A stretch of 64,000 nucleotides of DNA from Promethearchaeati archaeon (lineage in GTDB: Archaea; Asgardarchaeota; Heimdallarchaeia; Heimdallarchaeales; Heimdallarchaeaceae). Below are positions 1 through 64,000 of the stretch, in pieces. A program made the translations under genes and the position numbers. Location of the stretch: NCBI GenBank assembly GCA_013166775.1, contig JABLTJ010000007.1, forward strand, positions 62,001 through 126,000, in the 5' to 3' direction. Positions within the stretch are counted from its first letter, which is position 1. Every line of letters starts with the position of its first letter. The notes under the pieces were generated by a model. That model saw nothing but the letters and a program-made list of their open reading frames with translations, ran no database searches and was not told the origin of the DNA.

Positions 1-17
1 TGGTTTCAGCTAATTCA

Positions 18-1265
18 ATGAAATTAGACCACTTGAATCTTGATGTTAAGATTAATCCAGAAGATTCATCAATAACTAGCATAGCTCTAATAAATCTCAG
101 TAAAATTGAATCTAAATTGAGTGGAATCTTACTAAATCCAGATTTATTATGGGAGAAAGTTGTTGCAATACATGGAAATCAAGAATTTCAACTCGAACCT
201 GTTGAAATTGATGTTTCTGAAAATATTCTGTATAATGTAGCTAAATCATGGGAATTTGAACTTCCCTCAGAACTAAAGAACTTAGATTCTTTAACTGTTT
301 CATTTACATATTCAGGAAAGATAGTTGACACTACTTGGAATTTAAATCGCATTACTTCAACTGAAGTAGAACTAGCAGATTATGCGTTGTGGTATCCATA
401 TATCAACCAAGCATCATTTTCATTTAATCTGACTCTTCATGCTCCAGAAGACTGGGTCTGGATCTCTAATGCATATTCAAAACCATGTAAGCAATGTTTC
501 AAATGGAGAAATCCAAATCCCCAGATAGGAATAGTACTAGTTGGTTATCCAGAGAATCAAGCAATACAGGAAAAGAAGAGAAGCATTCTACAAGGATCAA
601 ACAAAAATTATAATAAATTCCGTTCTTTGGAAATAGAATTTAACAAGATAATTCAGAAACAGATTGACTGGTTAGGATCTCCCCTTCAAGAAAATTTTTC
701 TATAGTTCTTGTACATAGGGAGAAAGGAGGATCATATGTTCGAGGTAACTTAATGATTTATCCTGAGGTACTACCAGAAGAGTATTTTACTAAATTCAGC
801 AAAAACGTTATTACATCATGGATTCATGAATATTCTCATCTATGGTTTAATAAATCACCAACTGATAATTGGCATAATTGGATAGATGAATCTTTAGCAG
901 AATATAGTGCTTATCTAATGGCAAAAGATCATTTTGGTGAGGAATTCTTTGAAACGATAATTAAGAGAAGAAAGGAAATTGTAGAAGAAGCCGGAGAGTT
1001 ACCTCCAATTAATTCTATTAATAGATCGCATGAAAAATCATATATATTGTTCTATCACTGGGGAGCTTTAATTCATGAATCTATAAGAGAGAAAATAGGA
1101 GATAAGCTCATGAAACAGATTATTAGAGATTTTGCACAGAAATCTCTTGAAAAAGAACAAGTTGAAACAAAGGATTATGTTGAGAGTGTAAACCTTATCA
1201 CGAAAGAAGATTGGGAAGATTTTATTTACAAGAAAATATTTTCCCCACCTGAATTTAAAAATTAA
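18..1265 (+). CDS. M1-family (gluzincin) metallopeptidase-like protein
   Basis: HEYSH followed by WIDESLAEY, resembling the HExxH...NEGFA Zn site of M1 peptidases; GGSYVRGNLMIYPE sits where GGMENPGL is expected. Confidence 0.8.
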   Translation: MKLDHLNLDVKINPEDSSITSIALINLSKIESKLSGILLNPDLLWEKVVAIHGNQEFQLEPVEIDVSENILYNVAKSWEFELPSELKNLDSLTVSFTYSGKIVDTTWNLNRITSTEVELADYALWYPYINQASFSFNLTLHAPEDWVWISNAYSKPCKQCFKWRNPNPQIGIVLVGYPENQAIQEKKRSILQGSNKNYNKFRSLEIEFNKIIQKQIDWLGSPLQENFSIVLVHREKGGSYVRGNLMIYPEVLPEEYFTKFSKNVITSWIHEYSHLWFNKSPTDNWHNWIDESLAEYSAYLMAKDHFGEEFFETIIKRRKEIVEEAGELPPINSINRSHEKSYILFYHWGALIHESIREKIGDKLMKQIIRDFAQKSLEKEQVETKDYVESVNLITKEDWEDFIYKKIFSPPEFKN

Positions 1266-1271
1266 TAAAAA

Positions 1272-1979
1272 TCACTTAATAAAATCAGCAAGCGTTTTTT
1301 GTTTGTAACGTTTGTTATTTGTTCCTTTCAAATCCCTCAGAGTTTTAATATCAGTTAGATATGCTGATGCATTAGGTATTTTGCTGTGATCTTTTCTTAA
1401 GATAGATTTTATTCCCCCATAAGACATGTAGATATCAGAATAATTTGAAACTAGTTGAACAGCTGTTTCTCTTACTTCTTTTTCTTCATAAAATAATGCT
1501 GCTGACAAAGGAGCTATCGCTGAAGGATCTTTCAATTCTTTCAAAGCCTTGATCAAAGCTTTAGCTGCTGACTTACCTATCCTCTCTAGAGCATAAACAG
1601 CATACTCACGAACAATCACATCTTCCTTCTCATCTTTGAGTGTAGCGATTAAAGGTCCAATTGCTTTTGGACTACCTATTTTTCCAAGAGTTTCTGTTGC
1701 ACATATGCGAACTCTACTTCTATTATTCCCTAGTTCAACGATAAGTGGATCAACTGCTTGATAACCTATTTCTTCTAAAGCTTTTGCAGCTATATAGCGA
1801 ATATCTTTGTCTTCATCTTTGAGTGTATCAATTAAAGGTTCGATTATGGGTTCACCTAATCTGATCAAAGCAGAAAAAGCAGATTCAATTTCAGAAGCAT
1901 CTTCGGATCTCAGTTCACTTATTATCCTATGAAAGTCTTCTCCACTTTCGAATCTTTTTATGTATTTGTCTACGCTCAT
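1272..1979 (-). CDS. HEAT-repeat (PBS-lyase-like) protein
   Basis: Tandem repeats such as EPLIDTLKDEDKDIRYIAAKALEEIG / GPLIATLKDEKEDVIVREYAVYALERIG. Confidence 0.85.
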   Translation of the reverse strand: MSVDKYIKRFESGEDFHRIISELRSEDASEIESAFSALIRLGEPIIEPLIDTLKDEDKDIRYIAAKALEEIGYQAVDPLIVELGNNRSRVRICATETLGKIGSPKAIGPLIATLKDEKEDVIVREYAVYALERIGKSAAKALIKALKELKDPSAIAPLSAALFYEEKEVRETAVQLVSNYSDIYMSYGGIKSILRKDHSKIPNASAYLTDIKTLRDLKGTNNKRYKQKTLADFIK

Positions 1980-2382
1980 ATCGAACCCTATCTGTTACTA
2001 AGATTGAACCTCAACAAAGACGTGATTGCAATCTCCTATATAAATTATATCCTTGGTTTTAAATGTAAAGCAAAGTGTCGGGAGTCTAATGAGTATTTTT
2101 AAACACGATTTTCTTACTCTTTATTATGAACCTAAAACCAAAAGAATATCTGTTTAGCAGATAAACTGCAAAAAAATAAAACCAATCCGAATCTGAAAAT
2201 TCAGCTTATGTCACTTACCACCTTCTTGTAAGATACATCCCTATTTTCTTGTGAATTTAGAATCTTCTACCCACCTTATTAATTGGACGAGCTTCCTATA
2301 AAATCACCTTCAAGCAATATTAGTTCAATGAAAAATCATTTATTTACTTATATTTTTAAAGACACGCAGAGAGAGTATCCTA

Positions 2383-3621
2383 ATGAGTAAAACACTACAG
2401 CATGAAAAATTGATTGCATATTCAATTATGCTAGTGTTTTTAGTGTTAACTATAGTTCTACCATTTACATTAACAAGAGATACATCAGGTTATATTCTAA
2501 TAGAATCCGATAAGGACTTCAAGAAATATAAGCTACCAGGTAATGGAAGTTCTGAAAATCCTTACATAATTGAAAACGTAAATGTAGTTGATTCGATGAA
2601 ACGAGGAATTTCAATAGAAAACACTACAAAGCATTTTATTATTCAGAATTGTTACTTAGATGGAAATTTCTTTAATGGTATTCGTATAGCAAATATAGCT
2701 GAAGGAACAGCAAAAATTTTCAATAACACTTGTGTCAGTCATTCTATAGAGGGGATCATTGTATTATCAAGTGATTCAACTGAAATTTCAAACAATACAT
2801 GTTATAATAACAAGATAGGAATTGGACTATATGATTCAAATAATAGTACAATAAAGCATAATTATGTTTACAGGTATTTACTAGCTGATGATAGAGAGGG
2901 TCATTCTGATCGTGGTATAGTTGTTTCAAACTCAAAATATGTTAGTATTACAGGTAATAGAATAAAGAAAACATCAGGAGGGATGGAAATTGAATTCAGT
3001 GAAAATTGTTTTGTCTCAAATAATATTGTACAAACATCTTATCAATTTAGTATTGGTTTAGTTAATAGTTTCAATTGTCAAATAGTAAATTCAGAGTTCA
3101 AATCTAGTATTAGAATTGGAGTTTCTCTCTTTGATTCTAATGAAAATAGCATTCAAGACTGTTTAATAAAAAATAGTGAAAGAGGAATCAGATTATACAA
3201 CGCTACTAACAATATAATTGAATCAAACCAATTAGAAATAAATTTTCAAGGGATTAGTCTTTATTCAGAAAGTAATAGTAATCTGATTATTTATAACGTA
3301 TTTAGTAATAGCTCAAATGAAGGAATTGAAATAGATGATGGGAGCTTCAACAAAATACATCACAATTCCTTCTATGAAAATAACAAAGGAGAAATATCAC
3401 AAGCTAGTGATAATGGATATGATAATAGATGGTACGATGATGTTTCTTCTGAAGGTAATTTTTGGTATGGATGGAATGCTTCATTCCCATATGAAATTCT
3501 TGGAAATGCTAACAGTACCGATCCTTTCCCGCTAAACGATCCTGCTACACTACCAAGCCTTTTTCCTAAGAATAGTATAAGAATTCTGATTCTTTATTGG
3601 AAAAGAAACAACATGAAATAA
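2383..3621 (+). CDS. Secreted right-handed parallel beta-helix (NosD-like) repeat protein
   Basis: N-terminal hydrophobic segment; repeats of the form NSTIKHNYVY, SISGNRI, NIIESNQL; ends GNFWYGWN...DPFPL. Confidence 0.8.
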   Translation: MSKTLQHEKLIAYSIMLVFLVLTIVLPFTLTRDTSGYILIESDKDFKKYKLPGNGSSENPYIIENVNVVDSMKRGISIENTTKHFIIQNCYLDGNFFNGIRIANIAEGTAKIFNNTCVSHSIEGIIVLSSDSTEISNNTCYNNKIGIGLYDSNNSTIKHNYVYRYLLADDREGHSDRGIVVSNSKYVSITGNRIKKTSGGMEIEFSENCFVSNNIVQTSYQFSIGLVNSFNCQIVNSEFKSSIRIGVSLFDSNENSIQDCLIKNSERGIRLYNATNNIIESNQLEINFQGISLYSESNSNLIIYNVFSNSSNEGIEIDDGSFNKIHHNSFYENNKGEISQASDNGYDNRWYDDVSSEGNFWYGWNASFPYEILGNANSTDPFPLNDPATLPSLFPKNSIRILILYWKRNNMK

Positions 3622-3673
3622 ATGAAATTTCTAAGCCAATAATGTTATTAATCCGAAATTCTTTGTATTTTTT

Positions 3674-4024
3674 ATGACAATTCAAGAACAGTATCAGAAA
3701 TTTCAGAAACTAGAAGAAGAATTGAAAGCAGGGAGATTGAAAACCGGAGATAGACATTATCAGCAATTTGCGATAGAACTCTTCGAACAAACAGACTGTA
3801 AATCCCTAACTATTGAAGATTCTATTAAAGCTGTTGAAATATTAAATACTCTTAATATCAAGCTTCATCAAGAGCAAATGGAAATCGGTGAAGGAAGTTG
3901 GTTATCATCTTGTGCAAAATACAAAACAATCAGTAATATTGAATTATTGATTTTCGTCTTATATCCTCTTGGAACTGAAAAATTTACAGAAGAACCTAAA
4001 GTTTGTGTAGTTGAAATTCCTTAG
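3674..4024 (+). CDS. Hypothetical protein
   Basis: Intact 116-aa ORF in its own intergenic slot; no family recognised. Confidence 0.5.
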   Translation: MTIQEQYQKFQKLEEELKAGRLKTGDRHYQQFAIELFEQTDCKSLTIEDSIKAVEILNTLNIKLHQEQMEIGEGSWLSSCAKYKTISNIELLIFVLYPLGTEKFTEEPKVCVVEIP

Positions 4025-4105
4025 CAAAATTACGAAAACTCTTCTCTGTTTTTCTTTCTACATAAAATTATTATATAAATTAAAAATGTTTAATCCAAAC
4101 AATAG

Positions 4106-4918
4106 ATGGTTTTAGATATGGATTCTAAATTGAAAGAACGAAAAGATATTTTTGAAATTATACACGATAGAAGATCAATTAGGAGATTTTCGGAAAAAGA
4201 AGTATCTAATGAAGTACTTGAGAAAATTCTAAAAGCAGGTTTTAGAGCTCCGTTTGCAGCTCAACTGTGTAGTGTTGTATATACACGGGATTCAGAAAAG
4301 TTGAAACAATTCAAAGGAGTAGGTCTTTATCCCTCAACTCAGGTTTTCATGATATTTTTTATAGATTTTCTCAGAATGGAAAAAATTATGTCTCAAAGAG
4401 GACACACGTATGATTTTGATGACGGGATGACTTTGTGGCTAGGGATACAAGATGTTACACTTGCAATAGAAAACGTCATACTAGCATCTGAATCTTTAGG
4501 TTTGGGTTCAGTTCTCCTTGGTGTTATCCCTCTAAAAGCAGAATTAATATCGGAAATATTTAACGTCCCAAAGAGAGTTTTTCCTGTAGTTGGCTTGTGT
4601 CTAGGCTATCCAGATCAATCTGTTGAAACAGCTATCAGACCACGATTTCCCTTAGTTCATAACGCATTTGAAGATTCATACAAAGATCTTTCTGAAGCTG
4701 ATGTCAAGGAATGTATGAGAGAGATGGATGAAGGTTATTTAACGCAAGGTTACTATATCAAGCAGAGAATAAAAATACCTCTAAAAGAAGGCAAAGATGA
4801 GATTGATTATGATAAGTATTCTTGGTCAGAACATATATCTCGAAAATTTTCCCAAAGGAGATGGAGTGGCGACACTTTATTTTCTATAATCAAAAAACAT
4901 GGTTTCAACATTGAATAA
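4106..4918 (+). CDS. Nitroreductase-family protein
   Basis: IIHDRRSIRRFSEKEVSNEVLEKILKAGFRAPFAAQ and LGIQDVTLAIENVILASESLGLGSVLLG. Confidence 0.85.
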   Translation: MVLDMDSKLKERKDIFEIIHDRRSIRRFSEKEVSNEVLEKILKAGFRAPFAAQLCSVVYTRDSEKLKQFKGVGLYPSTQVFMIFFIDFLRMEKIMSQRGHTYDFDDGMTLWLGIQDVTLAIENVILASESLGLGSVLLGVIPLKAELISEIFNVPKRVFPVVGLCLGYPDQSVETAIRPRFPLVHNAFEDSYKDLSEADVKECMREMDEGYLTQGYYIKQRIKIPLKEGKDEIDYDKYSWSEHISRKFSQRRWSGDTLFSIIKKHGFNIE

Positions 4919-4921
4919 AAG

Positions 4922-4948
4922 AATCCTCTTAGTAAGTTTCAGAGGATT
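4922..4948. terminator. Stem-loop between convergent genes
   Basis: Inverted repeat AATCCTCT (4922-4929) / AGAGGATT (4941-4948) between 3' ends of convergent ORFs, followed by T-rich sequence. Confidence 0.55.
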
Positions 4949-6127
4949 TTATTCCTCTTCTTTTTCTACAGGTAGTCTTGAAATCAGAATATTCCAGTTT
5001 TGCATTAAATGTAATTCTTGAAGCATTTCATCGGTTAGGAACCGTTTCCTATCTTTAAAACCAAGATTAATAGCAGTGTTCAAATGCTTGAAGGCATTAT
5101 CGTTTTTCCCCAATGCTGCCCAAAGAGTTCCTAGTCTAAAGTGTATACTTGCAGGAGAGATTTTATTAGCAGATATTAAATCTGAATCCTTTAGAGCTTC
5201 TCGTTCTTCCTGGATAAAGTGTAAAGCTTGTTCATAGAAATTAATGGATTTTTCAAAATTCTTCCTTGTTAATTCTATATATCCATTGTATAATTTATTA
5301 TCTAGTTGATTTATGTATAATTCAAAGACATTGTAATCTCTAACTAACTTATATCCTACTTTTTCTGAAACTTTCCATGATGGTAGGTTGTCACTTGCAC
5401 AGTGCCATCCAACATCTCGAAAATTTGTTAATGCAAATTCTGCAGAAGCTGAGACAGCTAAAGTTGCGAGTCCTTTCTTTTGATATTCCTTTTTTGTAGC
5501 AACTGCACATTCAATTTTCTTATCTTTTGTTAGATATTCAAACGTACTCCAACAGACTATTTCTCTTTCATCTTTAAGAACACAAAATCCTCCTCCTGTT
5601 TGAAGAAAATCTTTATATGAATCCCATACTCCTTCTATTTCCTCAGTCAACCAGCCAATATTTATTAAGGATTCTTTTGTAAGCAAAGACTCATCGATTT
5701 GAACAACTGTAAATCCTTCTGGAATTAACTCTCGCCAGTTAGGGATAGCAAGTTTTTGAATAGAGTAATATTTTCGAGTAAGAGAAATTGGATCTTGAAA
5801 TTTTGATTCCAAAACCTTCTTCCACTCATCACTAGGCCAATAGAATCTAAAGAATTTTGCATCAGATTTATTTTTCACTATTTTTGGATACTCGATTTCT
5901 AAATAGTGCTTAACTGCATCGATAAAATCTGATATTACATTGAAACCTCCAAAAAAAACTCTCCATTGTGATATTATTACTGCATTCTTGGGATAGTTAA
6001 GATTATCTACGAAAACTTCACTTGTAATTATGCCATCTAAAATACTGAAAATCTGATTATTGTACTCTAGTTCAATAAATAAATCGCGTATTTTGTGAAA
6101 ATCTAAGTTTCTTAATTTGTAAAGCAT
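4949..6127 (-). CDS. GNAT-family acetyltransferase with C-terminal TPR-like region
   Basis: ECAVATKKEYQKKGLATLAVSASAEFAL (GNAT acetyl-CoA loop) and a C-terminal helical repeat FRLGTLWAALGKNDNAFKHLNTAINLGF. Confidence 0.7.
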   Translation of the reverse strand: MLYKLRNLDFHKIRDLFIELEYNNQIFSILDGIITSEVFVDNLNYPKNAVIISQWRVFFGGFNVISDFIDAVKHYLEIEYPKIVKNKSDAKFFRFYWPSDEWKKVLESKFQDPISLTRKYYSIQKLAIPNWRELIPEGFTVVQIDESLLTKESLINIGWLTEEIEGVWDSYKDFLQTGGGFCVLKDEREIVCWSTFEYLTKDKKIECAVATKKEYQKKGLATLAVSASAEFALTNFRDVGWHCASDNLPSWKVSEKVGYKLVRDYNVFELYINQLDNKLYNGYIELTRKNFEKSINFYEQALHFIQEEREALKDSDLISANKISPASIHFRLGTLWAALGKNDNAFKHLNTAINLGFKDRKRFLTDEMLQELHLMQNWNILISRLPVEKEEE

Positions 6128-6209
6128 TTGAATTTTATCACTTATTGGTATGGCAGAACCCTCTATTTATAAGTCTTTTAGTACACAAAAAAAGAAAAAA
6201 AATAGATGT

Positions 6210-6766
6210 CTATCTCTTCTTTCTATTTCGGAGTAAAACTATAGTTACTGTTGAAATGATAATTCCAAAAATTGCTACTTCAAAATTGAACGGAATAGGT
6301 AGTTCTTCTAGAGATTTTACTTCTGTATTAGACAGCAATCCTATCAATTTAACATAAGAAACAATCCCTTCATCATTAACTACAGAGATAAAATATGCTT
6401 CTTTCTTTTTTACATGGTCTTCTGATTCAATATGTTCTTTAAGTTCACTTGTATAATATTTAATCTCAGGATTACGAATTTCATAGTCTTCAAAATAAAA
6501 ATTAATAATAAGAGCTACATCATTTGTATCTGCTAATTTTGAACCTCCACCTCCTGGTGATCAACATTGTTGAACATCACAGAAAAAGCAAGTTATAATA
6601 ACTGTAGGACCAAAACCATTTTCAGTAAAACTATAATATGGACTTGAAGAAGGAATTAAACTTCCAGCTTCTATACTAATTGAATTGTGACGCTTATAGG
6701 TTAAATTGAATAATCTTCAAATTCGTTAGCAGTATTTACCTCAAAATCTTCAGCTGATGCATTCAT
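6210..6766 (-). pseudogene. Disrupted C-terminally membrane-anchored protein (frameshift plus in-frame TGA), or a Sec-UGA gene carrying a sequencing error
   Basis: Minus-strand translation MNASAEDFEVNTANEFEDY[frameshift]FNLTYKRHNSISIEAGSLIPSSSPYYSFTENGFGPTVIITCFFCDVQQC*SPGGGGSKLADTNDVALIINFYFEDYE...PFNFEVAIFGIIISTVTIVLLRNRKKR stop; frameshift near 6701-6715, TGA at 6561-6563. Confidence 0.5.
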
Positions 6767-6806
6767 GTATGTAGTATAATTTAAATCAGTTAAACAAATA
6801 TTTAGA

Positions 6807-7721
6807 TTAAGAATCAGAGATAGTGAAAAATTCCAATCTATCTATGTTAATCAGTGCTTTTTGTGATAATTTACGGATAGCAGATAAAAAGAAATTCAAA
6901 TCTATATGCATTTTCATCTGTTCATATATGTCCAGAATACTGTCAGTTTCATTATTAAAACAATTAGTTAAAATATTACTGTAATCTGTGTATTCACTCG
7001 GATCTAGATTCTTAAACAAATCCTTCCTCTGTTCTTTGAAAACAGCTATAGCTCTTTGATTGGTATGAGGAAGAGATATCGGCGATCTTATTAGTATCTC
7101 TAGTTCAGAAATTTCTTTATCAGTTGGATAATTGTATATCCTTTCATCTAGAAAGACTAGAATATATGGTAGAATGTTATCATCAAATTGAGCAACAGAT
7201 TCTAATATGTTAGCTAAAACTTGATACCAATCAGAAGCATTCTCTCTTACGATTTCATCTGTTAATATCGAGCTGATCTTAATAAATCCTAATTGTGAAG
7301 AAGCTCGAACATGTTCGAAGTTTCTTGTTCTTATTAATTTCACTCCATATTTTAATTGTCTGAGTCCATCATTTATCTCTAATTCACGAATATATTTGGC
7401 TTTGAAATGTTCAACAAGAGGTATCTCTTTTGTAGTGATATCTAATTTTTCTGGTTTAGGAATAGAAAACAGTTCTTCTTTTTTATCTATAGTTTGATTA
7501 TCGGATCCGACATGTACTTGTGATCTAACAACATAAAAGCTGTCTATGAAAAGAATATTTGCTGTAAGGTTGGATTCACGACATTGATGAACATCAACTA
7601 ATTCGCATAATCCTCTGGAATCCACTGTAACCTTGACAGAGGATGGAACGAAGACCTTCCTCTTTTTGTTACATTGATTACATTGGTATGAAATACTAGC
7701 TTTATCAGGAAAGTCAACCAA
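6807..7721 (-). CDS. N-terminal Zn-ribbon protein, Asgard-type, unknown function
   Basis: CNQCNKKRKV...LVDVHQC...NLTANILFIDSFYVVRSQV resembles the Zn-ribbon module found in Asgard roadblock/GTPase-associated proteins. Confidence 0.5.
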   Translation of the reverse strand: MVDFPDKASISYQCNQCNKKRKVFVPSSVKVTVDSRGLCELVDVHQCRESNLTANILFIDSFYVVRSQVHVGSDNQTIDKKEELFSIPKPEKLDITTKEIPLVEHFKAKYIRELEINDGLRQLKYGVKLIRTRNFEHVRASSQLGFIKISSILTDEIVRENASDWYQVLANILESVAQFDDNILPYILVFLDERIYNYPTDKEISELEILIRSPISLPHTNQRAIAVFKEQRKDLFKNLDPSEYTDYSNILTNCFNNETDSILDIYEQMKMHIDLNFFLSAIRKLSQKALINIDRLEFFTISDS

Positions 7722-7850
7722 TTTTAGACCTCAATACACCGGACAAATAGAAATAAGACTCAAATCCTTTAATTTCTTTCTTTAGTACTAGGAAAAAAAA
7801 CCTTATAAGACTCCAATCGATGTTGCCTATTTATTGAAAGAGGGTAAAGA

Positions 7851-8903
7851 ATGAGCGAATTAAGAATCATTATTGGAGAAAAAGAAGAGATATCAGAACA
7901 ATATCTCGCTCAATTATTCGCTTTAAGGCAACAACATGAAGAAGAAATATTTCCCTTTATACCTCCCTCTCTTGAATTTTATAAAGAATCTTGGAAAATT
8001 CCTGATATTTCAAGTAGGAAAAGCTTGTGGTCTTTAGCAATAAATGAGGATAATCTTGTTATAGGTTATGGTATCGCTTCCTGGAACATCAAATTCGATA
8101 ATCTAGACAAAGCATATTTCTCTATCTATGTCTCTAGACTCTTTAGAAGGAAAGGTTATGGTTCTCTCCTTCTAAAAAATATCTTGGAAAAACTTCCCTC
8201 ACAAATAGAAAAATTGAACTCAGGAAGTTCAGAGAACTGTGATGGCTTACCGTTTCTACGAAATTTAAAGACTGAAGAAAGCTATGTCGAAATGATTAGC
8301 ATTGCAGATTTAGCTGATTTTAATCTGAATCAAATAATAAATCAAGCACAAGAACAGAAGGAGAAAGCTTTAGCTAAAGGCTATGAGATCATTTTTGTTG
8401 ACAATGCAAATTATGCAGATTATCTTGATTATCCAGAATTCGTTAAAGTGGTTGAAAGTATATGGAATGATATGCCAAGAGAGAATCTTTCTGATGAGGA
8501 TTCCAAGGTTACAGTAGAACTTCACCAAGAGATCTATGATTATTACAAACTTAGAGGAGCAAAGTATTTTACATATGTTGCTATGCACAAACAAACCAAA
8601 AAAATCGTTGGGTTTACTACTGCAGCTGTTTATAAATATCAGCCTTGGGTTACATGGCAGGATGATACAGGAATAATACATGAACATAGAGGACATGGAT
8701 TAGGTCTAGCAATTAAATATCAAATGCTTAAGAAATTATTACAAGAAACGAAAGTAAAATATTGGTTTACGGGGAATAATCATAAGAATGAGCATATGAT
8801 CAAAATAAACAGAATTCTTAAACACAAAAAAAGGGATTCTGAAATTATTTTCGAATTTGATAGAAAATTAGTTTCCAATCATTTAGCTAAAAAAACTAGT
8901 TAA
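7851..8903 (+). CDS. Tandem GNAT-domain acetyltransferase
   Basis: YISIYVSRLFRRKGYGSLLLKNIL-type loop and second DDTGIIHEHRGHGLGLAIKYQML loop. Confidence 0.8.
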   Translation: MSELRIIIGEKEEISEQYLAQLFALRQQHEEEIFPFIPPSLEFYKESWKIPDISSRKSLWSLAINEDNLVIGYGIASWNIKFDNLDKAYFSIYVSRLFRRKGYGSLLLKNILEKLPSQIEKLNSGSSENCDGLPFLRNLKTEESYVEMISIADLADFNLNQIINQAQEQKEKALAKGYEIIFVDNANYADYLDYPEFVKVVESIWNDMPRENLSDEDSKVTVELHQEIYDYYKLRGAKYFTYVAMHKQTKKIVGFTTAAVYKYQPWVTWQDDTGIIHEHRGHGLGLAIKYQMLKKLLQETKVKYWFTGNNHKNEHMIKINRILKHKKRDSEIIFEFDRKLVSNHLAKKTS

Positions 8904-9125
8904 ATTGAGCTAAACAACAAAGGATCCTGGAAATGGAGATGAGAAACCTACTCTAACATCATTTGCAGTTTTTCTAATACCATTGTCAATAGTAACTTTA
9001 GTTATGATATATCAAAAGAGAAAGTAAACTCTTCTTCCTTTTTTGTTTTTGTTCTAAACGATTGAGTTTTAAGTATAAAGTAAGAATAAATTTATTATAA
9101 TATACAACTTAAGAATAGTGATTCA

Positions 9126-10814
9126 ATGTCCAAGAAAGTAGTAATCATTGGAGGTGTAGCTGGAGGAGCTACAGCTGCTGTGAGATTAAGAAGATTAGAT
9201 GAATTTGCAGAGATTATTGTTCTAGAGAGAGGAGATTATGTATCATTTGCTAATTGTGGACTACCTTACTATGTTGGAGGAGTAATCAAGGAAAAAGAAA
9301 GATTACAACTTGTGACTCCAGATACATTTCTTAGAAGGTTCAATATAGATATAAGATTGAACAATGAAGCAATTGCAATAGATAGAGAAAAGAAATCAAT
9401 TCTAGTTAAAGATAGAAAAGAAAATAAAGACTACAATCTAGACTTTGATTACTTAATCCTAGCTCCTGGGGCTGAACCAATTCGTCCACCTTTCAAGGGT
9501 ATAGAAGAAGTTTCAGTATTCTCTCTTAGAACTATTCCTGACACATATGATATTGATGAATTTATTACTCAAAATAATCCTGCACATGCAACAATAATTG
9601 GTGGAGGATTCATTGGATTAGAAATGGCAGAGAATCTAAAAAACAGAGGATTAGATGTAACAGTTGTAGAATTAGTTGATCAAGTTATGGTCACTTTGGA
9701 TAGGGAAATGGCTCAGTTTGTTCATCAAGAATTATATCTTAATGATACTGATTTAGTATTAGGTGATGGAGTGGATTCTTTTGCTAAAAACACTGAAGGT
9801 AAAACAATTGTTAGAACACAAAGTGGCAATGAAGTACTAACAGATATGGTTATACTTGCAATAGGTATCAAACCCGAATCCAAACTAGCTAAAGAATGTG
9901 GTTTGGAATTAGGACAAAGAGGGCATATTATTGTCAATAAAAATATGAAGACTTCAGATGACAGTATTTTTGCGGTTGGAGATGCAGTTCAAGTAATAGA
10001 TTTGATAACTGGTGATTCTGCAGTAGTTCCTTTAGCTGGACCTGCAAACAAGCAAGGAAGAATCGCAGCTGATAATATAGCTGGAAGAAAAAGTGAGTAC
10101 AATGGAGTACTAGGAGCAGCTGTTGTGAAGATTTTTGATATTGTTGTTGCTCAAGTTGGTTTAAATGAGAAGAGATTAAAAAATACGAATATAAAATATG
10201 AAAAAGTTTACACTTATCCAATAAATCATCCTAGTTATTATCCAAACAGAGAAAAATTAGCGCTTAAACTTCTTTTTGAAGTCCCTTCTGGAAAAATTTT
10301 AGGAGCTCAAGTAATTGGTGGCAAGGGAGCGGAAAAAAGAGTAGACATTATTTCAACAGTCATTTACTTTAGTGGAACAGTGTTCGATTTGGAACAACTT
10401 GAGATAACATATGCTCCACCATTTAACAATGCAAAAGCAGCTGTGAATGTCCTCGGCTATGTAGCCTCAAACATGCTGAAAGGTGATTTTGATTATTGGC
10501 ATTGGGATGAAGCTGGCAAGCTAGTAGAAAACAATGATTATCTTCTTGATATTAGAAGAGAAGATGAATATGTAAGAGGAACAATAGGTAATGCAATTCA
10601 AATGAATGATCTTGATCTAAGAACAAGAATTGATGAGATTCCAAAAGATAAAGATATATACATTTTCTGTGAAGAAGGATACAGAGCGTACATAGCACAG
10701 AGACATCTAACTCAAAGAGGATATAAAGTTAAGAATCTCGTTGGAGGTTATATCTTCTATAAAATGGCACAAGCTTCAAAAGAAGAACTACTGACAAGGA
10801 TTGCTTTTAACTAG
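9126..10814 (+). CDS. CoA-disulfide reductase / FAD-dependent pyridine nucleotide-disulfide oxidoreductase with C-terminal rhodanese domain
   Basis: VVIIGGVAGGATAAVRLRR, SFANCGLPYYVGG active-site Cys, IFAVGDAVQV, and C-terminal rhodanese FCEEGYRAY. Confidence 0.92.
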   Translation: MSKKVVIIGGVAGGATAAVRLRRLDEFAEIIVLERGDYVSFANCGLPYYVGGVIKEKERLQLVTPDTFLRRFNIDIRLNNEAIAIDREKKSILVKDRKENKDYNLDFDYLILAPGAEPIRPPFKGIEEVSVFSLRTIPDTYDIDEFITQNNPAHATIIGGGFIGLEMAENLKNRGLDVTVVELVDQVMVTLDREMAQFVHQELYLNDTDLVLGDGVDSFAKNTEGKTIVRTQSGNEVLTDMVILAIGIKPESKLAKECGLELGQRGHIIVNKNMKTSDDSIFAVGDAVQVIDLITGDSAVVPLAGPANKQGRIAADNIAGRKSEYNGVLGAAVVKIFDIVVAQVGLNEKRLKNTNIKYEKVYTYPINHPSYYPNREKLALKLLFEVPSGKILGAQVIGGKGAEKRVDIISTVIYFSGTVFDLEQLEITYAPPFNNAKAAVNVLGYVASNMLKGDFDYWHWDEAGKLVENNDYLLDIRREDEYVRGTIGNAIQMNDLDLRTRIDEIPKDKDIYIFCEEGYRAYIAQRHLTQRGYKVKNLVGGYIFYKMAQASKEELLTRIAFN

Positions 10815-10957
10815 AATCATGTGTTTATTCATTTTATCTTAGGAGAAATAATTTTGAAAAACTTCTTTGATTTTCTTGATGAAAAGATATAAATCTGGAT
10901 GTCTTTGAGTAAGATTTTTAAGATTTTATTATACAAATAAATCTGAAAGTGTATTAA

Positions 10958-12121
10958 ATGAAATTTAGAATTATTTGTATACTGTATTTAATCTTATTTT
11001 CAACTTATTCATTATCTCTTGTGGAATCAGAGAACAAGAAGAAATCAGTATCTACTGAACTAAATTTAATCTTTCAATCAGCAAGCAATATGAATAAGGA
11101 TGAAATTTTCGTTAGATTTAATAGATCTATATTAGAGGAAGATAGTACTTTTATTATAAACGAACCAATTGAATTTAGTATTGAAATTGATGTTGCTGAT
11201 GTGACGCTCATAAATGATACTGAACCCACTCAATTGGATAATTGGTTTTTTGATGAACCTGATCCACTAGGAGAGTTTTCTGAAACAAGAATTTTAGGAG
11301 CTTTCAATTTCTATTTAGATGATACAGATCTTGGTGTTTACCAAACAATCAATTATCATAATGGACCTATCATTTCTGATCAAGAAATAGACGTAGAAAT
11401 AGAGGAAGGATGGCATTGGATTACTATCTTCGCTGCTGAATATTGTTCAGATGAAACAAGGAATACGTTTTATTGGAAATATGCAAAAGATCAAACCCGT
11501 TTCTATGTAGCAGAAGAGATACCAGAAACACTTCCAGCAATTGAAACAGCAAATAATCTATGCAATGTAAAAGCTATACCAGTCAACCATAAGGATTTGA
11601 AAGTATATCAAGCTGATCCTTTCTCCTGGACATATGAAAAGATTCAACCTCGTATAGAAATATTGGATGAACAACCTACTGATTTTGAAAGAACAATTCT
11701 CCGTTCTAGAGATGATGCTTTTATTGAAGTAGTATTTAATTCAACAGACACAGATTTAGTTTTAGTAGATGATTCCGGGAGAGCAATGTACACAGATGTT
11801 ACTCATATGGGTCATAGCACTTGCTACTGGTGGGTAAATGACGGAGAACCAATTAATGAGCTTGAAGGGACTTTTAATATTAATAATGGGTACAATTTCA
11901 TAATTATTGTGGTAGCTGGATTTAGTACGTACTATGATTTTCAAAAGAGTGTATATATACCTATGGTTAAATTTGGAACTAAAACATTTGTTGTTATAAA
12001 TGAATTTCTTTTGACACCAATCAATTTCATATCTGTGATATTGTCAATAGTTGTTCTTGCTTCATTATGCTATCTAGTTAAAAGAAGAAGGAAGTATAAG
12101 ATTTCATTATTTTCTTTATAA
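10958..12121 (+). CDS. Secreted membrane-anchored protein, unknown
   Basis: N-terminal signal-like segment and C-terminal TM followed by basic tail KRRRKYK. Confidence 0.6.
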   Translation: MKFRIICILYLILFSTYSLSLVESENKKKSVSTELNLIFQSASNMNKDEIFVRFNRSILEEDSTFIINEPIEFSIEIDVADVTLINDTEPTQLDNWFFDEPDPLGEFSETRILGAFNFYLDDTDLGVYQTINYHNGPIISDQEIDVEIEEGWHWITIFAAEYCSDETRNTFYWKYAKDQTRFYVAEEIPETLPAIETANNLCNVKAIPVNHKDLKVYQADPFSWTYEKIQPRIEILDEQPTDFERTILRSRDDAFIEVVFNSTDTDLVLVDDSGRAMYTDVTHMGHSTCYWWVNDGEPINELEGTFNINNGYNFIIIVVAGFSTYYDFQKSVYIPMVKFGTKTFVVINEFLLTPINFISVILSIVVLASLCYLVKRRRKYKISLFSL

Positions 12122-12253
12122 TAAGTATCCAATCCGTCTATATCTTGAACATATGATACGAATATAGAATCAATTTAACTTATTATGCGTAAAAAGAAAT
12201 TTTACAAATGTAGCTATCGATAAAGCTAAATTTGTTTAACATAATTATCTGTC

Positions 12254-13009
12254 TCAGGATTTAAGCTTAAAACAATTTCTCAGTTCTTCTGAAAACTCGG
12301 AAGCTCTAAGAATTGAATTCAAAATATCAAAGCTCTGAATAACAGTTTTTAAAATTTCATAAGAAGCATTCTGTGAAATTTCTGCTAATTCCTCTGAGTG
12401 TTTTTTAAATAGCTCTTTTCTCTCATCTGATAATCTTGTATAGATTTTAATCAAAACTTTAGATAAGCATTCAATCGATGGTTCTGGTAGGTTATTCATC
12501 ATACTAAGTATTTTGCCAAGAATAGGAACAGAGTTTTGAAATTCGCAATTATTTTCAAAACCCAATTCTTTTCCAGTAAAAAAGTATAATTTAGCTATGC
12601 GTCCATAAAGATTCTCTGAAGCTGCTTTAGTGATTCTTCCTGTTTCATCAACTTGGATTCTTTTTCCTGCTTTGACAACGAGTTTCTTTTCTTGTAAAGC
12701 ACTGAGGTATTTGTAAATTGTTTTCTCTACTCTTTCCAATTCTTCTTTCTTCTTTTTCTTGTCTTTAGTGGGTAGTTCCAGTCCTTCAATAAAATCATAA
12801 ATTATTTGGTTATATTTTTTTGTTAAATCTCTAACAGTCATTGGTCCTTCTCTAAGAGCTTGTAAAATAGGTTCATATCTTGGATCAGAAATTATTTCCC
12901 ATAGATATGCATCTTCTATAACAGATATTGCTTCTTCTTTGAAAGTTATAATATCCTCATTCAAAATATTCACTCGAATTAATTCTCTTATTATACCTTT
13001 GTAAATCAT
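12254..13009 (-). CDS. Winged-helix transcriptional regulator (ArsR-like)
   Basis: DPRYEPILQALREGPMTVRDLTKKYN...TIYKYLSALQEKKLVVKAGKRIQVDETGR. Confidence 0.65.
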   Translation of the reverse strand: MIYKGIIRELIRVNILNEDIITFKEEAISVIEDAYLWEIISDPRYEPILQALREGPMTVRDLTKKYNQIIYDFIEGLELPTKDKKKKKEELERVEKTIYKYLSALQEKKLVVKAGKRIQVDETGRITKAASENLYGRIAKLYFFTGKELGFENNCEFQNSVPILGKILSMMNNLPEPSIECLSKVLIKIYTRLSDERKELFKKHSEELAEISQNASYEILKTVIQSFDILNSILRASEFSEELRNCFKLKS

Positions 13010-13025
13010 TGAATTTAAATTTTTC

Positions 13026-13037
13026 TCTACATGTAGA
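13026..13037. promoter_or_regulatory. Palindromic candidate operator next to a TATA-like box
   Basis: Perfect 12-bp palindrome TCTACATGTAGA immediately upstream of TTTATATAT, between divergent regulator and MFS genes. Confidence 0.45.
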
Positions 13038-13076
13038 AAACTTTATATATATTATTGGAGACAGTATTCTTCAAGT

Positions 13077-14456
13077 GTGGAGAAAATCAAAAGGAAGGAT
13101 GTGAAAATGGAAGATGCAAGCATAAAGGAGAACAATATAACATCGAATCTCAAAGGATATTTATTTTTCTGGTCAGGCCAATTAACATCTTTGCTTGGAT
13201 CCAACATAGTTCAGTTCGTACTTATATGGTGGATCACAGTTAAAACAGAGAGCGCTATCTATCTTTCATTATCAGCTTTTATTGGATTCGCACCTACTAT
13301 ACTATTAACACCAGTTGCAGGTGTTCTTGTAGATAGATTAAATAGAAAAGGACTCCTAGGTTCTGTTGACTTTCTGCAAGCACTTGCAACTGTAGTACTT
13401 TTATTCTTATTCAGATTAGAAATTGCTACTGTTTCAATACTTCTAGGTTTCATAGCTATTCGTGGAGTTTTCCAAGCATTTCACACACCTGCTATTCAAG
13501 CATTAATTCCAATAATGATACCTCGAAAGCATCTTAACAGATTTAATAGTATAGACTTTTTCATGTCTAGTGTAATTTTCATGATAGGTCCTCTAGTTGC
13601 TGCAGTACTTTATGCAGCTTTTCCTATGCATCAAATACTATGGATCGACGCAGCAACTTTCCTAGTTGCAGTTATCCCATTGATATTAATCAAAATACCA
13701 AAAATAAAGAAAGATGAAATATTAAAGAAAGTTCAGAAATCTTCCTTCTATGCAGAATTAAAAGAAGGAATTTCTTTTATTAGAGAGAAGAAAGGATTAT
13801 TATCTTTACTAAGCGTTTTTACTGCAGCAAATTTAGTCTTTATGCCACTCTTTGTTCTCATGAATCTATTTGTGATAGAACATGGTGGAGGAGAAATACA
13901 ACTCTCATATGTGTTAGCATTTAATCAAGCAGGAACGATTGCAGGTTCACTCCTATTCATTGTATGGAAGGGTTTCAATAAGAAGGTCAATGGTGTTGCA
14001 CTAGGTATTTTAATTGCATATATTGGGTATATAGTAACAACTGTAACTCCTCTAGGACTGTTCTGGTTCATGGGAATAGGGATGTTAATAACTGGTTTTG
14101 CACTACCTATGGCAAATATTTCAAGTCAAACCATATGGCAAACCGTTGTACCTAAAGAAAAACTAGGAAGAGTAATGTCTGTAAGGATTACTATTGCACA
14201 AATGACAGCTCCAGTTGGAATGATACTTAGTGGATTTATTGCGGAAGCAATATCAATCAAATATTTATTTATGGCTTCAGCTATCTTAGGAACACTTGCT
14301 CTTGCATCTTCTTGGTTCTTTACATCCTTCCGTAAAGTAGAAGACGATATAGTCTATGATGAAGATGAATCTGTTGAAGAAATTTCTGAAATACCTAGTA
14401 TCGAATTTTCATCTATAGATATTGAACAAGTACAAACATCTAGTGTTAAGGATTAA
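13077..14456 (+). CDS. MFS transporter (EntS / MFS_3-like exporter)
   Basis: FFWSGQLTSLLGSNIVQFVLIWW and LLTPVAGVLVDRLNRKGLL; about 12 hydrophobic segments. GTG start listed; ATG at 13107 also possible. Confidence 0.85.
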   Translation: MEKIKRKDVKMEDASIKENNITSNLKGYLFFWSGQLTSLLGSNIVQFVLIWWITVKTESAIYLSLSAFIGFAPTILLTPVAGVLVDRLNRKGLLGSVDFLQALATVVLLFLFRLEIATVSILLGFIAIRGVFQAFHTPAIQALIPIMIPRKHLNRFNSIDFFMSSVIFMIGPLVAAVLYAAFPMHQILWIDAATFLVAVIPLILIKIPKIKKDEILKKVQKSSFYAELKEGISFIREKKGLLSLLSVFTAANLVFMPLFVLMNLFVIEHGGGEIQLSYVLAFNQAGTIAGSLLFIVWKGFNKKVNGVALGILIAYIGYIVTTVTPLGLFWFMGIGMLITGFALPMANISSQTIWQTVVPKEKLGRVMSVRITIAQMTAPVGMILSGFIAEAISIKYLFMASAILGTLALASSWFFTSFRKVEDDIVYDEDESVEEISEIPSIEFSSIDIEQVQTSSVKD

Positions 14457-14529
14457 TTTGGAGGAAATAATCTTTCTTAAGAACTGAAACTCTTTTAAAT
14501 TCCTTTTATTTCCTTATCTTACAGTTACA

Positions 14530-15678
14530 GTGGTTTTAGATATGAAAATTGTAGTTCTTGGTGCAGGATTAGTAGGAAACGTTATTGCAAGAGATTTGGC
14601 TGAAGATACTGCATTTGAAGTTTCAATTGTAGATTTTAATCAACAAACATTAGATATACTTACACATGATTATGATCTTCAAGGAATTTGTGCAGATTTA
14701 TCCAATCCTAATATAATCAAAGATATCGTGAAAGATTATGATTTGGTTATAGGTGCGCTCCCAGGTTTTATTGGATATCAAGCTCTTAAAGCAGTTATTG
14801 AGGTTGGGAAAAATATTGTTGACATATCTTTCTTTGAAGAGGATCCATTCAGTTTAGATGAACTAGCAAAAGAGAAAGGAGTAACAGCAGTTGTCGATTG
14901 TGGAGTTGCACCTGGATCTAGCAATATAATTCTGGGATATGTTGACAGCATTCTAGAAAAAACAGAAAGTTTTCTTTGCTATATAGGAGGATTACCTGTT
15001 GAGAGAGATTGGCCATTTGAATATAAAGCACCTTTTTCACCAACAGATGTAATTGAAGAATATCTACGACAAGCACGATACATTGAGAACAGTGAAATAG
15101 TGATCAAACCTGCTTTATCTGAACCTGAATTGTTAGATTTCCCAGAAGTGGGAACTCTAGAAGCTTTCAATACTGATGGTTTAAGATCTCTTATTCAAAC
15201 AATGGATATACCTTTTATGAAGGAAAAAACACTCAGATATCCTGGTCATATTGAAAAAATGAGAGTGTTAAGGGAAACAGGATTCTTCAATAAGGAAGAA
15301 ATTGATGTAAATGGAATCAAAATAAAACCAATTGAATTAACATCTAAACTTCTTTTTGATCAATGGAAACTTGAAGAAAGAGATGAAGATCTTACAGTTA
15401 TGAGGATAATTATAGAAGGAATAAAAGAAGGGAAGAAGCTTAGATACACCTATGAGATGTTAGACAAATACGATAAAGAAAAACGAGTAATCTCAATGGC
15501 TAGAACAACAGGTTATACTTGCACAGCTGTTGCACGAATACTTCTAGAAGGTAAATTTGACAAAAAAGGAATCATTCCTCCAGAATTACTTGGGAAAGAT
15601 TCAGAAGTCTATCACCAGGTCATAGAAGACCTATGGAAAAGAAATGTGATATTTAAGGAGACAATAGAAGAGCTTTAA
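14530..15678 (+). CDS. Saccharopine dehydrogenase-like / lysine 6-dehydrogenase-like NAD(P)-binding protein
   Basis: MKIVVLGAGLVGNVIARDL Rossmann motif; VDCGVAPGSSNIILGY; C-terminal KAKYTYEMLDKYD-like region. ATG at 14542 likely true start. Confidence 0.8.
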   Translation: MVLDMKIVVLGAGLVGNVIARDLAEDTAFEVSIVDFNQQTLDILTHDYDLQGICADLSNPNIIKDIVKDYDLVIGALPGFIGYQALKAVIEVGKNIVDISFFEEDPFSLDELAKEKGVTAVVDCGVAPGSSNIILGYVDSILEKTESFLCYIGGLPVERDWPFEYKAPFSPTDVIEEYLRQARYIENSEIVIKPALSEPELLDFPEVGTLEAFNTDGLRSLIQTMDIPFMKEKTLRYPGHIEKMRVLRETGFFNKEEIDVNGIKIKPIELTSKLLFDQWKLEERDEDLTVMRIIIEGIKEGKKLRYTYEMLDKYDKEKRVISMARTTGYTCTAVARILLEGKFDKKGIIPPELLGKDSEVYHQVIEDLWKRNVIFKETIEEL

Positions 15679-15722
15679 GATAAAGAATATATAACAATAT
15701 TCAATATATTAGATAGAGAATC

Positions 15723-16781
15723 ATGCCCAAAATCTCTTCTGGTTGTTCAATGATTGAACAAGGTTATCCGCAAGGAAGTTGTTTAGTAGAAACATCAGAA
15801 GGTAAAACAAAATTAGCTTGTAAATCAACGCTTAGATACTCACAAAACAAAGGTTATGAACGTGTTATTAAGTCGCATCATTTATCTCGACCAGAGGATT
15901 ATCTTTCTATATACCAGAGTGGTTGTAATCATACTTGTCTGAAATGTCACTCACATGATTTTAGCAAAGTTGTTAATGGCAAATGGATGAGTGCAGATGA
16001 AATTGCACAAGCAACTATTGAATATAGTAAGCATATAACAGTCTTTGAACCAAGAGAAGCAGCTACAAGTTGGCATGCTCATAGACTCTGTCGACATTGT
16101 GGTTCTTGTGTATTATATGGTGTTCAATCAGAAGATTGTCCTAGAAAACTCAAACAAGAACAAGTAGTTTTCAGTCCTCAAGGATTTGGTCCTGCTAGAA
16201 ATATAGTTGCTTTCACAGGTGGAGATGTAATGTGTAAACCAGATTTTTATCTAGAAGTTGCTAAGAAAATAAAGAAAGAGCTGGATGATTTTTGGATTCT
16301 TCTTGAATCAAATGGATATGGCTTAACACCTCAGAATTTAGAAGCCTATGCAGCTGGAGGTATCGATGCTTTTTGGCTAGATATTAAGGCTTTTTCAAAA
16401 GATGTTTATAGAAAACTCTGTGGAACAACAAACGAACAAATTCTGGAAAGCGTGCAAAGAATAATAGATTTTGGTTTTACTTTAGAGGTTTTAACATTGT
16501 ACATTCCTTTTTTCGTTGAAACTGATGAGCATGAAAAAATTGCTGAATTAATTGCAGGGATTGATCCAACTATTCCAACTACATTACTAGCTTTTTTTCC
16601 TTGTTACAAATTGGAATCACCAATTTATAGACCTCCAAGAAAAGAAGAGATAGTTGAGAGTATAAAAAAAATGAGAGATATTGGTTTAAAGAACTTAAGA
16701 ATTGGTAATCTTGGTACTTTTATAAAAGACAGTAGTGACATAGATTATTTAGAGGAGGAAATAGGTGCTGATTTCTTCTGA
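15723..16781 (+). CDS. Radical SAM protein (glycyl-radical-enzyme-activase-like) with extra Cys cluster
   Basis: SGCNHTCLKCHSHDF (CxxxCxxC) plus inserted CRHCGSCVLYGVQSEDC. Confidence 0.8.
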   Translation: MPKISSGCSMIEQGYPQGSCLVETSEGKTKLACKSTLRYSQNKGYERVIKSHHLSRPEDYLSIYQSGCNHTCLKCHSHDFSKVVNGKWMSADEIAQATIEYSKHITVFEPREAATSWHAHRLCRHCGSCVLYGVQSEDCPRKLKQEQVVFSPQGFGPARNIVAFTGGDVMCKPDFYLEVAKKIKKELDDFWILLESNGYGLTPQNLEAYAAGGIDAFWLDIKAFSKDVYRKLCGTTNEQILESVQRIIDFGFTLEVLTLYIPFFVETDEHEKIAELIAGIDPTIPTTLLAFFPCYKLESPIYRPPRKEEIVESIKKMRDIGLKNLRIGNLGTFIKDSSDIDYLEEEIGADFF

Positions 16782-16823
16782 ACAGCATTCCTTCAAATTG
16801 GTAAGAATTTTATATATCATTAA

Positions 16824-18230
16824 ATGATTAAAAGTATTGAGCAGTTGAAGAAAATGAAGAAGAAAGCTGTTACTGCAATTGTTATCGGAGCAGGAGATAG
16901 GGGAGCTGATGTTTATGCAAACTATGCATTAAGATTCCCTGATGAAATGAAAGTTGTAGCTGTTGCTGAACCAATTGAAGAAAGAAGGAATTTAGTAAAA
17001 GTAAAACATAATCTTAAAGAAGATAGATGTTTTTCAAGTTGGGAAAAAATTCTTGCAGAACAAAAACTAGCAGATCTAGCCATAGTAGCTACACAAGATC
17101 AAATGCATGCGGAACCTGCAATTTTAGCTATGAGAAAAGGTTACGATGTATTATTGGAAAAGCCAATGGCAAACACTATTGATGATTGTAAGGAACTTGT
17201 AGAAGTATCAAAAGAAACAGGAAAATTATTGCAAATATGTCATGTTTTAAGATATGCACCTTATTTTTCACAACTTAAGAGTGTTATCGAATCAGGAAGA
17301 ATAGGAGATATTGTTAACATATCTTGGAGAGAAAATGTTTCCTATTGGCATTACTCGCATTCATATATTAGAGGCAATTGGCATAATCGAGATGAATCAA
17401 GTCCTATGATTCTAGCGAAATCATGTCATGATATGGATCTTCTATTTTGGTTAATTAGAAGTCCAACAAAAAAGATTCATTCATTCGGAAATCAAACTCA
17501 CTTCGGAAGATTTAATCAACCAGAAGGAGCACCAGATAGATGTTTAGATGGATGTCCAGTTTCTGAATCCTGTTTATACTATGCTCCAAGGTTATATTTA
17601 GATCTTGTACCACTTATTCATATGCATAAAAAAGCAGGTTCTATTTCAGAGAAATTGTTTTCAAGTCTAGTACTTAGGTATCCAAATCTTACACAAATTC
17701 CTCCTTTTAAAAAAGTGAAAGAGTATACAGGTTGGCCAATTAGTGTTATTTCTAAAGATCTATCTTATGAAGGAAGAATCAAAGCTCTACAAGAAACTAA
17801 TTATGGAAAGTGTGTTTATGCAATTGATGATCATAATATAGTAGATCATCAAATAGTGAATATTGAATTTGATAATAAAGTAACAGCTTCATTTACAATG
17901 CATGGATTTTCAGATGAAGAAGGAAGATCATTTCGAATAGATGGCACAAAAGGAACAATTAAAGGAGATTACTTCTTCTCCAAGCAGATAATTTCAATTA
18001 TTGATGTTCTAACAGGTAAAGAAGAGCAAATTGGAACTGAAAAGATAGATATGGCTCATGGTGGTGGAGATGATGTGATCATGAAGGTTTTCTTAAAAAG
18101 TGTAAGATTTAGAGAGAAGGAGGATATTCTTACTACAGCAAGTAATGCTTTAGAATCTCATCTTATGGCTTTCGCAGCCGACATTTCTAGAGTAGAAGAA
18201 AGGATTGTTGAAATGAAAGAACTAAGATAA
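16824..18230 (+). CDS. Gfo/Idh/MocA-family oxidoreductase
   Basis: AIVIGAGDRGADVYANYALRFPD..., EKPMANTIDDCKELVEVSKETGKLLQICHVLRYAP. Confidence 0.9.
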   Translation: MIKSIEQLKKMKKKAVTAIVIGAGDRGADVYANYALRFPDEMKVVAVAEPIEERRNLVKVKHNLKEDRCFSSWEKILAEQKLADLAIVATQDQMHAEPAILAMRKGYDVLLEKPMANTIDDCKELVEVSKETGKLLQICHVLRYAPYFSQLKSVIESGRIGDIVNISWRENVSYWHYSHSYIRGNWHNRDESSPMILAKSCHDMDLLFWLIRSPTKKIHSFGNQTHFGRFNQPEGAPDRCLDGCPVSESCLYYAPRLYLDLVPLIHMHKKAGSISEKLFSSLVLRYPNLTQIPPFKKVKEYTGWPISVISKDLSYEGRIKALQETNYGKCVYAIDDHNIVDHQIVNIEFDNKVTASFTMHGFSDEEGRSFRIDGTKGTIKGDYFFSKQIISIIDVLTGKEEQIGTEKIDMAHGGGDDVIMKVFLKSVRFREKEDILTTASNALESHLMAFAADISRVEERIVEMKELR

Positions 18231-18282
18231 TTTCACAAAGAAGAACAGTAAGAATAATATATGGAGTATCAATTTTTACTTA

Positions 18283-18915
18283 ATGATACAAAATATAATC
18301 ATTACACACGAAAGTGGGATACCGCTTTTTGCTCGTTCATTGATGTGTCATATAGGGATGCATTGCATAGATTTAGCTAAAGATAGCACATTTACAGATG
18401 AAACTCTTTTGAATTCAGCATTGTATAGTGCTATGTTAATCTATGATCAAGCAAATCCAAATCAATTTCATGAGTTTAAGATGGATAAAAGTAAGACTCT
18501 GACCTTTCCAAACAAGAATATAACCGTCATTATGAATACAGATCCTGATGATGATTTTAATGAATATAAGAACAGATTAAGATTATTCGCAGATTTATTC
18601 ATGAAGAATTACTCGGAGAAAATAATAAATTTTGATGGAGATATCAGTCATTTCATCGGTTTTCAAGAAATTATTGCACAAGAAGGTTTACTAGATGAAG
18701 GGGAAAGATTCAGAAAGAATTGTGTGGAATGTGAATATGATAAAGCATGTGTTTACCGTATTAATATTGGACCAACCAACAAGACTTTGAAAGAAAGATT
18801 CGCCACTATAAGACCAATTGGATGGTTCAGAAAGTTTATGCTTATCATGCAAGGAATGTTTAAACCTCGCTATATTAAACTTGAACTTGAACTAGCATAT
18901 ATGATGAAGAAATAA
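18283..18915 (+). CDS. Longin-like (Asgard small-GTPase-associated) domain protein, tentative
   Basis: MIQNIIITHESGIPLFARSL first-strand motif and NKNITVIMNTDPDDDFNEYKNRLRLFADLFMKNY, as in Asgard longin/roadblock-fold proteins; C-terminal CVECEYDKAC. Confidence 0.5.
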   Translation: MIQNIIITHESGIPLFARSLMCHIGMHCIDLAKDSTFTDETLLNSALYSAMLIYDQANPNQFHEFKMDKSKTLTFPNKNITVIMNTDPDDDFNEYKNRLRLFADLFMKNYSEKIINFDGDISHFIGFQEIIAQEGLLDEGERFRKNCVECEYDKACVYRINIGPTNKTLKERFATIRPIGWFRKFMLIMQGMFKPRYIKLELELAYMMKK

Positions 18916-18916
18916 C

Positions 18917-19921
18917 TTATTCTAGTTTTACTTTCTTCTTATTTTCCCTATAGTAAGGAGACCTAAGAATCAAGTATAATTTTGCTAATGGACTAACCAC
19001 CCTGATCAAAGCTTTTCTGACCTTTATTCTTCTTTCAAATTCTTGTGCAAAATCTTCAAGAGTATATCGTTGATATTTCAGAAGTTCTTGAGAATCTTTA
19101 GTATACAACCAATCTAAATGAAACCAGTCTTTATCATTTTTTGGCTCTCTAAAGCATTCGCGAGGGATAGCTCCCACTCCGAAAGCTTCTAATAGACGAG
19201 TAATATATTCTCCAGAAGTCATTCTACAAGAATCACCTCCAGCAATATTCATAATTCTTTGATTTTCAAACGCTTTAATTGCATTCACACAGGCTAAACC
19301 TGCATCCCAAGTATGGACTGATTCCATTCTTTGATCATAAGGAACCTCAAACATTAATGCGGGTATTTTCATTGGCATTCTCATTGAAGGAACAGCAGTT
19401 AATCTCAGGATCATCCAATCTAATGAGCTAGCTTGTAATATTTTTTCCATATCCCATTTTTGGAAAGCATAGATATCGTGAGGTAAAGGTTCGATTTTAT
19501 CCGTAACTTTTCTAGGTGGTTCTTCTCCCATCGTTGAACCATATAAAGCAAGACTACTTGTAAAAAGGATTTTAGGCTTATTTTGTAACATTTCAGCTGC
19601 ATTGACTAAGTTCTGCATACCACCTGTATTTACTTCATTTGCATATTCTGGATCCTTTTCGAAATCAGGAGGAATAACAGCACAAAGGTGAATAGCAAAA
19701 TCTATTCCTCCTTGAAGAATTCTCTTTACTTCTTCAAAATTTCTAATATCTCCCCATATTGTTTCGAATCTATTTGGATATTTTTTTGACATGTGTTTGT
19801 AAACTTTCTTGGTACGTCTAGTCTTTTTATCAAAACAACGGACTTCATAGTTATTTTTCAAGAGCTCCTCTAGGGTACTTTCGCCAACATTTCCAAAAGG
19901 ACCTGTAAGTAAAATTTTCAT
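18917..19921 (-). CDS. NAD-dependent epimerase/dehydratase (SDR)
   Basis: MKILLTGPFGNVGESTLEELL; DFAIHLCAVIPP; YAFQK. Confidence 0.88.
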   Translation of the reverse strand: MKILLTGPFGNVGESTLEELLKNNYEVRCFDKKTRRTKKVYKHMSKKYPNRFETIWGDIRNFEEVKRILQGGIDFAIHLCAVIPPDFEKDPEYANEVNTGGMQNLVNAAEMLQNKPKILFTSSLALYGSTMGEEPPRKVTDKIEPLPHDIYAFQKWDMEKILQASSLDWMILRLTAVPSMRMPMKIPALMFEVPYDQRMESVHTWDAGLACVNAIKAFENQRIMNIAGGDSCRMTSGEYITRLLEAFGVGAIPRECFREPKNDKDWFHLDWLYTKDSQELLKYQRYTLEDFAQEFERRIKVRKALIRVVSPLAKLYLILRSPYYRENKKKVKLE

Positions 19922-20003
19922 AGTACGCTTGTGTGCTTTATAGCTTTTATTTAATTCTTGTTAACAGAAAATTTACAATATTCTGAAAATAACGGATAGC
20001 TAA

Positions 20004-21749
20004 CTAGCCAGAAGTTAAAGTAGTTTCTTTTGATTTATCAGCTTTTGGAAACATTTTGTTAGCTACGAATATTAATATTACAAGTAAGATTGCTTCAGCT
20101 ACTCCAACTAAATAAAGTTCAATTTGAGTGAGGAGTATAAGACCAACTAACAGGGATGCAGGGAAAAGAAACAGTGTGATATATTTGACAGTTTTATTAC
20201 TATTATTAATTTCGTCTAGAACATTCTTATACCTCAATTTTCCGAACATTACTACTTTAAGTAATAATGTTGATATACCAATTAAAGGTACTGCTGGAAG
20301 AAATATTAGTATTAAGATTACGTTATCTAAAAAACCTCCTTGATTTATCATAACTGGAATTGTAAGCAATAATCCTAATGGAATATTGATGAAGAAATAC
20401 GGTAGTTTAGATTTAAATTTATCTCTCTCTATTATAGGTAAAGAAGACGTAATCGTCTCTCCTCCTGCATCTACATATGTTAAACCCATTATCAGCATTA
20501 CAGTTGTAAGTGCGACATAGAACATTATAATAATGAAACCTATTGATATGCCACCAGTGCCAAAATAATCCGCGTCAATAGTTCCTATTGCACCAAAAAT
20601 GGGGATCATTAAAGGCATTATCATGAAGATTATCAGTTGCATTTCTCGAGTAATCAATGATAAATCCCTACGTATAAAAGCTTTAACAGGAGAGGAATTA
20701 ACAATTTCATAATTCTGTAATTGTTCTTCATCTTTTATCTTAACATCTTTAATTTCGGTTGATGAGATGCCTTTCAACATGTCTATTGCTTTGTTATACA
20801 TAAAATAAGTAATAACTGAATATAGTAATAAGCCTATAATTGAACCAACCAAAACGATTACTGAAATCGATTCAAATCCAAGAGCAATGTTGGATAAAAG
20901 AAATCCTCCAGCGAAAGGAAATGGGATAAAACTCAATATAATACTAATGATGTTAGTTGTTCCATCACCAATCGATTGTAGGGGATAAAGTTGTGGGATT
21001 TTTTCCATAGCGAATCGTATTAAAATTGACATGAGCATTGTAGCCATTAGGTAAACAACAACACTGAATATTCTGAAGAAAGTGGTTTTCTTGTCTCCAA
21101 TCTCACTTCCTTCCATTAAGATTGCCATCTTACGTAATACAATTACTACTAAACTTAAAATGAATATAACATTTATAATTGAAATAACAATACTTGAAAA
21201 AATAAGTAAAATGATTGTAGGAACTGAAAAAGAAGGATTATTTTGTATAAGTACACCAATGATAATCCCAACAGGTAAGAGAAGACCAATAGCAATTAAT
21301 TGAAGATTCATCCCTCTTATGAAAGTAAACATACCTATTTTTTGTACATCTCTTCGACTGAAAGGAAGAGTACCTAACCATTCATAGGGTCCTCCAGACA
21401 TTAATCCCCAAGTAAACATTACTGAGAAAATTAACAAGATTACAGGAAGAAAGAGAAGGAAACCACTCATAGATAATCCTCCAACAAAATTAACCCACTG
21501 AGGACTAACACCAGCAGCAGATACAGTTGCAATTTGTAATAAAGAAACAACAGGGACTAATGTCATAATTGCGATATAAAGTACAGTTATAGCTTTCAGA
21601 ATAATTGCTGGAGCTTTGGCGGAATTTTTATCTTTTTCCACTCTCTCTAAAAATTTCGCTTGACTACTGCCAGCTGTATTCATGCCAGTATGTAATATTG
21701 CTTCATTGTAGGTTTTCTTAGAATATTTGTAGAGTTCACTGTTCTTCAT
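20004..21749 (-). CDS. ABC transporter permease
   Basis: Many hydrophobic segments; overlaps the downstream-adjacent ABC ATPase by 4 nt on the same strand. Confidence 0.8.
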   Translation of the reverse strand: MKNSELYKYSKKTYNEAILHTGMNTAGSSQAKFLERVEKDKNSAKAPAIILKAITVLYIAIMTLVPVVSLLQIATVSAAGVSPQWVNFVGGLSMSGFLLFLPVILLIFSVMFTWGLMSGGPYEWLGTLPFSRRDVQKIGMFTFIRGMNLQLIAIGLLLPVGIIIGVLIQNNPSFSVPTIILLIFSSIVISIINVIFILSLVVIVLRKMAILMEGSEIGDKKTTFFRIFSVVVYLMATMLMSILIRFAMEKIPQLYPLQSIGDGTTNIISIILSFIPFPFAGGFLLSNIALGFESISVIVLVGSIIGLLLYSVITYFMYNKAIDMLKGISSTEIKDVKIKDEEQLQNYEIVNSSPVKAFIRRDLSLITREMQLIIFMIMPLMIPIFGAIGTIDADYFGTGGISIGFIIIMFYVALTTVMLIMGLTYVDAGGETITSSLPIIERDKFKSKLPYFFINIPLGLLLTIPVMINQGGFLDNVILILIFLPAVPLIGISTLLLKVVMFGKLRYKNVLDEINNSNKTVKYITLFLFPASLLVGLILLTQIELYLVGVAEAILLVILIFVANKMFPKADKSKETTLTSG

Positions 21750-22624
21750 TTGGAAGCACCAGAATGATTGTTTCTTTTCATTTTTCTAAGATTGGAAATA
21801 ATTCTATTGACAGATTCATCTTCATGAGTAAGTTTCAAGAAAATATCTTCTAGATTTGCACCTGCTTTGTCTGCCATTTTTGATAATTCTTCTACTGTGC
21901 CCATAGCAATTGATTTTCCATGATCAATTATACAAATTCTATCACAAATTTCTTCAGCAATTTCCAATATGTGTGTAGAGAATATTACAGAACCACCACG
22001 TTCAGTGTGAAGCTCTATGATTTCTTTAACAACCTTTGATGATTTGGCATCCAAACCTGTTAACGGTTCATCTAAAATTAACAAATCTGGTTCATGTAAG
22101 AGAGAAGCTATAACTTGAATTTTCTGTTTTGTGCCTCGTGATAAAGTTGCGATAAGTTTTTCATAGTATTCTTCTGCTTCCAAACTTTCAAGATAATACT
22201 GCAATTTTTCTAGTGTTTCTTCCTCTTTTAGATTTCTGATTGAAGCTATAAAATTAAACAACTGTTTGGGTGACATTGATTTGAAAATCAATGGTTCTTC
22301 TGAAACATACCCAATTCGTTCTTTAACCTTAATTTCATCCTTACCAGGATGTAAATCGAAAACGCTAATATCACCTTTGTCAGGTTCTAATAACCCAAGA
22401 ATAAGTTTAATAGTTGTAGTTTTTCCCGCGCCATTAGGACCTAAAAGTCCAAAAATCTCCCCTTTCTTTACTTCAAAACTCAAACCATCTACTGCTATAA
22501 CAGGTCCAAATGTTTTTGTAATGTCTTTGACACTCACCAGATTCTCAATTTTTCCATTCATTTTATCATCCATTATTAGATCGCTTTCTATTTTTGCTAA
22601 TCCTGAAAGAACTGTATCATCCAT
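21746..22624 (-). CDS. ABC transporter ATP-binding protein
   Basis: GLLGPNGAGKTTTIKLI Walker A, TLSRGTKQKIQVIASLLHEPDLLILDEP signature and Walker B. Confidence 0.95.
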   Translation of the reverse strand: MDDTVLSGLAKIESDLIMDDKMNGKIENLVSVKDITKTFGPVIAVDGLSFEVKKGEIFGLLGPNGAGKTTTIKLILGLLEPDKGDISVFDLHPGKDEIKVKERIGYVSEEPLIFKSMSPKQLFNFIASIRNLKEEETLEKLQYYLESLEAEEYYEKLIATLSRGTKQKIQVIASLLHEPDLLILDEPLTGLDAKSSKVVKEIIELHTERGGSVIFSTHILEIAEEICDRICIIDHGKSIAMGTVEELSKMADKAGANLEDIFLKLTHEDESVNRIISNLRKMKRNNHSGASK

Positions 22625-22790
22625 AACTCCAACTCCTGATTTTTTTTATTACGAATTTTTGCCCAGTTTAGACTCTTATAAATTTTCTAATTCGAGCGAA
22701 TTGCCCCAGCTCTTCACTGATATCTCAAACTATTTTTGTTGAAAATGTTCACAGACATTTAAATACCTTTCAAAATAAGCTAACGTGAAA

Positions 22791-24155
22791 TTAATGCAAA
22801 TATTTCACAATAAAATTACATTTTGCTGCGAGTTCTATTGCTTTTTTGATGAAACTTTCTGGAAATGGAGCATGTTGAATAAATTCTAGAAGTTTAGATT
22901 TTGCTTCATCTTTTCCTTGTAAAGCAAAAGAAGTTATGATGAATGACATAGATACTAATTTTCTTAATTCATGAAATATCATTACTGAAGCAGTTTCTAT
23001 ATCTTCACTCTTTTTAGTTTCTAAGATATTCAAGAAGTAAGTACTATCAAATTCACCATCAACAAATCCTGTGTTTAGGTTCATGATAGCTGCATTAGAT
23101 TCAATAGAATTTATTAATGAATGTTTTTCAAATACCTCAGCAGACATTCCACAAATCTTTGTTGCAGTGTTACATCTTCTCTCTTTTTCAATATCTTCTA
23201 ATGTTGTCCAGTCATGGAAATTGATAGAGAAATGTTGAGTAAAAACAGAGAGAATATCAATAATCAAGCGAACAGTTGATCTAGCTCCAATCACATAGAC
23301 AGGTCTACCGGTAATAACTGAATAGATTGCTTTTCCAAGACCTTCTTCTATTACATTTGCTAGAAATGAGAGAGAGATATCTTCAGTATCAGTTCCAGAA
23401 AAACGGATACCTGAATCTTCTATTTTTTGTAGATTATCAAGAACATCTAAAACATCAGTTATATTCTGATTTGATAGCTGAAGAAGTTTTTCATCTAAAA
23501 TAGGGAAAATTCTAAAAAGAGTGAAATCTAACTCCCGAGGAAACTTTAAGAAACCAATTTCAGTGACATCTTCTTTTCGAGAAATAACAATATAGACAGT
23601 ATATTTTTGTTCAGGTAAAAGAAAAATAATCCCAGATAGATTATCCTGTAATCGGAAGAGATCTATATAATTATGAACCATTGATGCAAGATAGCTAATA
23701 TGAGAACCAGAACCTACTTTGTCAATAATCTCATAACCATCTTCTTTATGTCTTATAGTAATTTTCGAAGGCTCTGCACCAAATATAGGATTTTTGGTAA
23801 AAAACAATTGCAGACTATTAATATCATGGAAACAGTGTTCAAGAATTAGTGCTGCTTCTCCGAAAGATAATGAATTGGGATCTCTCTCTTCTAACAGAGG
23901 AGAAGCACTTAATTTTACCTGTTCTAGAAGTTGTTTAAGTTGTCTTTCTGAAAATGTCTCTTCATCAACAATACTCTCAATAATTATGATAAAATCATGA
24001 GCTCTAACAAATGATACAGTTCTATCATGATAAGAAATAGATTGCAATTCTCTTTGGTGTACTTCCTTTGAAAAGGATATTAAAGCTGTCATTAAACCTG
24101 TAGCAAGAATCTGTTTTGTTTCATCTGATGTTTCAGGTTTAGTTGCTAGTAACAA
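22791..24155 (-). CDS. Roadblock/longin-like multidomain protein (Asgard-type GTPase regulator candidate); N-terminus probably extends to about 24194
   Basis: Upstream in-frame residues IFDVKLSLVTSSGLLLATKPETSDETKQILATGLMTALISFSKEV...ISYHDRTVSFVRAHDFIIIIE match the strand-helix-strand pattern of Asgard roadblock/longin modules; no ATG/GTG for the extended start, listed start is TTG. Confidence 0.5.
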   Translation of the reverse strand: MLLATKPETSDETKQILATGLMTALISFSKEVHQRELQSISYHDRTVSFVRAHDFIIIIESIVDEETFSERQLKQLLEQVKLSASPLLEERDPNSLSFGEAALILEHCFHDINSLQLFFTKNPIFGAEPSKITIRHKEDGYEIIDKVGSGSHISYLASMVHNYIDLFRLQDNLSGIIFLLPEQKYTVYIVISRKEDVTEIGFLKFPRELDFTLFRIFPILDEKLLQLSNQNITDVLDVLDNLQKIEDSGIRFSGTDTEDISLSFLANVIEEGLGKAIYSVITGRPVYVIGARSTVRLIIDILSVFTQHFSINFHDWTTLEDIEKERRCNTATKICGMSAEVFEKHSLINSIESNAAIMNLNTGFVDGEFDSTYFLNILETKKSEDIETASVMIFHELRKLVSMSFIITSFALQGKDEAKSKLLEFIQHAPFPESFIKKAIELAAKCNFIVKYLH

Positions 24156-24288
24156 TCCTGAAGAAGTTACTAAAGAGAGTTTTACGTCAAAAATTAACTT
24201 TCACTTTGTTAAGTTGTATAAGTAAATTTCTTTTTGTATACTTTTCTTAAAATAGATGTAACAGATAAAATAAGAGAGAAAGTTATCT

Positions 24289-24461
24289 AAGCTTTTTCTC
24301 TTGATTTCTTTTGTCACGGATTTCATCCATGATTTCTGTTGTGAGAGTTGTAACTCCTCTTTTCTTAGCTTCTTCTACAATCATCGTCATTGCTTTTTTC
24401 AAGAAGACTCTAGGAATAGCTACAATTTTTACACAACTTCGTAAGTCCAGTAAATCTATGG
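24289..24461 (-). CDS. Short PCP_red-like (light-independent protochlorophyllide reductase C-terminal type) domain, possibly a remnant
   Basis: Minus-strand translation KIVAIPRVFLKKAMTMIVEEAKKRGVTTLTTEIMDEIRDKRNQEKKLR stop; no conventional upstream start codon. Confidence 0.35.
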
Positions 24462-24551
24462 ATTTTTTCTATCAGTTTGATATCTTACATCTTAATTATA
24501 ACGGATGTTCAAAAGTGAAATCGAAGCCAGAATGGTAATAAATATTCCAAA

Positions 24552-24818
24552 CTACATATTAAGAGTCAATGTAAATGAAAGAGGAATCAACTCTCTTCTT
24601 ATTTTTGATAACCTACTGAACTTAGAAACGAAGACAAATAGAAGAAGAATTCTAATCAAAGCTATAATCTCAGCTATAGCTCCAATTGAAATACCAAAAT
24701 AGAAAGCTAAAATATCAAAATCTCCTTCTCTATGATAATCAATAAAAACTCCAAGAAGAAAGATAAATAGTGAAATTATAGAGATAGAAATAAAGATACC
24801 AAACAGATTGGAGTTCAC
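24552..24818 (-). CDS. Small membrane protein
   Basis: Two hydrophobic helices; GTG start; open frame continues further upstream without a start codon. Confidence 0.4.
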   Translation of the reverse strand: MNSNLFGIFISISIISLFIFLLGVFIDYHREGDFDILAFYFGISIGAIAEIIALIRILLLFVFVSKFSRLSKIRRELIPLSFTLTLNM

Positions 24819-25077
24819 ACTTATTTTCTTCCCAAAATTAACAGGAACTTTGTTTTTTGGAGTTTTATCTTCTTCTCGAAGTTTAACATTCTTCGAGTTT
24901 TTTTTATTTCACTCTTATTCAATCAGACAGCATACAAATATTGAATCAAATGTAAAATCTAATTTATTAGTAGTAAAAATTTTGAGGAAGAGGAAATCTC
25001 TTGACGTTAAGATAGTTTTATAAATACTTTTACAAGAAAATATTGTAGTTTAAAAATAAATTTAAACCAAAGATTAG

Positions 25078-26505
25078 GTGGAAAGTATGAACAGCGATTA
25101 TATTTTTGATCTTCTTCACGAAGCAGTTGAAGAAGGAGAGAAGAATGGAGCAAAGTTTGTGGAAGCTAGATTTGATGATTATCAGATCAATACTATTGAT
25201 CTAACTAATGATATTATCAAGGAATCTTCCTCCAAACGAAGAAGAGGAACGGGAGTGATGGCATACTACAATGGTACACCAGGTTACTCATTTACTCCTG
25301 AGGTAAACTCAGAAGGAGTTAAAGCAGCTGCAAATAGAGCTGCTAAATTAGCTATAACTGCAGATCCTAGAAATAGAATGAAAATGGAGTTTATTGAACG
25401 TCCAGCAATAAAAGATAAAGCAGTTCCAATAATAAAGAAGCATCCAAAAGATTACGAGTTTCAAGACAAACTCGAATTGTTAAAACGTGGAACAATAGCA
25501 ATCAAAGAGAATGTTGATGCAACAACAATCCAAGGGCAATATGGAGAATTCTATGGTGAGAAATACTTTGTTAATTCTGAAGGTTCAGAAATTTATTGGG
25601 TACCAATTGTTGTAGATATGAGAGTAAGAGCAGATATTGTTGAGAATGGAAAACGTGCAACAGCAATGGATGGAATGGGACAATCTCAAGGATTAGAGTT
25701 TTTTGATCAAGAGAGAAATAGTCCAGAAGTTGTTGGAGCTAATGCAGGTAAATGGTGTAAAGAACAATTAGATGTTGTTTCAGCACCAACAGGTAAGCAA
25801 AAAGTATTAGCTGGTTCAACCTTAGGAGGAGTAATAGTTCATGAAAGTTTTGGACATCTGTCGGAAGCTGATTTTGTAGTTACAGGGATGAGTCCTATAG
25901 CTGATAGATTAGGAGAAAAACTTGGAAATGATCTTGTAACAATAATCGATGAAGGAGTAACTCCATATGGTGGTTGGTTCTTCCCTTATGATGATCAAGG
26001 AACTAAAGCTGGTCGAACTGTAATAGTAGAAAATGGAATCCTGAAGGGATACTTACATGACAGAGGAACAGCACAAAAAATGAACACTGAACCTACTGCG
26101 AATAGTAGAGCTTTAAGTTTTATGTTCCCAAGTATATGTAGAATGAAGAATACATATTTTGAAAAGGGTGATCTCACGGAAGAAGAAGCTATAGAAATGG
26201 TAGGTGATGGGATATATGCAATAAGCTGGAGAGGAGGAACAGCGAGTTTCGATGGTAATTTCCTCTTTAATTGCAGCAGAGGATACTTGATAGAGAAGGG
26301 AGAAGTGACAAAACCTATCAAAACAGCATCATTATCAGGAAATGTTCTCGAGCTACTAAAACATGTAGAAGGAACAACAAAGAATATGATTTTGCGAGGA
26401 AACTTCTTTGGGGGCTGTGGGAAGGGAGAACAGTTTCCGCTACCTGTAGGGATGGGTGGTCCTGAAGTAGTGATGGACCAAGTTCTAGTTGGAGGTGCTC
26501 AATAA
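25078..26505 (+). CDS. tldD: TldD-family metalloprotease
   Basis: HESFGHLSEADF (HExxxH) Zn site; overlaps a TldE-like gene. ATG at 25087 after TAGGTGG is the likelier start. Confidence 0.93.
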   Translation: MESMNSDYIFDLLHEAVEEGEKNGAKFVEARFDDYQINTIDLTNDIIKESSSKRRRGTGVMAYYNGTPGYSFTPEVNSEGVKAAANRAAKLAITADPRNRMKMEFIERPAIKDKAVPIIKKHPKDYEFQDKLELLKRGTIAIKENVDATTIQGQYGEFYGEKYFVNSEGSEIYWVPIVVDMRVRADIVENGKRATAMDGMGQSQGLEFFDQERNSPEVVGANAGKWCKEQLDVVSAPTGKQKVLAGSTLGGVIVHESFGHLSEADFVVTGMSPIADRLGEKLGNDLVTIIDEGVTPYGGWFFPYDDQGTKAGRTVIVENGILKGYLHDRGTAQKMNTEPTANSRALSFMFPSICRMKNTYFEKGDLTEEEAIEMVGDGIYAISWRGGTASFDGNFLFNCSRGYLIEKGEVTKPIKTASLSGNVLELLKHVEGTTKNMILRGNFFGGCGKGEQFPLPVGMGGPEVVMDQVLVGGAQ

Positions 26506-27878
26506 TGTCCTTTGATGATTTTCGTGATAAATTACTCAATATTTCTGATTCAGCAATTAAATATTCGAAAGATTTGAGTATACCATCTGCAGAGATTTTC
26601 GTTTTTAGTCAATCTTCAACAGATCTCTCTGATCAAAATGGAAAGATAGATATCAAAGATGGTGTGAAACAAGGAGTAGGTATCCGAGTAGCTATTGGTA
26701 AGAAATTAGGTTTTGCTAGTTGTACAGGATTTGAGGAGGAACCAATAAAAGGTGCATTAAAACAAGCTCATTCATTGGCTAAAGTTAGTCCGGAAAATCC
26801 TTTATTTAATGGTTTTACACCTGATAGTATCAGAGCGAACGAAGGTACACTTGATTCAAGATTGTTTGATGTTGATGCAATTGCTCTAGGTAAAAATATT
26901 GATGAAATCAGCAATCAGATAGATAAAAATGATAAAAGGCTTACATTTACTTATTTTGGTGCGACTGTTAGTATCGAAGGTTATGCTGTAGGTACTACAG
27001 AAGGTTGCCTTTCTTCAACTCTGTCATCTGGTACAGGTTCTTTTGCTTATGTTATTGCAATGGAAGCTGGAGAGAGAAGTACAGGTAGTTGGAGTGAATT
27101 CAGTCGTGGAATCCATTCTTTAGAGGGTATAGGCGAAACTGCTAGTAAAAGAGCATTGAGAGGATTAGGAAAGAAAGATTTTGAGGGAACAGAAATACTT
27201 CCAACAGTTTGGGAATCTAAAACTACTGCTTCATTTCTATTATATCCATTTTTCACAGGAACTTCAGGTTCAGGATATGTTGAGAAGAGAAATCCTTGGG
27301 GAGAAAAATTAGATAAAGAACTCGCAGTTAAAGAGTTGAATGTAATTGATGATGGAATTAATCCTGATTACCTAACTACTCACGCAATAGATACTGAAGG
27401 TACTCCAAGAAGGAAAACAACAATTGTAGAAAATGGTGTTCTGAAATCATTCTTATATAATAGAATGTATGGTCATGCTGTAGGAAAAGAATCAACAGGA
27501 AATGCTAGAAGAGAAGGTGCGGGGGGAACACCTTTTGAAAATGTTCCAAGCTCCGTACCAAATAAAATTATAGTCCAAACTGGAAGTAAAAGCCTAGAAG
27601 ATCAAATAAGCGAAATAGACAAGGGAATTCTAGTACCTACACTACCTTTAGGAATAGAGAATTTCAATCCTATTACTGGAGATTTCAGTAGTTCTTCAAC
27701 TGACTCTTTTCTAATTCTTAAGGGTCAAATAGTTTATCCGATAAAGAATATTACAGTTGCAGGAAACTTTAACGACACATTGATGAATATACAAACCATT
27801 GGATCAGATAGAATTCCAACATCAAATCCTATAGATTCTCCTTCAATGACATTCAGGGGACATACAATAGGCAGTTAA
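26505..27878 (+). CDS. tldE: TldE/PmbA-family protein
   Basis: Paralogous to TldD without the HExxxH site; translationally coupled to the upstream gene; TGNARREG...VPSSVPNKIIVQTG. Confidence 0.9.
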   Translation: MSFDDFRDKLLNISDSAIKYSKDLSIPSAEIFVFSQSSTDLSDQNGKIDIKDGVKQGVGIRVAIGKKLGFASCTGFEEEPIKGALKQAHSLAKVSPENPLFNGFTPDSIRANEGTLDSRLFDVDAIALGKNIDEISNQIDKNDKRLTFTYFGATVSIEGYAVGTTEGCLSSTLSSGTGSFAYVIAMEAGERSTGSWSEFSRGIHSLEGIGETASKRALRGLGKKDFEGTEILPTVWESKTTASFLLYPFFTGTSGSGYVEKRNPWGEKLDKELAVKELNVIDDGINPDYLTTHAIDTEGTPRRKTTIVENGVLKSFLYNRMYGHAVGKESTGNARREGAGGTPFENVPSSVPNKIIVQTGSKSLEDQISEIDKGILVPTLPLGIENFNPITGDFSSSSTDSFLILKGQIVYPIKNITVAGNFNDTLMNIQTIGSDRIPTSNPIDSPSMTFRGHTIGS

Positions 27879-27905
27879 TTTTCTTAACTGCTTTTCTTAT
27901 TTTTA
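27871..27905 (+). terminator. Intrinsic-like terminator of tldD-tldE
   Basis: GCAGTTAA-TTTTC-TTAACTGC hairpin (27871-27891) followed by TTTTCTTATTTTT. Confidence 0.65.
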
Positions 27906-28053
27906 TTCTAATTTTCCACATAATAAAGAAGTTAAGTTTTCATAATGAATTTAACACTTAATGTTTTCTATTAACTACATCTAAAATGGTCTTCAAGTAC
28001 ATAAAAAACCATAATAGGGAATTTAAATCTGAAGGAATTCTGCAATTGCTATT

Positions 28054-28416
28054 TTATTTTGAGGTTTTCCCGCAGTTATTGCATGTTTTTGTACCTGGAT
28101 CCAACTTCATCCCACAAGAATCACAGAATTTTACTTCGGTTGATTTCTCAGAGATTTTTGAATCCTTTCCATTTGCTAAATCTTCACCTTTTGTGATGTC
28201 ATAAGTGCTTCTACGTGTTGGAGAAGTAGTTTGTCCAGTTTTCTTTAAGAAAGTGAATAGACCTATAACACCTAGAATAGCAAAGAATAGAATTATAGCA
28301 AATAGAATGTAGAACACAATCTTCCCGGTTACTATACCTAAAACTAATAATGTTATTAGAACTACAACAAATCCGAACAATACACCATTAAAAGAACGTC
28401 TGCTTCTGATTCTCAT
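28054..28416 (-). CDS. Small membrane protein with C-terminal zinc ribbon
   Basis: Two TM segments, then FCDSCGMKLDPGTKTCNNCGK. Confidence 0.7.
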   Translation of the reverse strand: MRIRSRRSFNGVLFGFVVVLITLLVLGIVTGKIVFYILFAIILFFAILGVIGLFTFLKKTGQTTSPTRRSTYDITKGEDLANGKDSKISEKSTEVKFCDSCGMKLDPGTKTCNNCGKTSK

Positions 28417-28438
28417 TTCTATAATTTGTTTCTTCTAA

Positions 28439-28956
28439 CTAATATAAAGAGTTTTTGACATTTAGGTCTTTATGGAAAATAGACATTTCTTCCCAATTTT
28501 CCTCAATCCCAGTAGCTACAAATCCTTCAATCTCTTTATATCCTCGTTTTCTGCAGATAGTTAAAGCTGCAGAGTTGTATGCATAAAAAATCGTATCTTC
28601 ATGACCTTCTTTTCGCATTAGTTCTTCAAAGAAATCAAAGAATTTTTTTCCATAACCTTTACCACGATGTTCTTGTGTTAACCAGAGTTCATGAAGCTCA
28701 ACAAATTCTTTCTCTCCTCCTAGTAATTGTTCAAGAATTCGTAAATCCTCACTATCTCTTTTATCACCAGGTTTGTGTTCTTTTGATGAACTCTCATGCC
28801 AGATAGCATGTCCAATAATTTGATCATTCTCCAACCATATTATAAGATGTGATGGATTTTTTATACCCAATTTCTTTCAACGTCTCCTTTAGTACCTACT
28901 ACACGTGTTTTATACTCCATAAACTCTTCAATATCCCATCCTACTACAAACTTCAT
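28439..28956 (-). pseudogene. GNAT acetyltransferase, apparently frameshifted near its N-terminus
   Basis: ORF 28439-28870 holds ELHELWLTQEHRGKGYGKKFFDFF; upstream in another frame MKFVVGWDIEEFMEYKTRVVGTKGDVERNWV (ATG at 28956) looks like its missing N-terminus. Confidence 0.6.
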
Positions 28957-28998
28957 ATGCTAGAAGTTAAAAAAAATATATTTCAATCTTTATTAAAA

Positions 28999-30024
28999 TC
29001 ATTGCTTCAAAGCTCTTATCCAGAGATAAAGATCTTTCTTGCAATTAGGACATTTAGGATTTTTTTCGAGCCATGCTAAGATATGATTTTTATGAGCATA
29101 GACTTCGCAGCAAGGAGTTCGAACAACATCTTCTTTCTCTGAAGGTTTTAAATCCAATAAACAGACACAACAGGTTGGTCTGGAAGCAGTACACTTATCA
29201 CATTTTTCTTCTTTTGTTTCAAATAAATCCCCACATGAATAACAGAGTAATTCTTCAACATCAACTTCTCCATAATCATCAATGGAGATTTCCTGATATA
29301 ATAATCGGATAAGCTCCAATATTTGATAGATCTCATAAGGGGATTTTAATATTCCTGAAACAAACTTTCCATTAAAAGTCACAGATTTGATATTTAATGC
29401 TTGTTTCATAAGAATCGATCGTATATTTTGATTATTTGAAACAGTATCAATTAGAGATGATCGTGTTGAAAAAACATAATACAATGAACTAAATTTCGCA
29501 TTTTCTGTTTCTTTTGTATCTGTTTTTCTTACACTCAAAGCAAAAGGATATGCATTCTTTAGTATAGCATCAATTGTAATTATTTCTGATGATTTTAGAA
29601 CCAAACTGACATTAGCTAGGAAACTAAGCTTATTATCAGGCGGAAAATTAAAAGATACTCTAGGTGGAAATTCATAACTTGCTTGTATGTTAACAGCTCC
29701 TATTGTTTCCAAACTTGGTGTAATAGTTTCACTTAATACATGACTCTTATCAGTTGAAGTGTTTCTGTCTCTTAGTCTTTGAACTAATGCAAAATTCTGT
29801 CTGAAACTCTTTTCTTTTGTCATTCTAAAATACCATCCTGCTCCAAGAAATAGAGGTATGCCTACTATACCTGCTGTAATCATAAGAGTTAATGCATTAA
29901 GATTGGTTATTTTAAAAAGAAAGTAAAAAAGTGTTATAAATCCTCCAAACAAACCAATAACAATTATTATTGCAACTAATGTAGAAAAAGAAGATCTCCA
30001 AGTAGACTTAACAGACATTTCCAA
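28999..30024 (-). CDS. Membrane-anchored zinc-ribbon/RING-H2-like protein
   Basis: Two N-terminal TM helices; CYSCGDLFETKEEKCDKC then CCVCLLDLKPSEKEDVVRTPCCEVYAHKNHILAWLEKNPKCPNC. Confidence 0.65.
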   Translation of the reverse strand: MEMSVKSTWRSSFSTLVAIIIVIGLFGGFITLFYFLFKITNLNALTLMITAGIVGIPLFLGAGWYFRMTKEKSFRQNFALVQRLRDRNTSTDKSHVLSETITPSLETIGAVNIQASYEFPPRVSFNFPPDNKLSFLANVSLVLKSSEIITIDAILKNAYPFALSVRKTDTKETENAKFSSLYYVFSTRSSLIDTVSNNQNIRSILMKQALNIKSVTFNGKFVSGILKSPYEIYQILELIRLLYQEISIDDYGEVDVEELLCYSCGDLFETKEEKCDKCTASRPTCCVCLLDLKPSEKEDVVRTPCCEVYAHKNHILAWLEKNPKCPNCKKDLYLWIRALKQ

Positions 30025-30157
30025 CCTATACTAGTTAATTCAGTATTAAATACATTTCCAAATCCTTGATGTATGTTTTTTCGCAAGTAGTATTCGTTTT
30101 TATATTACGTATAAGAGTCTTATTATTAGACAAATGAAATAAAAAAAGGGGATAAAG

Positions 30158-30667
30158 TTGAAACTTTTAAAAAGTAAAACAACTTTGATTTCTGTTTTTA
30201 TAATTTTGTTACTAGTCTCTACATCAAGTTTTGGAGTACCTAAAGTTCAATATTCTAGTAACACTATATCTATCCTATACGATTCGTCAGATGATATAGC
30301 TAAATACACATCTAAGAAATCATTCAATATCATAGAAAAATATGGGTATCAATCAGTAGAAATCAATCCAATTCATAGTTTAACTGATTTCAAAAAAACA
30401 ATAGCAACAAATCCTTATATCTTAATCTTAATTTTTCATGGAGATAGAAATGGAATTCAAATAGGATCAAAGAAAATAGATTGGGAAGGATTAAGTAAAA
30501 TTCTAAAAAATATCAAAACAAAAAATATCATAATAGAAAGTTGTAGTTCTGATGAAGTAAAAAAATCTATGAATGAAGAAAAATATGAACATATCTTGAG
30601 GGAAGAATTTTTTTACTTTTCTTTTTGTAGATTATTTAATAATCTTTCAAGATATCCTTCAAATTGA
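30158..30667 (+). CDS. Secreted caspase/CHAT-like fragment, C-terminally truncated
   Basis: Signal-like N-terminus; ILILIFHGDRNGIQIG (His-Gly) and NIIIESCSSDE (Cys); C-terminus runs antisense into the 3' end of the marR-like gene. Confidence 0.4.
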   Translation: MKLLKSKTTLISVFIILLLVSTSSFGVPKVQYSSNTISILYDSSDDIAKYTSKKSFNIIEKYGYQSVEINPIHSLTDFKKTIATNPYILILIFHGDRNGIQIGSKKIDWEGLSKILKNIKTKNIIIESCSSDEVKKSMNEEKYEHILREEFFYFSFCRLFNNLSRYPSN

Positions 30668-31050
30668 TCAATCTCTTCTGAAGAAAAATCTTGATAGAAT
30701 AATTTCGTCATATCTTGTGAAACTGTAAGATACTTATTAGATAGATCTTTGCTTTTTTCAGTTAGAAAGATTAGAATTTTTCTTCTGTCATCCTCTGAAT
30801 GGACTCTTTTAATATGTCCCGACTCATCTAATCTATCTAACATTGATGTTAAAGTAGATTTACCAAGAGCAGTTTTTTGAGATAATTCTGCAATAGAAAT
30901 TCCATCCTTTCTCCATAGTGGGAAGAGGATTCTTCCTTGTGCTGAATTAATATCTATTTCATGATCTGCAAGTAATTTAGTAAAGATTCGATTAGATAAC
31001 TGATGAATCTTTGATATAAGATAGCCACCTTTTCTTTGATGTTTCATCAT
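30613..31050 (-). CDS. MarR-family transcriptional regulator
   Basis: ISIAELSQKTALGKSTLTSMLDRLDESGHIKRVHSEDDRRKILIFLTEKSK. Confidence 0.9.
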   Translation of the reverse strand: MMKHQRKGGYLISKIHQLSNRIFTKLLADHEIDINSAQGRILFPLWRKDGISIAELSQKTALGKSTLTSMLDRLDESGHIKRVHSEDDRRKILIFLTEKSKDLSNKYLTVSQDMTKLFYQDFSSEEIDQFEGYLERLLNNLQKEK

Positions 31051-31074
31051 CTACCACTAATATTTTCTATATTA

Positions 31075-31551
31075 TCAATCTAAACTTTCTGGTATAAGAA
31101 AATTAACGTTAATTGGGCTTTTGTAATAATTCCCATATTGTGCAACAAAATGCAATACGGTGTAATCAGGATCATCAGCTCCAAGTGGATAGTATTTTTC
31201 ACAATCGTCATTCCATAACATTTTTCTTGATTCAGAATCTCTTTTGATTTCAATTCTACCTACTAACATTAAACCTTCCCAAGTTTCAAAATCAACAAAA
31301 TATACACAGGATTTATCATTCATCTTAAATTGGTTTACTCTCTTTGAGGAAGTGTTTGTACTAAACCAAATTTCCTTTAAATCATTATATTTTGCATTTA
31401 TCATTGCTTTGATATTTGGAAAACTATCACTACCTATTGAACCTACTAGCGCAATACCACTCCGCTCTACTAATGATCTAGATTTTTCTATAGCTTCTTT
31501 CATTTGCTCTCCTTTTTTCATAATAATCACAACATGTTCTATACAATACAT
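31075..31551 (-). CDS. Pyridoxamine 5'-phosphate oxidase-like FMN-binding protein
   Basis: LVGSIGSDSFPNIKAMINAKYNDLKEIWFSTNTSSKRVNQFKMNDKSCVYFVD. Confidence 0.85.
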   Translation of the reverse strand: MYCIEHVVIIMKKGEQMKEAIEKSRSLVERSGIALVGSIGSDSFPNIKAMINAKYNDLKEIWFSTNTSSKRVNQFKMNDKSCVYFVDFETWEGLMLVGRIEIKRDSESRKMLWNDDCEKYYPLGADDPDYTVLHFVAQYGNYYKSPINVNFLIPESLD

Positions 31552-31625
31552 TACTATATAGGACTATATTATATCGAACTATATAAGTTTTTCTCAAAAG
31601 GTAGATAGTTAGAAAGACTCAGACC

Positions 31626-32432
31626 TTAGATACTTTTGAAATCTTCAAGTCCAAATGCGTTCTCTATAAGATCAATCAGTCGAGCACTAAATCTAGTTGC
31701 AGGAGCTCCATCAACCATTTCATGATCTATTTTAATTGTAAGATTTAGAAAATCTCGATTTAACAATTTACCATCATAAATCCTTGGTTTTTTAGATATA
31801 CCTCCAATAATGATTATAACTGGTAAGAATCCTAAGTTCACCCCCCATCCGCTTGTACCTTTACCAAACATTCCAATTGAAACTAAATTGATGGTTCCAG
31901 ATATTTTTTTCAAGTAGAAGGGATTCTTTTTTACTTTTCTCCAAAAAATAAGGTTTCTTATAGGACGAGGAAGCTTGTAGAGCGTATCGAATCGTTTTCT
32001 TGAGATCTGTGTGGAATATTTCTCGTCTTTTTCCTTTTGAAGCCCCCTGATTTCGTTATGAATTTCTCTTAAGCTTTTCGCATTTGACTTCCGTACAGTT
32101 AATGCTGTGGGAAATGGTTTCCCATCAATTATTTTTTCCACAGGAATCATTATATCTACATCATCAAAGATTATAACTTTTCTTCCCTTTCGAAGAGCAT
32201 GAACTTCTTTGTGCTCAAATACTGCTTGACCAATACATTTCGCAATAAAGGCGGTGAAAGATATAGTTTCACCAGTTTTTTCTTTATGGTTTTTGATAAG
32301 CTCACGGGATTTAGTAATATCTATTTCCGCATAACCTTCCATGAAAAATCTGTTTTTTGATAGCCTAACTACATCCTTAACTAAACTTCTTTTGAAAGGC
32401 AGTTCCTCGTAATTACCAGTATACTTATTCAT
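31626..32432 (-). CDS. Stand-alone 2-oxoacid dehydrogenase acyltransferase (E2 catalytic) domain protein
   Basis: KSRELIKNHKEKTGETISFTAFIAKCIGQAV and IKIDHEMVDGAPATRF (HxxxDG); no lipoyl domain in the ORF. Confidence 0.8.
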   Translation of the reverse strand: MNKYTGNYEELPFKRSLVKDVVRLSKNRFFMEGYAEIDITKSRELIKNHKEKTGETISFTAFIAKCIGQAVFEHKEVHALRKGRKVIIFDDVDIMIPVEKIIDGKPFPTALTVRKSNAKSLREIHNEIRGLQKEKDEKYSTQISRKRFDTLYKLPRPIRNLIFWRKVKKNPFYLKKISGTINLVSIGMFGKGTSGWGVNLGFLPVIIIIGGISKKPRIYDGKLLNRDFLNLTIKIDHEMVDGAPATRFSARLIDLIENAFGLEDFKSI

Positions 32433-32504
32433 TAGGAATTAAAAAAAATCAGTTTTTATTAACTTTACTGTTTTTTCATAAAAAAAACGCTTTTTTCACA
32501 CATT

Positions 32505-33536
32505 TTGTTTGTTGACGGAAAAATCTTTAACTTCAAGAAGATATTATTGTATGCAATGAAGAAAGAAACTCAATCATGGACAAATATTCTAAAATACATG
32601 ATTGGAAAACCTAAAACCACTTCATTGGCAATTCTGTATCCTATTTCCAGAACTAAACTAGCAACGACTATCAGTGATGCTGCTTTAAAAATTGATCTGA
32701 AAGCAATTAAATTAGAAGTAAATCCAGCAAAAGATTTTGAAACTGTCCCTCAAAATCTAGCATCTATACTAGATAATCTAACCGAAGATGATTTTTTAAT
32801 TGTTATAAGAGGGGACAATTTCATAAATAAAATGAAACTAAATAATCATTTCAATACTTTCAGTGGTTTAATTAATAGTAAGGCTAGAAGCCTTGTTCTG
32901 CATATGTTAATCGATGCTAAGAATCTTACTTTTCTCTCCGATATAGATTATGAAGAGCTTATATCTTACACAAACACTTTAAAAACGAAATTAGAAAATT
33001 TCAAGAAAGTTAGAATTCAAACTCCTATTGGAACTGATCTCAAATTTTATCCAAGAAAATGGAGTACACTGCCAATAAAACCAAATGATGAGATAAAAAA
33101 CGGAATGCTACCTGCAGGGCAGTTATTTACAACTCCAATTGAATCTAGATCAAATGGGACAATCGTCATTGATAGATGTGTAAGCGAATTCCCAATTGAT
33201 TTCAAAGATATTATCCCCTTTCCAAAAATCGAAAACGAACTGATATTGGAAATAGAAAAGGGAAGAATTGTTAAGACTGAAGGAAAACAAGAAGCAGATT
33301 TTCTAAAAAACGAATGTTTAGCAAGAGTTGATTACAATGGATACACTCTTGGAGAGGTTACTTTTGGTACAAATCCAAATAAGAGCTTAGAGAACAATAT
33401 TGCTATTCAAGAGGTCTTAAGAGACACAATTCACTTTGGATTTGGATTAAATACACATTTAGGTGGAGATACAGTTTCGAATGTCCACTGGGATGCAGTA
33501 ATAGAATTCGATCACGATGAAATAGAATATTACTAA
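32505..33536 (+). CDS. M29-like aminopeptidase (leucyl aminopeptidase/aminopeptidase T family)
   Basis: TPIGTDLKFYPRKW...GMLPAGQLFTTPIE...GEVTFGTNPN...HFGFGLNTHLGGD. Confidence 0.7.
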   Translation: MFVDGKIFNFKKILLYAMKKETQSWTNILKYMIGKPKTTSLAILYPISRTKLATTISDAALKIDLKAIKLEVNPAKDFETVPQNLASILDNLTEDDFLIVIRGDNFINKMKLNNHFNTFSGLINSKARSLVLHMLIDAKNLTFLSDIDYEELISYTNTLKTKLENFKKVRIQTPIGTDLKFYPRKWSTLPIKPNDEIKNGMLPAGQLFTTPIESRSNGTIVIDRCVSEFPIDFKDIIPFPKIENELILEIEKGRIVKTEGKQEADFLKNECLARVDYNGYTLGEVTFGTNPNKSLENNIAIQEVLRDTIHFGFGLNTHLGGDTVSNVHWDAVIEFDHDEIEYY

Positions 33537-33542
33537 ATTGTG

Positions 33543-33890
33543 TTAAAAGTCGATATCAGGTCTTCTTTCAGGAATCATTTCTATTGGTTTTGAAAAATCA
33601 AATTTTGCATCAAAGTAAAGAGCACAATAACACCTTCCAAATTCAGAAATATCAGGTTCAGCGTAATCACAAGGACAGACAATATCGCGATCCATTTTAA
33701 AATCTTCAAATGTATCTCTGCATGGACAATTATAATATCCAACATTGTTAAAATACCTGGTTAGTCCATCTATTAACATGTCTAAAGTACCATCAGCATT
33801 ATTATGGAGAATCCATCCTCTTGTTGAAGCAACTCTTTTGATATAGTCTAGTGTGTTTTCTAGAGTTTTTTCATGGTTCATATTCATCAA
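33543..33890 (-). CDS. Ferredoxin:thioredoxin reductase catalytic subunit family
   Basis: YNCPCRDTFEDFKMDRDIVCPCDYAEPDISEFGRCYCALYF (CPC..CPC..CxC). Confidence 0.88.
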   Translation of the reverse strand: MMNMNHEKTLENTLDYIKRVASTRGWILHNNADGTLDMLIDGLTRYFNNVGYYNCPCRDTFEDFKMDRDIVCPCDYAEPDISEFGRCYCALYFDAKFDFSKPIEMIPERRPDIDF

Positions 33891-33893
33891 CTT

Positions 33894-34205
33894 CTATTCC
33901 AATATTTCTTTCCAGTTGTCAATATTAAAACCAGCATAGAAATCTTTGCCATTTACTACTAAAAAAGGATATCTTATCATTGTATTGAAGAACTCTCGTA
34001 GTTCTCTTTTTAAGACTCGTTTTTCTTCAAATGGTATGAAATCAACATCGACGTATCTGTAGGAATAGCTATTATCCAATAACCATTGTTTTCCTTTCTT
34101 ACACCATTGGCATGTACTCAAAGCAAACAGTATGATGTCTTTTTCACATTTTTCGCCTTTTACAATTACTATCTCACCAGATATCTTGATGTCCTCGAAA
34201 CTCAT
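33894..34205 (-). CDS. Glutaredoxin-like protein
   Basis: IILFALSTCQWCKKGKQWLLDN CxxC motif; adjacent to the FTR gene on the same strand. Confidence 0.85.
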   Translation of the reverse strand: MSFEDIKISGEIVIVKGEKCEKDIILFALSTCQWCKKGKQWLLDNSYSYRYVDVDFIPFEEKRVLKRELREFFNTMIRYPFLVVNGKDFYAGFNIDNWKEILE

Positions 34206-34315
34206 TGAATTACCAAAATAACCTTAAATGAAGCAAATATAAATTTGCCTCTGTTACAATTAGAGAAAATTTGTTAGAAGTTAGCTTTTTTATTTCAAGT
34301 TGAGAAGGTTTCTTA

Positions 34316-34945
34316 ATGAAAATAACAAATCATAAAGTGGAAAAGTATATGGAAAATCTTCTTGATAATCGAACCCCTGTACTCAAAGAAATCGAAGATT
34401 ATGCAAGAAGTGTAAAATTTCCCATTATAGAGCCACTTGTAGGAAGTTTAATCAATCATTATGCAAAAATGTTACAAGCGAAAAAAATACTTGAATTAGG
34501 CTCAGGTTTTGGTTATTCAGCTTTATGGTTTTCTGAAGGTATGGATGAGCTAACAGAGATAATCTGTACTGATTTCAAGGAAGAAAATAAGAAGCGTGCA
34601 GAGAAATATTTCAAGAAAGCAAAAATTAAAACAAGAATAGATTTTAGATTTGGGGATGCTTTGGAGATATTAAATACCATTGAAGGAGAAATTGATATTA
34701 TCTTTAACGATATTGAAAAAGAAGATTATCCAGAAGCTTTCAAGAAAGCTATACCTAAACTCAGAAAGGGAGGATTATTAATAACAGATAATACATTGTG
34801 GTATGGAAAAGTAGCAAAGAAGAGGAAGAAGGATTATCAAACTGAAGGTTCAAGAGAATATAATAGATTAGCATTTACAGATAAAAGGGTTTCATCTGTA
34901 ATTTTACCATTAAGGGATGGAATAACAGTTTCTCTCAAATTGTAA
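34316..34945 (+). CDS. SAM-dependent O-methyltransferase (COMT-like)
   Basis: KILELGSGFGYSALWFSEGM; IDIIFNDIEKEDYPEAFKKAIPKLRKGGLLITDNTLWYGKV. Confidence 0.88.
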   Translation: MKITNHKVEKYMENLLDNRTPVLKEIEDYARSVKFPIIEPLVGSLINHYAKMLQAKKILELGSGFGYSALWFSEGMDELTEIICTDFKEENKKRAEKYFKKAKIKTRIDFRFGDALEILNTIEGEIDIIFNDIEKEDYPEAFKKAIPKLRKGGLLITDNTLWYGKVAKKRKKDYQTEGSREYNRLAFTDKRVSSVILPLRDGITVSLKL

Positions 34946-35043
34946 AAGTATTAATTTAATAGCTTGTAACAAAACCAAGAATATGAATTTCAACAAAATA
35001 ATAGCTTTAATTAATAAAAATAGGAAAGAGTGGTGTTCACTCG

Positions 35044-36975
35044 CTAATCTAAATATTTAGCTTTGAACTCCTCCCAGTCAATCATTTTCACTCCTAGGGC
35101 TAGGGCTTGTTCTTGGCGTTTTTTTCCAGCTTTCTCTGCTAGTACTAAATAATCTAAGCTTTTAGATACACCAGAGCCCCATTCTATACCTTTTGATTCA
35201 ATCATTTCTCTTAATTCGTTTTTTGTATATTCTTCTACTTTTCCTGATATGTATATTTTCATTGTTCTGATCACCTTTGTTTGTTCTTGATAAGTGATTC
35301 TTTGAAATCTAGATAGATCTTGTTTCTTATATGTATAAATGATTTTAAGCCCGTTGTTGAATAAATTGGAATATCTCTCCGTCTGTCTGATACCAGTCTT
35401 TATGTTATTGGCAGTTATATCGGATATCCCTTCAAGACTGGTTAATTGTTCAATAGTCGCATTCTTGAGTTCATCAAAATCAGCAAAACTATTCGCAAGT
35501 TTCTTTCCCATTGTTCTTCCTAAAGATTCTATCCCTAATCCAGCTAGAAAAGTTCGAAAAGGAAGTTCTCTTGTGTTCTCTATTGATGAAAAAATCTTTG
35601 AACCATTTTTACCTAATAGACTAACTAATTGTTCTTCAGTAAGTGAATATAGATCGGAATAGTGCACTACTAAACCATTGTCATATAGTTTTTCTCGACT
35701 TCTACCACCTAAACCATCAATCCCTGTTATTCTTATCCAGTAGCTAATCTGTTGAATATCTCTATTTCGACAGTTACTCCCAGTACAAATTAGATTAACT
35801 CCTGATTTCTCAGTTTTTGAACCGCATGAAGGGCAACTCTTTGGCAGTGTTACTTCTCCTTTTGTATTCTTTGTAGTGACACTGATTATTTTAGGGATAA
35901 CTTCGCCTGATCTTTCGACATAGACAAAGTCACCAGGTTTTGCTCCCAGACTCTTCAAGAAATCAGCATTGTGGAGAGTAGCTCTACTGATTACTGCACC
36001 TGATACTTCTACAGGTTCTAATTCTGCAACTGGAGTCAGAACAGAAGTTCTGCCTACCTGCCAAGTAATATCATTAAGTTTAGTTGCTTTACCTTTGCTT
36101 TCGAATTTCAATGCAATTTGCCATCGAGGGTGATGATCTGTAGCTCCAACTGCATCTCTATCTGTTGCAAGGTTGTATTTGAATACTACACCATCGATTT
36201 CATAATCTAAATTCTCTCTTTCATTCTCTACTTGCTTGAAATGCTTTGAGATTATGTCTATGCTAGGGTTATCAATTTTGAGAAAATCAGCTGTTTCAAA
36301 TCTCCAAGAATTCAAGATTGATGCTTTTTCTTCTACAGTTACGTTTTCATTCCATCCCAAAAGATCAAAGGCCATAAAATTGAGAATTCGTTCTTCCATC
36401 ATTCGAGCATCTTTCTGTTTTGCAGTACCTGCTGCTAAGTTTCGAGGATTACTATATTTTTCACCTTCAGGCAAGGATTCATTTATTCGATTAAATTCAG
36501 AGATTTTCATGTAGAGTTCACCTCTAATCTCTACATTATTCTCGAAAGGTATTGTCTTAGGAATAGCATCGATTTTTAATATGTTCAAAGTCACGTCGTC
36601 TCCAAGAGTTCCCGAACCTCTGGTTGCAGCTAGAATTAGTTTAGAATTTTGATAAATTAGTTTAAGAGATAGACCATCAGTTTTGTAACCCATTATTAAT
36701 GGACGATTTTCAGCCCAGGAAATGATCTTGTCTACTGATTTAGCTTTTTGAAGGGAAAGCATAGGAGGATCATGAGGAACATTACCTCCTGCAGGAGTTC
36801 CAACAATAAATAAAACAGGATTTTCAGGATCAATTTCACTCAATCGATCTTCTAAGCTGTCATATTCAGAATCAGAAATTTCAGGTTCACCATCGTAATA
36901 TTTTCGTTTATGATAAAGTATCAAGTTCTCAAGTTGCTTCTTTTCATCTTCAGCCATTTCAACCACTAATCTCAA
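35044..36975 (-). CDS. ligA: NAD-dependent DNA ligase
   Basis: YKTDGLSLKL adenylation motif, Zn finger CPSCGS...CTGSNCRNRD, HhH region, C-terminal BRCT. Confidence 0.95.
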   Translation of the reverse strand: MRLVVEMAEDEKKQLENLILYHKRKYYDGEPEISDSEYDSLEDRLSEIDPENPVLFIVGTPAGGNVPHDPPMLSLQKAKSVDKIISWAENRPLIMGYKTDGLSLKLIYQNSKLILAATRGSGTLGDDVTLNILKIDAIPKTIPFENNVEIRGELYMKISEFNRINESLPEGEKYSNPRNLAAGTAKQKDARMMEERILNFMAFDLLGWNENVTVEEKASILNSWRFETADFLKIDNPSIDIISKHFKQVENERENLDYEIDGVVFKYNLATDRDAVGATDHHPRWQIALKFESKGKATKLNDITWQVGRTSVLTPVAELEPVEVSGAVISRATLHNADFLKSLGAKPGDFVYVERSGEVIPKIISVTTKNTKGEVTLPKSCPSCGSKTEKSGVNLICTGSNCRNRDIQQISYWIRITGIDGLGGRSREKLYDNGLVVHYSDLYSLTEEQLVSLLGKNGSKIFSSIENTRELPFRTFLAGLGIESLGRTMGKKLANSFADFDELKNATIEQLTSLEGISDITANNIKTGIRQTERYSNLFNNGLKIIYTYKKQDLSRFQRITYQEQTKVIRTMKIYISGKVEEYTKNELREMIESKGIEWGSGVSKSLDYLVLAEKAGKKRQEQALALGVKMIDWEEFKAKYLD

Positions 36976-37106
36976 TAGCCTTTCAATGATATTTTAAATA
37001 CTTATTGGGGAGACCTTAGTAAAACAATTGAAAGTAAAAAACCCATTAGATTTTTAAATATTAAAATTTAGAAACAAAAGAGTACATTCAACTTACAACT
37101 AACTTA

Positions 37107-38399
37107 GTGGTCACTATGCTCTATAAATTCCATCCAGCTGTAATCGTTCGAGCAGAAGAGAAAGCTTCAATGTTTTTTCAGAAAAAGATAGCTGATACTA
37201 CATTAGTTTCATTTGAAGCAATAGACGCTTTTCTAGAGCATTTTAAATCAAAGGAAGATATACCTAAAGAACTCCTTCATCATTTTATTACTAGAGGATA
37301 CTTAATCCCTGCAAGGAATAAATCTGAACAAAAACAAGATCTTGAATTACTGGAAGAAATAAGAGAGCAAGCTAAAATCAGAAAATCTCCCTTGAACTCA
37401 TTATATGCTCCAGAGACTATTCATTTTTCCCTTACTAATGCATGTAATCAGAAATGTATAGGTTGTTTCTATTCTAGAGGGGAAGTCGAAGAAGAGAAAT
37501 ATCTAGATTCATCTATGTTCGAATCGATTACAAAAAAAGCTAATGAGCTGCAAGTTTTCCAATATGCTCTTGGAGGGGGAGAACCTCTACTTCATGAAAA
37601 CATTGTCGAATTTTGCTATTTATCAACAGAGAGTAATATAATCCCTAACATTACTACTAATGGAAATCTATTTACAAAAGAACTAGCTAAAGAGTTTAAA
37701 CAAGCTAAATTGGGTCAGATACAATTTTCATTAAATGGTTCTGAAGAAACAATAAACAAAGACACACGACCTAATTTCAAGAAAACTATGAATGCAATAA
37801 AGATAGCTAGGGAAGCGAATTTAAGATGGGGAATCAATTTTCTTGTAACGAAAAGAAATATTTCAGATGTTCCTGCTATGATCCTTCTGGCAAATAAACT
37901 AGGAGCGGAAACACTTAATTTTCTAAGAATTAAACCTCCAATTGCAGAAGGCAATACTTGGGTTCAGAATGAATCCCTGAGTTCTCACGAACATCTTAAG
38001 CTTCATGAAATGCTTAAAAATCAGTCTTCAATAACAAGATTAACAGTGGATGCGTCTTTCTGTTTTCTATTTAATCATCTCTCTTCAGAAGAGATGTATT
38101 CTAGAGGAATGTGGGGATGTGCAGCAGCTCAAAGATTTTGTACAATCTCTCCATTTGGTCATGTACTAGCTTGTTCTCATATGCATCATCACTGGGATGT
38201 AGAAAATGGTGATTTCGATAAAGCTTGGAGAGAATCTAAAGTTTTTCAGAAATTTAGAGAATTAAATTCAACAATAACAGGTCCTTGTTCCAGTTGTAGC
38301 ATCAAACCTACTTGTAAAGGGTGTAGAGCTGTTGTAGAACTTATTACGGATGATTTTTGGGCTTCGGATACACAATGCCCTAAGAATAACAATCAATAA
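37107..38399 (+). CDS. Radical SAM/SPASM protein with N-terminal PqqD-like segment
   Basis: NACNQKCIGCFYSRGE (CxxxCxxC), C-terminal GPCSSCSIKPTCKGC SPASM; N-terminal roughly 90 aa helical. Confidence 0.85.
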   Translation: MVTMLYKFHPAVIVRAEEKASMFFQKKIADTTLVSFEAIDAFLEHFKSKEDIPKELLHHFITRGYLIPARNKSEQKQDLELLEEIREQAKIRKSPLNSLYAPETIHFSLTNACNQKCIGCFYSRGEVEEEKYLDSSMFESITKKANELQVFQYALGGGEPLLHENIVEFCYLSTESNIIPNITTNGNLFTKELAKEFKQAKLGQIQFSLNGSEETINKDTRPNFKKTMNAIKIAREANLRWGINFLVTKRNISDVPAMILLANKLGAETLNFLRIKPPIAEGNTWVQNESLSSHEHLKLHEMLKNQSSITRLTVDASFCFLFNHLSSEEMYSRGMWGCAAAQRFCTISPFGHVLACSHMHHHWDVENGDFDKAWRESKVFQKFRELNSTITGPCSSCSIKPTCKGCRAVVELITDDFWASDTQCPKNNNQ

Positions 38400-38437
38400 T
38401 GTTTTTAAATTTCTTTAACTGATTTTAATAGAAATTC

Positions 38438-38923
38438 ATGAGGATTAATAAACAAATTGTAGAAATTTTGAAAGATAGAGGATGGTATATTTCAACTGCT
38501 GAATCTTGCTCAGGAGGTTTTTTAGCTCATACGATTACAAATGCTTCAGGGAGCTCGGATTATTTCTCATATGGATATATTACATATTCAGATCAAGCTA
38601 AGATTCAGACATTAAATATCCAAAAAAATGTGTTAGAAGAGTCTACTAGTTATTCAGGAAAGATAGCTGAATTAATGGCTACGGGAGTAAGAAGCAAAAC
38701 TGAATCCACTTTTGGTTTAGCTATAACAGGTATAGCTCCTCCTGGTGATCCTTCATCTTCTCTTCCAACTGGAACAGTATTCATTGGTGTTTCATCGTCA
38801 AAATATACTACACATTCTAGGTTTAAAATAAAAACTAAATCAAGATGTCGTTTCAAAAGACAAGTTGTTAAGATTACTTTAAACTTACTCGAAGATATTG
38901 TTCATGAATATAATAAGAACTAA
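38438..38923 (+). CDS. CinA C-terminal-type nicotinamide-nucleotide amidohydrolase
   Basis: STAESCSGGFLAHTITNASGSSDYFSYGYITYSDQAK; AITGIAPPGD. Confidence 0.9.
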   Translation: MRINKQIVEILKDRGWYISTAESCSGGFLAHTITNASGSSDYFSYGYITYSDQAKIQTLNIQKNVLEESTSYSGKIAELMATGVRSKTESTFGLAITGIAPPGDPSSSLPTGTVFIGVSSSKYTTHSRFKIKTKSRCRFKRQVVKITLNLLEDIVHEYNKN

Positions 38924-38930
38924 ATTAAAT

Positions 38931-39542
38931 TTACTTTAGATGCTTCTTAATTTTCTTTAAAACAATTTTTTTCTTCTTTTGATATACTTTTATTGGCAGA
39001 TCATGTTTTGTTAATTTTGCGAAATTCTTTAGAACAGATATATTTTGTAAGAGAGATAAATCCTCATCTGCTCTTTGATACAGCAGTTCCATAGCTTGAT
39101 CGAATTCCTTTTTTGTTATACTATCAACAATTTCGTTTCTAAGATTCTTATGAACTATATCAGAGTTTTTCTTATGAAGGTGGGATATAAGCACACTAAG
39201 AACAACCATCATCTTGAATTTCTTATCTTTCTTCTGAACTTCTTCGAGAATAGATATTTTTTCTGAATACTGTTCATGAATGCTTTTTGTTCGAATATCT
39301 AGTTCAGATGCTAAACTATTAATAAACTCCTCATCCTTCCCATTTTCAAACAATGGACTATGCTCCTTAATCTTATAGATCATATCATTCATTATCTCTC
39401 CACTACCCTTGATTTTTATCTTTTTATTTGCTCTTCTGTCTATTATAAAATCAGGCTTTGAGAAAAATTGTTGTGATAATAGATATTCAACAACATCATA
39501 ATATTTCCATTTTTTTTCAGTAGCCTGATTCTTATTAAGCAT
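38931..39542 (-). CDS. Hypothetical protein next to a DNA methyltransferase
   Basis: Intact 203-aa ORF, same strand and 68 bp downstream of the methyltransferase; no family recognised. Confidence 0.5.
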   Translation of the reverse strand: MLNKNQATEKKWKYYDVVEYLLSQQFFSKPDFIIDRRANKKIKIKGSGEIMNDMIYKIKEHSPLFENGKDEEFINSLASELDIRTKSIHEQYSEKISILEEVQKKDKKFKMMVVLSVLISHLHKKNSDIVHKNLRNEIVDSITKKEFDQAMELLYQRADEDLSLLQNISVLKNFAKLTKHDLPIKVYQKKKKIVLKKIKKHLK

Positions 39543-39610
39543 TCTAATCCTCTTAAATTAGAAGTTATTATCTTTAAAAATCTTGGCCTTTCTTTGTGTA
39601 ATAAAAATCA

Positions 39611-41158
39611 TTATTTATCTATTAGTTTTCGAAAATGCTTTTCTTTGAAGGAATTTTGGATGAGAGTTTCTATTTCTTTTTTTCTTGAAACATCTTTTAT
39701 TTTTAATATCTGTTGAGTGATAGAAGCTATTTCCTTCTCTACCTCTTTAGTAAAAAGTGGAATTTGTATATTAGACATAATTCGTTGTGTGAAAGCTATT
39801 CGATGACCTCTTCGAGCACCTGCTGATAAATAATACTCTCTAAAGAAGTTACTATTCAAATAACCAAGAAGGAAAAACGGATCAATTATCAGAGGAACAA
39901 TAGTTAGTATATCTCCTGAAGGTAGTAATTCTTCATCAGACAAGCTAAATCTATTATATTTACTTCTATCTAGAGTTGGAATATAGATCTTAGGTTTGTC
40001 AAGATAATCCAGAAAGTGCTTATAGTTTCTAAGAGCTTGCCATTGGAACCATTTTTTATTTGAAGGAAGGAATCTATCATTCATCTTCTCTTTGAAATCA
40101 GAAATTTTCTTGTAAATGTTAGGATAACGATTTCTTAAGATTTCCTCTGAATTCAAATCATCAGGAATCAGAATGTAATTAGTGCAACCTTCAGTCCAAT
40201 AAGCTTTGCAATGGCTAGCTTTTACGCTTCTAATGATGAATTTTCGTTCGTCTTCATTAAGACTCATTATTTCTTCATTTGAAATAATAAATGCTCTATC
40301 AAAACCTGAAACTAAACCTACACCTATCCAAGCGACTTCTTTAAGAGAAATTGACGTTTCTATTAGAATCTCAGGATAAGTAGTCCAGATTGAATCCGAA
40401 TCAATGAAAATAGGTTTCTCATAATAAAAAAATGCATCATTGCTTTCTTTACTTTTTATTGAATCTAATCCCTTTTCCAAAATATCTTTTTTCGAAATTT
40501 TTCTACTCACAATTCGAAGAATTTGCGTCTTATCTCTTTCATCAGGTTTTGTTTTCTTAAATTTAAAGATAATAGTTTCAGGATTTTCACCTTCGAATAA
40601 GCGGATTTCATCAAGATCAATAACAGCATACAAAAAACCTTCAGAGATTATTTTTTTTCTTACAATTTTCGCAAAAGTATTGTAGAAAAATCCATATGGA
40701 ACGATGTATATTAGTTCTCCACCATCCTTAAGTAAATCAATTGATTTTAAGATAAAGGCATAATAAATGTCAGATTCTTTACTAGAAACGATTTTAACTA
40801 CTTTTTCTTGTACTTCAGAAGGAAGAGAATTATAATGAGCATAAGGTGGATTACCAATAATTATATCGTATTTCTCTTTTGGTTCCCAATCAAGATAATC
40901 TTCATGATAGAATTTAATTTGAGGAAATTTACTCTTGCAAATCTTGATTAATTCATTATCTAATTCAATTCCTTCAATATTTGAATACTTATCTGCTAAG
41001 AGTTGTTCAAGAAATACTCCTCTCCCACAACCACTATCTAAGACTTGAACTTCTTTCTGGTTTTTGTATTCAGTACTTATTAGAGAAACCATTAATTTAG
41101 CTACTTCATCAGGTGTTTCAATGAAAGCTATCGATTCTTTTCCTATGTCGTGTGTCAC
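39611..41158 (-). CDS. N6-adenine DNA methyltransferase (TaqI/Eco57I-like)
   Basis: VLDSGCGRGVFLEQLL and DIIIGNPPYAHYN (NPPY). Confidence 0.9.
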   Translation of the reverse strand: MTHDIGKESIAFIETPDEVAKLMVSLISTEYKNQKEVQVLDSGCGRGVFLEQLLADKYSNIEGIELDNELIKICKSKFPQIKFYHEDYLDWEPKEKYDIIIGNPPYAHYNSLPSEVQEKVVKIVSSKESDIYYAFILKSIDLLKDGGELIYIVPYGFFYNTFAKIVRKKIISEGFLYAVIDLDEIRLFEGENPETIIFKFKKTKPDERDKTQILRIVSRKISKKDILEKGLDSIKSKESNDAFFYYEKPIFIDSDSIWTTYPEILIETSISLKEVAWIGVGLVSGFDRAFIISNEEIMSLNEDERKFIIRSVKASHCKAYWTEGCTNYILIPDDLNSEEILRNRYPNIYKKISDFKEKMNDRFLPSNKKWFQWQALRNYKHFLDYLDKPKIYIPTLDRSKYNRFSLSDEELLPSGDILTIVPLIIDPFFLLGYLNSNFFREYYLSAGARRGHRIAFTQRIMSNIQIPLFTKEVEKEIASITQQILKIKDVSRKKEIETLIQNSFKEKHFRKLIDK

Positions 41159-41302
41159 TATTCTGATATATTTGTGTTGTATTTAAAATCATTTCTAGAA
41201 TTTCTCTTAGTTTCACGCAAAACAATGTTGATTTTGGTAAAAGAAAAAGAATATAAATTTCCTCTTTAATTCGACTTAATTACATAATTAGAGCTGATAA
41301 CA

Positions 41303-42349
41303 ATGTCTGTTGAGGATTATAGAAAAATCGCCAGAGAAAAAATGAAAGGTCATTGTGGTGTCTATAAACACTGTGATGGAGCAGATATAAGAATCTGCCA
41401 AAGAAATGCTTATGGAAAAGGAATTGGTTTTGGAGGAGTAGGATCGGGTCAGAGTTTCAAAAACAACTTTGAAGCAGTGAATGCAATCAAACTGAAGATG
41501 CGTGTAGTAGGAGATCATTATAATCCAAATACTGAATATGATTTTTTTGGGAATAAACTAACGATGCCTATTATGGGTGCAAGTGTAACTGGTGTTAATT
41601 CGTTTGGAGGAGATGAAGTAATCACTGAATCCGAATTCTGTAAAGCTACTGTTTTGGGTGCGAAATATGCAGGAACTATTGGTTGGAGAGGCGATACATA
41701 TACATATGATTGGGATTTCATGCCTTGCTATGATGCAATATGTAATGTAGCTGAAGGATGGGGAGTCAAAATAAGCAAACCAAGAGATCAAGAGGTTCTG
41801 AAGAAAGTTTTCAAGAAGTATGAAGAAGGTGGAGCGATAGCTGTTGGAACAGATGTTGATGGTTGCGGTTCTACAATTATGGCAGCGCATCAAAAACCTG
41901 TATTCAAAAAATCTCCTGAAGACATAAAAGAGTTAGTCAATTCTACAAAACTTCCTGTTATTATCAAGGGAATCATGACACAAGAAGATGCTATAGCAGC
42001 ATCAGAAGCTGGTGCAGCTGCAATAGTTGTCAGTAATCATGGAGGAAGAGTTCTTGATTATACACCTGGAACAGCTGAAGTACTTCCTTCTATCGTTGAT
42101 GCGATCAAAGGCAGAACACGAATTCTTGTTGATGGTGGAATAAGAAACGGTTATGATGTTCTGAAAATGCTAGCTGTTGGAGCTGAAGCTGTACTTATTG
42201 GTAGAGATATTGTAAGAGCAGCTGTAGGCGGTGGAGCTGAAGGAGTTAAAACACACTTTATTCATCTCCAGAAAACTTTAGAAAAAGCTATGAGAATGAC
42301 CAACGTAGCATCTTTAAGCGATATCACTAGAGAAGTAATATATGGGTAA
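41303..42349 (+). CDS. FMN-dependent alpha-hydroxy acid dehydrogenase family protein
   Basis: VIIKGIMTQEDAIAASEAGAAAIVVSNHGGRVLDY...ILVDGGIRNGYDVLKMLAVGAEAVLIGR. Confidence 0.88.
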   Translation: MSVEDYRKIAREKMKGHCGVYKHCDGADIRICQRNAYGKGIGFGGVGSGQSFKNNFEAVNAIKLKMRVVGDHYNPNTEYDFFGNKLTMPIMGASVTGVNSFGGDEVITESEFCKATVLGAKYAGTIGWRGDTYTYDWDFMPCYDAICNVAEGWGVKISKPRDQEVLKKVFKKYEEGGAIAVGTDVDGCGSTIMAAHQKPVFKKSPEDIKELVNSTKLPVIIKGIMTQEDAIAASEAGAAAIVVSNHGGRVLDYTPGTAEVLPSIVDAIKGRTRILVDGGIRNGYDVLKMLAVGAEAVLIGRDIVRAAVGGGAEGVKTHFIHLQKTLEKAMRMTNVASLSDITREVIYG

Positions 42350-42353
42350 CAAT

Positions 42354-43454
42354 CTAAGAAACTAGAATCTTCTTTATTTTTTCAATAGAGATAGCTTCAA
42401 TTTTCTTATCATCCCTTCCTTTCATTGTATTAGCTTTCAATAGAGAGTTTAAGATTGCCTCTTCTGTAGCTTCTACTGTAGCTTTAAGTAAGAAATTGAA
42501 TAACTTAGAAGTTTCATTTGTTATCTCTGTTTCAAATTTGTGATCTTTTCTGTCATGAAGAAGTTTATTAGCAGTTGTAAAAGATATGATAATATCTCCA
42601 GATCCCCAAGACACGAAACTACCAGTCCTGGTAATTCCCAAAGGAGCTCTTTTAGCAATCCTTTGAAGTTGTCTTGAATTCAAAGGTGTATTGGTTGCAA
42701 CAACTACCATTATCGATCCTTTTTCTTTTGATTCGGATTCATCTGTTTCATGTTCATGATGGAATTTTTGACCTAAAATTGTTAAATCTTTTTTGCGACC
42801 AAAGTTTGATAACACAAGAACACCTAGAATATATTCTTCACCTTCAACTACTATTTTTCTGGAAGATGTACCAATTCCAGCTTTATAACCAAATGACACC
42901 ATACCTGTTCCAGCACCAACTGCACCCTCTTCAACATTTGAAGAAGCGTTTTTTATAGCTTCAATTACATGTTCTTTCCTTACATGTCTTCCTTGCATAT
43001 CGTTCAAATAACCATCATTACATTCCCCAACTACTACATTAATTGTTGAGGTTTTGATACCGATATCAGGATTTTCTTCTAGATGATAATCTATCAGAGC
43101 ATCAGCAACTAAAGGTATATTCAAAGTTCCAGTTAATGCAATGACTGATTCAATAGAACCTAGTTCCTGAATCTGTGGTAAACCTATTGCTTTACCATAA
43201 CCATTCATAACAAAAGAACTTGCAACAATTTTTTCTTTGAAAATATTTCCTTGATGAGGAATAATAACTGTTACGCCAGTCCTTACAGGTCCTTTTCCAG
43301 GGATTAATGCTCCTTCTCCTTCAATTATTGTATAATGTCCCACCTTTACTCCTGGAACATCTGTTATTGAGTTCAACTTTCCAATATTTAATTTTCCCAC
43401 TTTCAGACCTAATTCTCTTAATCGGAACCTTTTCTCTGACATGATGATAACCAA
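42354..43454 (-). CDS. P1-family (DmpA-like) aminopeptidase
   Basis: SITDVPGVKVGHYTI; GVTVIIPHQGN; EGAVGAGTGMVSFGYKAGIGTSSR. Confidence 0.9.
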   Translation of the reverse strand: MVIIMSEKRFRLRELGLKVGKLNIGKLNSITDVPGVKVGHYTIIEGEGALIPGKGPVRTGVTVIIPHQGNIFKEKIVASSFVMNGYGKAIGLPQIQELGSIESVIALTGTLNIPLVADALIDYHLEENPDIGIKTSTINVVVGECNDGYLNDMQGRHVRKEHVIEAIKNASSNVEEGAVGAGTGMVSFGYKAGIGTSSRKIVVEGEEYILGVLVLSNFGRKKDLTILGQKFHHEHETDESESKEKGSIMVVVATNTPLNSRQLQRIAKRAPLGITRTGSFVSWGSGDIIISFTTANKLLHDRKDHKFETEITNETSKLFNFLLKATVEATEEAILNSLLKANTMKGRDDKKIEAISIEKIKKILVS

Positions 43455-43491
43455 AAATATTAGAATTTGTTTCTTTATAATTTTTTAGTTC

Positions 43492-45204
43492 TCAAGTATA
43501 GTAGTAAGTTTCCAAAACTAGTTTTGAGTAGATCTCATCATACATAGCAACCATTGACTCTTTTGCTAAATCTTTCTCGAAGTTTCTATTTTTTCTAGCT
43601 TCTGGTTGACGAAATCTCCAGATACTAACAAAGAGCTGGAAGAATAATTTGAGCATATACCAGATACTCAGAGGTAATGCTAGGATAACCTTAAACAGGA
43701 ATAGGAATGCTTTCCATAGCATCTTCAGGACTTCTTTTGCTTCAGCTAGATTTTGTTTCTCTTTTTTGTCTATGTTTTTAGCTTCTTCTAGTAGTATAGA
43801 AAATAATCCCCTTTGAATTTCAGCAAATCTTGTTCCTAAAAATACTCCAGCTCTTTTACTCCATCCTTTAGAAAATCTTTGTTTCATATAGCTTCCTATA
43901 TGTTTTCCATAAGATATGAAAGCATCAAAGAGTTCGATATAAGGTACAACTAAACCATAAGAAAGATTTCGTAATTTTATTCTTAATCCTCGTTTGAATT
44001 TCGGTTTAGCAAAGTGATCTAAAATATATCTTTGAGCTCCTAGAGCTAAAGAGAAAGCTAATTGATTGTACTCTATATCACTCATTGGCATATCATAGCG
44101 AGTTTCTACAGCCATTACTCCCTTAAGTGCACCTGTGAGTAAAATTGAACTGTAAAATGGTTTAGAGACGAATTTGTCTTGGAGTTTTACTGTAACAAAA
44201 TCAAAAGTTTGCTTGGCTTCTTTGTATGAGAGATTGTGTTTTTGCGAAAATGCACCTAAACCAGGTTCTTTTATCCATGGTATCAGAGTGGTTTCTTTTT
44301 GCCATATTTCAAGAGCAAAAGCACGCGAAATATAATCTTCAATTTGAGTCATATCCAATCTATCTTCAGTTTTAGATGAGAGAAATCTACGATAAACATC
44401 TTTAGTTTTTTCAGATAACGATGTAGGATCAAGATTTAGTATATTAGTGAATCTTCTCCGTAGATTTTTCAAATCACCCATTAAATCAATTTTAAACTCT
44501 TCATAAGTTTCTTGAGAGATAGGAGGCGCATCAAAAAATGAAAAGCTAGCTTTTGAAGCTAGATAAGGTAGTGCAAATAAATCTTCAACTTTTTGATAGT
44601 ATGAAGCGAATCTATAAGCACCTATTTTAACCATTCTAAGACTTGCTTTGTGGAATAAACTGTAAATAGGACCGGTAATAGTGGCAATAAAAGAAAGAAT
44701 ACCCATAACAGTAGAACAAATAATTGCGATTACAGTGAGTAGCAACCATCGAGCAGTTTCACCAAGTCTTTGGAAGAATTCAAATCGATTAGTAATAGCA
44801 TCTAAAAGAGCATCAAAATTGGTTGTTTGACTTTGAATTAAAACCAAAGAAGCAACAATGATGACAACAATGATGAGAACATGATCATAGGTTTCACCCA
44901 CTCCTCTTTGGATTGGATAAGCTTTATTGATTCGATCTTCTCGGATAATTATCTCATCAATTTCTTCCTCAATCTTGACCATTTCCATTTTTTCACTACT
45001 AGAAAATAAATTGGAAATATAAACTAGGTATTTTCTCCAGAGATTAAGAATTGGAACAAGCTCACGTAAACCTCTAGGGATAAGAATCTCATAAATCTGA
45101 AAGATGAATTTAGCAAATACAACAGCAAGATAGAGAACTATTCCTCCTAACCATAAGAAGGGAAGTAAAAACATTTTGAATATCTTGGCAATGCTCATTT
45201 TCAT
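43492..45204 (-). CDS. Uncharacterised multi-pass membrane protein (paralog of partial ORF at 63560)
   Basis: TM segments; EILIPRGLRELVPILNLWRK...INKAYPIQRGVG is shared with the 63560 ORF. Confidence 0.7.
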   Translation of the reverse strand: MKMSIAKIFKMFLLPFLWLGGIVLYLAVVFAKFIFQIYEILIPRGLRELVPILNLWRKYLVYISNLFSSSEKMEMVKIEEEIDEIIIREDRINKAYPIQRGVGETYDHVLIIVVIIVASLVLIQSQTTNFDALLDAITNRFEFFQRLGETARWLLLTVIAIICSTVMGILSFIATITGPIYSLFHKASLRMVKIGAYRFASYYQKVEDLFALPYLASKASFSFFDAPPISQETYEEFKIDLMGDLKNLRRRFTNILNLDPTSLSEKTKDVYRRFLSSKTEDRLDMTQIEDYISRAFALEIWQKETTLIPWIKEPGLGAFSQKHNLSYKEAKQTFDFVTVKLQDKFVSKPFYSSILLTGALKGVMAVETRYDMPMSDIEYNQLAFSLALGAQRYILDHFAKPKFKRGLRIKLRNLSYGLVVPYIELFDAFISYGKHIGSYMKQRFSKGWSKRAGVFLGTRFAEIQRGLFSILLEEAKNIDKKEKQNLAEAKEVLKMLWKAFLFLFKVILALPLSIWYMLKLFFQLFVSIWRFRQPEARKNRNFEKDLAKESMVAMYDEIYSKLVLETYYYT

Positions 45205-45295
45205 AATTACATTAAAGTTGTTAAACTTCCTTTAATTTTAATTTTTTGATACGTTTATTATAATAAAAATAAAAGAAAGAAAGAAAAATTAAGGA

Positions 45296-46303
45296 TTAAT
45301 ACTTAATTCTTGGATCAATAAACACGTACGTGATATCCGTCAGTAACCTAGCAATTAGGAACAAAAATGGAAAGATTGTGTTCGTAGCCATCATTAAAGG
45401 GTAGTCCCTGAAAAGTGCTCCGTTAAGAAAATACGTTCCGATTCCAGGCCACCCGAAGACTCGTTCGATCATTACTGATCCACCTAATAATCCAGGTAGC
45501 GAATTACCGATTATTGTCACTATTGGTAAGAGTCCGTTTCTAAATGCGTGTTTATATATCACTCCTCTGTTTGAAACTCCTTTCGCTTTCGCTGTCGTCA
45601 CATAATCTTGTCTAAGAATTTCTAGTAATTGTGATCGCATTAATCTTGCCATAAAAACAAGATGCCCAAGTGTTAGCGCTAGTGTCGGCAGTATCAGATA
45701 TTTATAGAATTGTCCGTTTAGCATTAGTGGTTTTATAAACGCATCCTTATTTGTTACTCCTGTAAAATTAAATAATTGATAGGATCCTAGCATTAGCAGT
45801 TTGGCGATCCAAAATAGTGGCATTGAGTAGCCAACAAGCATTGCTATAGTTAATGTTTTATCCCAGAATGACCTCATTCTAGTTGCTGAAATTACTCCTA
45901 TTGCTGTAGATAAAAGTAGAGAAACTATAAATGAAATTATGTTGAGGATAACACTATAGAATAAATGATCTTCAAGTATTTTGGTTATTGGGATTCCAGA
46001 TCCTGCTTTTGTATAATACCAGCTTGATCCGAAATCAAAACGTAATAGATCACTTACAAAATCGAAATATCTTGAGTACCATGGGACAGTATACATACTT
46101 TCATCTAACAATCCCATCTCAATTGCTTCTCTGTTATATGCCCGATTATAGCAATCTTCTGATTCACAGTGTATTAGTCCTAATCTGATGATAACAGGAT
46201 CTCCAGGAGAGATATTGATTAGGGTGAAATTCATTAAAGTTATTCCTAACATCAATGGTATTATGTACAGAACTCTTCGAATAATATATCCTCTTAAAGA
46301 CAA
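45296..46303 (-). CDS. DppB/OppB-type ABC transporter permease
   Basis: GYIIRRVLYIIPLMLGITLMNFTLINISPGDP; DYVTTAKAKGVSNRGVIYKHAFRNGLLPIVTIIG (EAA loop). Confidence 0.93.
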   Translation of the reverse strand: MSLRGYIIRRVLYIIPLMLGITLMNFTLINISPGDPVIIRLGLIHCESEDCYNRAYNREAIEMGLLDESMYTVPWYSRYFDFVSDLLRFDFGSSWYYTKAGSGIPITKILEDHLFYSVILNIISFIVSLLLSTAIGVISATRMRSFWDKTLTIAMLVGYSMPLFWIAKLLMLGSYQLFNFTGVTNKDAFIKPLMLNGQFYKYLILPTLALTLGHLVFMARLMRSQLLEILRQDYVTTAKAKGVSNRGVIYKHAFRNGLLPIVTIIGNSLPGLLGGSVMIERVFGWPGIGTYFLNGALFRDYPLMMATNTIFPFLFLIARLLTDITYVFIDPRIKY

Positions 46304-46433
46304 ATAACTACACTTTCCTACTACTCAACAAATTGACACCTTTATGATTGTTTCTATGTGTATAAATTTATTTTTTTTACTACGAATATATATTCATAGA
46401 GAAACACTTATGAATAATTATTCATAGATATAC

Positions 46434-46727
46434 ATGATGGTTCAAAGACGAAAGGAGAGGAGATGTATTGACTTTAAAGGGGAGGTTTTCAAACCTATTG
46501 GCATCCCCATGGTTGATTTAGAAACTGTGGAGCTAACTAAGGAAGAATTTACAGCAATGTACTATTCGGATTATTTACAACTGAAACAGACAAAAGCTGC
46601 GAAGAAAATGGAAATCTCTCAAGCATCGTTTAGTAGAGAGCTTTCTCTAGCTCATAAGAAACTCTCTGATGCTCTAATAAATACCAAAGCAATTCAGTTT
46701 GAGATTGAACCTATCAGCGACTCATAA
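46434..46727 (+). CDS. DUF134/UPF0251-family HTH protein
   Basis: RRKERRCIDFKGEVFKPIGIPMVDLETVELTKEEFTAMYYSDYLQLKQTKAAKKMEISQASFSRELSLAHKKLSDAL. Confidence 0.85.
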   Translation: MMVQRRKERRCIDFKGEVFKPIGIPMVDLETVELTKEEFTAMYYSDYLQLKQTKAAKKMEISQASFSRELSLAHKKLSDALINTKAIQFEIEPISDS

Positions 46728-46740
46728 GAAGGAACTAAAA

Positions 46741-47070
46741 ATGAAAATAGCATTACCTGTTGCTACAAGAGATGAAAATTGTGTACTAGATAATAGATTT
46801 GGCAGAGGATCATTTTACTATATTTTTGACACGGAAAATGATTCTTTTGAAATAGTTGACAATCCTGCAAAACAAGCACGAGGGGGTGCAGGAATTCAAG
46901 CTGTGGAATATCTAATCAGTAAAGGTATTGAATCAGTGATAATCCCTGAAATGGGTCCAAATGCAGAAAGAGTTTTGCGCTCTGCTAACATTAGTGTTTT
47001 TCAAGGAGAGATTCTTCCAGCTAAAGTACTTGTAGAAAAATGGAAGAACAAGTCATTAAAAGAGATATAG
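46741..47070 (+). CDS. NifX/NifB-type dinitrogenase FeMo-cofactor-like protein
   Basis: MKIALPVATRDENCVLDNRFGRGSFYYIFD...GAGIQAVEYLISKGIESVIIPEMGPNA. Confidence 0.85.
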   Translation: MKIALPVATRDENCVLDNRFGRGSFYYIFDTENDSFEIVDNPAKQARGGAGIQAVEYLISKGIESVIIPEMGPNAERVLRSANISVFQGEILPAKVLVEKWKNKSLKEI

Positions 47071-47078
47071 GTGAAAGA

Positions 47079-47426
47079 ATGAAATTTGCAATACCAGTAG
47101 AAGATGATAATAGTTGGAATTCGGAGATAGGATTTCATTTCGGAAGAGTCCCATTTTTTGCTATATGGGATGATGGTGATGATTCAATAAATGTTATTGA
47201 AAATAAAAGCTCTCATAGAGGAGGAACAAAGTTACCTGCAGAATTCTTGGCAGATCATTGTAACGGAATTTTATCAAGTGGAATAGGATCAAGAGCAATA
47301 ACGCTTTGTAACCAGTATGGTGTAAAAGTATTCATGGGAGCAACTGGAACCGTAAAGGAAACAGTTGAACTTTATAAAGCAGGAAAACTGAATGAAGCAA
47401 ATCCTGATGAAGGTTGTCAGCACTGA
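47079..47426 (+). CDS. NifX/NifB-type dinitrogenase FeMo-cofactor-like protein (second copy)
   Basis: MKFAIPVEDDNSWNSEIGFHFGRVPFFAIWD; ATG 47079 preferred over the ORF-track start at 47040. Confidence 0.85.
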   Translation: MKFAIPVEDDNSWNSEIGFHFGRVPFFAIWDDGDDSINVIENKSSHRGGTKLPAEFLADHCNGILSSGIGSRAITLCNQYGVKVFMGATGTVKETVELYKAGKLNEANPDEGCQH

Positions 47427-47444
47427 AATGAGGATCAGAAACAA

Positions 47445-48287
47445 ATGCAGATAACAATCGCATCAGGCAAAGGTGGTACTGGAAAGACCACTATAGCTAC
47501 AAGTCTCTTTCTTTCTCATGAAAATATACAGCTTCTTGATGCTGATGTAGATGAACCTAATTGTTCACTATTTTTGAGCATAAGTGTGAAAGAAGTTGGT
47601 GAAGCACAGATATTAGTTCCTGAAATTGATTACACTAAATGTACTCACTGTGGAATATGTAGTGAAAACTGTGAATTTCATTCTCTAATCAATCTTCCAG
47701 GTCAAATATTAGTTTTCGAGAAAATTTGTCATGGTTGTGGTGTATGTTCATATTTATGTCCAGAGAAAGCGATATCAGAAAAACCTAGAACAATTGGGAA
47801 AATATTCGCAGGCACTGATAAAGAATTAATATTTCATTATGGTGAATTAATTGTAGGAGAAGAATTAAGCACTCCTGTAATTGCGAAATTAAAGAATTTT
47901 ATCCATCAAGAAAAAGGTCTAATAATAATTGATTCTCCTCCAGGTTCAGCATGCTCAATGGTAGAAGCTGTAATTAATTCAGATTATGTTATTATTGTAG
48001 CTGAGCCTACACCTTTTGGTCTATCAGATATGCAAATAGTTGTTGAAACTCTGAGAAGAATAAAAATGGAATTTGGAGTAATTATTAACAAAGATGGAAT
48101 AGGAAATGACGAACTAGAGACTTTTTGCACTGAAGAAGAAATTCCTATACTTATGAAGGTACCATTCGATATTGAAATTGCTCAGAAGTATTCTGAAGGT
48201 AAAACATTAGCAGTAAGTTCACCGTACTGGAAAAAAAAATTCATCGAACTGATAAAGAAAATTAAGGGAGAAATCAACAATGACTAA
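47445..48287 (+). CDS. MinD/ParA-superfamily ATPase with inserted ferredoxin domain
   Basis: IASGKGGTGKTTIATSL; CTHCGICSENCEF and CHGCGVCSYLCPEKAI. Confidence 0.92.
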   Translation: MQITIASGKGGTGKTTIATSLFLSHENIQLLDADVDEPNCSLFLSISVKEVGEAQILVPEIDYTKCTHCGICSENCEFHSLINLPGQILVFEKICHGCGVCSYLCPEKAISEKPRTIGKIFAGTDKELIFHYGELIVGEELSTPVIAKLKNFIHQEKGLIIIDSPPGSACSMVEAVINSDYVIIVAEPTPFGLSDMQIVVETLRRIKMEFGVIINKDGIGNDELETFCTEEEIPILMKVPFDIEIAQKYSEGKTLAVSSPYWKKKFIELIKKIKGEINND

Positions 48288-49179
48288 GAATGTGAAGATT
48301 AATCAAGTTACAGTTATATCTGGGAAGGGAGGGACAGGGAAAAGTTCGATTATTGCTTCTCTTGCTTATCAGCTTAAAGAAATTTCGATATTAGCTGATG
48401 CAGATGTTGATGCTCCTGACTTGTATTTGATTTTTGATCCAAAAGAAACTGAGCAATTTAGTTATTATGGATTGAAGAAAGCTGTAATTGATAAAGAACT
48501 ATGTGTAGAATGTAATGAATGTAGAGATTCATGTAGATTTGAAGCAATTAAAGAAAGTTTAACGGTAAATGATTTCAAATGTGAGGGATGTAGTATGTGT
48601 TTTCACGTTTGTCCAGAAAATGCAATCAAGATGGTTGACAGAGTATCAGGAATTTATATGAGCTCGAACACAAGAATCGGAAAAATGGTTCATGCACGTT
48701 TAAATCCTGGAGAAGAAAGTTCAGGACTATTAGTTGCAGAGGTAAGAAAACTATCAAAGAAAGAAGCAGAAAAAGAGAAAATGAAATTAATCCTAATAGA
48801 TGGATCGCCAGGAATTGGTTGTCCTGTAATTAGCTCGCTTACTGGCGCAGATCTAGCTTTAGTAGTTACAGAACCCACTTTATCAGGATACCATGATCTG
48901 AAAAGAATTCTAGAATTGCTAAAACAGTTTAACATAGGTGGATATGTAATAATAAACAGATTTGATATAAATGAAAGGATTTCGAATGATATTGAAGAAT
49001 ATTGTAAAGAAGATTTCCCAGTTATAGAAAAAATACCTTTCAACAATATATTCACACAAGCTATGATTCAGAAAAAAACAGTTCTGGAGATGGTTTCAGA
49101 AGATGTTGATGTGATTGAGATTCAAAGAATATTAAGAAATATATCGAATTTCATCACATCTCACGATAAAATTTTATAA
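48280..49179 (+). CDS. MinD/ParA-superfamily ATPase with inserted ferredoxin domain (paralog)
   Basis: ISGKGGTGKSSIIASL; CVECNECRDSCRF and CEGCSMCFHVCPENAI; overlaps the upstream gene. Confidence 0.92.
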   Translation: MTKNVKINQVTVISGKGGTGKSSIIASLAYQLKEISILADADVDAPDLYLIFDPKETEQFSYYGLKKAVIDKELCVECNECRDSCRFEAIKESLTVNDFKCEGCSMCFHVCPENAIKMVDRVSGIYMSSNTRIGKMVHARLNPGEESSGLLVAEVRKLSKKEAEKEKMKLILIDGSPGIGCPVISSLTGADLALVVTEPTLSGYHDLKRILELLKQFNIGGYVIINRFDINERISNDIEEYCKEDFPVIEKIPFNNIFTQAMIQKKTVLEMVSEDVDVIEIQRILRNISNFITSHDKIL

Positions 49180-49200
49180 TAACCACTCTATTTAATTTGT

Positions 49201-50031
49201 ATGGAATATAAGGAAGACTATTTTACTGGATTGAAAAACCATAGAATCTATTATCAATCATGGATACCAAAAAAACCTAAAGCTGTTGTTCAAATATTCC
49301 ATGGTGGATTTGAGCATTTAGGCAGATACAAATATTTGGTAGAAAGACTAGCAGAAGAGAATATTATAGTTTATGGAAATGATCACAGAGGTCATGGAAA
49401 GAGTGAAGGAAAGAGGAATCATATAATGTCTTTTGATGATTACGTAGAGGATTGCTATACTCTAAGTAATTTAATAAAAGAAGAACACCCAAATATACCA
49501 TTTTTCGTTCTAGGTCATTCAATGGGATCTTTTATTGCTCAAAGATTTGCTCTCAAATATCAACAAGAGCTAAAAGGTTTGATTCTCTCAGGTTCAGGTA
49601 CAAATATTATGGAAATACCAGGTCTCCTTCGCATGCTAGCAAGGATTATGGTAAAAATATATCCTTCGTTTAAAGCAGCTTCAAATCTAGACCCTAATGA
49701 GATTTCATCAGATCCTGAGTCTGTAGCTGATTATACTAGTGATCCTCTTATAAACTATAAAGTTGCTTCAGCTGGAATGGGTGTAGCATTTATGGATCAC
49801 TACAAAGAAATTAAACAGAGGATTGGAGAAATTCAAATCCCCGTGCTTATCCAGAAAGGTGAATTAGATACTATGGTACTTGGATTAGATGAGTTAAACA
49901 CAGATTTGAATCCCAAAGATAAAACAGTAAAAATCTATAAAGGTTGTAAACACGAAGTATATCAAGAAAATAAGAAAATGAGAACTGAAGCTTTTTCTGA
50001 TCTAGTTGAATGGTTAAATTCTCATTTATGA
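49201..50031 (+). CDS. Alpha/beta hydrolase (monoacylglycerol lipase-like)
   Basis: VQIFHGGFEHLGRYKYL; GNDHRGHGKSEG; FVLGHSMGSFIAQ. Confidence 0.93.
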   Translation: MEYKEDYFTGLKNHRIYYQSWIPKKPKAVVQIFHGGFEHLGRYKYLVERLAEENIIVYGNDHRGHGKSEGKRNHIMSFDDYVEDCYTLSNLIKEEHPNIPFFVLGHSMGSFIAQRFALKYQQELKGLILSGSGTNIMEIPGLLRMLARIMVKIYPSFKAASNLDPNEISSDPESVADYTSDPLINYKVASAGMGVAFMDHYKEIKQRIGEIQIPVLIQKGELDTMVLGLDELNTDLNPKDKTVKIYKGCKHEVYQENKKMRTEAFSDLVEWLNSHL

Positions 50032-50042
50032 AATGAACAATT

Positions 50043-51218
50043 CTATTCAGGATCTTCAGGACTTGAATATTCTTTTATTAGAAGTCCATCTCCTGCTTTT
50101 ATTTTCTCATTATCTTTAGGGAAAAGGGAATATAGACCTCTTTGTCGAATTGCTAGAATCTGCATGAAATCGTTCAGATATTCAGCTTCTTTTACTGTCT
50201 TACCTATATAGGGTGAATCTTTCGTAACTGGAATATAATCCAAAGCTTCCGAAGAATCGTCAACAACTTCTTCAAGTATTGTATAAGGTTTATGTCTAGT
50301 TGTAACTCCAAAAGAAATTTTGATAGCTGCATCCGCAATCTCTTCAAAAGAATCTGCCATTCTTAGGTATGCCATAAGTGTTTTCTTTCCAATCATTTCC
50401 TGTTTATATAAGCGCAATACCTCTTCGATCAACTCATATTGGAGATTATCAATTTTATCTTCTGTTGATAAGATTAAACTCTTGATTTCTGGTAAATCTT
50501 CAAAGGCATATACATAAGCTAAATCTACAGCTAATTCAGCAGATTCCTTCATAGTAACAAGTAAATCTTGATGATATTTTAGCTCTTTTTCTGGAGTGAT
50601 TTCTCCTTGTTTAATAATAGCGTCTCTAGCTTGTTCAACAGTCTGATGTTCTCCCTTTGCTAAAGAAATGAAATGATTTACATTCTCTAAAGGTCCTCTG
50701 AATATCAATAAATCACCAGCCTTCATTATCTCATCATAATTGGTTAAGAGCTTTGTATCTGGTCTGATGATACCTATAATATCCACTCCTAACATATCAT
50801 GAATGCATGACGATAATTCAGATTCATCACACAAAACTGATGATCCTTCCAAAGGAACGAGATCCACAAGTTGATCCATATGCTGTTGAACTAGCTTTAA
50901 TTCGTTCTCCATCTGGTAATCCAATAGGACTAAAGAAGCTATATCTGCTGCAGAGTCTGATATGATATTATTAGCTTCTCCTATTATATAGTAAATTCTA
51001 AGCTGTTCTGCTTGATTACGACTCTTAATTGACAATGACAAATAATCTAGAAGTTTCTTATACAAATCATCGATTTTTTCTTCTAAAACTAAAACTTGCT
51101 CAGCGACAACTCTATCTGAATATAAGAGAGATGCAAAAGCTAAATCTACACATATCTCAGAGAGCGTTTTCATTTCTATTAATATGTCTTTAACACTATC
51201 GGGTTCTTCACTGCTCAT
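50043..51218 (-). CDS. Duplicated PhoU-like + TrkA-C (RCK_C) domain protein
   Basis: Two PhoU-like helical units, each followed by RCK_C-like segments (DIIGIIRPDTKLLTNYDEIMKAGDLLIFRGP; LAIRQRGLYSLFPKDNEKIKAGDGLLI). Confidence 0.75.
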   Translation of the reverse strand: MSSEEPDSVKDILIEMKTLSEICVDLAFASLLYSDRVVAEQVLVLEEKIDDLYKKLLDYLSLSIKSRNQAEQLRIYYIIGEANNIISDSAADIASLVLLDYQMENELKLVQQHMDQLVDLVPLEGSSVLCDESELSSCIHDMLGVDIIGIIRPDTKLLTNYDEIMKAGDLLIFRGPLENVNHFISLAKGEHQTVEQARDAIIKQGEITPEKELKYHQDLLVTMKESAELAVDLAYVYAFEDLPEIKSLILSTEDKIDNLQYELIEEVLRLYKQEMIGKKTLMAYLRMADSFEEIADAAIKISFGVTTRHKPYTILEEVVDDSSEALDYIPVTKDSPYIGKTVKEAEYLNDFMQILAIRQRGLYSLFPKDNEKIKAGDGLLIKEYSSPEDPE

Positions 51219-51331
51219 TGATGATCGAACACTCTTTCAGTAAGAATTTATCTTGTACAAATATCAACTTTTCGTTTTTTAATCATTTTACATGAAGAAA
51301 AGTTAAGAAGTGCAAGTTTTAAGCTGAAAAT

Positions 51332-52618
51332 ATGAACTCCCATTCAAGGACAGAATCTAAGAATGGAAAAAAAATCAATTTAAAAACCCTAGAATGGTTG
51401 AGTTTTGAAAAAGGAGAATTCATAATTATTTTAAGTATGTTTTTCTATCACTTAGGAGTAGCTAATTTTGCACCATATGCACCTCTTTGGTTATTTCAAA
51501 TATTCGAAGAACAATCATTTGTGGTTATTGGATTAGTAAGTATAATTCCAAATGCTATGGTAATTGTTGGTACTCTATTATGGGGATTTCTAGCTGATAG
51601 AACAAGTATAAAGTGGTTTGTTGTAGGTGGATTAGTGTTTATGGGATTAATGTATACTAGTTTAATTTTCTCAAAAAATTCCGCATTCTTTTTGATTATG
51701 ATTTTTGTTGGTTATTTTTTTGGTTCTGCACAATCTGCTAATTATTACGCTTTGGGTACTACTATAACGAGTAAACCTAAAGAAGTAATTCTAGGAAAAA
51801 TTTCAGCAATAACAAGTATTGCTTGGATAATAATGAGTCCAATTTCTGGAGCACTACATGATAATTATGAAGAAGATGCGATGGATATACAACTAATTAT
51901 AGCAGCAGTTGCTTGTCTCATTGCTATAATTTTAGCTATACTAGTTAAGGAAAAGCGAGCTCTAAAAGAAGAAACCAATCATAGAGAAGAAATAAATAAA
52001 ACTTTACCAATTACAACGTTTCCAAAATTGTTCATAATAACATTAATATTGGCATTTTTTATGCAAAGCACAATGGGGGGATTTTGGGCTTATAACACGA
52101 TATATTTTATTGAAACTCTTAAAGTTAAAGCAATACATTATTCTATTTTTTTGGTTGCAACTACAACTATTGCAATTCCGCTATCGTTTATTTTTGGAAA
52201 CATAACTTCCAGTAGAGCGATTAGCAAGACAGCAATTATCTATATTTTCATCCAAAATCTAGTATTTCTGTTTATGTCAATATTTCCTATGAATGCCATT
52301 TTGGCGATGATTCTCTACAGTATTCCAGTTTATCCATTCTATACAGTTTGCATGTATTCCTTAGTTGCAAATTTCACTTCAAAAGAAAGAAGAGCAACAG
52401 CTTATGGTATTTTTAGCTCTATAGGAATTCTTGGAGTAGTGCTAGGGATTCTTATCTTAGGAGTAGTTGCAGATTCTTCTTCACTTGGAATATTTATCAT
52501 GCTAAGATATTCTCTTGCTTACGCTTTTCTTACTTTAGTAATAACATTCATACTCTATTTTCTAATCAAAAGGAATTCTCATATTGATAAGGAAAACTTA
52601 AATGATAAAAAAAGATGA
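51332..52618 (+). CDS. MFS transporter
   Basis: About 12 hydrophobic segments; GLVSIIPNAMVIVGTLLWGFLADRTSIKW. Confidence 0.85.
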   Translation: MNSHSRTESKNGKKINLKTLEWLSFEKGEFIIILSMFFYHLGVANFAPYAPLWLFQIFEEQSFVVIGLVSIIPNAMVIVGTLLWGFLADRTSIKWFVVGGLVFMGLMYTSLIFSKNSAFFLIMIFVGYFFGSAQSANYYALGTTITSKPKEVILGKISAITSIAWIIMSPISGALHDNYEEDAMDIQLIIAAVACLIAIILAILVKEKRALKEETNHREEINKTLPITTFPKLFIITLILAFFMQSTMGGFWAYNTIYFIETLKVKAIHYSIFLVATTTIAIPLSFIFGNITSSRAISKTAIIYIFIQNLVFLFMSIFPMNAILAMILYSIPVYPFYTVCMYSLVANFTSKERRATAYGIFSSIGILGVVLGILILGVVADSSSLGIFIMLRYSLAYAFLTLVITFILYFLIKRNSHIDKENLNDKKR

Positions 52619-52641
52619 ATTACTTCGTAAAAACATTAAAA

Positions 52642-52681
52642 GTGACCAATTTGTGACCACCACCTTCAATATAAGTGACCA
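52642..52681. promoter_or_regulatory. Phased GTGACCA heptamer array
   Basis: GTGACCA at 52642-52648, 52653-52659 and 52675-52681 (11- and 22-bp steps), flanking an AATATAAG TATA-like element. Confidence 0.5.
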
Positions 52682-52706
52682 TTCGAGTATACTTAGGTGA
52701 AGCAAA

Positions 52707-53075
52707 TTGAATTTAAACGAATTGGGTGATAAATTGAACGAAAAAATCGAAAACGAGGTAAAAAAATCAAAAAAAGATAAATCTTCAGATGCAGCGGAAG
52801 TAAAAGAAATGCTTGGTGTAGTATCAACAGAAATTCCTGATTTAATCAAAAATATCTTTCAATCAATATATGATCCTTCAATAGCTGGAAATTATGCTAA
52901 AGGCATAGGCTCATTATATCAAGAATTAAAGGATCAAGGATTACCTGAGGATATGATCAGAGAAATAGTCTTGAACTTTTCTAAATCTTTTGATCTTTTA
53001 GGTAACGCGATGAAGACAATGCCTCAAGAAATTGAGAAGGAATTTGGTAAAAAGAAAAAATCAGAAGAAGATTAA
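52707..53075 (+). CDS. Hypothetical 122-aa protein
   Basis: TTG start preceded by GGTGA; helical, charged ends; first of three same-strand genes. Confidence 0.55.
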   Translation: MNLNELGDKLNEKIENEVKKSKKDKSSDAAEVKEMLGVVSTEIPDLIKNIFQSIYDPSIAGNYAKGIGSLYQELKDQGLPEDMIREIVLNFSKSFDLLGNAMKTMPQEIEKEFGKKKKSEED

Positions 53076-53100
53076 TCTTCAGTAAAAATTAGGTGAAAAA

Positions 53101-53406
53101 ATGACCAAAACTCTGTGGGCAATATTCTGGATAACATTATATATTACCTACTTGGGAGGTATTTTTCCCTATTTTATTCTATATCTCTTGATACTGAGTC
53201 CAATCAGAAAATCAAGAAACAAAGAATTAGTTGGTAGATATCTCAAAGAATATGGAATACCAAGAGAGCTTCGAAGAGAATTAAAGAAATCATATTCCAA
53301 CACTCAAAGTTTGGGTAATATGCTGAAACTTGCGGACATACAAAGACCCTCAGAAAAGAAAGGGTTCTTAATCAAGCTAGGAATCAGCTCAGAAAAATCA
53401 TCGTAA
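53101..53406 (+). CDS. Small membrane protein
   Basis: AGGTGAAAAAATG start context; one or two TM segments then a basic soluble tail. Confidence 0.6.
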   Translation: MTKTLWAIFWITLYITYLGGIFPYFILYLLILSPIRKSRNKELVGRYLKEYGIPRELRRELKKSYSNTQSLGNMLKLADIQRPSEKKGFLIKLGISSEKSS

Positions 53407-53448
53407 GACATTAAATCAAATCTAAATTACGAATTCAGTGATTTTCCT

Positions 53449-53913
53449 ATGTCAGAAGAAGAATCTTTAGAGAGTAGAATTAATGAGTTAGAGGAAAAAA
53501 TCAATTATGTTATTCTACAGATTAACAATCTCCAGCATAAAGTAACTGAGGATAATCCTGAACTTAAGCAAATGATGAGTCTTCTTCAAATTTTAACTTC
53601 TACTTTACAAGTTTCAAAAGCTCCTTTTTCAGTACTATCACAAACTCTTTCTTTGAAGGATAGAATTCTTGAAAGATTTCCTGATTTTAGATATGATGAT
53701 ATTTCTAAAGCTATAATTTCTTCACTTGAAAGAAAAGAAAGACTGAACATCTCACAATTAACTGACCAAGTGAGAAAGGAAAGAGGATCAGCGTCAAGAA
53801 GAATTGTTAGAGAAAGAGTTGATAAATTAATTGAGGAAGGGATAATCCAAGAAGTTGAGTCTGGATATGGAAGACAATTAGAATTAGTTCCAATAGATGA
53901 AGAAAAAAAATAG
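53449..53913 (+). CDS. Coiled-coil plus winged-helix protein
   Basis: LESRINELEEKINYVILQINNL coiled coil; C-terminal LNISQLTDQVRKERGSASRRIVRERVDKLIEEGIIQEVESG wHTH. Confidence 0.65.
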   Translation: MSEEESLESRINELEEKINYVILQINNLQHKVTEDNPELKQMMSLLQILTSTLQVSKAPFSVLSQTLSLKDRILERFPDFRYDDISKAIISSLERKERLNISQLTDQVRKERGSASRRIVRERVDKLIEEGIIQEVESGYGRQLELVPIDEEKK

Positions 53914-53918
53914 AAAAA

Positions 53919-53938
53919 TAGGAAATTATTATTTCCTA
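53919..53938. terminator. Stem-loop between convergent genes
   Basis: TAGGAAAT-TATT-ATTTCCTA at the junction of convergent ORFs. Confidence 0.45.
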
Positions 53939-54921
53939 AATTTATTAGAGGCTTTTAATGCTGCTACAAAAATAACGGGAGCGATTAATGCTGTAACCCA
54001 TGCAAACGGAACATTATCTTCTTCTCCAGAATCATAAGTTCCTAAAGAAGGGTCGTATATAAGATAGTCAAAATGTTCAAATGATAAATATATTCTTAGA
54101 ACATTTTCTCCAGTTGCGCAATAGGATGCATTTACACTGCTATATTCATATTGACTTTCTGTTTGGTTTTTGATTTGTGCTTTATCTGCATAGCCAAAGA
54201 AAGCAGTCTTTTCTTCGTTTTGGAATGTAAGTTCTTGTTTTAGCTCACCAGCTTTGTTTTCCAATTTCTTCTCGCTTCCAGAATTATCTACTGAAGTATC
54301 TATTTGCTGATCAAATTGGTTTCTTACTTGCATACCTTCACTAAGAATTATATCAAATCGAAGTGCTAGAAAATTAGTATCAGATTCCCAAGGCCATCCA
54401 CTAATATAGAGATCAAATTTGAGTTCAGTTCCTCCAACGAGTTCGTATCCATCTATAACTTGATCTTCTAAATAAAGATGCATAGCGATAGTAATATCTA
54501 ATTCATCATACACGAGACCTATTATTTCATCAGCTGTAAAGTTGAAATGAATAGCTGTAACTAATCCTTCTGTCTCTTCAACATTGAAACCGCTGAAAAT
54601 CCAACTAATACTAGTCAATGTTAAATATGGCATTCCAGTAAGAGTTTCACTTGCTTGAAAAACTCCATCTTCATTCTGATCCTCATATTCTGCAAGCTGC
54701 TTGAAGATTACAGTATAATTCAAACCTGAAACTAATTTGTAATGAAATCCAGGCAAATTGCCGAAAGTATTAACACTGATAGTAACATTTTCTGTTTCAA
54801 CAGTTGCAATTCCATTCTTCCATTCATATTCTATTCCTTGCTCAGGCGCTGCTTGAGATCCCATTGTTAGAAGCATCAATGCAATAAAGCCTAATCCAAT
54901 TAGTGTGAGTTTTTTATTCAT
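53929..54921 (-). CDS. Secreted protein with C-terminal TM anchor
   Basis: Signal peptide LIGLGFIALMLLTMGSQAAP; C-terminal VPFAWVTALIAPVIFVAALKASNKFRK. Confidence 0.65.
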   Translation of the reverse strand: MNKKLTLIGLGFIALMLLTMGSQAAPEQGIEYEWKNGIATVETENVTISVNTFGNLPGFHYKLVSGLNYTVIFKQLAEYEDQNEDGVFQASETLTGMPYLTLTSISWIFSGFNVEETEGLVTAIHFNFTADEIIGLVYDELDITIAMHLYLEDQVIDGYELVGGTELKFDLYISGWPWESDTNFLALRFDIILSEGMQVRNQFDQQIDTSVDNSGSEKKLENKAGELKQELTFQNEEKTAFFGYADKAQIKNQTESQYEYSSVNASYCATGENVLRIYLSFEHFDYLIYDPSLGTYDSGEEDNVPFAWVTALIAPVIFVAALKASNKFRK

Positions 54922-55054
54922 TTTGTCACCAACAACTAACCCTCATAAATAATTTAATACGTGTTCATTTAACTATCTGAAGAAATTACTTTAATTTTCT
55001 AAAGTATAGTTTTAAAGTTAAAATTATATAGGAGAGCTTTCTCTATCTTACTCA

Positions 55055-55873
55055 ATGGATTCTCAAATAGTGGAAGATGATAGTAGTATTCAAATGAAAA
55101 TTCTATCCAATTCTATCAGACAGAGAATCCTTAAATTAGTTGCTGAGCAAGGTTCTATTTCCTTTACAGCTATTAAGGAAGAATTAGAACTGACAGATGG
55201 TAGTTTGTTTTACCACCTTAAAAACCTAGATTCGTATATACAAAAGGATCAACAAAATTTCTATCAGCTTAATGAGAAAGGAAAAAAAATAGTCGAAGAT
55301 ATCATCCATAAAATATCTCTCCCTGATACAGAGGAAGAAAAGAAATCATGGTTTATAGATAAACTAGCTTTTCGAGAATTATACTATTATTTCTTTGGTG
55401 ATCCAGTTAGAAGTCTCATTGAATTGAATATATTTCTTATAGTTGTTGCTTGGTTATTTGGTGTATCTAACACACATTTCAGCTCTGTAGAATCAATTCT
55501 TGAAGGAGGCGCAATAATCAATGGATTATTATCCATTGCTCATTGGTATCTTTATTTAGCAGTCGTATTTCTTACTCTTAAAACACTAAAAAATGAATCG
55601 AATATCAAGGAATTATGGGTAGGAATCTTTGTTGGGATTATTCCTTATATTGTTTATCTAATTCCTATCGGGATAATTCATTATACCAATACAGCTATGG
55701 AAGGTTGGTTATTGATTCTGATGAATATTGTTTTTGCAATTGTAAAAATAATATCAGCAATATTTGTTTCTCAGGGTATTTATCTATCAACTAACTGCAA
55801 GCAATATCAAGCTGTGATAATAGCTAGCGCACTGATAATTATTGATTACATTTACCTTATGATTATGATGTAA
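55055..55873 (+). CDS. Membrane-tethered ArsR-like HTH protein
   Basis: SNSIRQRILKLVAEQGSISFTAIKEELELTDGSLFYHLKNL HTH, then about 5 TM segments. Confidence 0.75.
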   Translation: MDSQIVEDDSSIQMKILSNSIRQRILKLVAEQGSISFTAIKEELELTDGSLFYHLKNLDSYIQKDQQNFYQLNEKGKKIVEDIIHKISLPDTEEEKKSWFIDKLAFRELYYYFFGDPVRSLIELNIFLIVVAWLFGVSNTHFSSVESILEGGAIINGLLSIAHWYLYLAVVFLTLKTLKNESNIKELWVGIFVGIIPYIVYLIPIGIIHYTNTAMEGWLLILMNIVFAIVKIISAIFVSQGIYLSTNCKQYQAVIIASALIIIDYIYLMIMM

Positions 55874-55947
55874 GAAAAATAACTTTAAAGAATTAAATAA
55901 GAAGAGTAAAAAAAGTGAATGAGAAAGATAAAGTGAAGGGATAGACA

Positions 55948-56604
55948 ATGAATGGCAGAAATAAAATTACACTAATACTTCTGATCATGATGTTATCAGG
56001 TGCTACAGTAGCAGTGATGATTACTGTAAAGGATTTTGGTTTAATTATTTCTGACATACAAGATTTTAGAGAATATCCTTTTGATTGGCAAGATTCAAGA
56101 TACGATGGTACTCTATTGTTATATGTAGATGGGGATATATCAGAAAATGCATCTTTGGAACAGGTAATCACCTTAGAAACATCTATGCCTTCTTATCAAG
56201 TCCTTCATATGTATCTTATAATTACAGCATTAAGGATGAAAAGCAAGAGTCAAGGTATTCTTATTGATTTGATTGATAATCCAAGAGTCATTGATCTAAA
56301 ATCAATAAATAATACAGTTGATTTATTTGCTAGTTTTCCTCTTCCAGAAGGTGAGTATTCCGCGGTTCACTTTTATTATGACAAAGAAATAATTACAGAA
56401 ACAAGTTTAGGGAATAAAACTTTCTCTGCTCAAGGAAGTAATTTCTTTACTGTGACATTTTATCAAAATAAGAATAACAATACAGAATCTGATTTGAGAA
56501 TTCGTAGAAATAAAGTATCAGGATTATTACTATCGTTTCAAATGCAAATAAGATGGCAACAGCAGATAATTTTCCCACACATTTTTGGATATTTATCTTT
56601 CTAA
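55948..56604 (+). CDS. Secreted/membrane-associated hypothetical protein
   Basis: Signal-like N-terminus; unique sequence. Confidence 0.5.
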   Translation: MNGRNKITLILLIMMLSGATVAVMITVKDFGLIISDIQDFREYPFDWQDSRYDGTLLLYVDGDISENASLEQVITLETSMPSYQVLHMYLIITALRMKSKSQGILIDLIDNPRVIDLKSINNTVDLFASFPLPEGEYSAVHFYYDKEIITETSLGNKTFSAQGSNFFTVTFYQNKNNNTESDLRIRRNKVSGLLLSFQMQIRWQQQIIFPHIFGYLSF

Positions 56605-56614
56605 TTTTTCTTAA

Positions 56615-57541
56615 TTATTTCCAACAATCTTTCATAACACGTATAAAATTCTCATACTTGATTTTGTTTAATTCAGTTTCATTATATCCAGTTTCTTCTA
56701 AATATTTTAGGAGTATTGGATAATGACTAATATCTTTTATAGCAGTTGGTATCGTAGCTCCATCATAATCTGAACCAAGACTTACATGATTTATTCCTAC
56801 TTTATCTACTATATGATCTATATGATTCTTAATTATTTCAAAAGTTATTTCATCTTTATTTAATTCAGAGGAAAGAAAACTTACACAGAAATTTATCCCT
56901 ATAGTACCATTAGATTCTCCTATTGCTTCTATTTGTTCATCTTTCAGATTTCGAATGTGATCACAAAGTGAGTAAGCATTACTATGCGATGCAATTATTG
57001 GTTTAGAAGTATTATCTACTACATCCCAAAAACTCTTTTCATTCAAATGACTCACATCTACTATTATCCCCAATTCTTCCATTTCTCCTAAGAGCTGTTT
57101 CCCTTCAATTGTTAAACCTCTCATCTCATCATTTCCTACTCCTGTTGCAAATTGATTTAGATTAGACCAACTTAATCCCATACTTCTTAGACCAAGTTTG
57201 TGATAATTTCTCAGGTTATGAAACTCTGATTCCAATCCTCCGGAACCTTCAAAATGGAGAATTGCCCCAACTTTGTTTTCTCTCTTACATTTTTCAAAAT
57301 CTTCGATTCTTTTAATTTGTAGTAGCTCATTTTCAGGATTATCAACAAGTTGAAACCAGTAATCAACACCTCTAGAAATTGAATAACTACTAACTTTAGG
57401 GAAAACAGCAAAAAAAGCTGCTAGCACATTTCCTTTTTTCATTCTAGGTAAATCTACATGTCCTACTTCTGATTCTCTTGAAAATGATCTTTGTTGCCTC
57501 TGAAGAGCAAATAGAACATCAATATGGCCATCAATAATCAT
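56615..57541 (-). CDS. Membrane dipeptidase (M19, renal dipeptidase family)
   Basis: MIIDGHIDVLF (HxD); LGLRSMGLSWSNLNQFATG; IIASHSNAYSLCDHIRNL; LGSDYDGA. Confidence 0.93.
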   Translation of the reverse strand: MIIDGHIDVLFALQRQQRSFSRESEVGHVDLPRMKKGNVLAAFFAVFPKVSSYSISRGVDYWFQLVDNPENELLQIKRIEDFEKCKRENKVGAILHFEGSGGLESEFHNLRNYHKLGLRSMGLSWSNLNQFATGVGNDEMRGLTIEGKQLLGEMEELGIIVDVSHLNEKSFWDVVDNTSKPIIASHSNAYSLCDHIRNLKDEQIEAIGESNGTIGINFCVSFLSSELNKDEITFEIIKNHIDHIVDKVGINHVSLGSDYDGATIPTAIKDISHYPILLKYLEETGYNETELNKIKYENFIRVMKDCWK

Positions 57542-57592
57542 ACATGATGAAGCTATGTAAAAAATATAAGCTTTTGTAATTTACTTGAAGAT

Positions 57593-58423
57593 TTACAATT
57601 TATCTAATCTCTTTAAGACTATCAACATAGCTAGAGTAGTTGCTAAATCAAAATTTTCTCCATCTTCTGACGTCCATCTTCCATCTAGTAGTTGACGTGT
57701 TGATAGAATTTCAAGTATTTTATTTGCAAAATTATGATTTTCAAGATCTGCATGAATAAAACACTCTATCATCGATACTAATGATGAGGAAGGATAATTT
57801 CGAAGTTCTAATGTTTCAAGTATTTCAACTCCTCTTCTGGAAATAGAATCATCATACCCCTTTATATTAATAAAAACTGGTATTGCATTCCATAGAGATT
57901 GAGGATAACTCCTAAATCCTTTTTCGTCATCCCACTTCTTTGATAAGAAACTTATTCCTCTTTCTAATGCTTCTTCGATGTTTGGTATTTTTGTACTACA
58001 GAGAAAATTAATCACCACAGAAGTGCAATATATTTGTGTTGATTCAAAACCAGGTGCTTCCCAAACTGTGCAATCAAGTTTACCAATTTCAGACGGTTCC
58101 TCAAAGCAACCATCCAATTTTTGTAGAGAAATGAGATATTCTACTGCTCTACCTAATTCAATTGATACCAGAGACACTTGGTTGAGAAGTAAAATATCTT
58201 TAAAGAACAATATTGTTGAACTAATTGTACTAATTGAATCTTTTTCAAATCTATGAGGAATTCCTCCATCTTCGTTCTGAATAAGAAGAAAATCTTTAAT
58301 CTCTAATTTAGCATCTTCAAGTTCATTCAATAGTAGAAGGAGTTTATATTTGTCAACTTCTTTACTTTTTTCCACCACATAATTCATAGCTTTTTGAATA
58401 TCAAAGCTAATTTCGTTCATCAA
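57593..58423 (-). CDS. Prenyltransferase/squalene-oxidase-repeat (alpha/alpha-toroid) protein
   Basis: LIQNEDGGIPHRF, LQKLDGCFEEP, FESTQIYCTSVVINFL, DGRWTSEDGENFDLATTLAMLIVL. Confidence 0.65.
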   Translation of the reverse strand: MMNEISFDIQKAMNYVVEKSKEVDKYKLLLLLNELEDAKLEIKDFLLIQNEDGGIPHRFEKDSISTISSTILFFKDILLLNQVSLVSIELGRAVEYLISLQKLDGCFEEPSEIGKLDCTVWEAPGFESTQIYCTSVVINFLCSTKIPNIEEALERGISFLSKKWDDEKGFRSYPQSLWNAIPVFINIKGYDDSISRRGVEILETLELRNYPSSSLVSMIECFIHADLENHNFANKILEILSTRQLLDGRWTSEDGENFDLATTLAMLIVLKRLDKL

Positions 58424-58487
58424 TAATAATAAGATAAAATATTACTTAAACCTTGTGAGAAAAAAGAAATAGAATTATGTAAATCCA

Positions 58488-59213
58488 TCATTTCTTTATC
58501 TTTAATTGTTTGATTATGACTTCTGCTGCTTCCATTCTTGCTTGTTTCTTATTTCTACCTTTCCCTCCACCTTTATATTCCACTGCATCTATTTTAACTA
58601 AGCACTCCATTATATAGACAGGTTCATGCTCTTTCCCTTTTTTTGAAAGGAGACTGTAAGTAGGAAGATCATATCCCCTCTTTTGACAAAACTCTTGCAA
58701 AAGATTGATTGGATTCCTTTCACATACAGCTAATTTCAATAGTTTATTTCTTTTTTTTGTGTCGGAGAGATCTTTACGGAATTTTTCCAAATCTCCAAGA
58801 AAAAGCTGATTAAAGAACTCTCTGGCTATATCAATTCCTGTAGAAAGGTAAACTGCTCCGAAAATTGCTTCTAGACAATCTTCGATATCAGTAGTTGTTA
58901 TTTTATATTTTGGTCGAACTATCAGTTTTTTGTGTAAATTGATTTCTTTTCCTATCTCAGCTAGACTTTCAGTTTGAACTAGAAGGGATCTTAGTTTAGA
59001 TAGAATCCCGACATCCTCCTTTAGATTTTTGTACAGCCATTCAGCAGTAAACATATCTAATACTGCATCTCCTAAGAATTCTAATCTCTCAAAATGATTC
59101 TGTTCAGGTCTTATGTTTGTCAAATTTGGATGTGTTAGTGCTTCGATTAAAAGATCATTTTCGATTTCCCATCCATTTACAGTGCTTCTCTCTAAATCAA
59201 TCATAGATCTCAC
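58488..59213 (-). CDS. rnc: Ribonuclease III
   Basis: FERLEFLGDAVLDMFTAEWLY signature; ECLEAIFGAVYLSTG-like DCLEAIFGAVYLSTG; C-terminal dsRBD GGGKGRNKKQARMEAAEVIIKQL. Confidence 0.93.
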   Translation of the reverse strand: MRSMIDLERSTVNGWEIENDLLIEALTHPNLTNIRPEQNHFERLEFLGDAVLDMFTAEWLYKNLKEDVGILSKLRSLLVQTESLAEIGKEINLHKKLIVRPKYKITTTDIEDCLEAIFGAVYLSTGIDIAREFFNQLFLGDLEKFRKDLSDTKKRNKLLKLAVCERNPINLLQEFCQKRGYDLPTYSLLSKKGKEHEPVYIMECLVKIDAVEYKGGGKGRNKKQARMEAAEVIIKQLKIKK

Positions 59214-59256
59214 ATTTGGGATAGATTCAAATCAAAGCGAGAGTTTTTAAATTCAT

Positions 59257-59727
59257 TTGTTTGAGAAAAATAGAATGGAATTCTATAATCCAATACATGA
59301 TATGAAGGACTTAATCGGAAAGTGGGAAGGGAAACTAGAAAAAGATGAAAATAAATCAGCATCATCAATAATATTCAGCTATCATGGTTCAGATATTATT
59401 CAGTATGAACTGAAGATTAACCTTACAAATGAAGAAAAAATCCTTGAAACAGGCTTCTTCTTCTTTGATAAATTAAAAGAAGAACTAAAACATATCGTAT
59501 TTAATGAAGAAGGATATATTGAAGTGAATTCAATGACCTCTTCAAAGAAAGCAAAACTTCTCAAAATGACGAGTTCTTTCGATACTGGTTATAATCTTCC
59601 TCCCAATATGAAAATAAAGAGAGATTTTAAACTAAAAATAGTTGAAAGAGAGTTAGATATTTTTCTGAAAATGGGCAAAGAAGCAAATCTTATCTTAGAA
59701 GGAAGTTATAATAAAAAGGAAAAATGA
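59257..59727 (+). CDS. Beta-barrel (nitrobindin/FABP-like) hypothetical protein
   Basis: LIGKWEGKLEKDENKSASSIIFSYHGSDIIQYELKI alternating strands; likely ATG at 59275. Confidence 0.4.
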   Translation: MFEKNRMEFYNPIHDMKDLIGKWEGKLEKDENKSASSIIFSYHGSDIIQYELKINLTNEEKILETGFFFFDKLKEELKHIVFNEEGYIEVNSMTSSKKAKLLKMTSSFDTGYNLPPNMKIKRDFKLKIVERELDIFLKMGKEANLILEGSYNKKEK

Positions 59728-59794
59728 ATATCAAGTTAAATCAGATTGAGAATAACATAAATATTATTAGTGTTAAAATTAAGATTAATGATGA

Positions 59795-60292
59795 TTGCAT
59801 TTGCCCAAGGATTTCAAAATCTATTATTGTGAAAAAATTACAGATGAAATCTCTGAACATGTAGAAAATGTACTAAGAGATTTATTTGGTCTGCAATTTC
59901 GTTCAGTAGGAGTTCATATTCCTAGGGTAAATGCTTGGGATGATCATTCAAATGCTTATGATGCTCGTAATCTGCTTGAGCAGATGGTAGCTGAAAGATT
60001 ATCATTTTTCTTGTGGTTAATCACTGTACCTATTTCTTTAGATCAAAAATCAATTTTTGGATATGCAGAACCGTTAAAAGGGACTATTGTTTCTACCTCA
60101 AAAATGGCTACTAGAACTCTAGTTGCTAAAGAAGCAGCATATTTTGTTGGAATAGTTTTGGGATTGAGTTCTTGTAGAAATGAATGTTTAATGCAATCTG
60201 CAGAGAACTTTGAGGTATTGATAAACAAACCATCAACACTTTGTTCTACATGCAATGCCAAATATAATCGATTAAAATTAAGATATATGTAG
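59795..60292 (+). CDS. Archaemetzincin-family protein with degenerate catalytic site
   Basis: KEAAYFVGIVLGLSSCRNECLM aligns to KExxHELGHxxGLxHCxNxxCxM; downstream LCSTC retained. Confidence 0.7.
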   Translation: MHLPKDFKIYYCEKITDEISEHVENVLRDLFGLQFRSVGVHIPRVNAWDDHSNAYDARNLLEQMVAERLSFFLWLITVPISLDQKSIFGYAEPLKGTIVSTSKMATRTLVAKEAAYFVGIVLGLSSCRNECLMQSAENFEVLINKPSTLCSTCNAKYNRLKLRYM

Positions 60293-60297
60293 ATAAT

Positions 60298-61461
60298 CTA
60301 TTCGAAGAAAGCAGTCTTAGAATATTTTACATCTTCAGCTATAACTCTCTCTCCTTCGTTCCATATTACTTGCTTCCCCCATGTTTTTTCTATTTCAACC
60401 AAACTCATCTCGAATTGTTGAGTAGTTTTATTTAGATATGTTTGTAATTGATTGAGCTTCTTTTGAATATTCACTCTATTACCTTTTCCAATTCCTGGGC
60501 ATGAAAAATCTAAGTCTACAATTATCTCATTTTCATCTACCTTTGAGACCAAAAATGGATAAAACTTACAATTAAAGGGTGCATATTTGTAAATTATACA
60601 TTCCCTATTCTTTAATTCTTGAAAAGTGCATATTCCGTTTTTTTGTTTTAAACAAAGTCCAATGTCTATTTTTCCAATATTCACTTTCTCTTTACCAAAA
60701 ATTGGTCTAGAGAAATCACTAAGAGTATATTTGAGTTCTTCAGATATTCTAATAGCTTCTGAATAACTTAGTGAAGGCAAATTACATGGAAAACAAATTC
60801 TATTTTTGAATGTAACCAGGAATTCCTCAATGTTACCCAGATTATTAGGGATTGGATTAGCTGAAAAATTACTTGGATATTCACAATAATTACAGCTTAA
60901 ACATTCAAAAAAGCATTTTTCAGGAATATTCCAACGTATTAGAACGTTTTCAGCTTCTATTACTTTAGTTGTTAAATAGAAAATTTTCGTTTCTATTTTC
61001 AGATTTTTTTCAACAGCTAGACTTCTAATCTGCTCACAAATGTCATCAATTGTACTATCTCTATAATGTGTTCTAAATCTAAAAAGATAATCATTTCGAA
61101 TTCTTAGTTTTGGGATAGATTCCAAATTTGAGAGTATTTTATTTCTTACCGAGATATCTTTTAAAAAAAGAAGAATTTCGTCTGGACATTCTGTATGAGA
61201 TCCATAAATTACTCGCATTTCCAAATCATTTTTCATTTCATAGGGATTAGATTCCCAATACGAATCAACTAGCTTTCTGTCTGAGATATATCCTAGTCCT
61301 ATTGATTTTCCGTCTTCTAACAGTTTTTCATTTACTCTTCTCAGGATATATGGAGAATAATTGAATAGTTTAGGATCAGGATTATCAGAAATTAAAATAG
61401 ACAATAGATCTTCTTCCGCCTTTTTTTCTATATCTTCACAAATCAGAAAACGTGAAACCAT
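60298..61461 (-). CDS. YkgJ-like Zn/Fe-chelating Cys-cluster protein
   Basis: FECLSCNYCEYP, CFPCNLP, CLKQKNGICTFQELKNRECIIYKYAPFNCKFYPFLV; ORF track extends to 61590 but MVSRFLI start at about 61461 avoids overlap with the divergent gene. Confidence 0.6.
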   Translation of the reverse strand: MVSRFLICEDIEKKAEEDLLSILISDNPDPKLFNYSPYILRRVNEKLLEDGKSIGLGYISDRKLVDSYWESNPYEMKNDLEMRVIYGSHTECPDEILLFLKDISVRNKILSNLESIPKLRIRNDYLFRFRTHYRDSTIDDICEQIRSLAVEKNLKIETKIFYLTTKVIEAENVLIRWNIPEKCFFECLSCNYCEYPSNFSANPIPNNLGNIEEFLVTFKNRICFPCNLPSLSYSEAIRISEELKYTLSDFSRPIFGKEKVNIGKIDIGLCLKQKNGICTFQELKNRECIIYKYAPFNCKFYPFLVSKVDENEIIVDLDFSCPGIGKGNRVNIQKKLNQLQTYLNKTTQQFEMSLVEIEKTWGKQVIWNEGERVIAEDVKYSKTAFFE

Positions 61462-61543
61462 AGTGTACATTAGCTGAAGATTGCTAAAAAATTTTTGTAC
61501 GTACAAGATAGATTTTTTAATGAAATTATAATGAAGACATATA

Positions 61544-63496
61544 ATGAATATAACCTCTAAGTTGTTAGTTTCATATAATAAAATAAACAATTATAACAAT
61601 AGCAACAATCTTAGGGGTCAAAATCTTGTTCTTAGTAATTTTCAAATTTTGGGGGAGTTATTCTTAATTCATCTTGCTGATAGAAGTGGATTATTAAGAA
61701 ACTCAAACAATTTTCCAGAAAAATATGAAAAAACGAAAAATCACTTCCTAGACATTTTTTCAAAGAAATTTAATGGAGAGTATATAACATTTTATCAAGA
61801 ATTAAGAGAGATTTTCACAACTGAAGCATTCAAAGAAAAAGATGATCCTTTTGGTATGCTTTATCAACAAATCATCTCAGCTACTAAGAAACAAAATAAA
61901 GGAATAGTTTTCACTCCATTTTCAATTATTGATTATATCCTGGAGCAGTTAAACTATCCAGAATCATTAGAGAATTCAGAGACAGCAAAATTAATAGATT
62001 TAGCTTGTGGATCCGGATTGTTTTTATCTAGAGCAACAAGGAGAATATGTACTTTAGGTAAGAAACAACAATTATCTCCACAAAAAATTGTAAGGTTTAT
62101 GGAAAAATCGATTTTTGGATTCGATATAGATCCTATTGCTGTTTTACTATCAAAGATCAATATAGTAATGGTGCTAATGGAAACTCTCAAAGCTGATTAT
62201 CCTTTTGAAAATCCAATATCAATAAATGTGCATAAAACAAATTCAATGGTTAAAGAGGGTAATTCCGATTCAAAGATAATTAAGGAAATTAAGTCAAGCA
62301 GTTTTGATTATATTGTAGGTAATCCTCCATATATAGAATCAAAGAAGATGGATATAAAAACCAAGAAAATTTGTCAAGAAAATTTCCCAGAGGACGCTAA
62401 AAGACATTATGACATTTATGCATTATTTTTAGTATTAGGAGCTAGTATGTTAAATGATACTGGACAATTAGGATTTATAATTCCAAATAAATTCCTCATA
62501 TCTAGATTTGCAAGACAATTCAGGGAAAGATTTCTAGAGGAAAATCTTATCTCTCAAATTTTGAATTTAGCACATCAGAAAGTTTTCATACCAGCTGTAT
62601 ATCCAATAATTTTACTTCTAAATAAACAAAGAAAAAAAGAAGAATCAATTAAGATGTTCACTAATATAGATTTAGAAGAGATTGCAACATCAGAGCTACA
62701 CAATAGAACAGAGTTTGTTAGTCCTGGATTTTTCGAAAAAACAAAAAACAAAACTATCTATTTCCCCCAAAACTGTGCCTTTCCTTTATTAGAAAGAGTA
62801 TTCTCTCAATCTCAACACTCTCTTGGAGATGTCATTAGATTCAGATGGGCTATATCTTTTCATAGGAAAGGATTAAGGGAGCAATTTGTTTCGAAAACTC
62901 CAAAAGGTGATAATCCACAAAAATTACTGGGGGGTAAACCTTTTGGTGGAAATAGGGAAATTGAGAGATATAAGGTAAAGTGGAATGGTTATTGGCTTGA
63001 TTACGATCGAGAAAAATCAACAACTCTTAAAAATAATTTTCAAGACTTGAAATACTTCAAGGAGAAAAAAATCATCATATGTCAGCATGCTTTGAGAATG
63101 AGAGCAACAATAGATACGCAAGGTTACGCTTGTAAAGATATTTTTCTTTTAGGACACCTACGAGATATTGGAAAACAACTAAATCTTTCGTTAGAATTCA
63201 TTTTAGGGTTATTGAATAGTAAATTGTTTAGTTTCATGTTTAACATAATGTTCTCAGGTTCAGAAATCATGGGAAAATATCTCCATTATCTACCTACATT
63301 TCTTCATGATCTACCGATTCTTATTCCTTCTGAAACAGAACAGAAACTGATGGAAGAGTACGTAAATCAAATGCTTAAAGAAGTAGATGATGAAGTTGAT
63401 AATAAAATAGATGAACTAGTTTTCAAATTATATGATTGTACGGAAGAAGAAATTAACTCTATAGAAGACCATATCTCAATGCATTTAGTAAAATAA
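61544..63496 (+). CDS. N6-adenine DNA methyltransferase (Eco57I-like, possible type IIG or orphan)
   Basis: FTPFSIIDYILEQL, LIDLACGSGLFLSRATRRI, DYIVGNPPYIESKKMD; C-terminal specificity-like region. Confidence 0.9.
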   Translation: MNITSKLLVSYNKINNYNNSNNLRGQNLVLSNFQILGELFLIHLADRSGLLRNSNNFPEKYEKTKNHFLDIFSKKFNGEYITFYQELREIFTTEAFKEKDDPFGMLYQQIISATKKQNKGIVFTPFSIIDYILEQLNYPESLENSETAKLIDLACGSGLFLSRATRRICTLGKKQQLSPQKIVRFMEKSIFGFDIDPIAVLLSKINIVMVLMETLKADYPFENPISINVHKTNSMVKEGNSDSKIIKEIKSSSFDYIVGNPPYIESKKMDIKTKKICQENFPEDAKRHYDIYALFLVLGASMLNDTGQLGFIIPNKFLISRFARQFRERFLEENLISQILNLAHQKVFIPAVYPIILLLNKQRKKEESIKMFTNIDLEEIATSELHNRTEFVSPGFFEKTKNKTIYFPQNCAFPLLERVFSQSQHSLGDVIRFRWAISFHRKGLREQFVSKTPKGDNPQKLLGGKPFGGNREIERYKVKWNGYWLDYDREKSTTLKNNFQDLKYFKEKKIIICQHALRMRATIDTQGYACKDIFLLGHLRDIGKQLNLSLEFILGLLNSKLFSFMFNIMFSGSEIMGKYLHYLPTFLHDLPILIPSETEQKLMEEYVNQMLKEVDDEVDNKIDELVFKLYDCTEEEINSIEDHISMHLVK

Positions 63497-63559
63497 CCCA
63501 TTAATTTCATGCATTAGCACTTACAAAATGTTAAAATTCAATGGTTCTCTTGTTTAATT

Positions 63560-64000
63560 GTGTCATCAGATAAAAAAACCTCTAAAACAGAGCAATTTGA
63601 GGAAGCTGAGGAAGCTGAAGACATAGATAAAAAGCAGGAATTCCCAAGAGCTGCAAGTATTTCAGTTTCCTTTCTATCATGTTTATTTACAGCAGTTTTT
63701 GTTGGAGCTAAGTTATTCTTAATTATTTTTGATTTTTTAATTCCTAAATCCCTGAGGGAATATGTTCCATTCTTCGCTATGGTAAGAAAGTCAACAACTG
63801 CAGCTTCGGAAATGTTTGCTGGAAAAAAATCAAATGAAGTTGTTGAGGTTAAAGAAGAATTAGAAGAGCTTGAACTTAAAGGACAAAAAGTGAAAAAAGC
63901 TTACCCATTACGAAGAACTATTGGTCAAGCAATTAGTATGGGTATCACTCCTATTTTACTCATTGTCATACCCTCTGCTATTTGGGGAGAAAAAATAGTT
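63560..64000 (+). CDS. Uncharacterised membrane protein, partial (runs off window)
   Basis: GTG-initiated open frame of 147 codons to the window edge; FDFLIPKSLREYVPFFAMVRK...VKKAYPLRRTIG parallels the 43492-45204 protein. Confidence 0.65.
   Translation, partial: MSSDKKTSKTEQFEEAEEAEDIDKKQEFPRAASISVSFLSCLFTAVFVGAKLFLIIFDFLIPKSLREYVPFFAMVRKSTTAASEMFAGKKSNEVVEVKEELEELELKGQKVKKAYPLRRTIGQAISMGITPILLIVIPSAIWGEKIV

Follow-up and report, generated by a model that had tools for sequence, protein, structure and literature searches.

What remains of a protease once its catalytic site has been erased from the gene, and why would such a gene be kept? This question is raised by a reading frame in the window, by which we mean the whole 64-kb (64,000-nucleotide) stretch of DNA that was analysed. 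The frame was first described as a pseudo-archaemetzincin with an erased catalytic zinc site and a kept structural Cys site. Archaemetzincins, whose role in biology is unclear, are widespread in archaea and vertebrates; the two that were crystallised as AmzA, from Archaeoglobus fulgidus and Methanopyrus kandleri, were inactive in standard assays (PMC3427221). Our literature search found no paper joining archaemetzincin with Asgard archaea or with pseudoenzymes.

Homology, predicted fold and the erased catalytic site

The frame at 59795-60292 (+) is open and intact, as stated in the first-pass annotation, but the in-frame TTG at 59795, with which that annotation had started it, is probably not the start. 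The codon at 59801 is TTG in 20 of the 21 orthologues and GTG in the remaining one, whereas the codon aligned with 59795 is not a start codon in most of them. Since a start codon is kept in 21/21 at the former position and is mostly absent at the latter, TTG 59801 is most likely the true start, and the residue numbering used here counts from it. Coding on the reverse strand was rejected, the complementary frame being full of stops, and the gene contains only one other open reading frame (72 aa). A sequencing or frameshift artefact was ruled out because the gene is intact in each of 21 genomes and also in JAGLTB010000118.1, a public record. The nearest named record, the Candidatus Heimdallarchaeota metagenome-assembled genome RS_9_76, is 88% identical. 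The gene and the features discussed below are:

59801-60292 (+): pseudo-archaemetzincin gene, 163 aa, M54 homologue, TTG start (PF07998, AF2/Foldseek, conserved start codon)
60062-60079 (+): pseudo-specific Y88/E90/K93 (Y in 20/21, E and K in 21/21), aligning with the edge strand that lines the substrate cleft
60128-60172 (+): erased catalytic zinc site, KEAAYFVGIVLGLSS where KExxHExxHxxGLxH is expected (21 orthologues aligned with 23 paralogues or relatives)
60173-60187 (+): two Cys of the structural Cys4 zinc site, C125 and C129 (CxxxC), unchanged across 21/21 orthologues and 23/23 relatives
60191-60193 (+): Met-turn methionine M131, invariant in the pseudo and active groups
60242-60253 (+): the other two Cys4 residues, C148 and C151 (CxxC), invariant in both groups
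60269-60286 (+): C-terminal R157...R161-Y162 motif (R157 in 20/21, R161 and Y162 in 21/21), absent from the active paralogues

The first-pass annotation had proposed an HMM search against Peptidase_M54 and a structure prediction as checks, and both returned archaemetzincin. PF07998 (Peptidase_M54) matched the window protein with an E of 8e-6 and 26.4 bits (HMMER), above the Pfam cut-off of 24.4 bits, and matched 21/21 orthologues at E 0.01. A sequence search of the PDB returned the archaemetzincin 3zvs (E 1.1e-5), and the orthologue profile matched A. fulgidus AmzA over nearly its full length (E 5e-13). The AlphaFold (AF2) model had a pTM of 0.88 and a pLDDT of 89.6, the latter reached by the best of five models (the other four, 67-78). 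In Foldseek it aligned with 3zvs, 3lmc, 2x7m and 4axq at TM 0.82-0.84; over all solved archaemetzincins the TM was 0.79-0.84, and other metzincins were weaker. The window protein is thus predicted to keep the archaemetzincin fold.

Its motif, KEAAYFVGIVLGLSSCRNECLM...LCSTC, differs from that of an active enzyme by H>Y114 (H1), E>F115 (catalytic Glu), H>I118 (H2) and H>S124 (H3), and every letter of these substitutions had been read correctly in the first pass. So had the retained KE, G, LGL, Cys residues and downstream CSTC, which in our numbering are K110, E111, G117, L120-G121-L122, C125, C129, C148 and C151. M131 is kept as well. None of the 21 orthologues has a His at H1, H2 or H3 or the catalytic Glu. 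The H1 position is occupied by F or Y, the Glu position by H, Q or F, and H2 by non-ligand residues, mostly I (I/K/L/R/F/T), while H3 is variable (P/A/K/S/E/D/Q/I). As judged from the alignment, the zinc ligands and catalytic Glu of HExxHxxGxxH that would mark an active archaemetzincin are missing, and proteolysis is probably absent. By contrast, the pattern Cx3-4CxMx16-17CxxC, comprising the Cys4 site and the Met-turn, was found in 21/21, and K110, G117, G121 and L122 are also invariant in the pseudo group and common to the active group. The absence of four functional residues in all 21 sequences amid invariant neighbouring columns is far from chance. The Cys4 site presumably still binds zinc.

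Furthermore, about two dozen residues that the pseudo sequences share almost without exception are rare among the active proteins, including E11, D15, F33, R34, G37, P41, E90, K93, L140, R161 and Y162. Alignment with AfAmzA and the description in PMC3427221 suggest that the Y88/E90/K93 segment is the edge strand. Some of these residues could be catalysts of an enzyme with a changed mechanism, which would use the old cleft without catalytic zinc and with E90/K93 or other pseudo-specific residues. In line with this, E90, K93, E11, D15 and R34 occur in every member of the pseudo group but in few or none of the active proteins. However, the old catalytic positions 118 and 124 vary among unrelated residues, and therefore constraint of the kind expected at a catalytic site is missing from the middle of the cleft. 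We consider a changed mechanism unlikely.

Distribution, selection and the active paralogue

Orthologues of the pseudoenzyme were detected in 19/21 genomes of the genus and in 2/2 of the sister genus, 21 in all. At E 1e-30, a search of the phylum (231 genomes) gave none outside the family; one further row at this threshold, G004:C163, is the active paralogue of genome G004. In G002 and G008, the two genus members without the pseudoenzyme, the adjacent RNase III is missing too, so their assemblies may simply not include this stretch. In the single-contig genome G023, which belongs to a third genus, the RNase III is present and both the pseudoenzyme and the barrel described below are absent. Since the genomes are mostly fragmented assemblies of limited completeness, absences are soft, except in four genomes with intact flanks (see below).

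The 21 pseudo sequences form one clade with support of 100/100. With phylum-wide outgroups, this clade is sister to the active paralogues of the family, but the join is weak (86/31) and the stem is long; therefore, the duplication is placed probably, not certainly, on the stem of the family. According to the first-pass annotation, sister-genome orthologues with an intact HExxHxxGxxH would have pointed to strain-specific decay. No such orthologue was found, and the intact copies form a paralogous clade apart from the pseudo clade.

The window protein is 48-62% identical to its orthologues, when its nearest relative (G005) is set aside. All 21 orthologues have exactly 163 residues, with no indels between them. 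Pairwise dN/dS (Biopython estimates, pairs >70% identical) was 0.05-0.31, and similar values were obtained for the active paralogue (0.08-0.37). In nine pseudoenzyme pairs, substitutions at codon positions 1:2:3 were 145:86:346, that is, 346/577 fell on the third position. Purifying selection on the pseudoenzyme is clear from these sequence comparisons, at a level like that of the active paralogue. Strain-specific decay was ruled out by the same loss in 21 orthologues, the dN/dS values and the lack of indels. More generally, a decaying pseudogene could be suspected from the weak TTG start and from the occurrence of M54 decay in the class, where a copy in G042 has a stop and a frame break. Identical length without indels in 21 genomes, the dN/dS range and the conservation of the start codon and of an upstream element refute this explanation, to which we give next to no probability. 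The earlier proposal of a conserved pseudoenzyme rather than random decay is thereby well supported.

Other M54 variants were observed in the phylum. The 51 M54 frames inspected, which are not a full census, included no loss of all four residues; HExxH was intact or one or two motif positions were changed. L128:392-943 (-) (G059:C512) and L024 (G047:C180), both from the same class, carry Gln in place of the catalytic Glu and keep the His residues (HQLGHLIGLNH and HQIGHVCGLEH), the same Glu change as in CarG, and L128 has also lost the first Cys. A second, longer M54 paralogue of about 220-285 aa (L130-L137, L143 and L144, mostly in family f19) has one extra site residue in every inspected copy, HExGHxxxGxxHC versus HExxHxxGxxHC. 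In L138 (G220:C21) the third His is replaced by Ala (HEFGHSMGLEAC); vertebrate AMZ1 is likewise without the third His. The G042 copy (L147, G042:C42) is a genuine decaying M54 gene, in which the third His is gone and the frame breaks immediately after CVM, and it contrasts with the conserved pseudoenzyme.

The genome of the window also carries a separate intact M54 paralogue (KESVHECGHILGLGHC, L001:1381-1890). The presence of this paralogue in 15/21 genomes of the genus and in both of the sister genus, together with the fact that pseudoenzymes often regulate active cousins (PMC11266112), would fit a regulator or decoy of the paralogue that binds the same substrate, or the paralogue itself, and modulates proteolysis. 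However, the active copy was undetected in G003, G006, G009, G014 and G018, which belong to one sub-clade and retain the pseudoenzyme at full length. In the first four, the genes usually flanking the active one, which encode a glycosidase-like and a 91-aa protein, are next to each other, and no M54 lies between them, with at most 16-21 aa of weak similarity. Because the pseudoenzyme persists where the active copy is gone from between its usual neighbours, it is unlikely to depend on the active enzyme, and this nearly refutes a role as regulator of the paralogue. Relaxed selection in the sub-clade would rescue it, but no listed pair there was above a dN/dS of about 0.23. Moreover, there is no linkage between the two genes in G000, where they lie on contigs C65 and C75. 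We regard this explanation as quite improbable.

The upstream barrel and its surroundings

Directly upstream of the pseudoenzyme gene, wherever contigs reach, lies a second gene on the same strand:

59275-59727 (+): 150-aa beta-barrel of the nitrobindin fold (THAP4-like), starting with ATG at 59275, candidate partner (PF08768, AF2/Foldseek)
59757-59767 (+): ATAANNNTTAT element, located 44-46 nt upstream of the TTG start codon, at the same position in 19/21 orthologues

The barrel protein matched PF08768 with an E of 1.5e-7, and 8/19 barrel members matched at E 0.01 when searched singly. Its AF2 model (pLDDT 90.9) aligned with Arabidopsis nitrobindin and Rv2717c at TM 0.71-0.73 in Foldseek, and a sequence search of the PDB with the barrel profile gave no match. 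Its orthologues are 35-48% identical to the window copy, again with G005 set aside, so it diverges faster than the pseudoenzyme (48-62%). As far as contigs reach in the genus and sister genus, the conserved order is RNase III (-), barrel (+), pseudoenzyme (+), an extra gene (-) in some genomes, and DNA methylase (+). Of 58 genomes, 21 have both barrel and pseudoenzyme and 37 have neither, with no exceptions. Both genes trace to a single clade, and therefore this co-occurrence counts as about one evolutionary event. By its linkage and co-occurrence, the barrel is a candidate partner of the pseudoenzyme.

The gap between the two genes is 73 nt. The ATAANNNTTAT element, which has seven matches across the whole window, is probably part of the pseudo gene's own promoter (TATA/BRE region). 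Given the gap and this seemingly separate promoter, the two genes need not share one transcript.

The RNase III at 58488-59213 (-) is of the bacterial type with a dsRNA-binding domain (PF14622, PF00035) and is conserved in the family. Such an enzyme is unusual in archaea. Downstream of the pseudoenzyme, the gene at 60298-61590 (-) encodes a 430-aa protein with several Cys clusters and no Pfam match above cut-off; it lies between the pseudoenzyme and the methylase in only some genomes.

The presence of RNase III and DNA methylase among the neighbours, the retained Cys4 site and the conserved basic C-terminal residues R157, K159 and R161 could also point to a zinc-finger-like nucleic-acid binder, whose basic tail would contact DNA or RNA. 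However, the window protein matches no nucleic-acid-binding family, RNase III is encoded on the other strand, and in some genomes the further gene separates the methylase from the pseudoenzyme. In addition, CarG, a characterised inactive archaemetzincin, is without DNA binding (PMC8156234). Binding to nucleic acid thus has a low probability.

A proposed binding role and comparison with known systems

The best explanation of these data, to which we assign a probability of roughly 0.55, is that a duplicated archaemetzincin became a non-catalytic binding module stabilised by its Cys4 site, with the barrel as a possible partner. The duplication would probably date back to the ancestor of this family of Heimdallarchaeota. 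One duplicate would have remained an intact M54 protein, and the other would have lost the three zinc ligands and the catalytic Glu, with fold, Met-turn and Cys4 structural site staying. The latter copy may then have acquired its own invariant set (E11, D15, F33-R34, V36-G37, P41, E90, K93, L140, R161-Y162) and most likely now acts as a protein-binding module, in which the Cys4 zinc would hold the C-terminal half. What used to be the substrate cleft would form the contact surface together with the R/Y tail at the C-terminus, and the leading candidate partner would be the barrel encoded just upstream. The binding or regulatory role suggested in the first-pass annotation would agree with this explanation, with CarG as a precedent and the barrel as the candidate partner.

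More tentatively, the two proteins could constitute a module of one Heimdallarchaeota family, independent of CarD-CarG, in which a barrel without a heme ligand and an archaemetzincin without catalytic zinc are bound as a ligand sensor or scaffold. This is possible, though doubtful. In any case, selection for fold and Cys4 site after loss of the catalytic site, even without an intact paralogue, suggests that the family can be retained for binding alone. It would represent a natural separation of catalytic and binding functions in Asgard archaea, with a specific candidate partner.

The window protein shares fold, Cys4 site, Met-turn, KE and LGL with the AmzA proteins of A. fulgidus (3zvs, 4axq) and M. 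kandleri (2x7m) (PF07998/MEROPS M54), but is without their catalytic zinc ligands and catalytic base. Inactive ADAMs (e.g., ADAM2, QLLSLSMGITYD) are metzincin-fold proteins with zinc ligands and base replaced, Met-turn kept and non-catalytic roles (PMC11266112); unlike the window protein, they are animal membrane proteins of family M12 and have no Cys4 zinc site. In place of this site, metzincins other than archaemetzincins have disulfides (PMC3427221). The barrel resembles nitrobindin and the THAP4 C-terminal domain (PF08768) in its ten strands, GxWxG motif and the TM values given above. It may differ in heme binding: its 19 orthologues have no conserved His column, whereas nitrobindins hold heme via a proximal His (PMC10094804).

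The precedent for a non-catalytic binding role is CarG of Myxococcus xanthus, a homologue of archaemetzincins that has no protease activity and binds tightly to CarD (PMC8156234, PMC3427221). CarG (NCBIfam NF033824, non-proteolytic archaemetzincin-like) has kept the Cys4 site and Met, like the window protein. It has lost only the Glu and the motif Gly; its three zinc-binding His are still there (HQxxHxxExxHC), and it binds two zinc ions, whereas the Heimdallarchaeota protein has neither the catalytic Glu nor any of the three His. NF033824 scored the window protein at 18 bits, far below its equivalog cut-off of 250 bits, and weakly matched 16/21 pseudo members (best E 9.9e-7). The carD gene lies directly upstream of the CarG gene (PMC8156234); here, the upstream gene encodes a nitrobindin-fold barrel and not CarD. 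In both systems the archaemetzincin homologue is encoded downstream of another protein, which is the known partner in M. xanthus and the candidate partner in Heimdallarchaeota.
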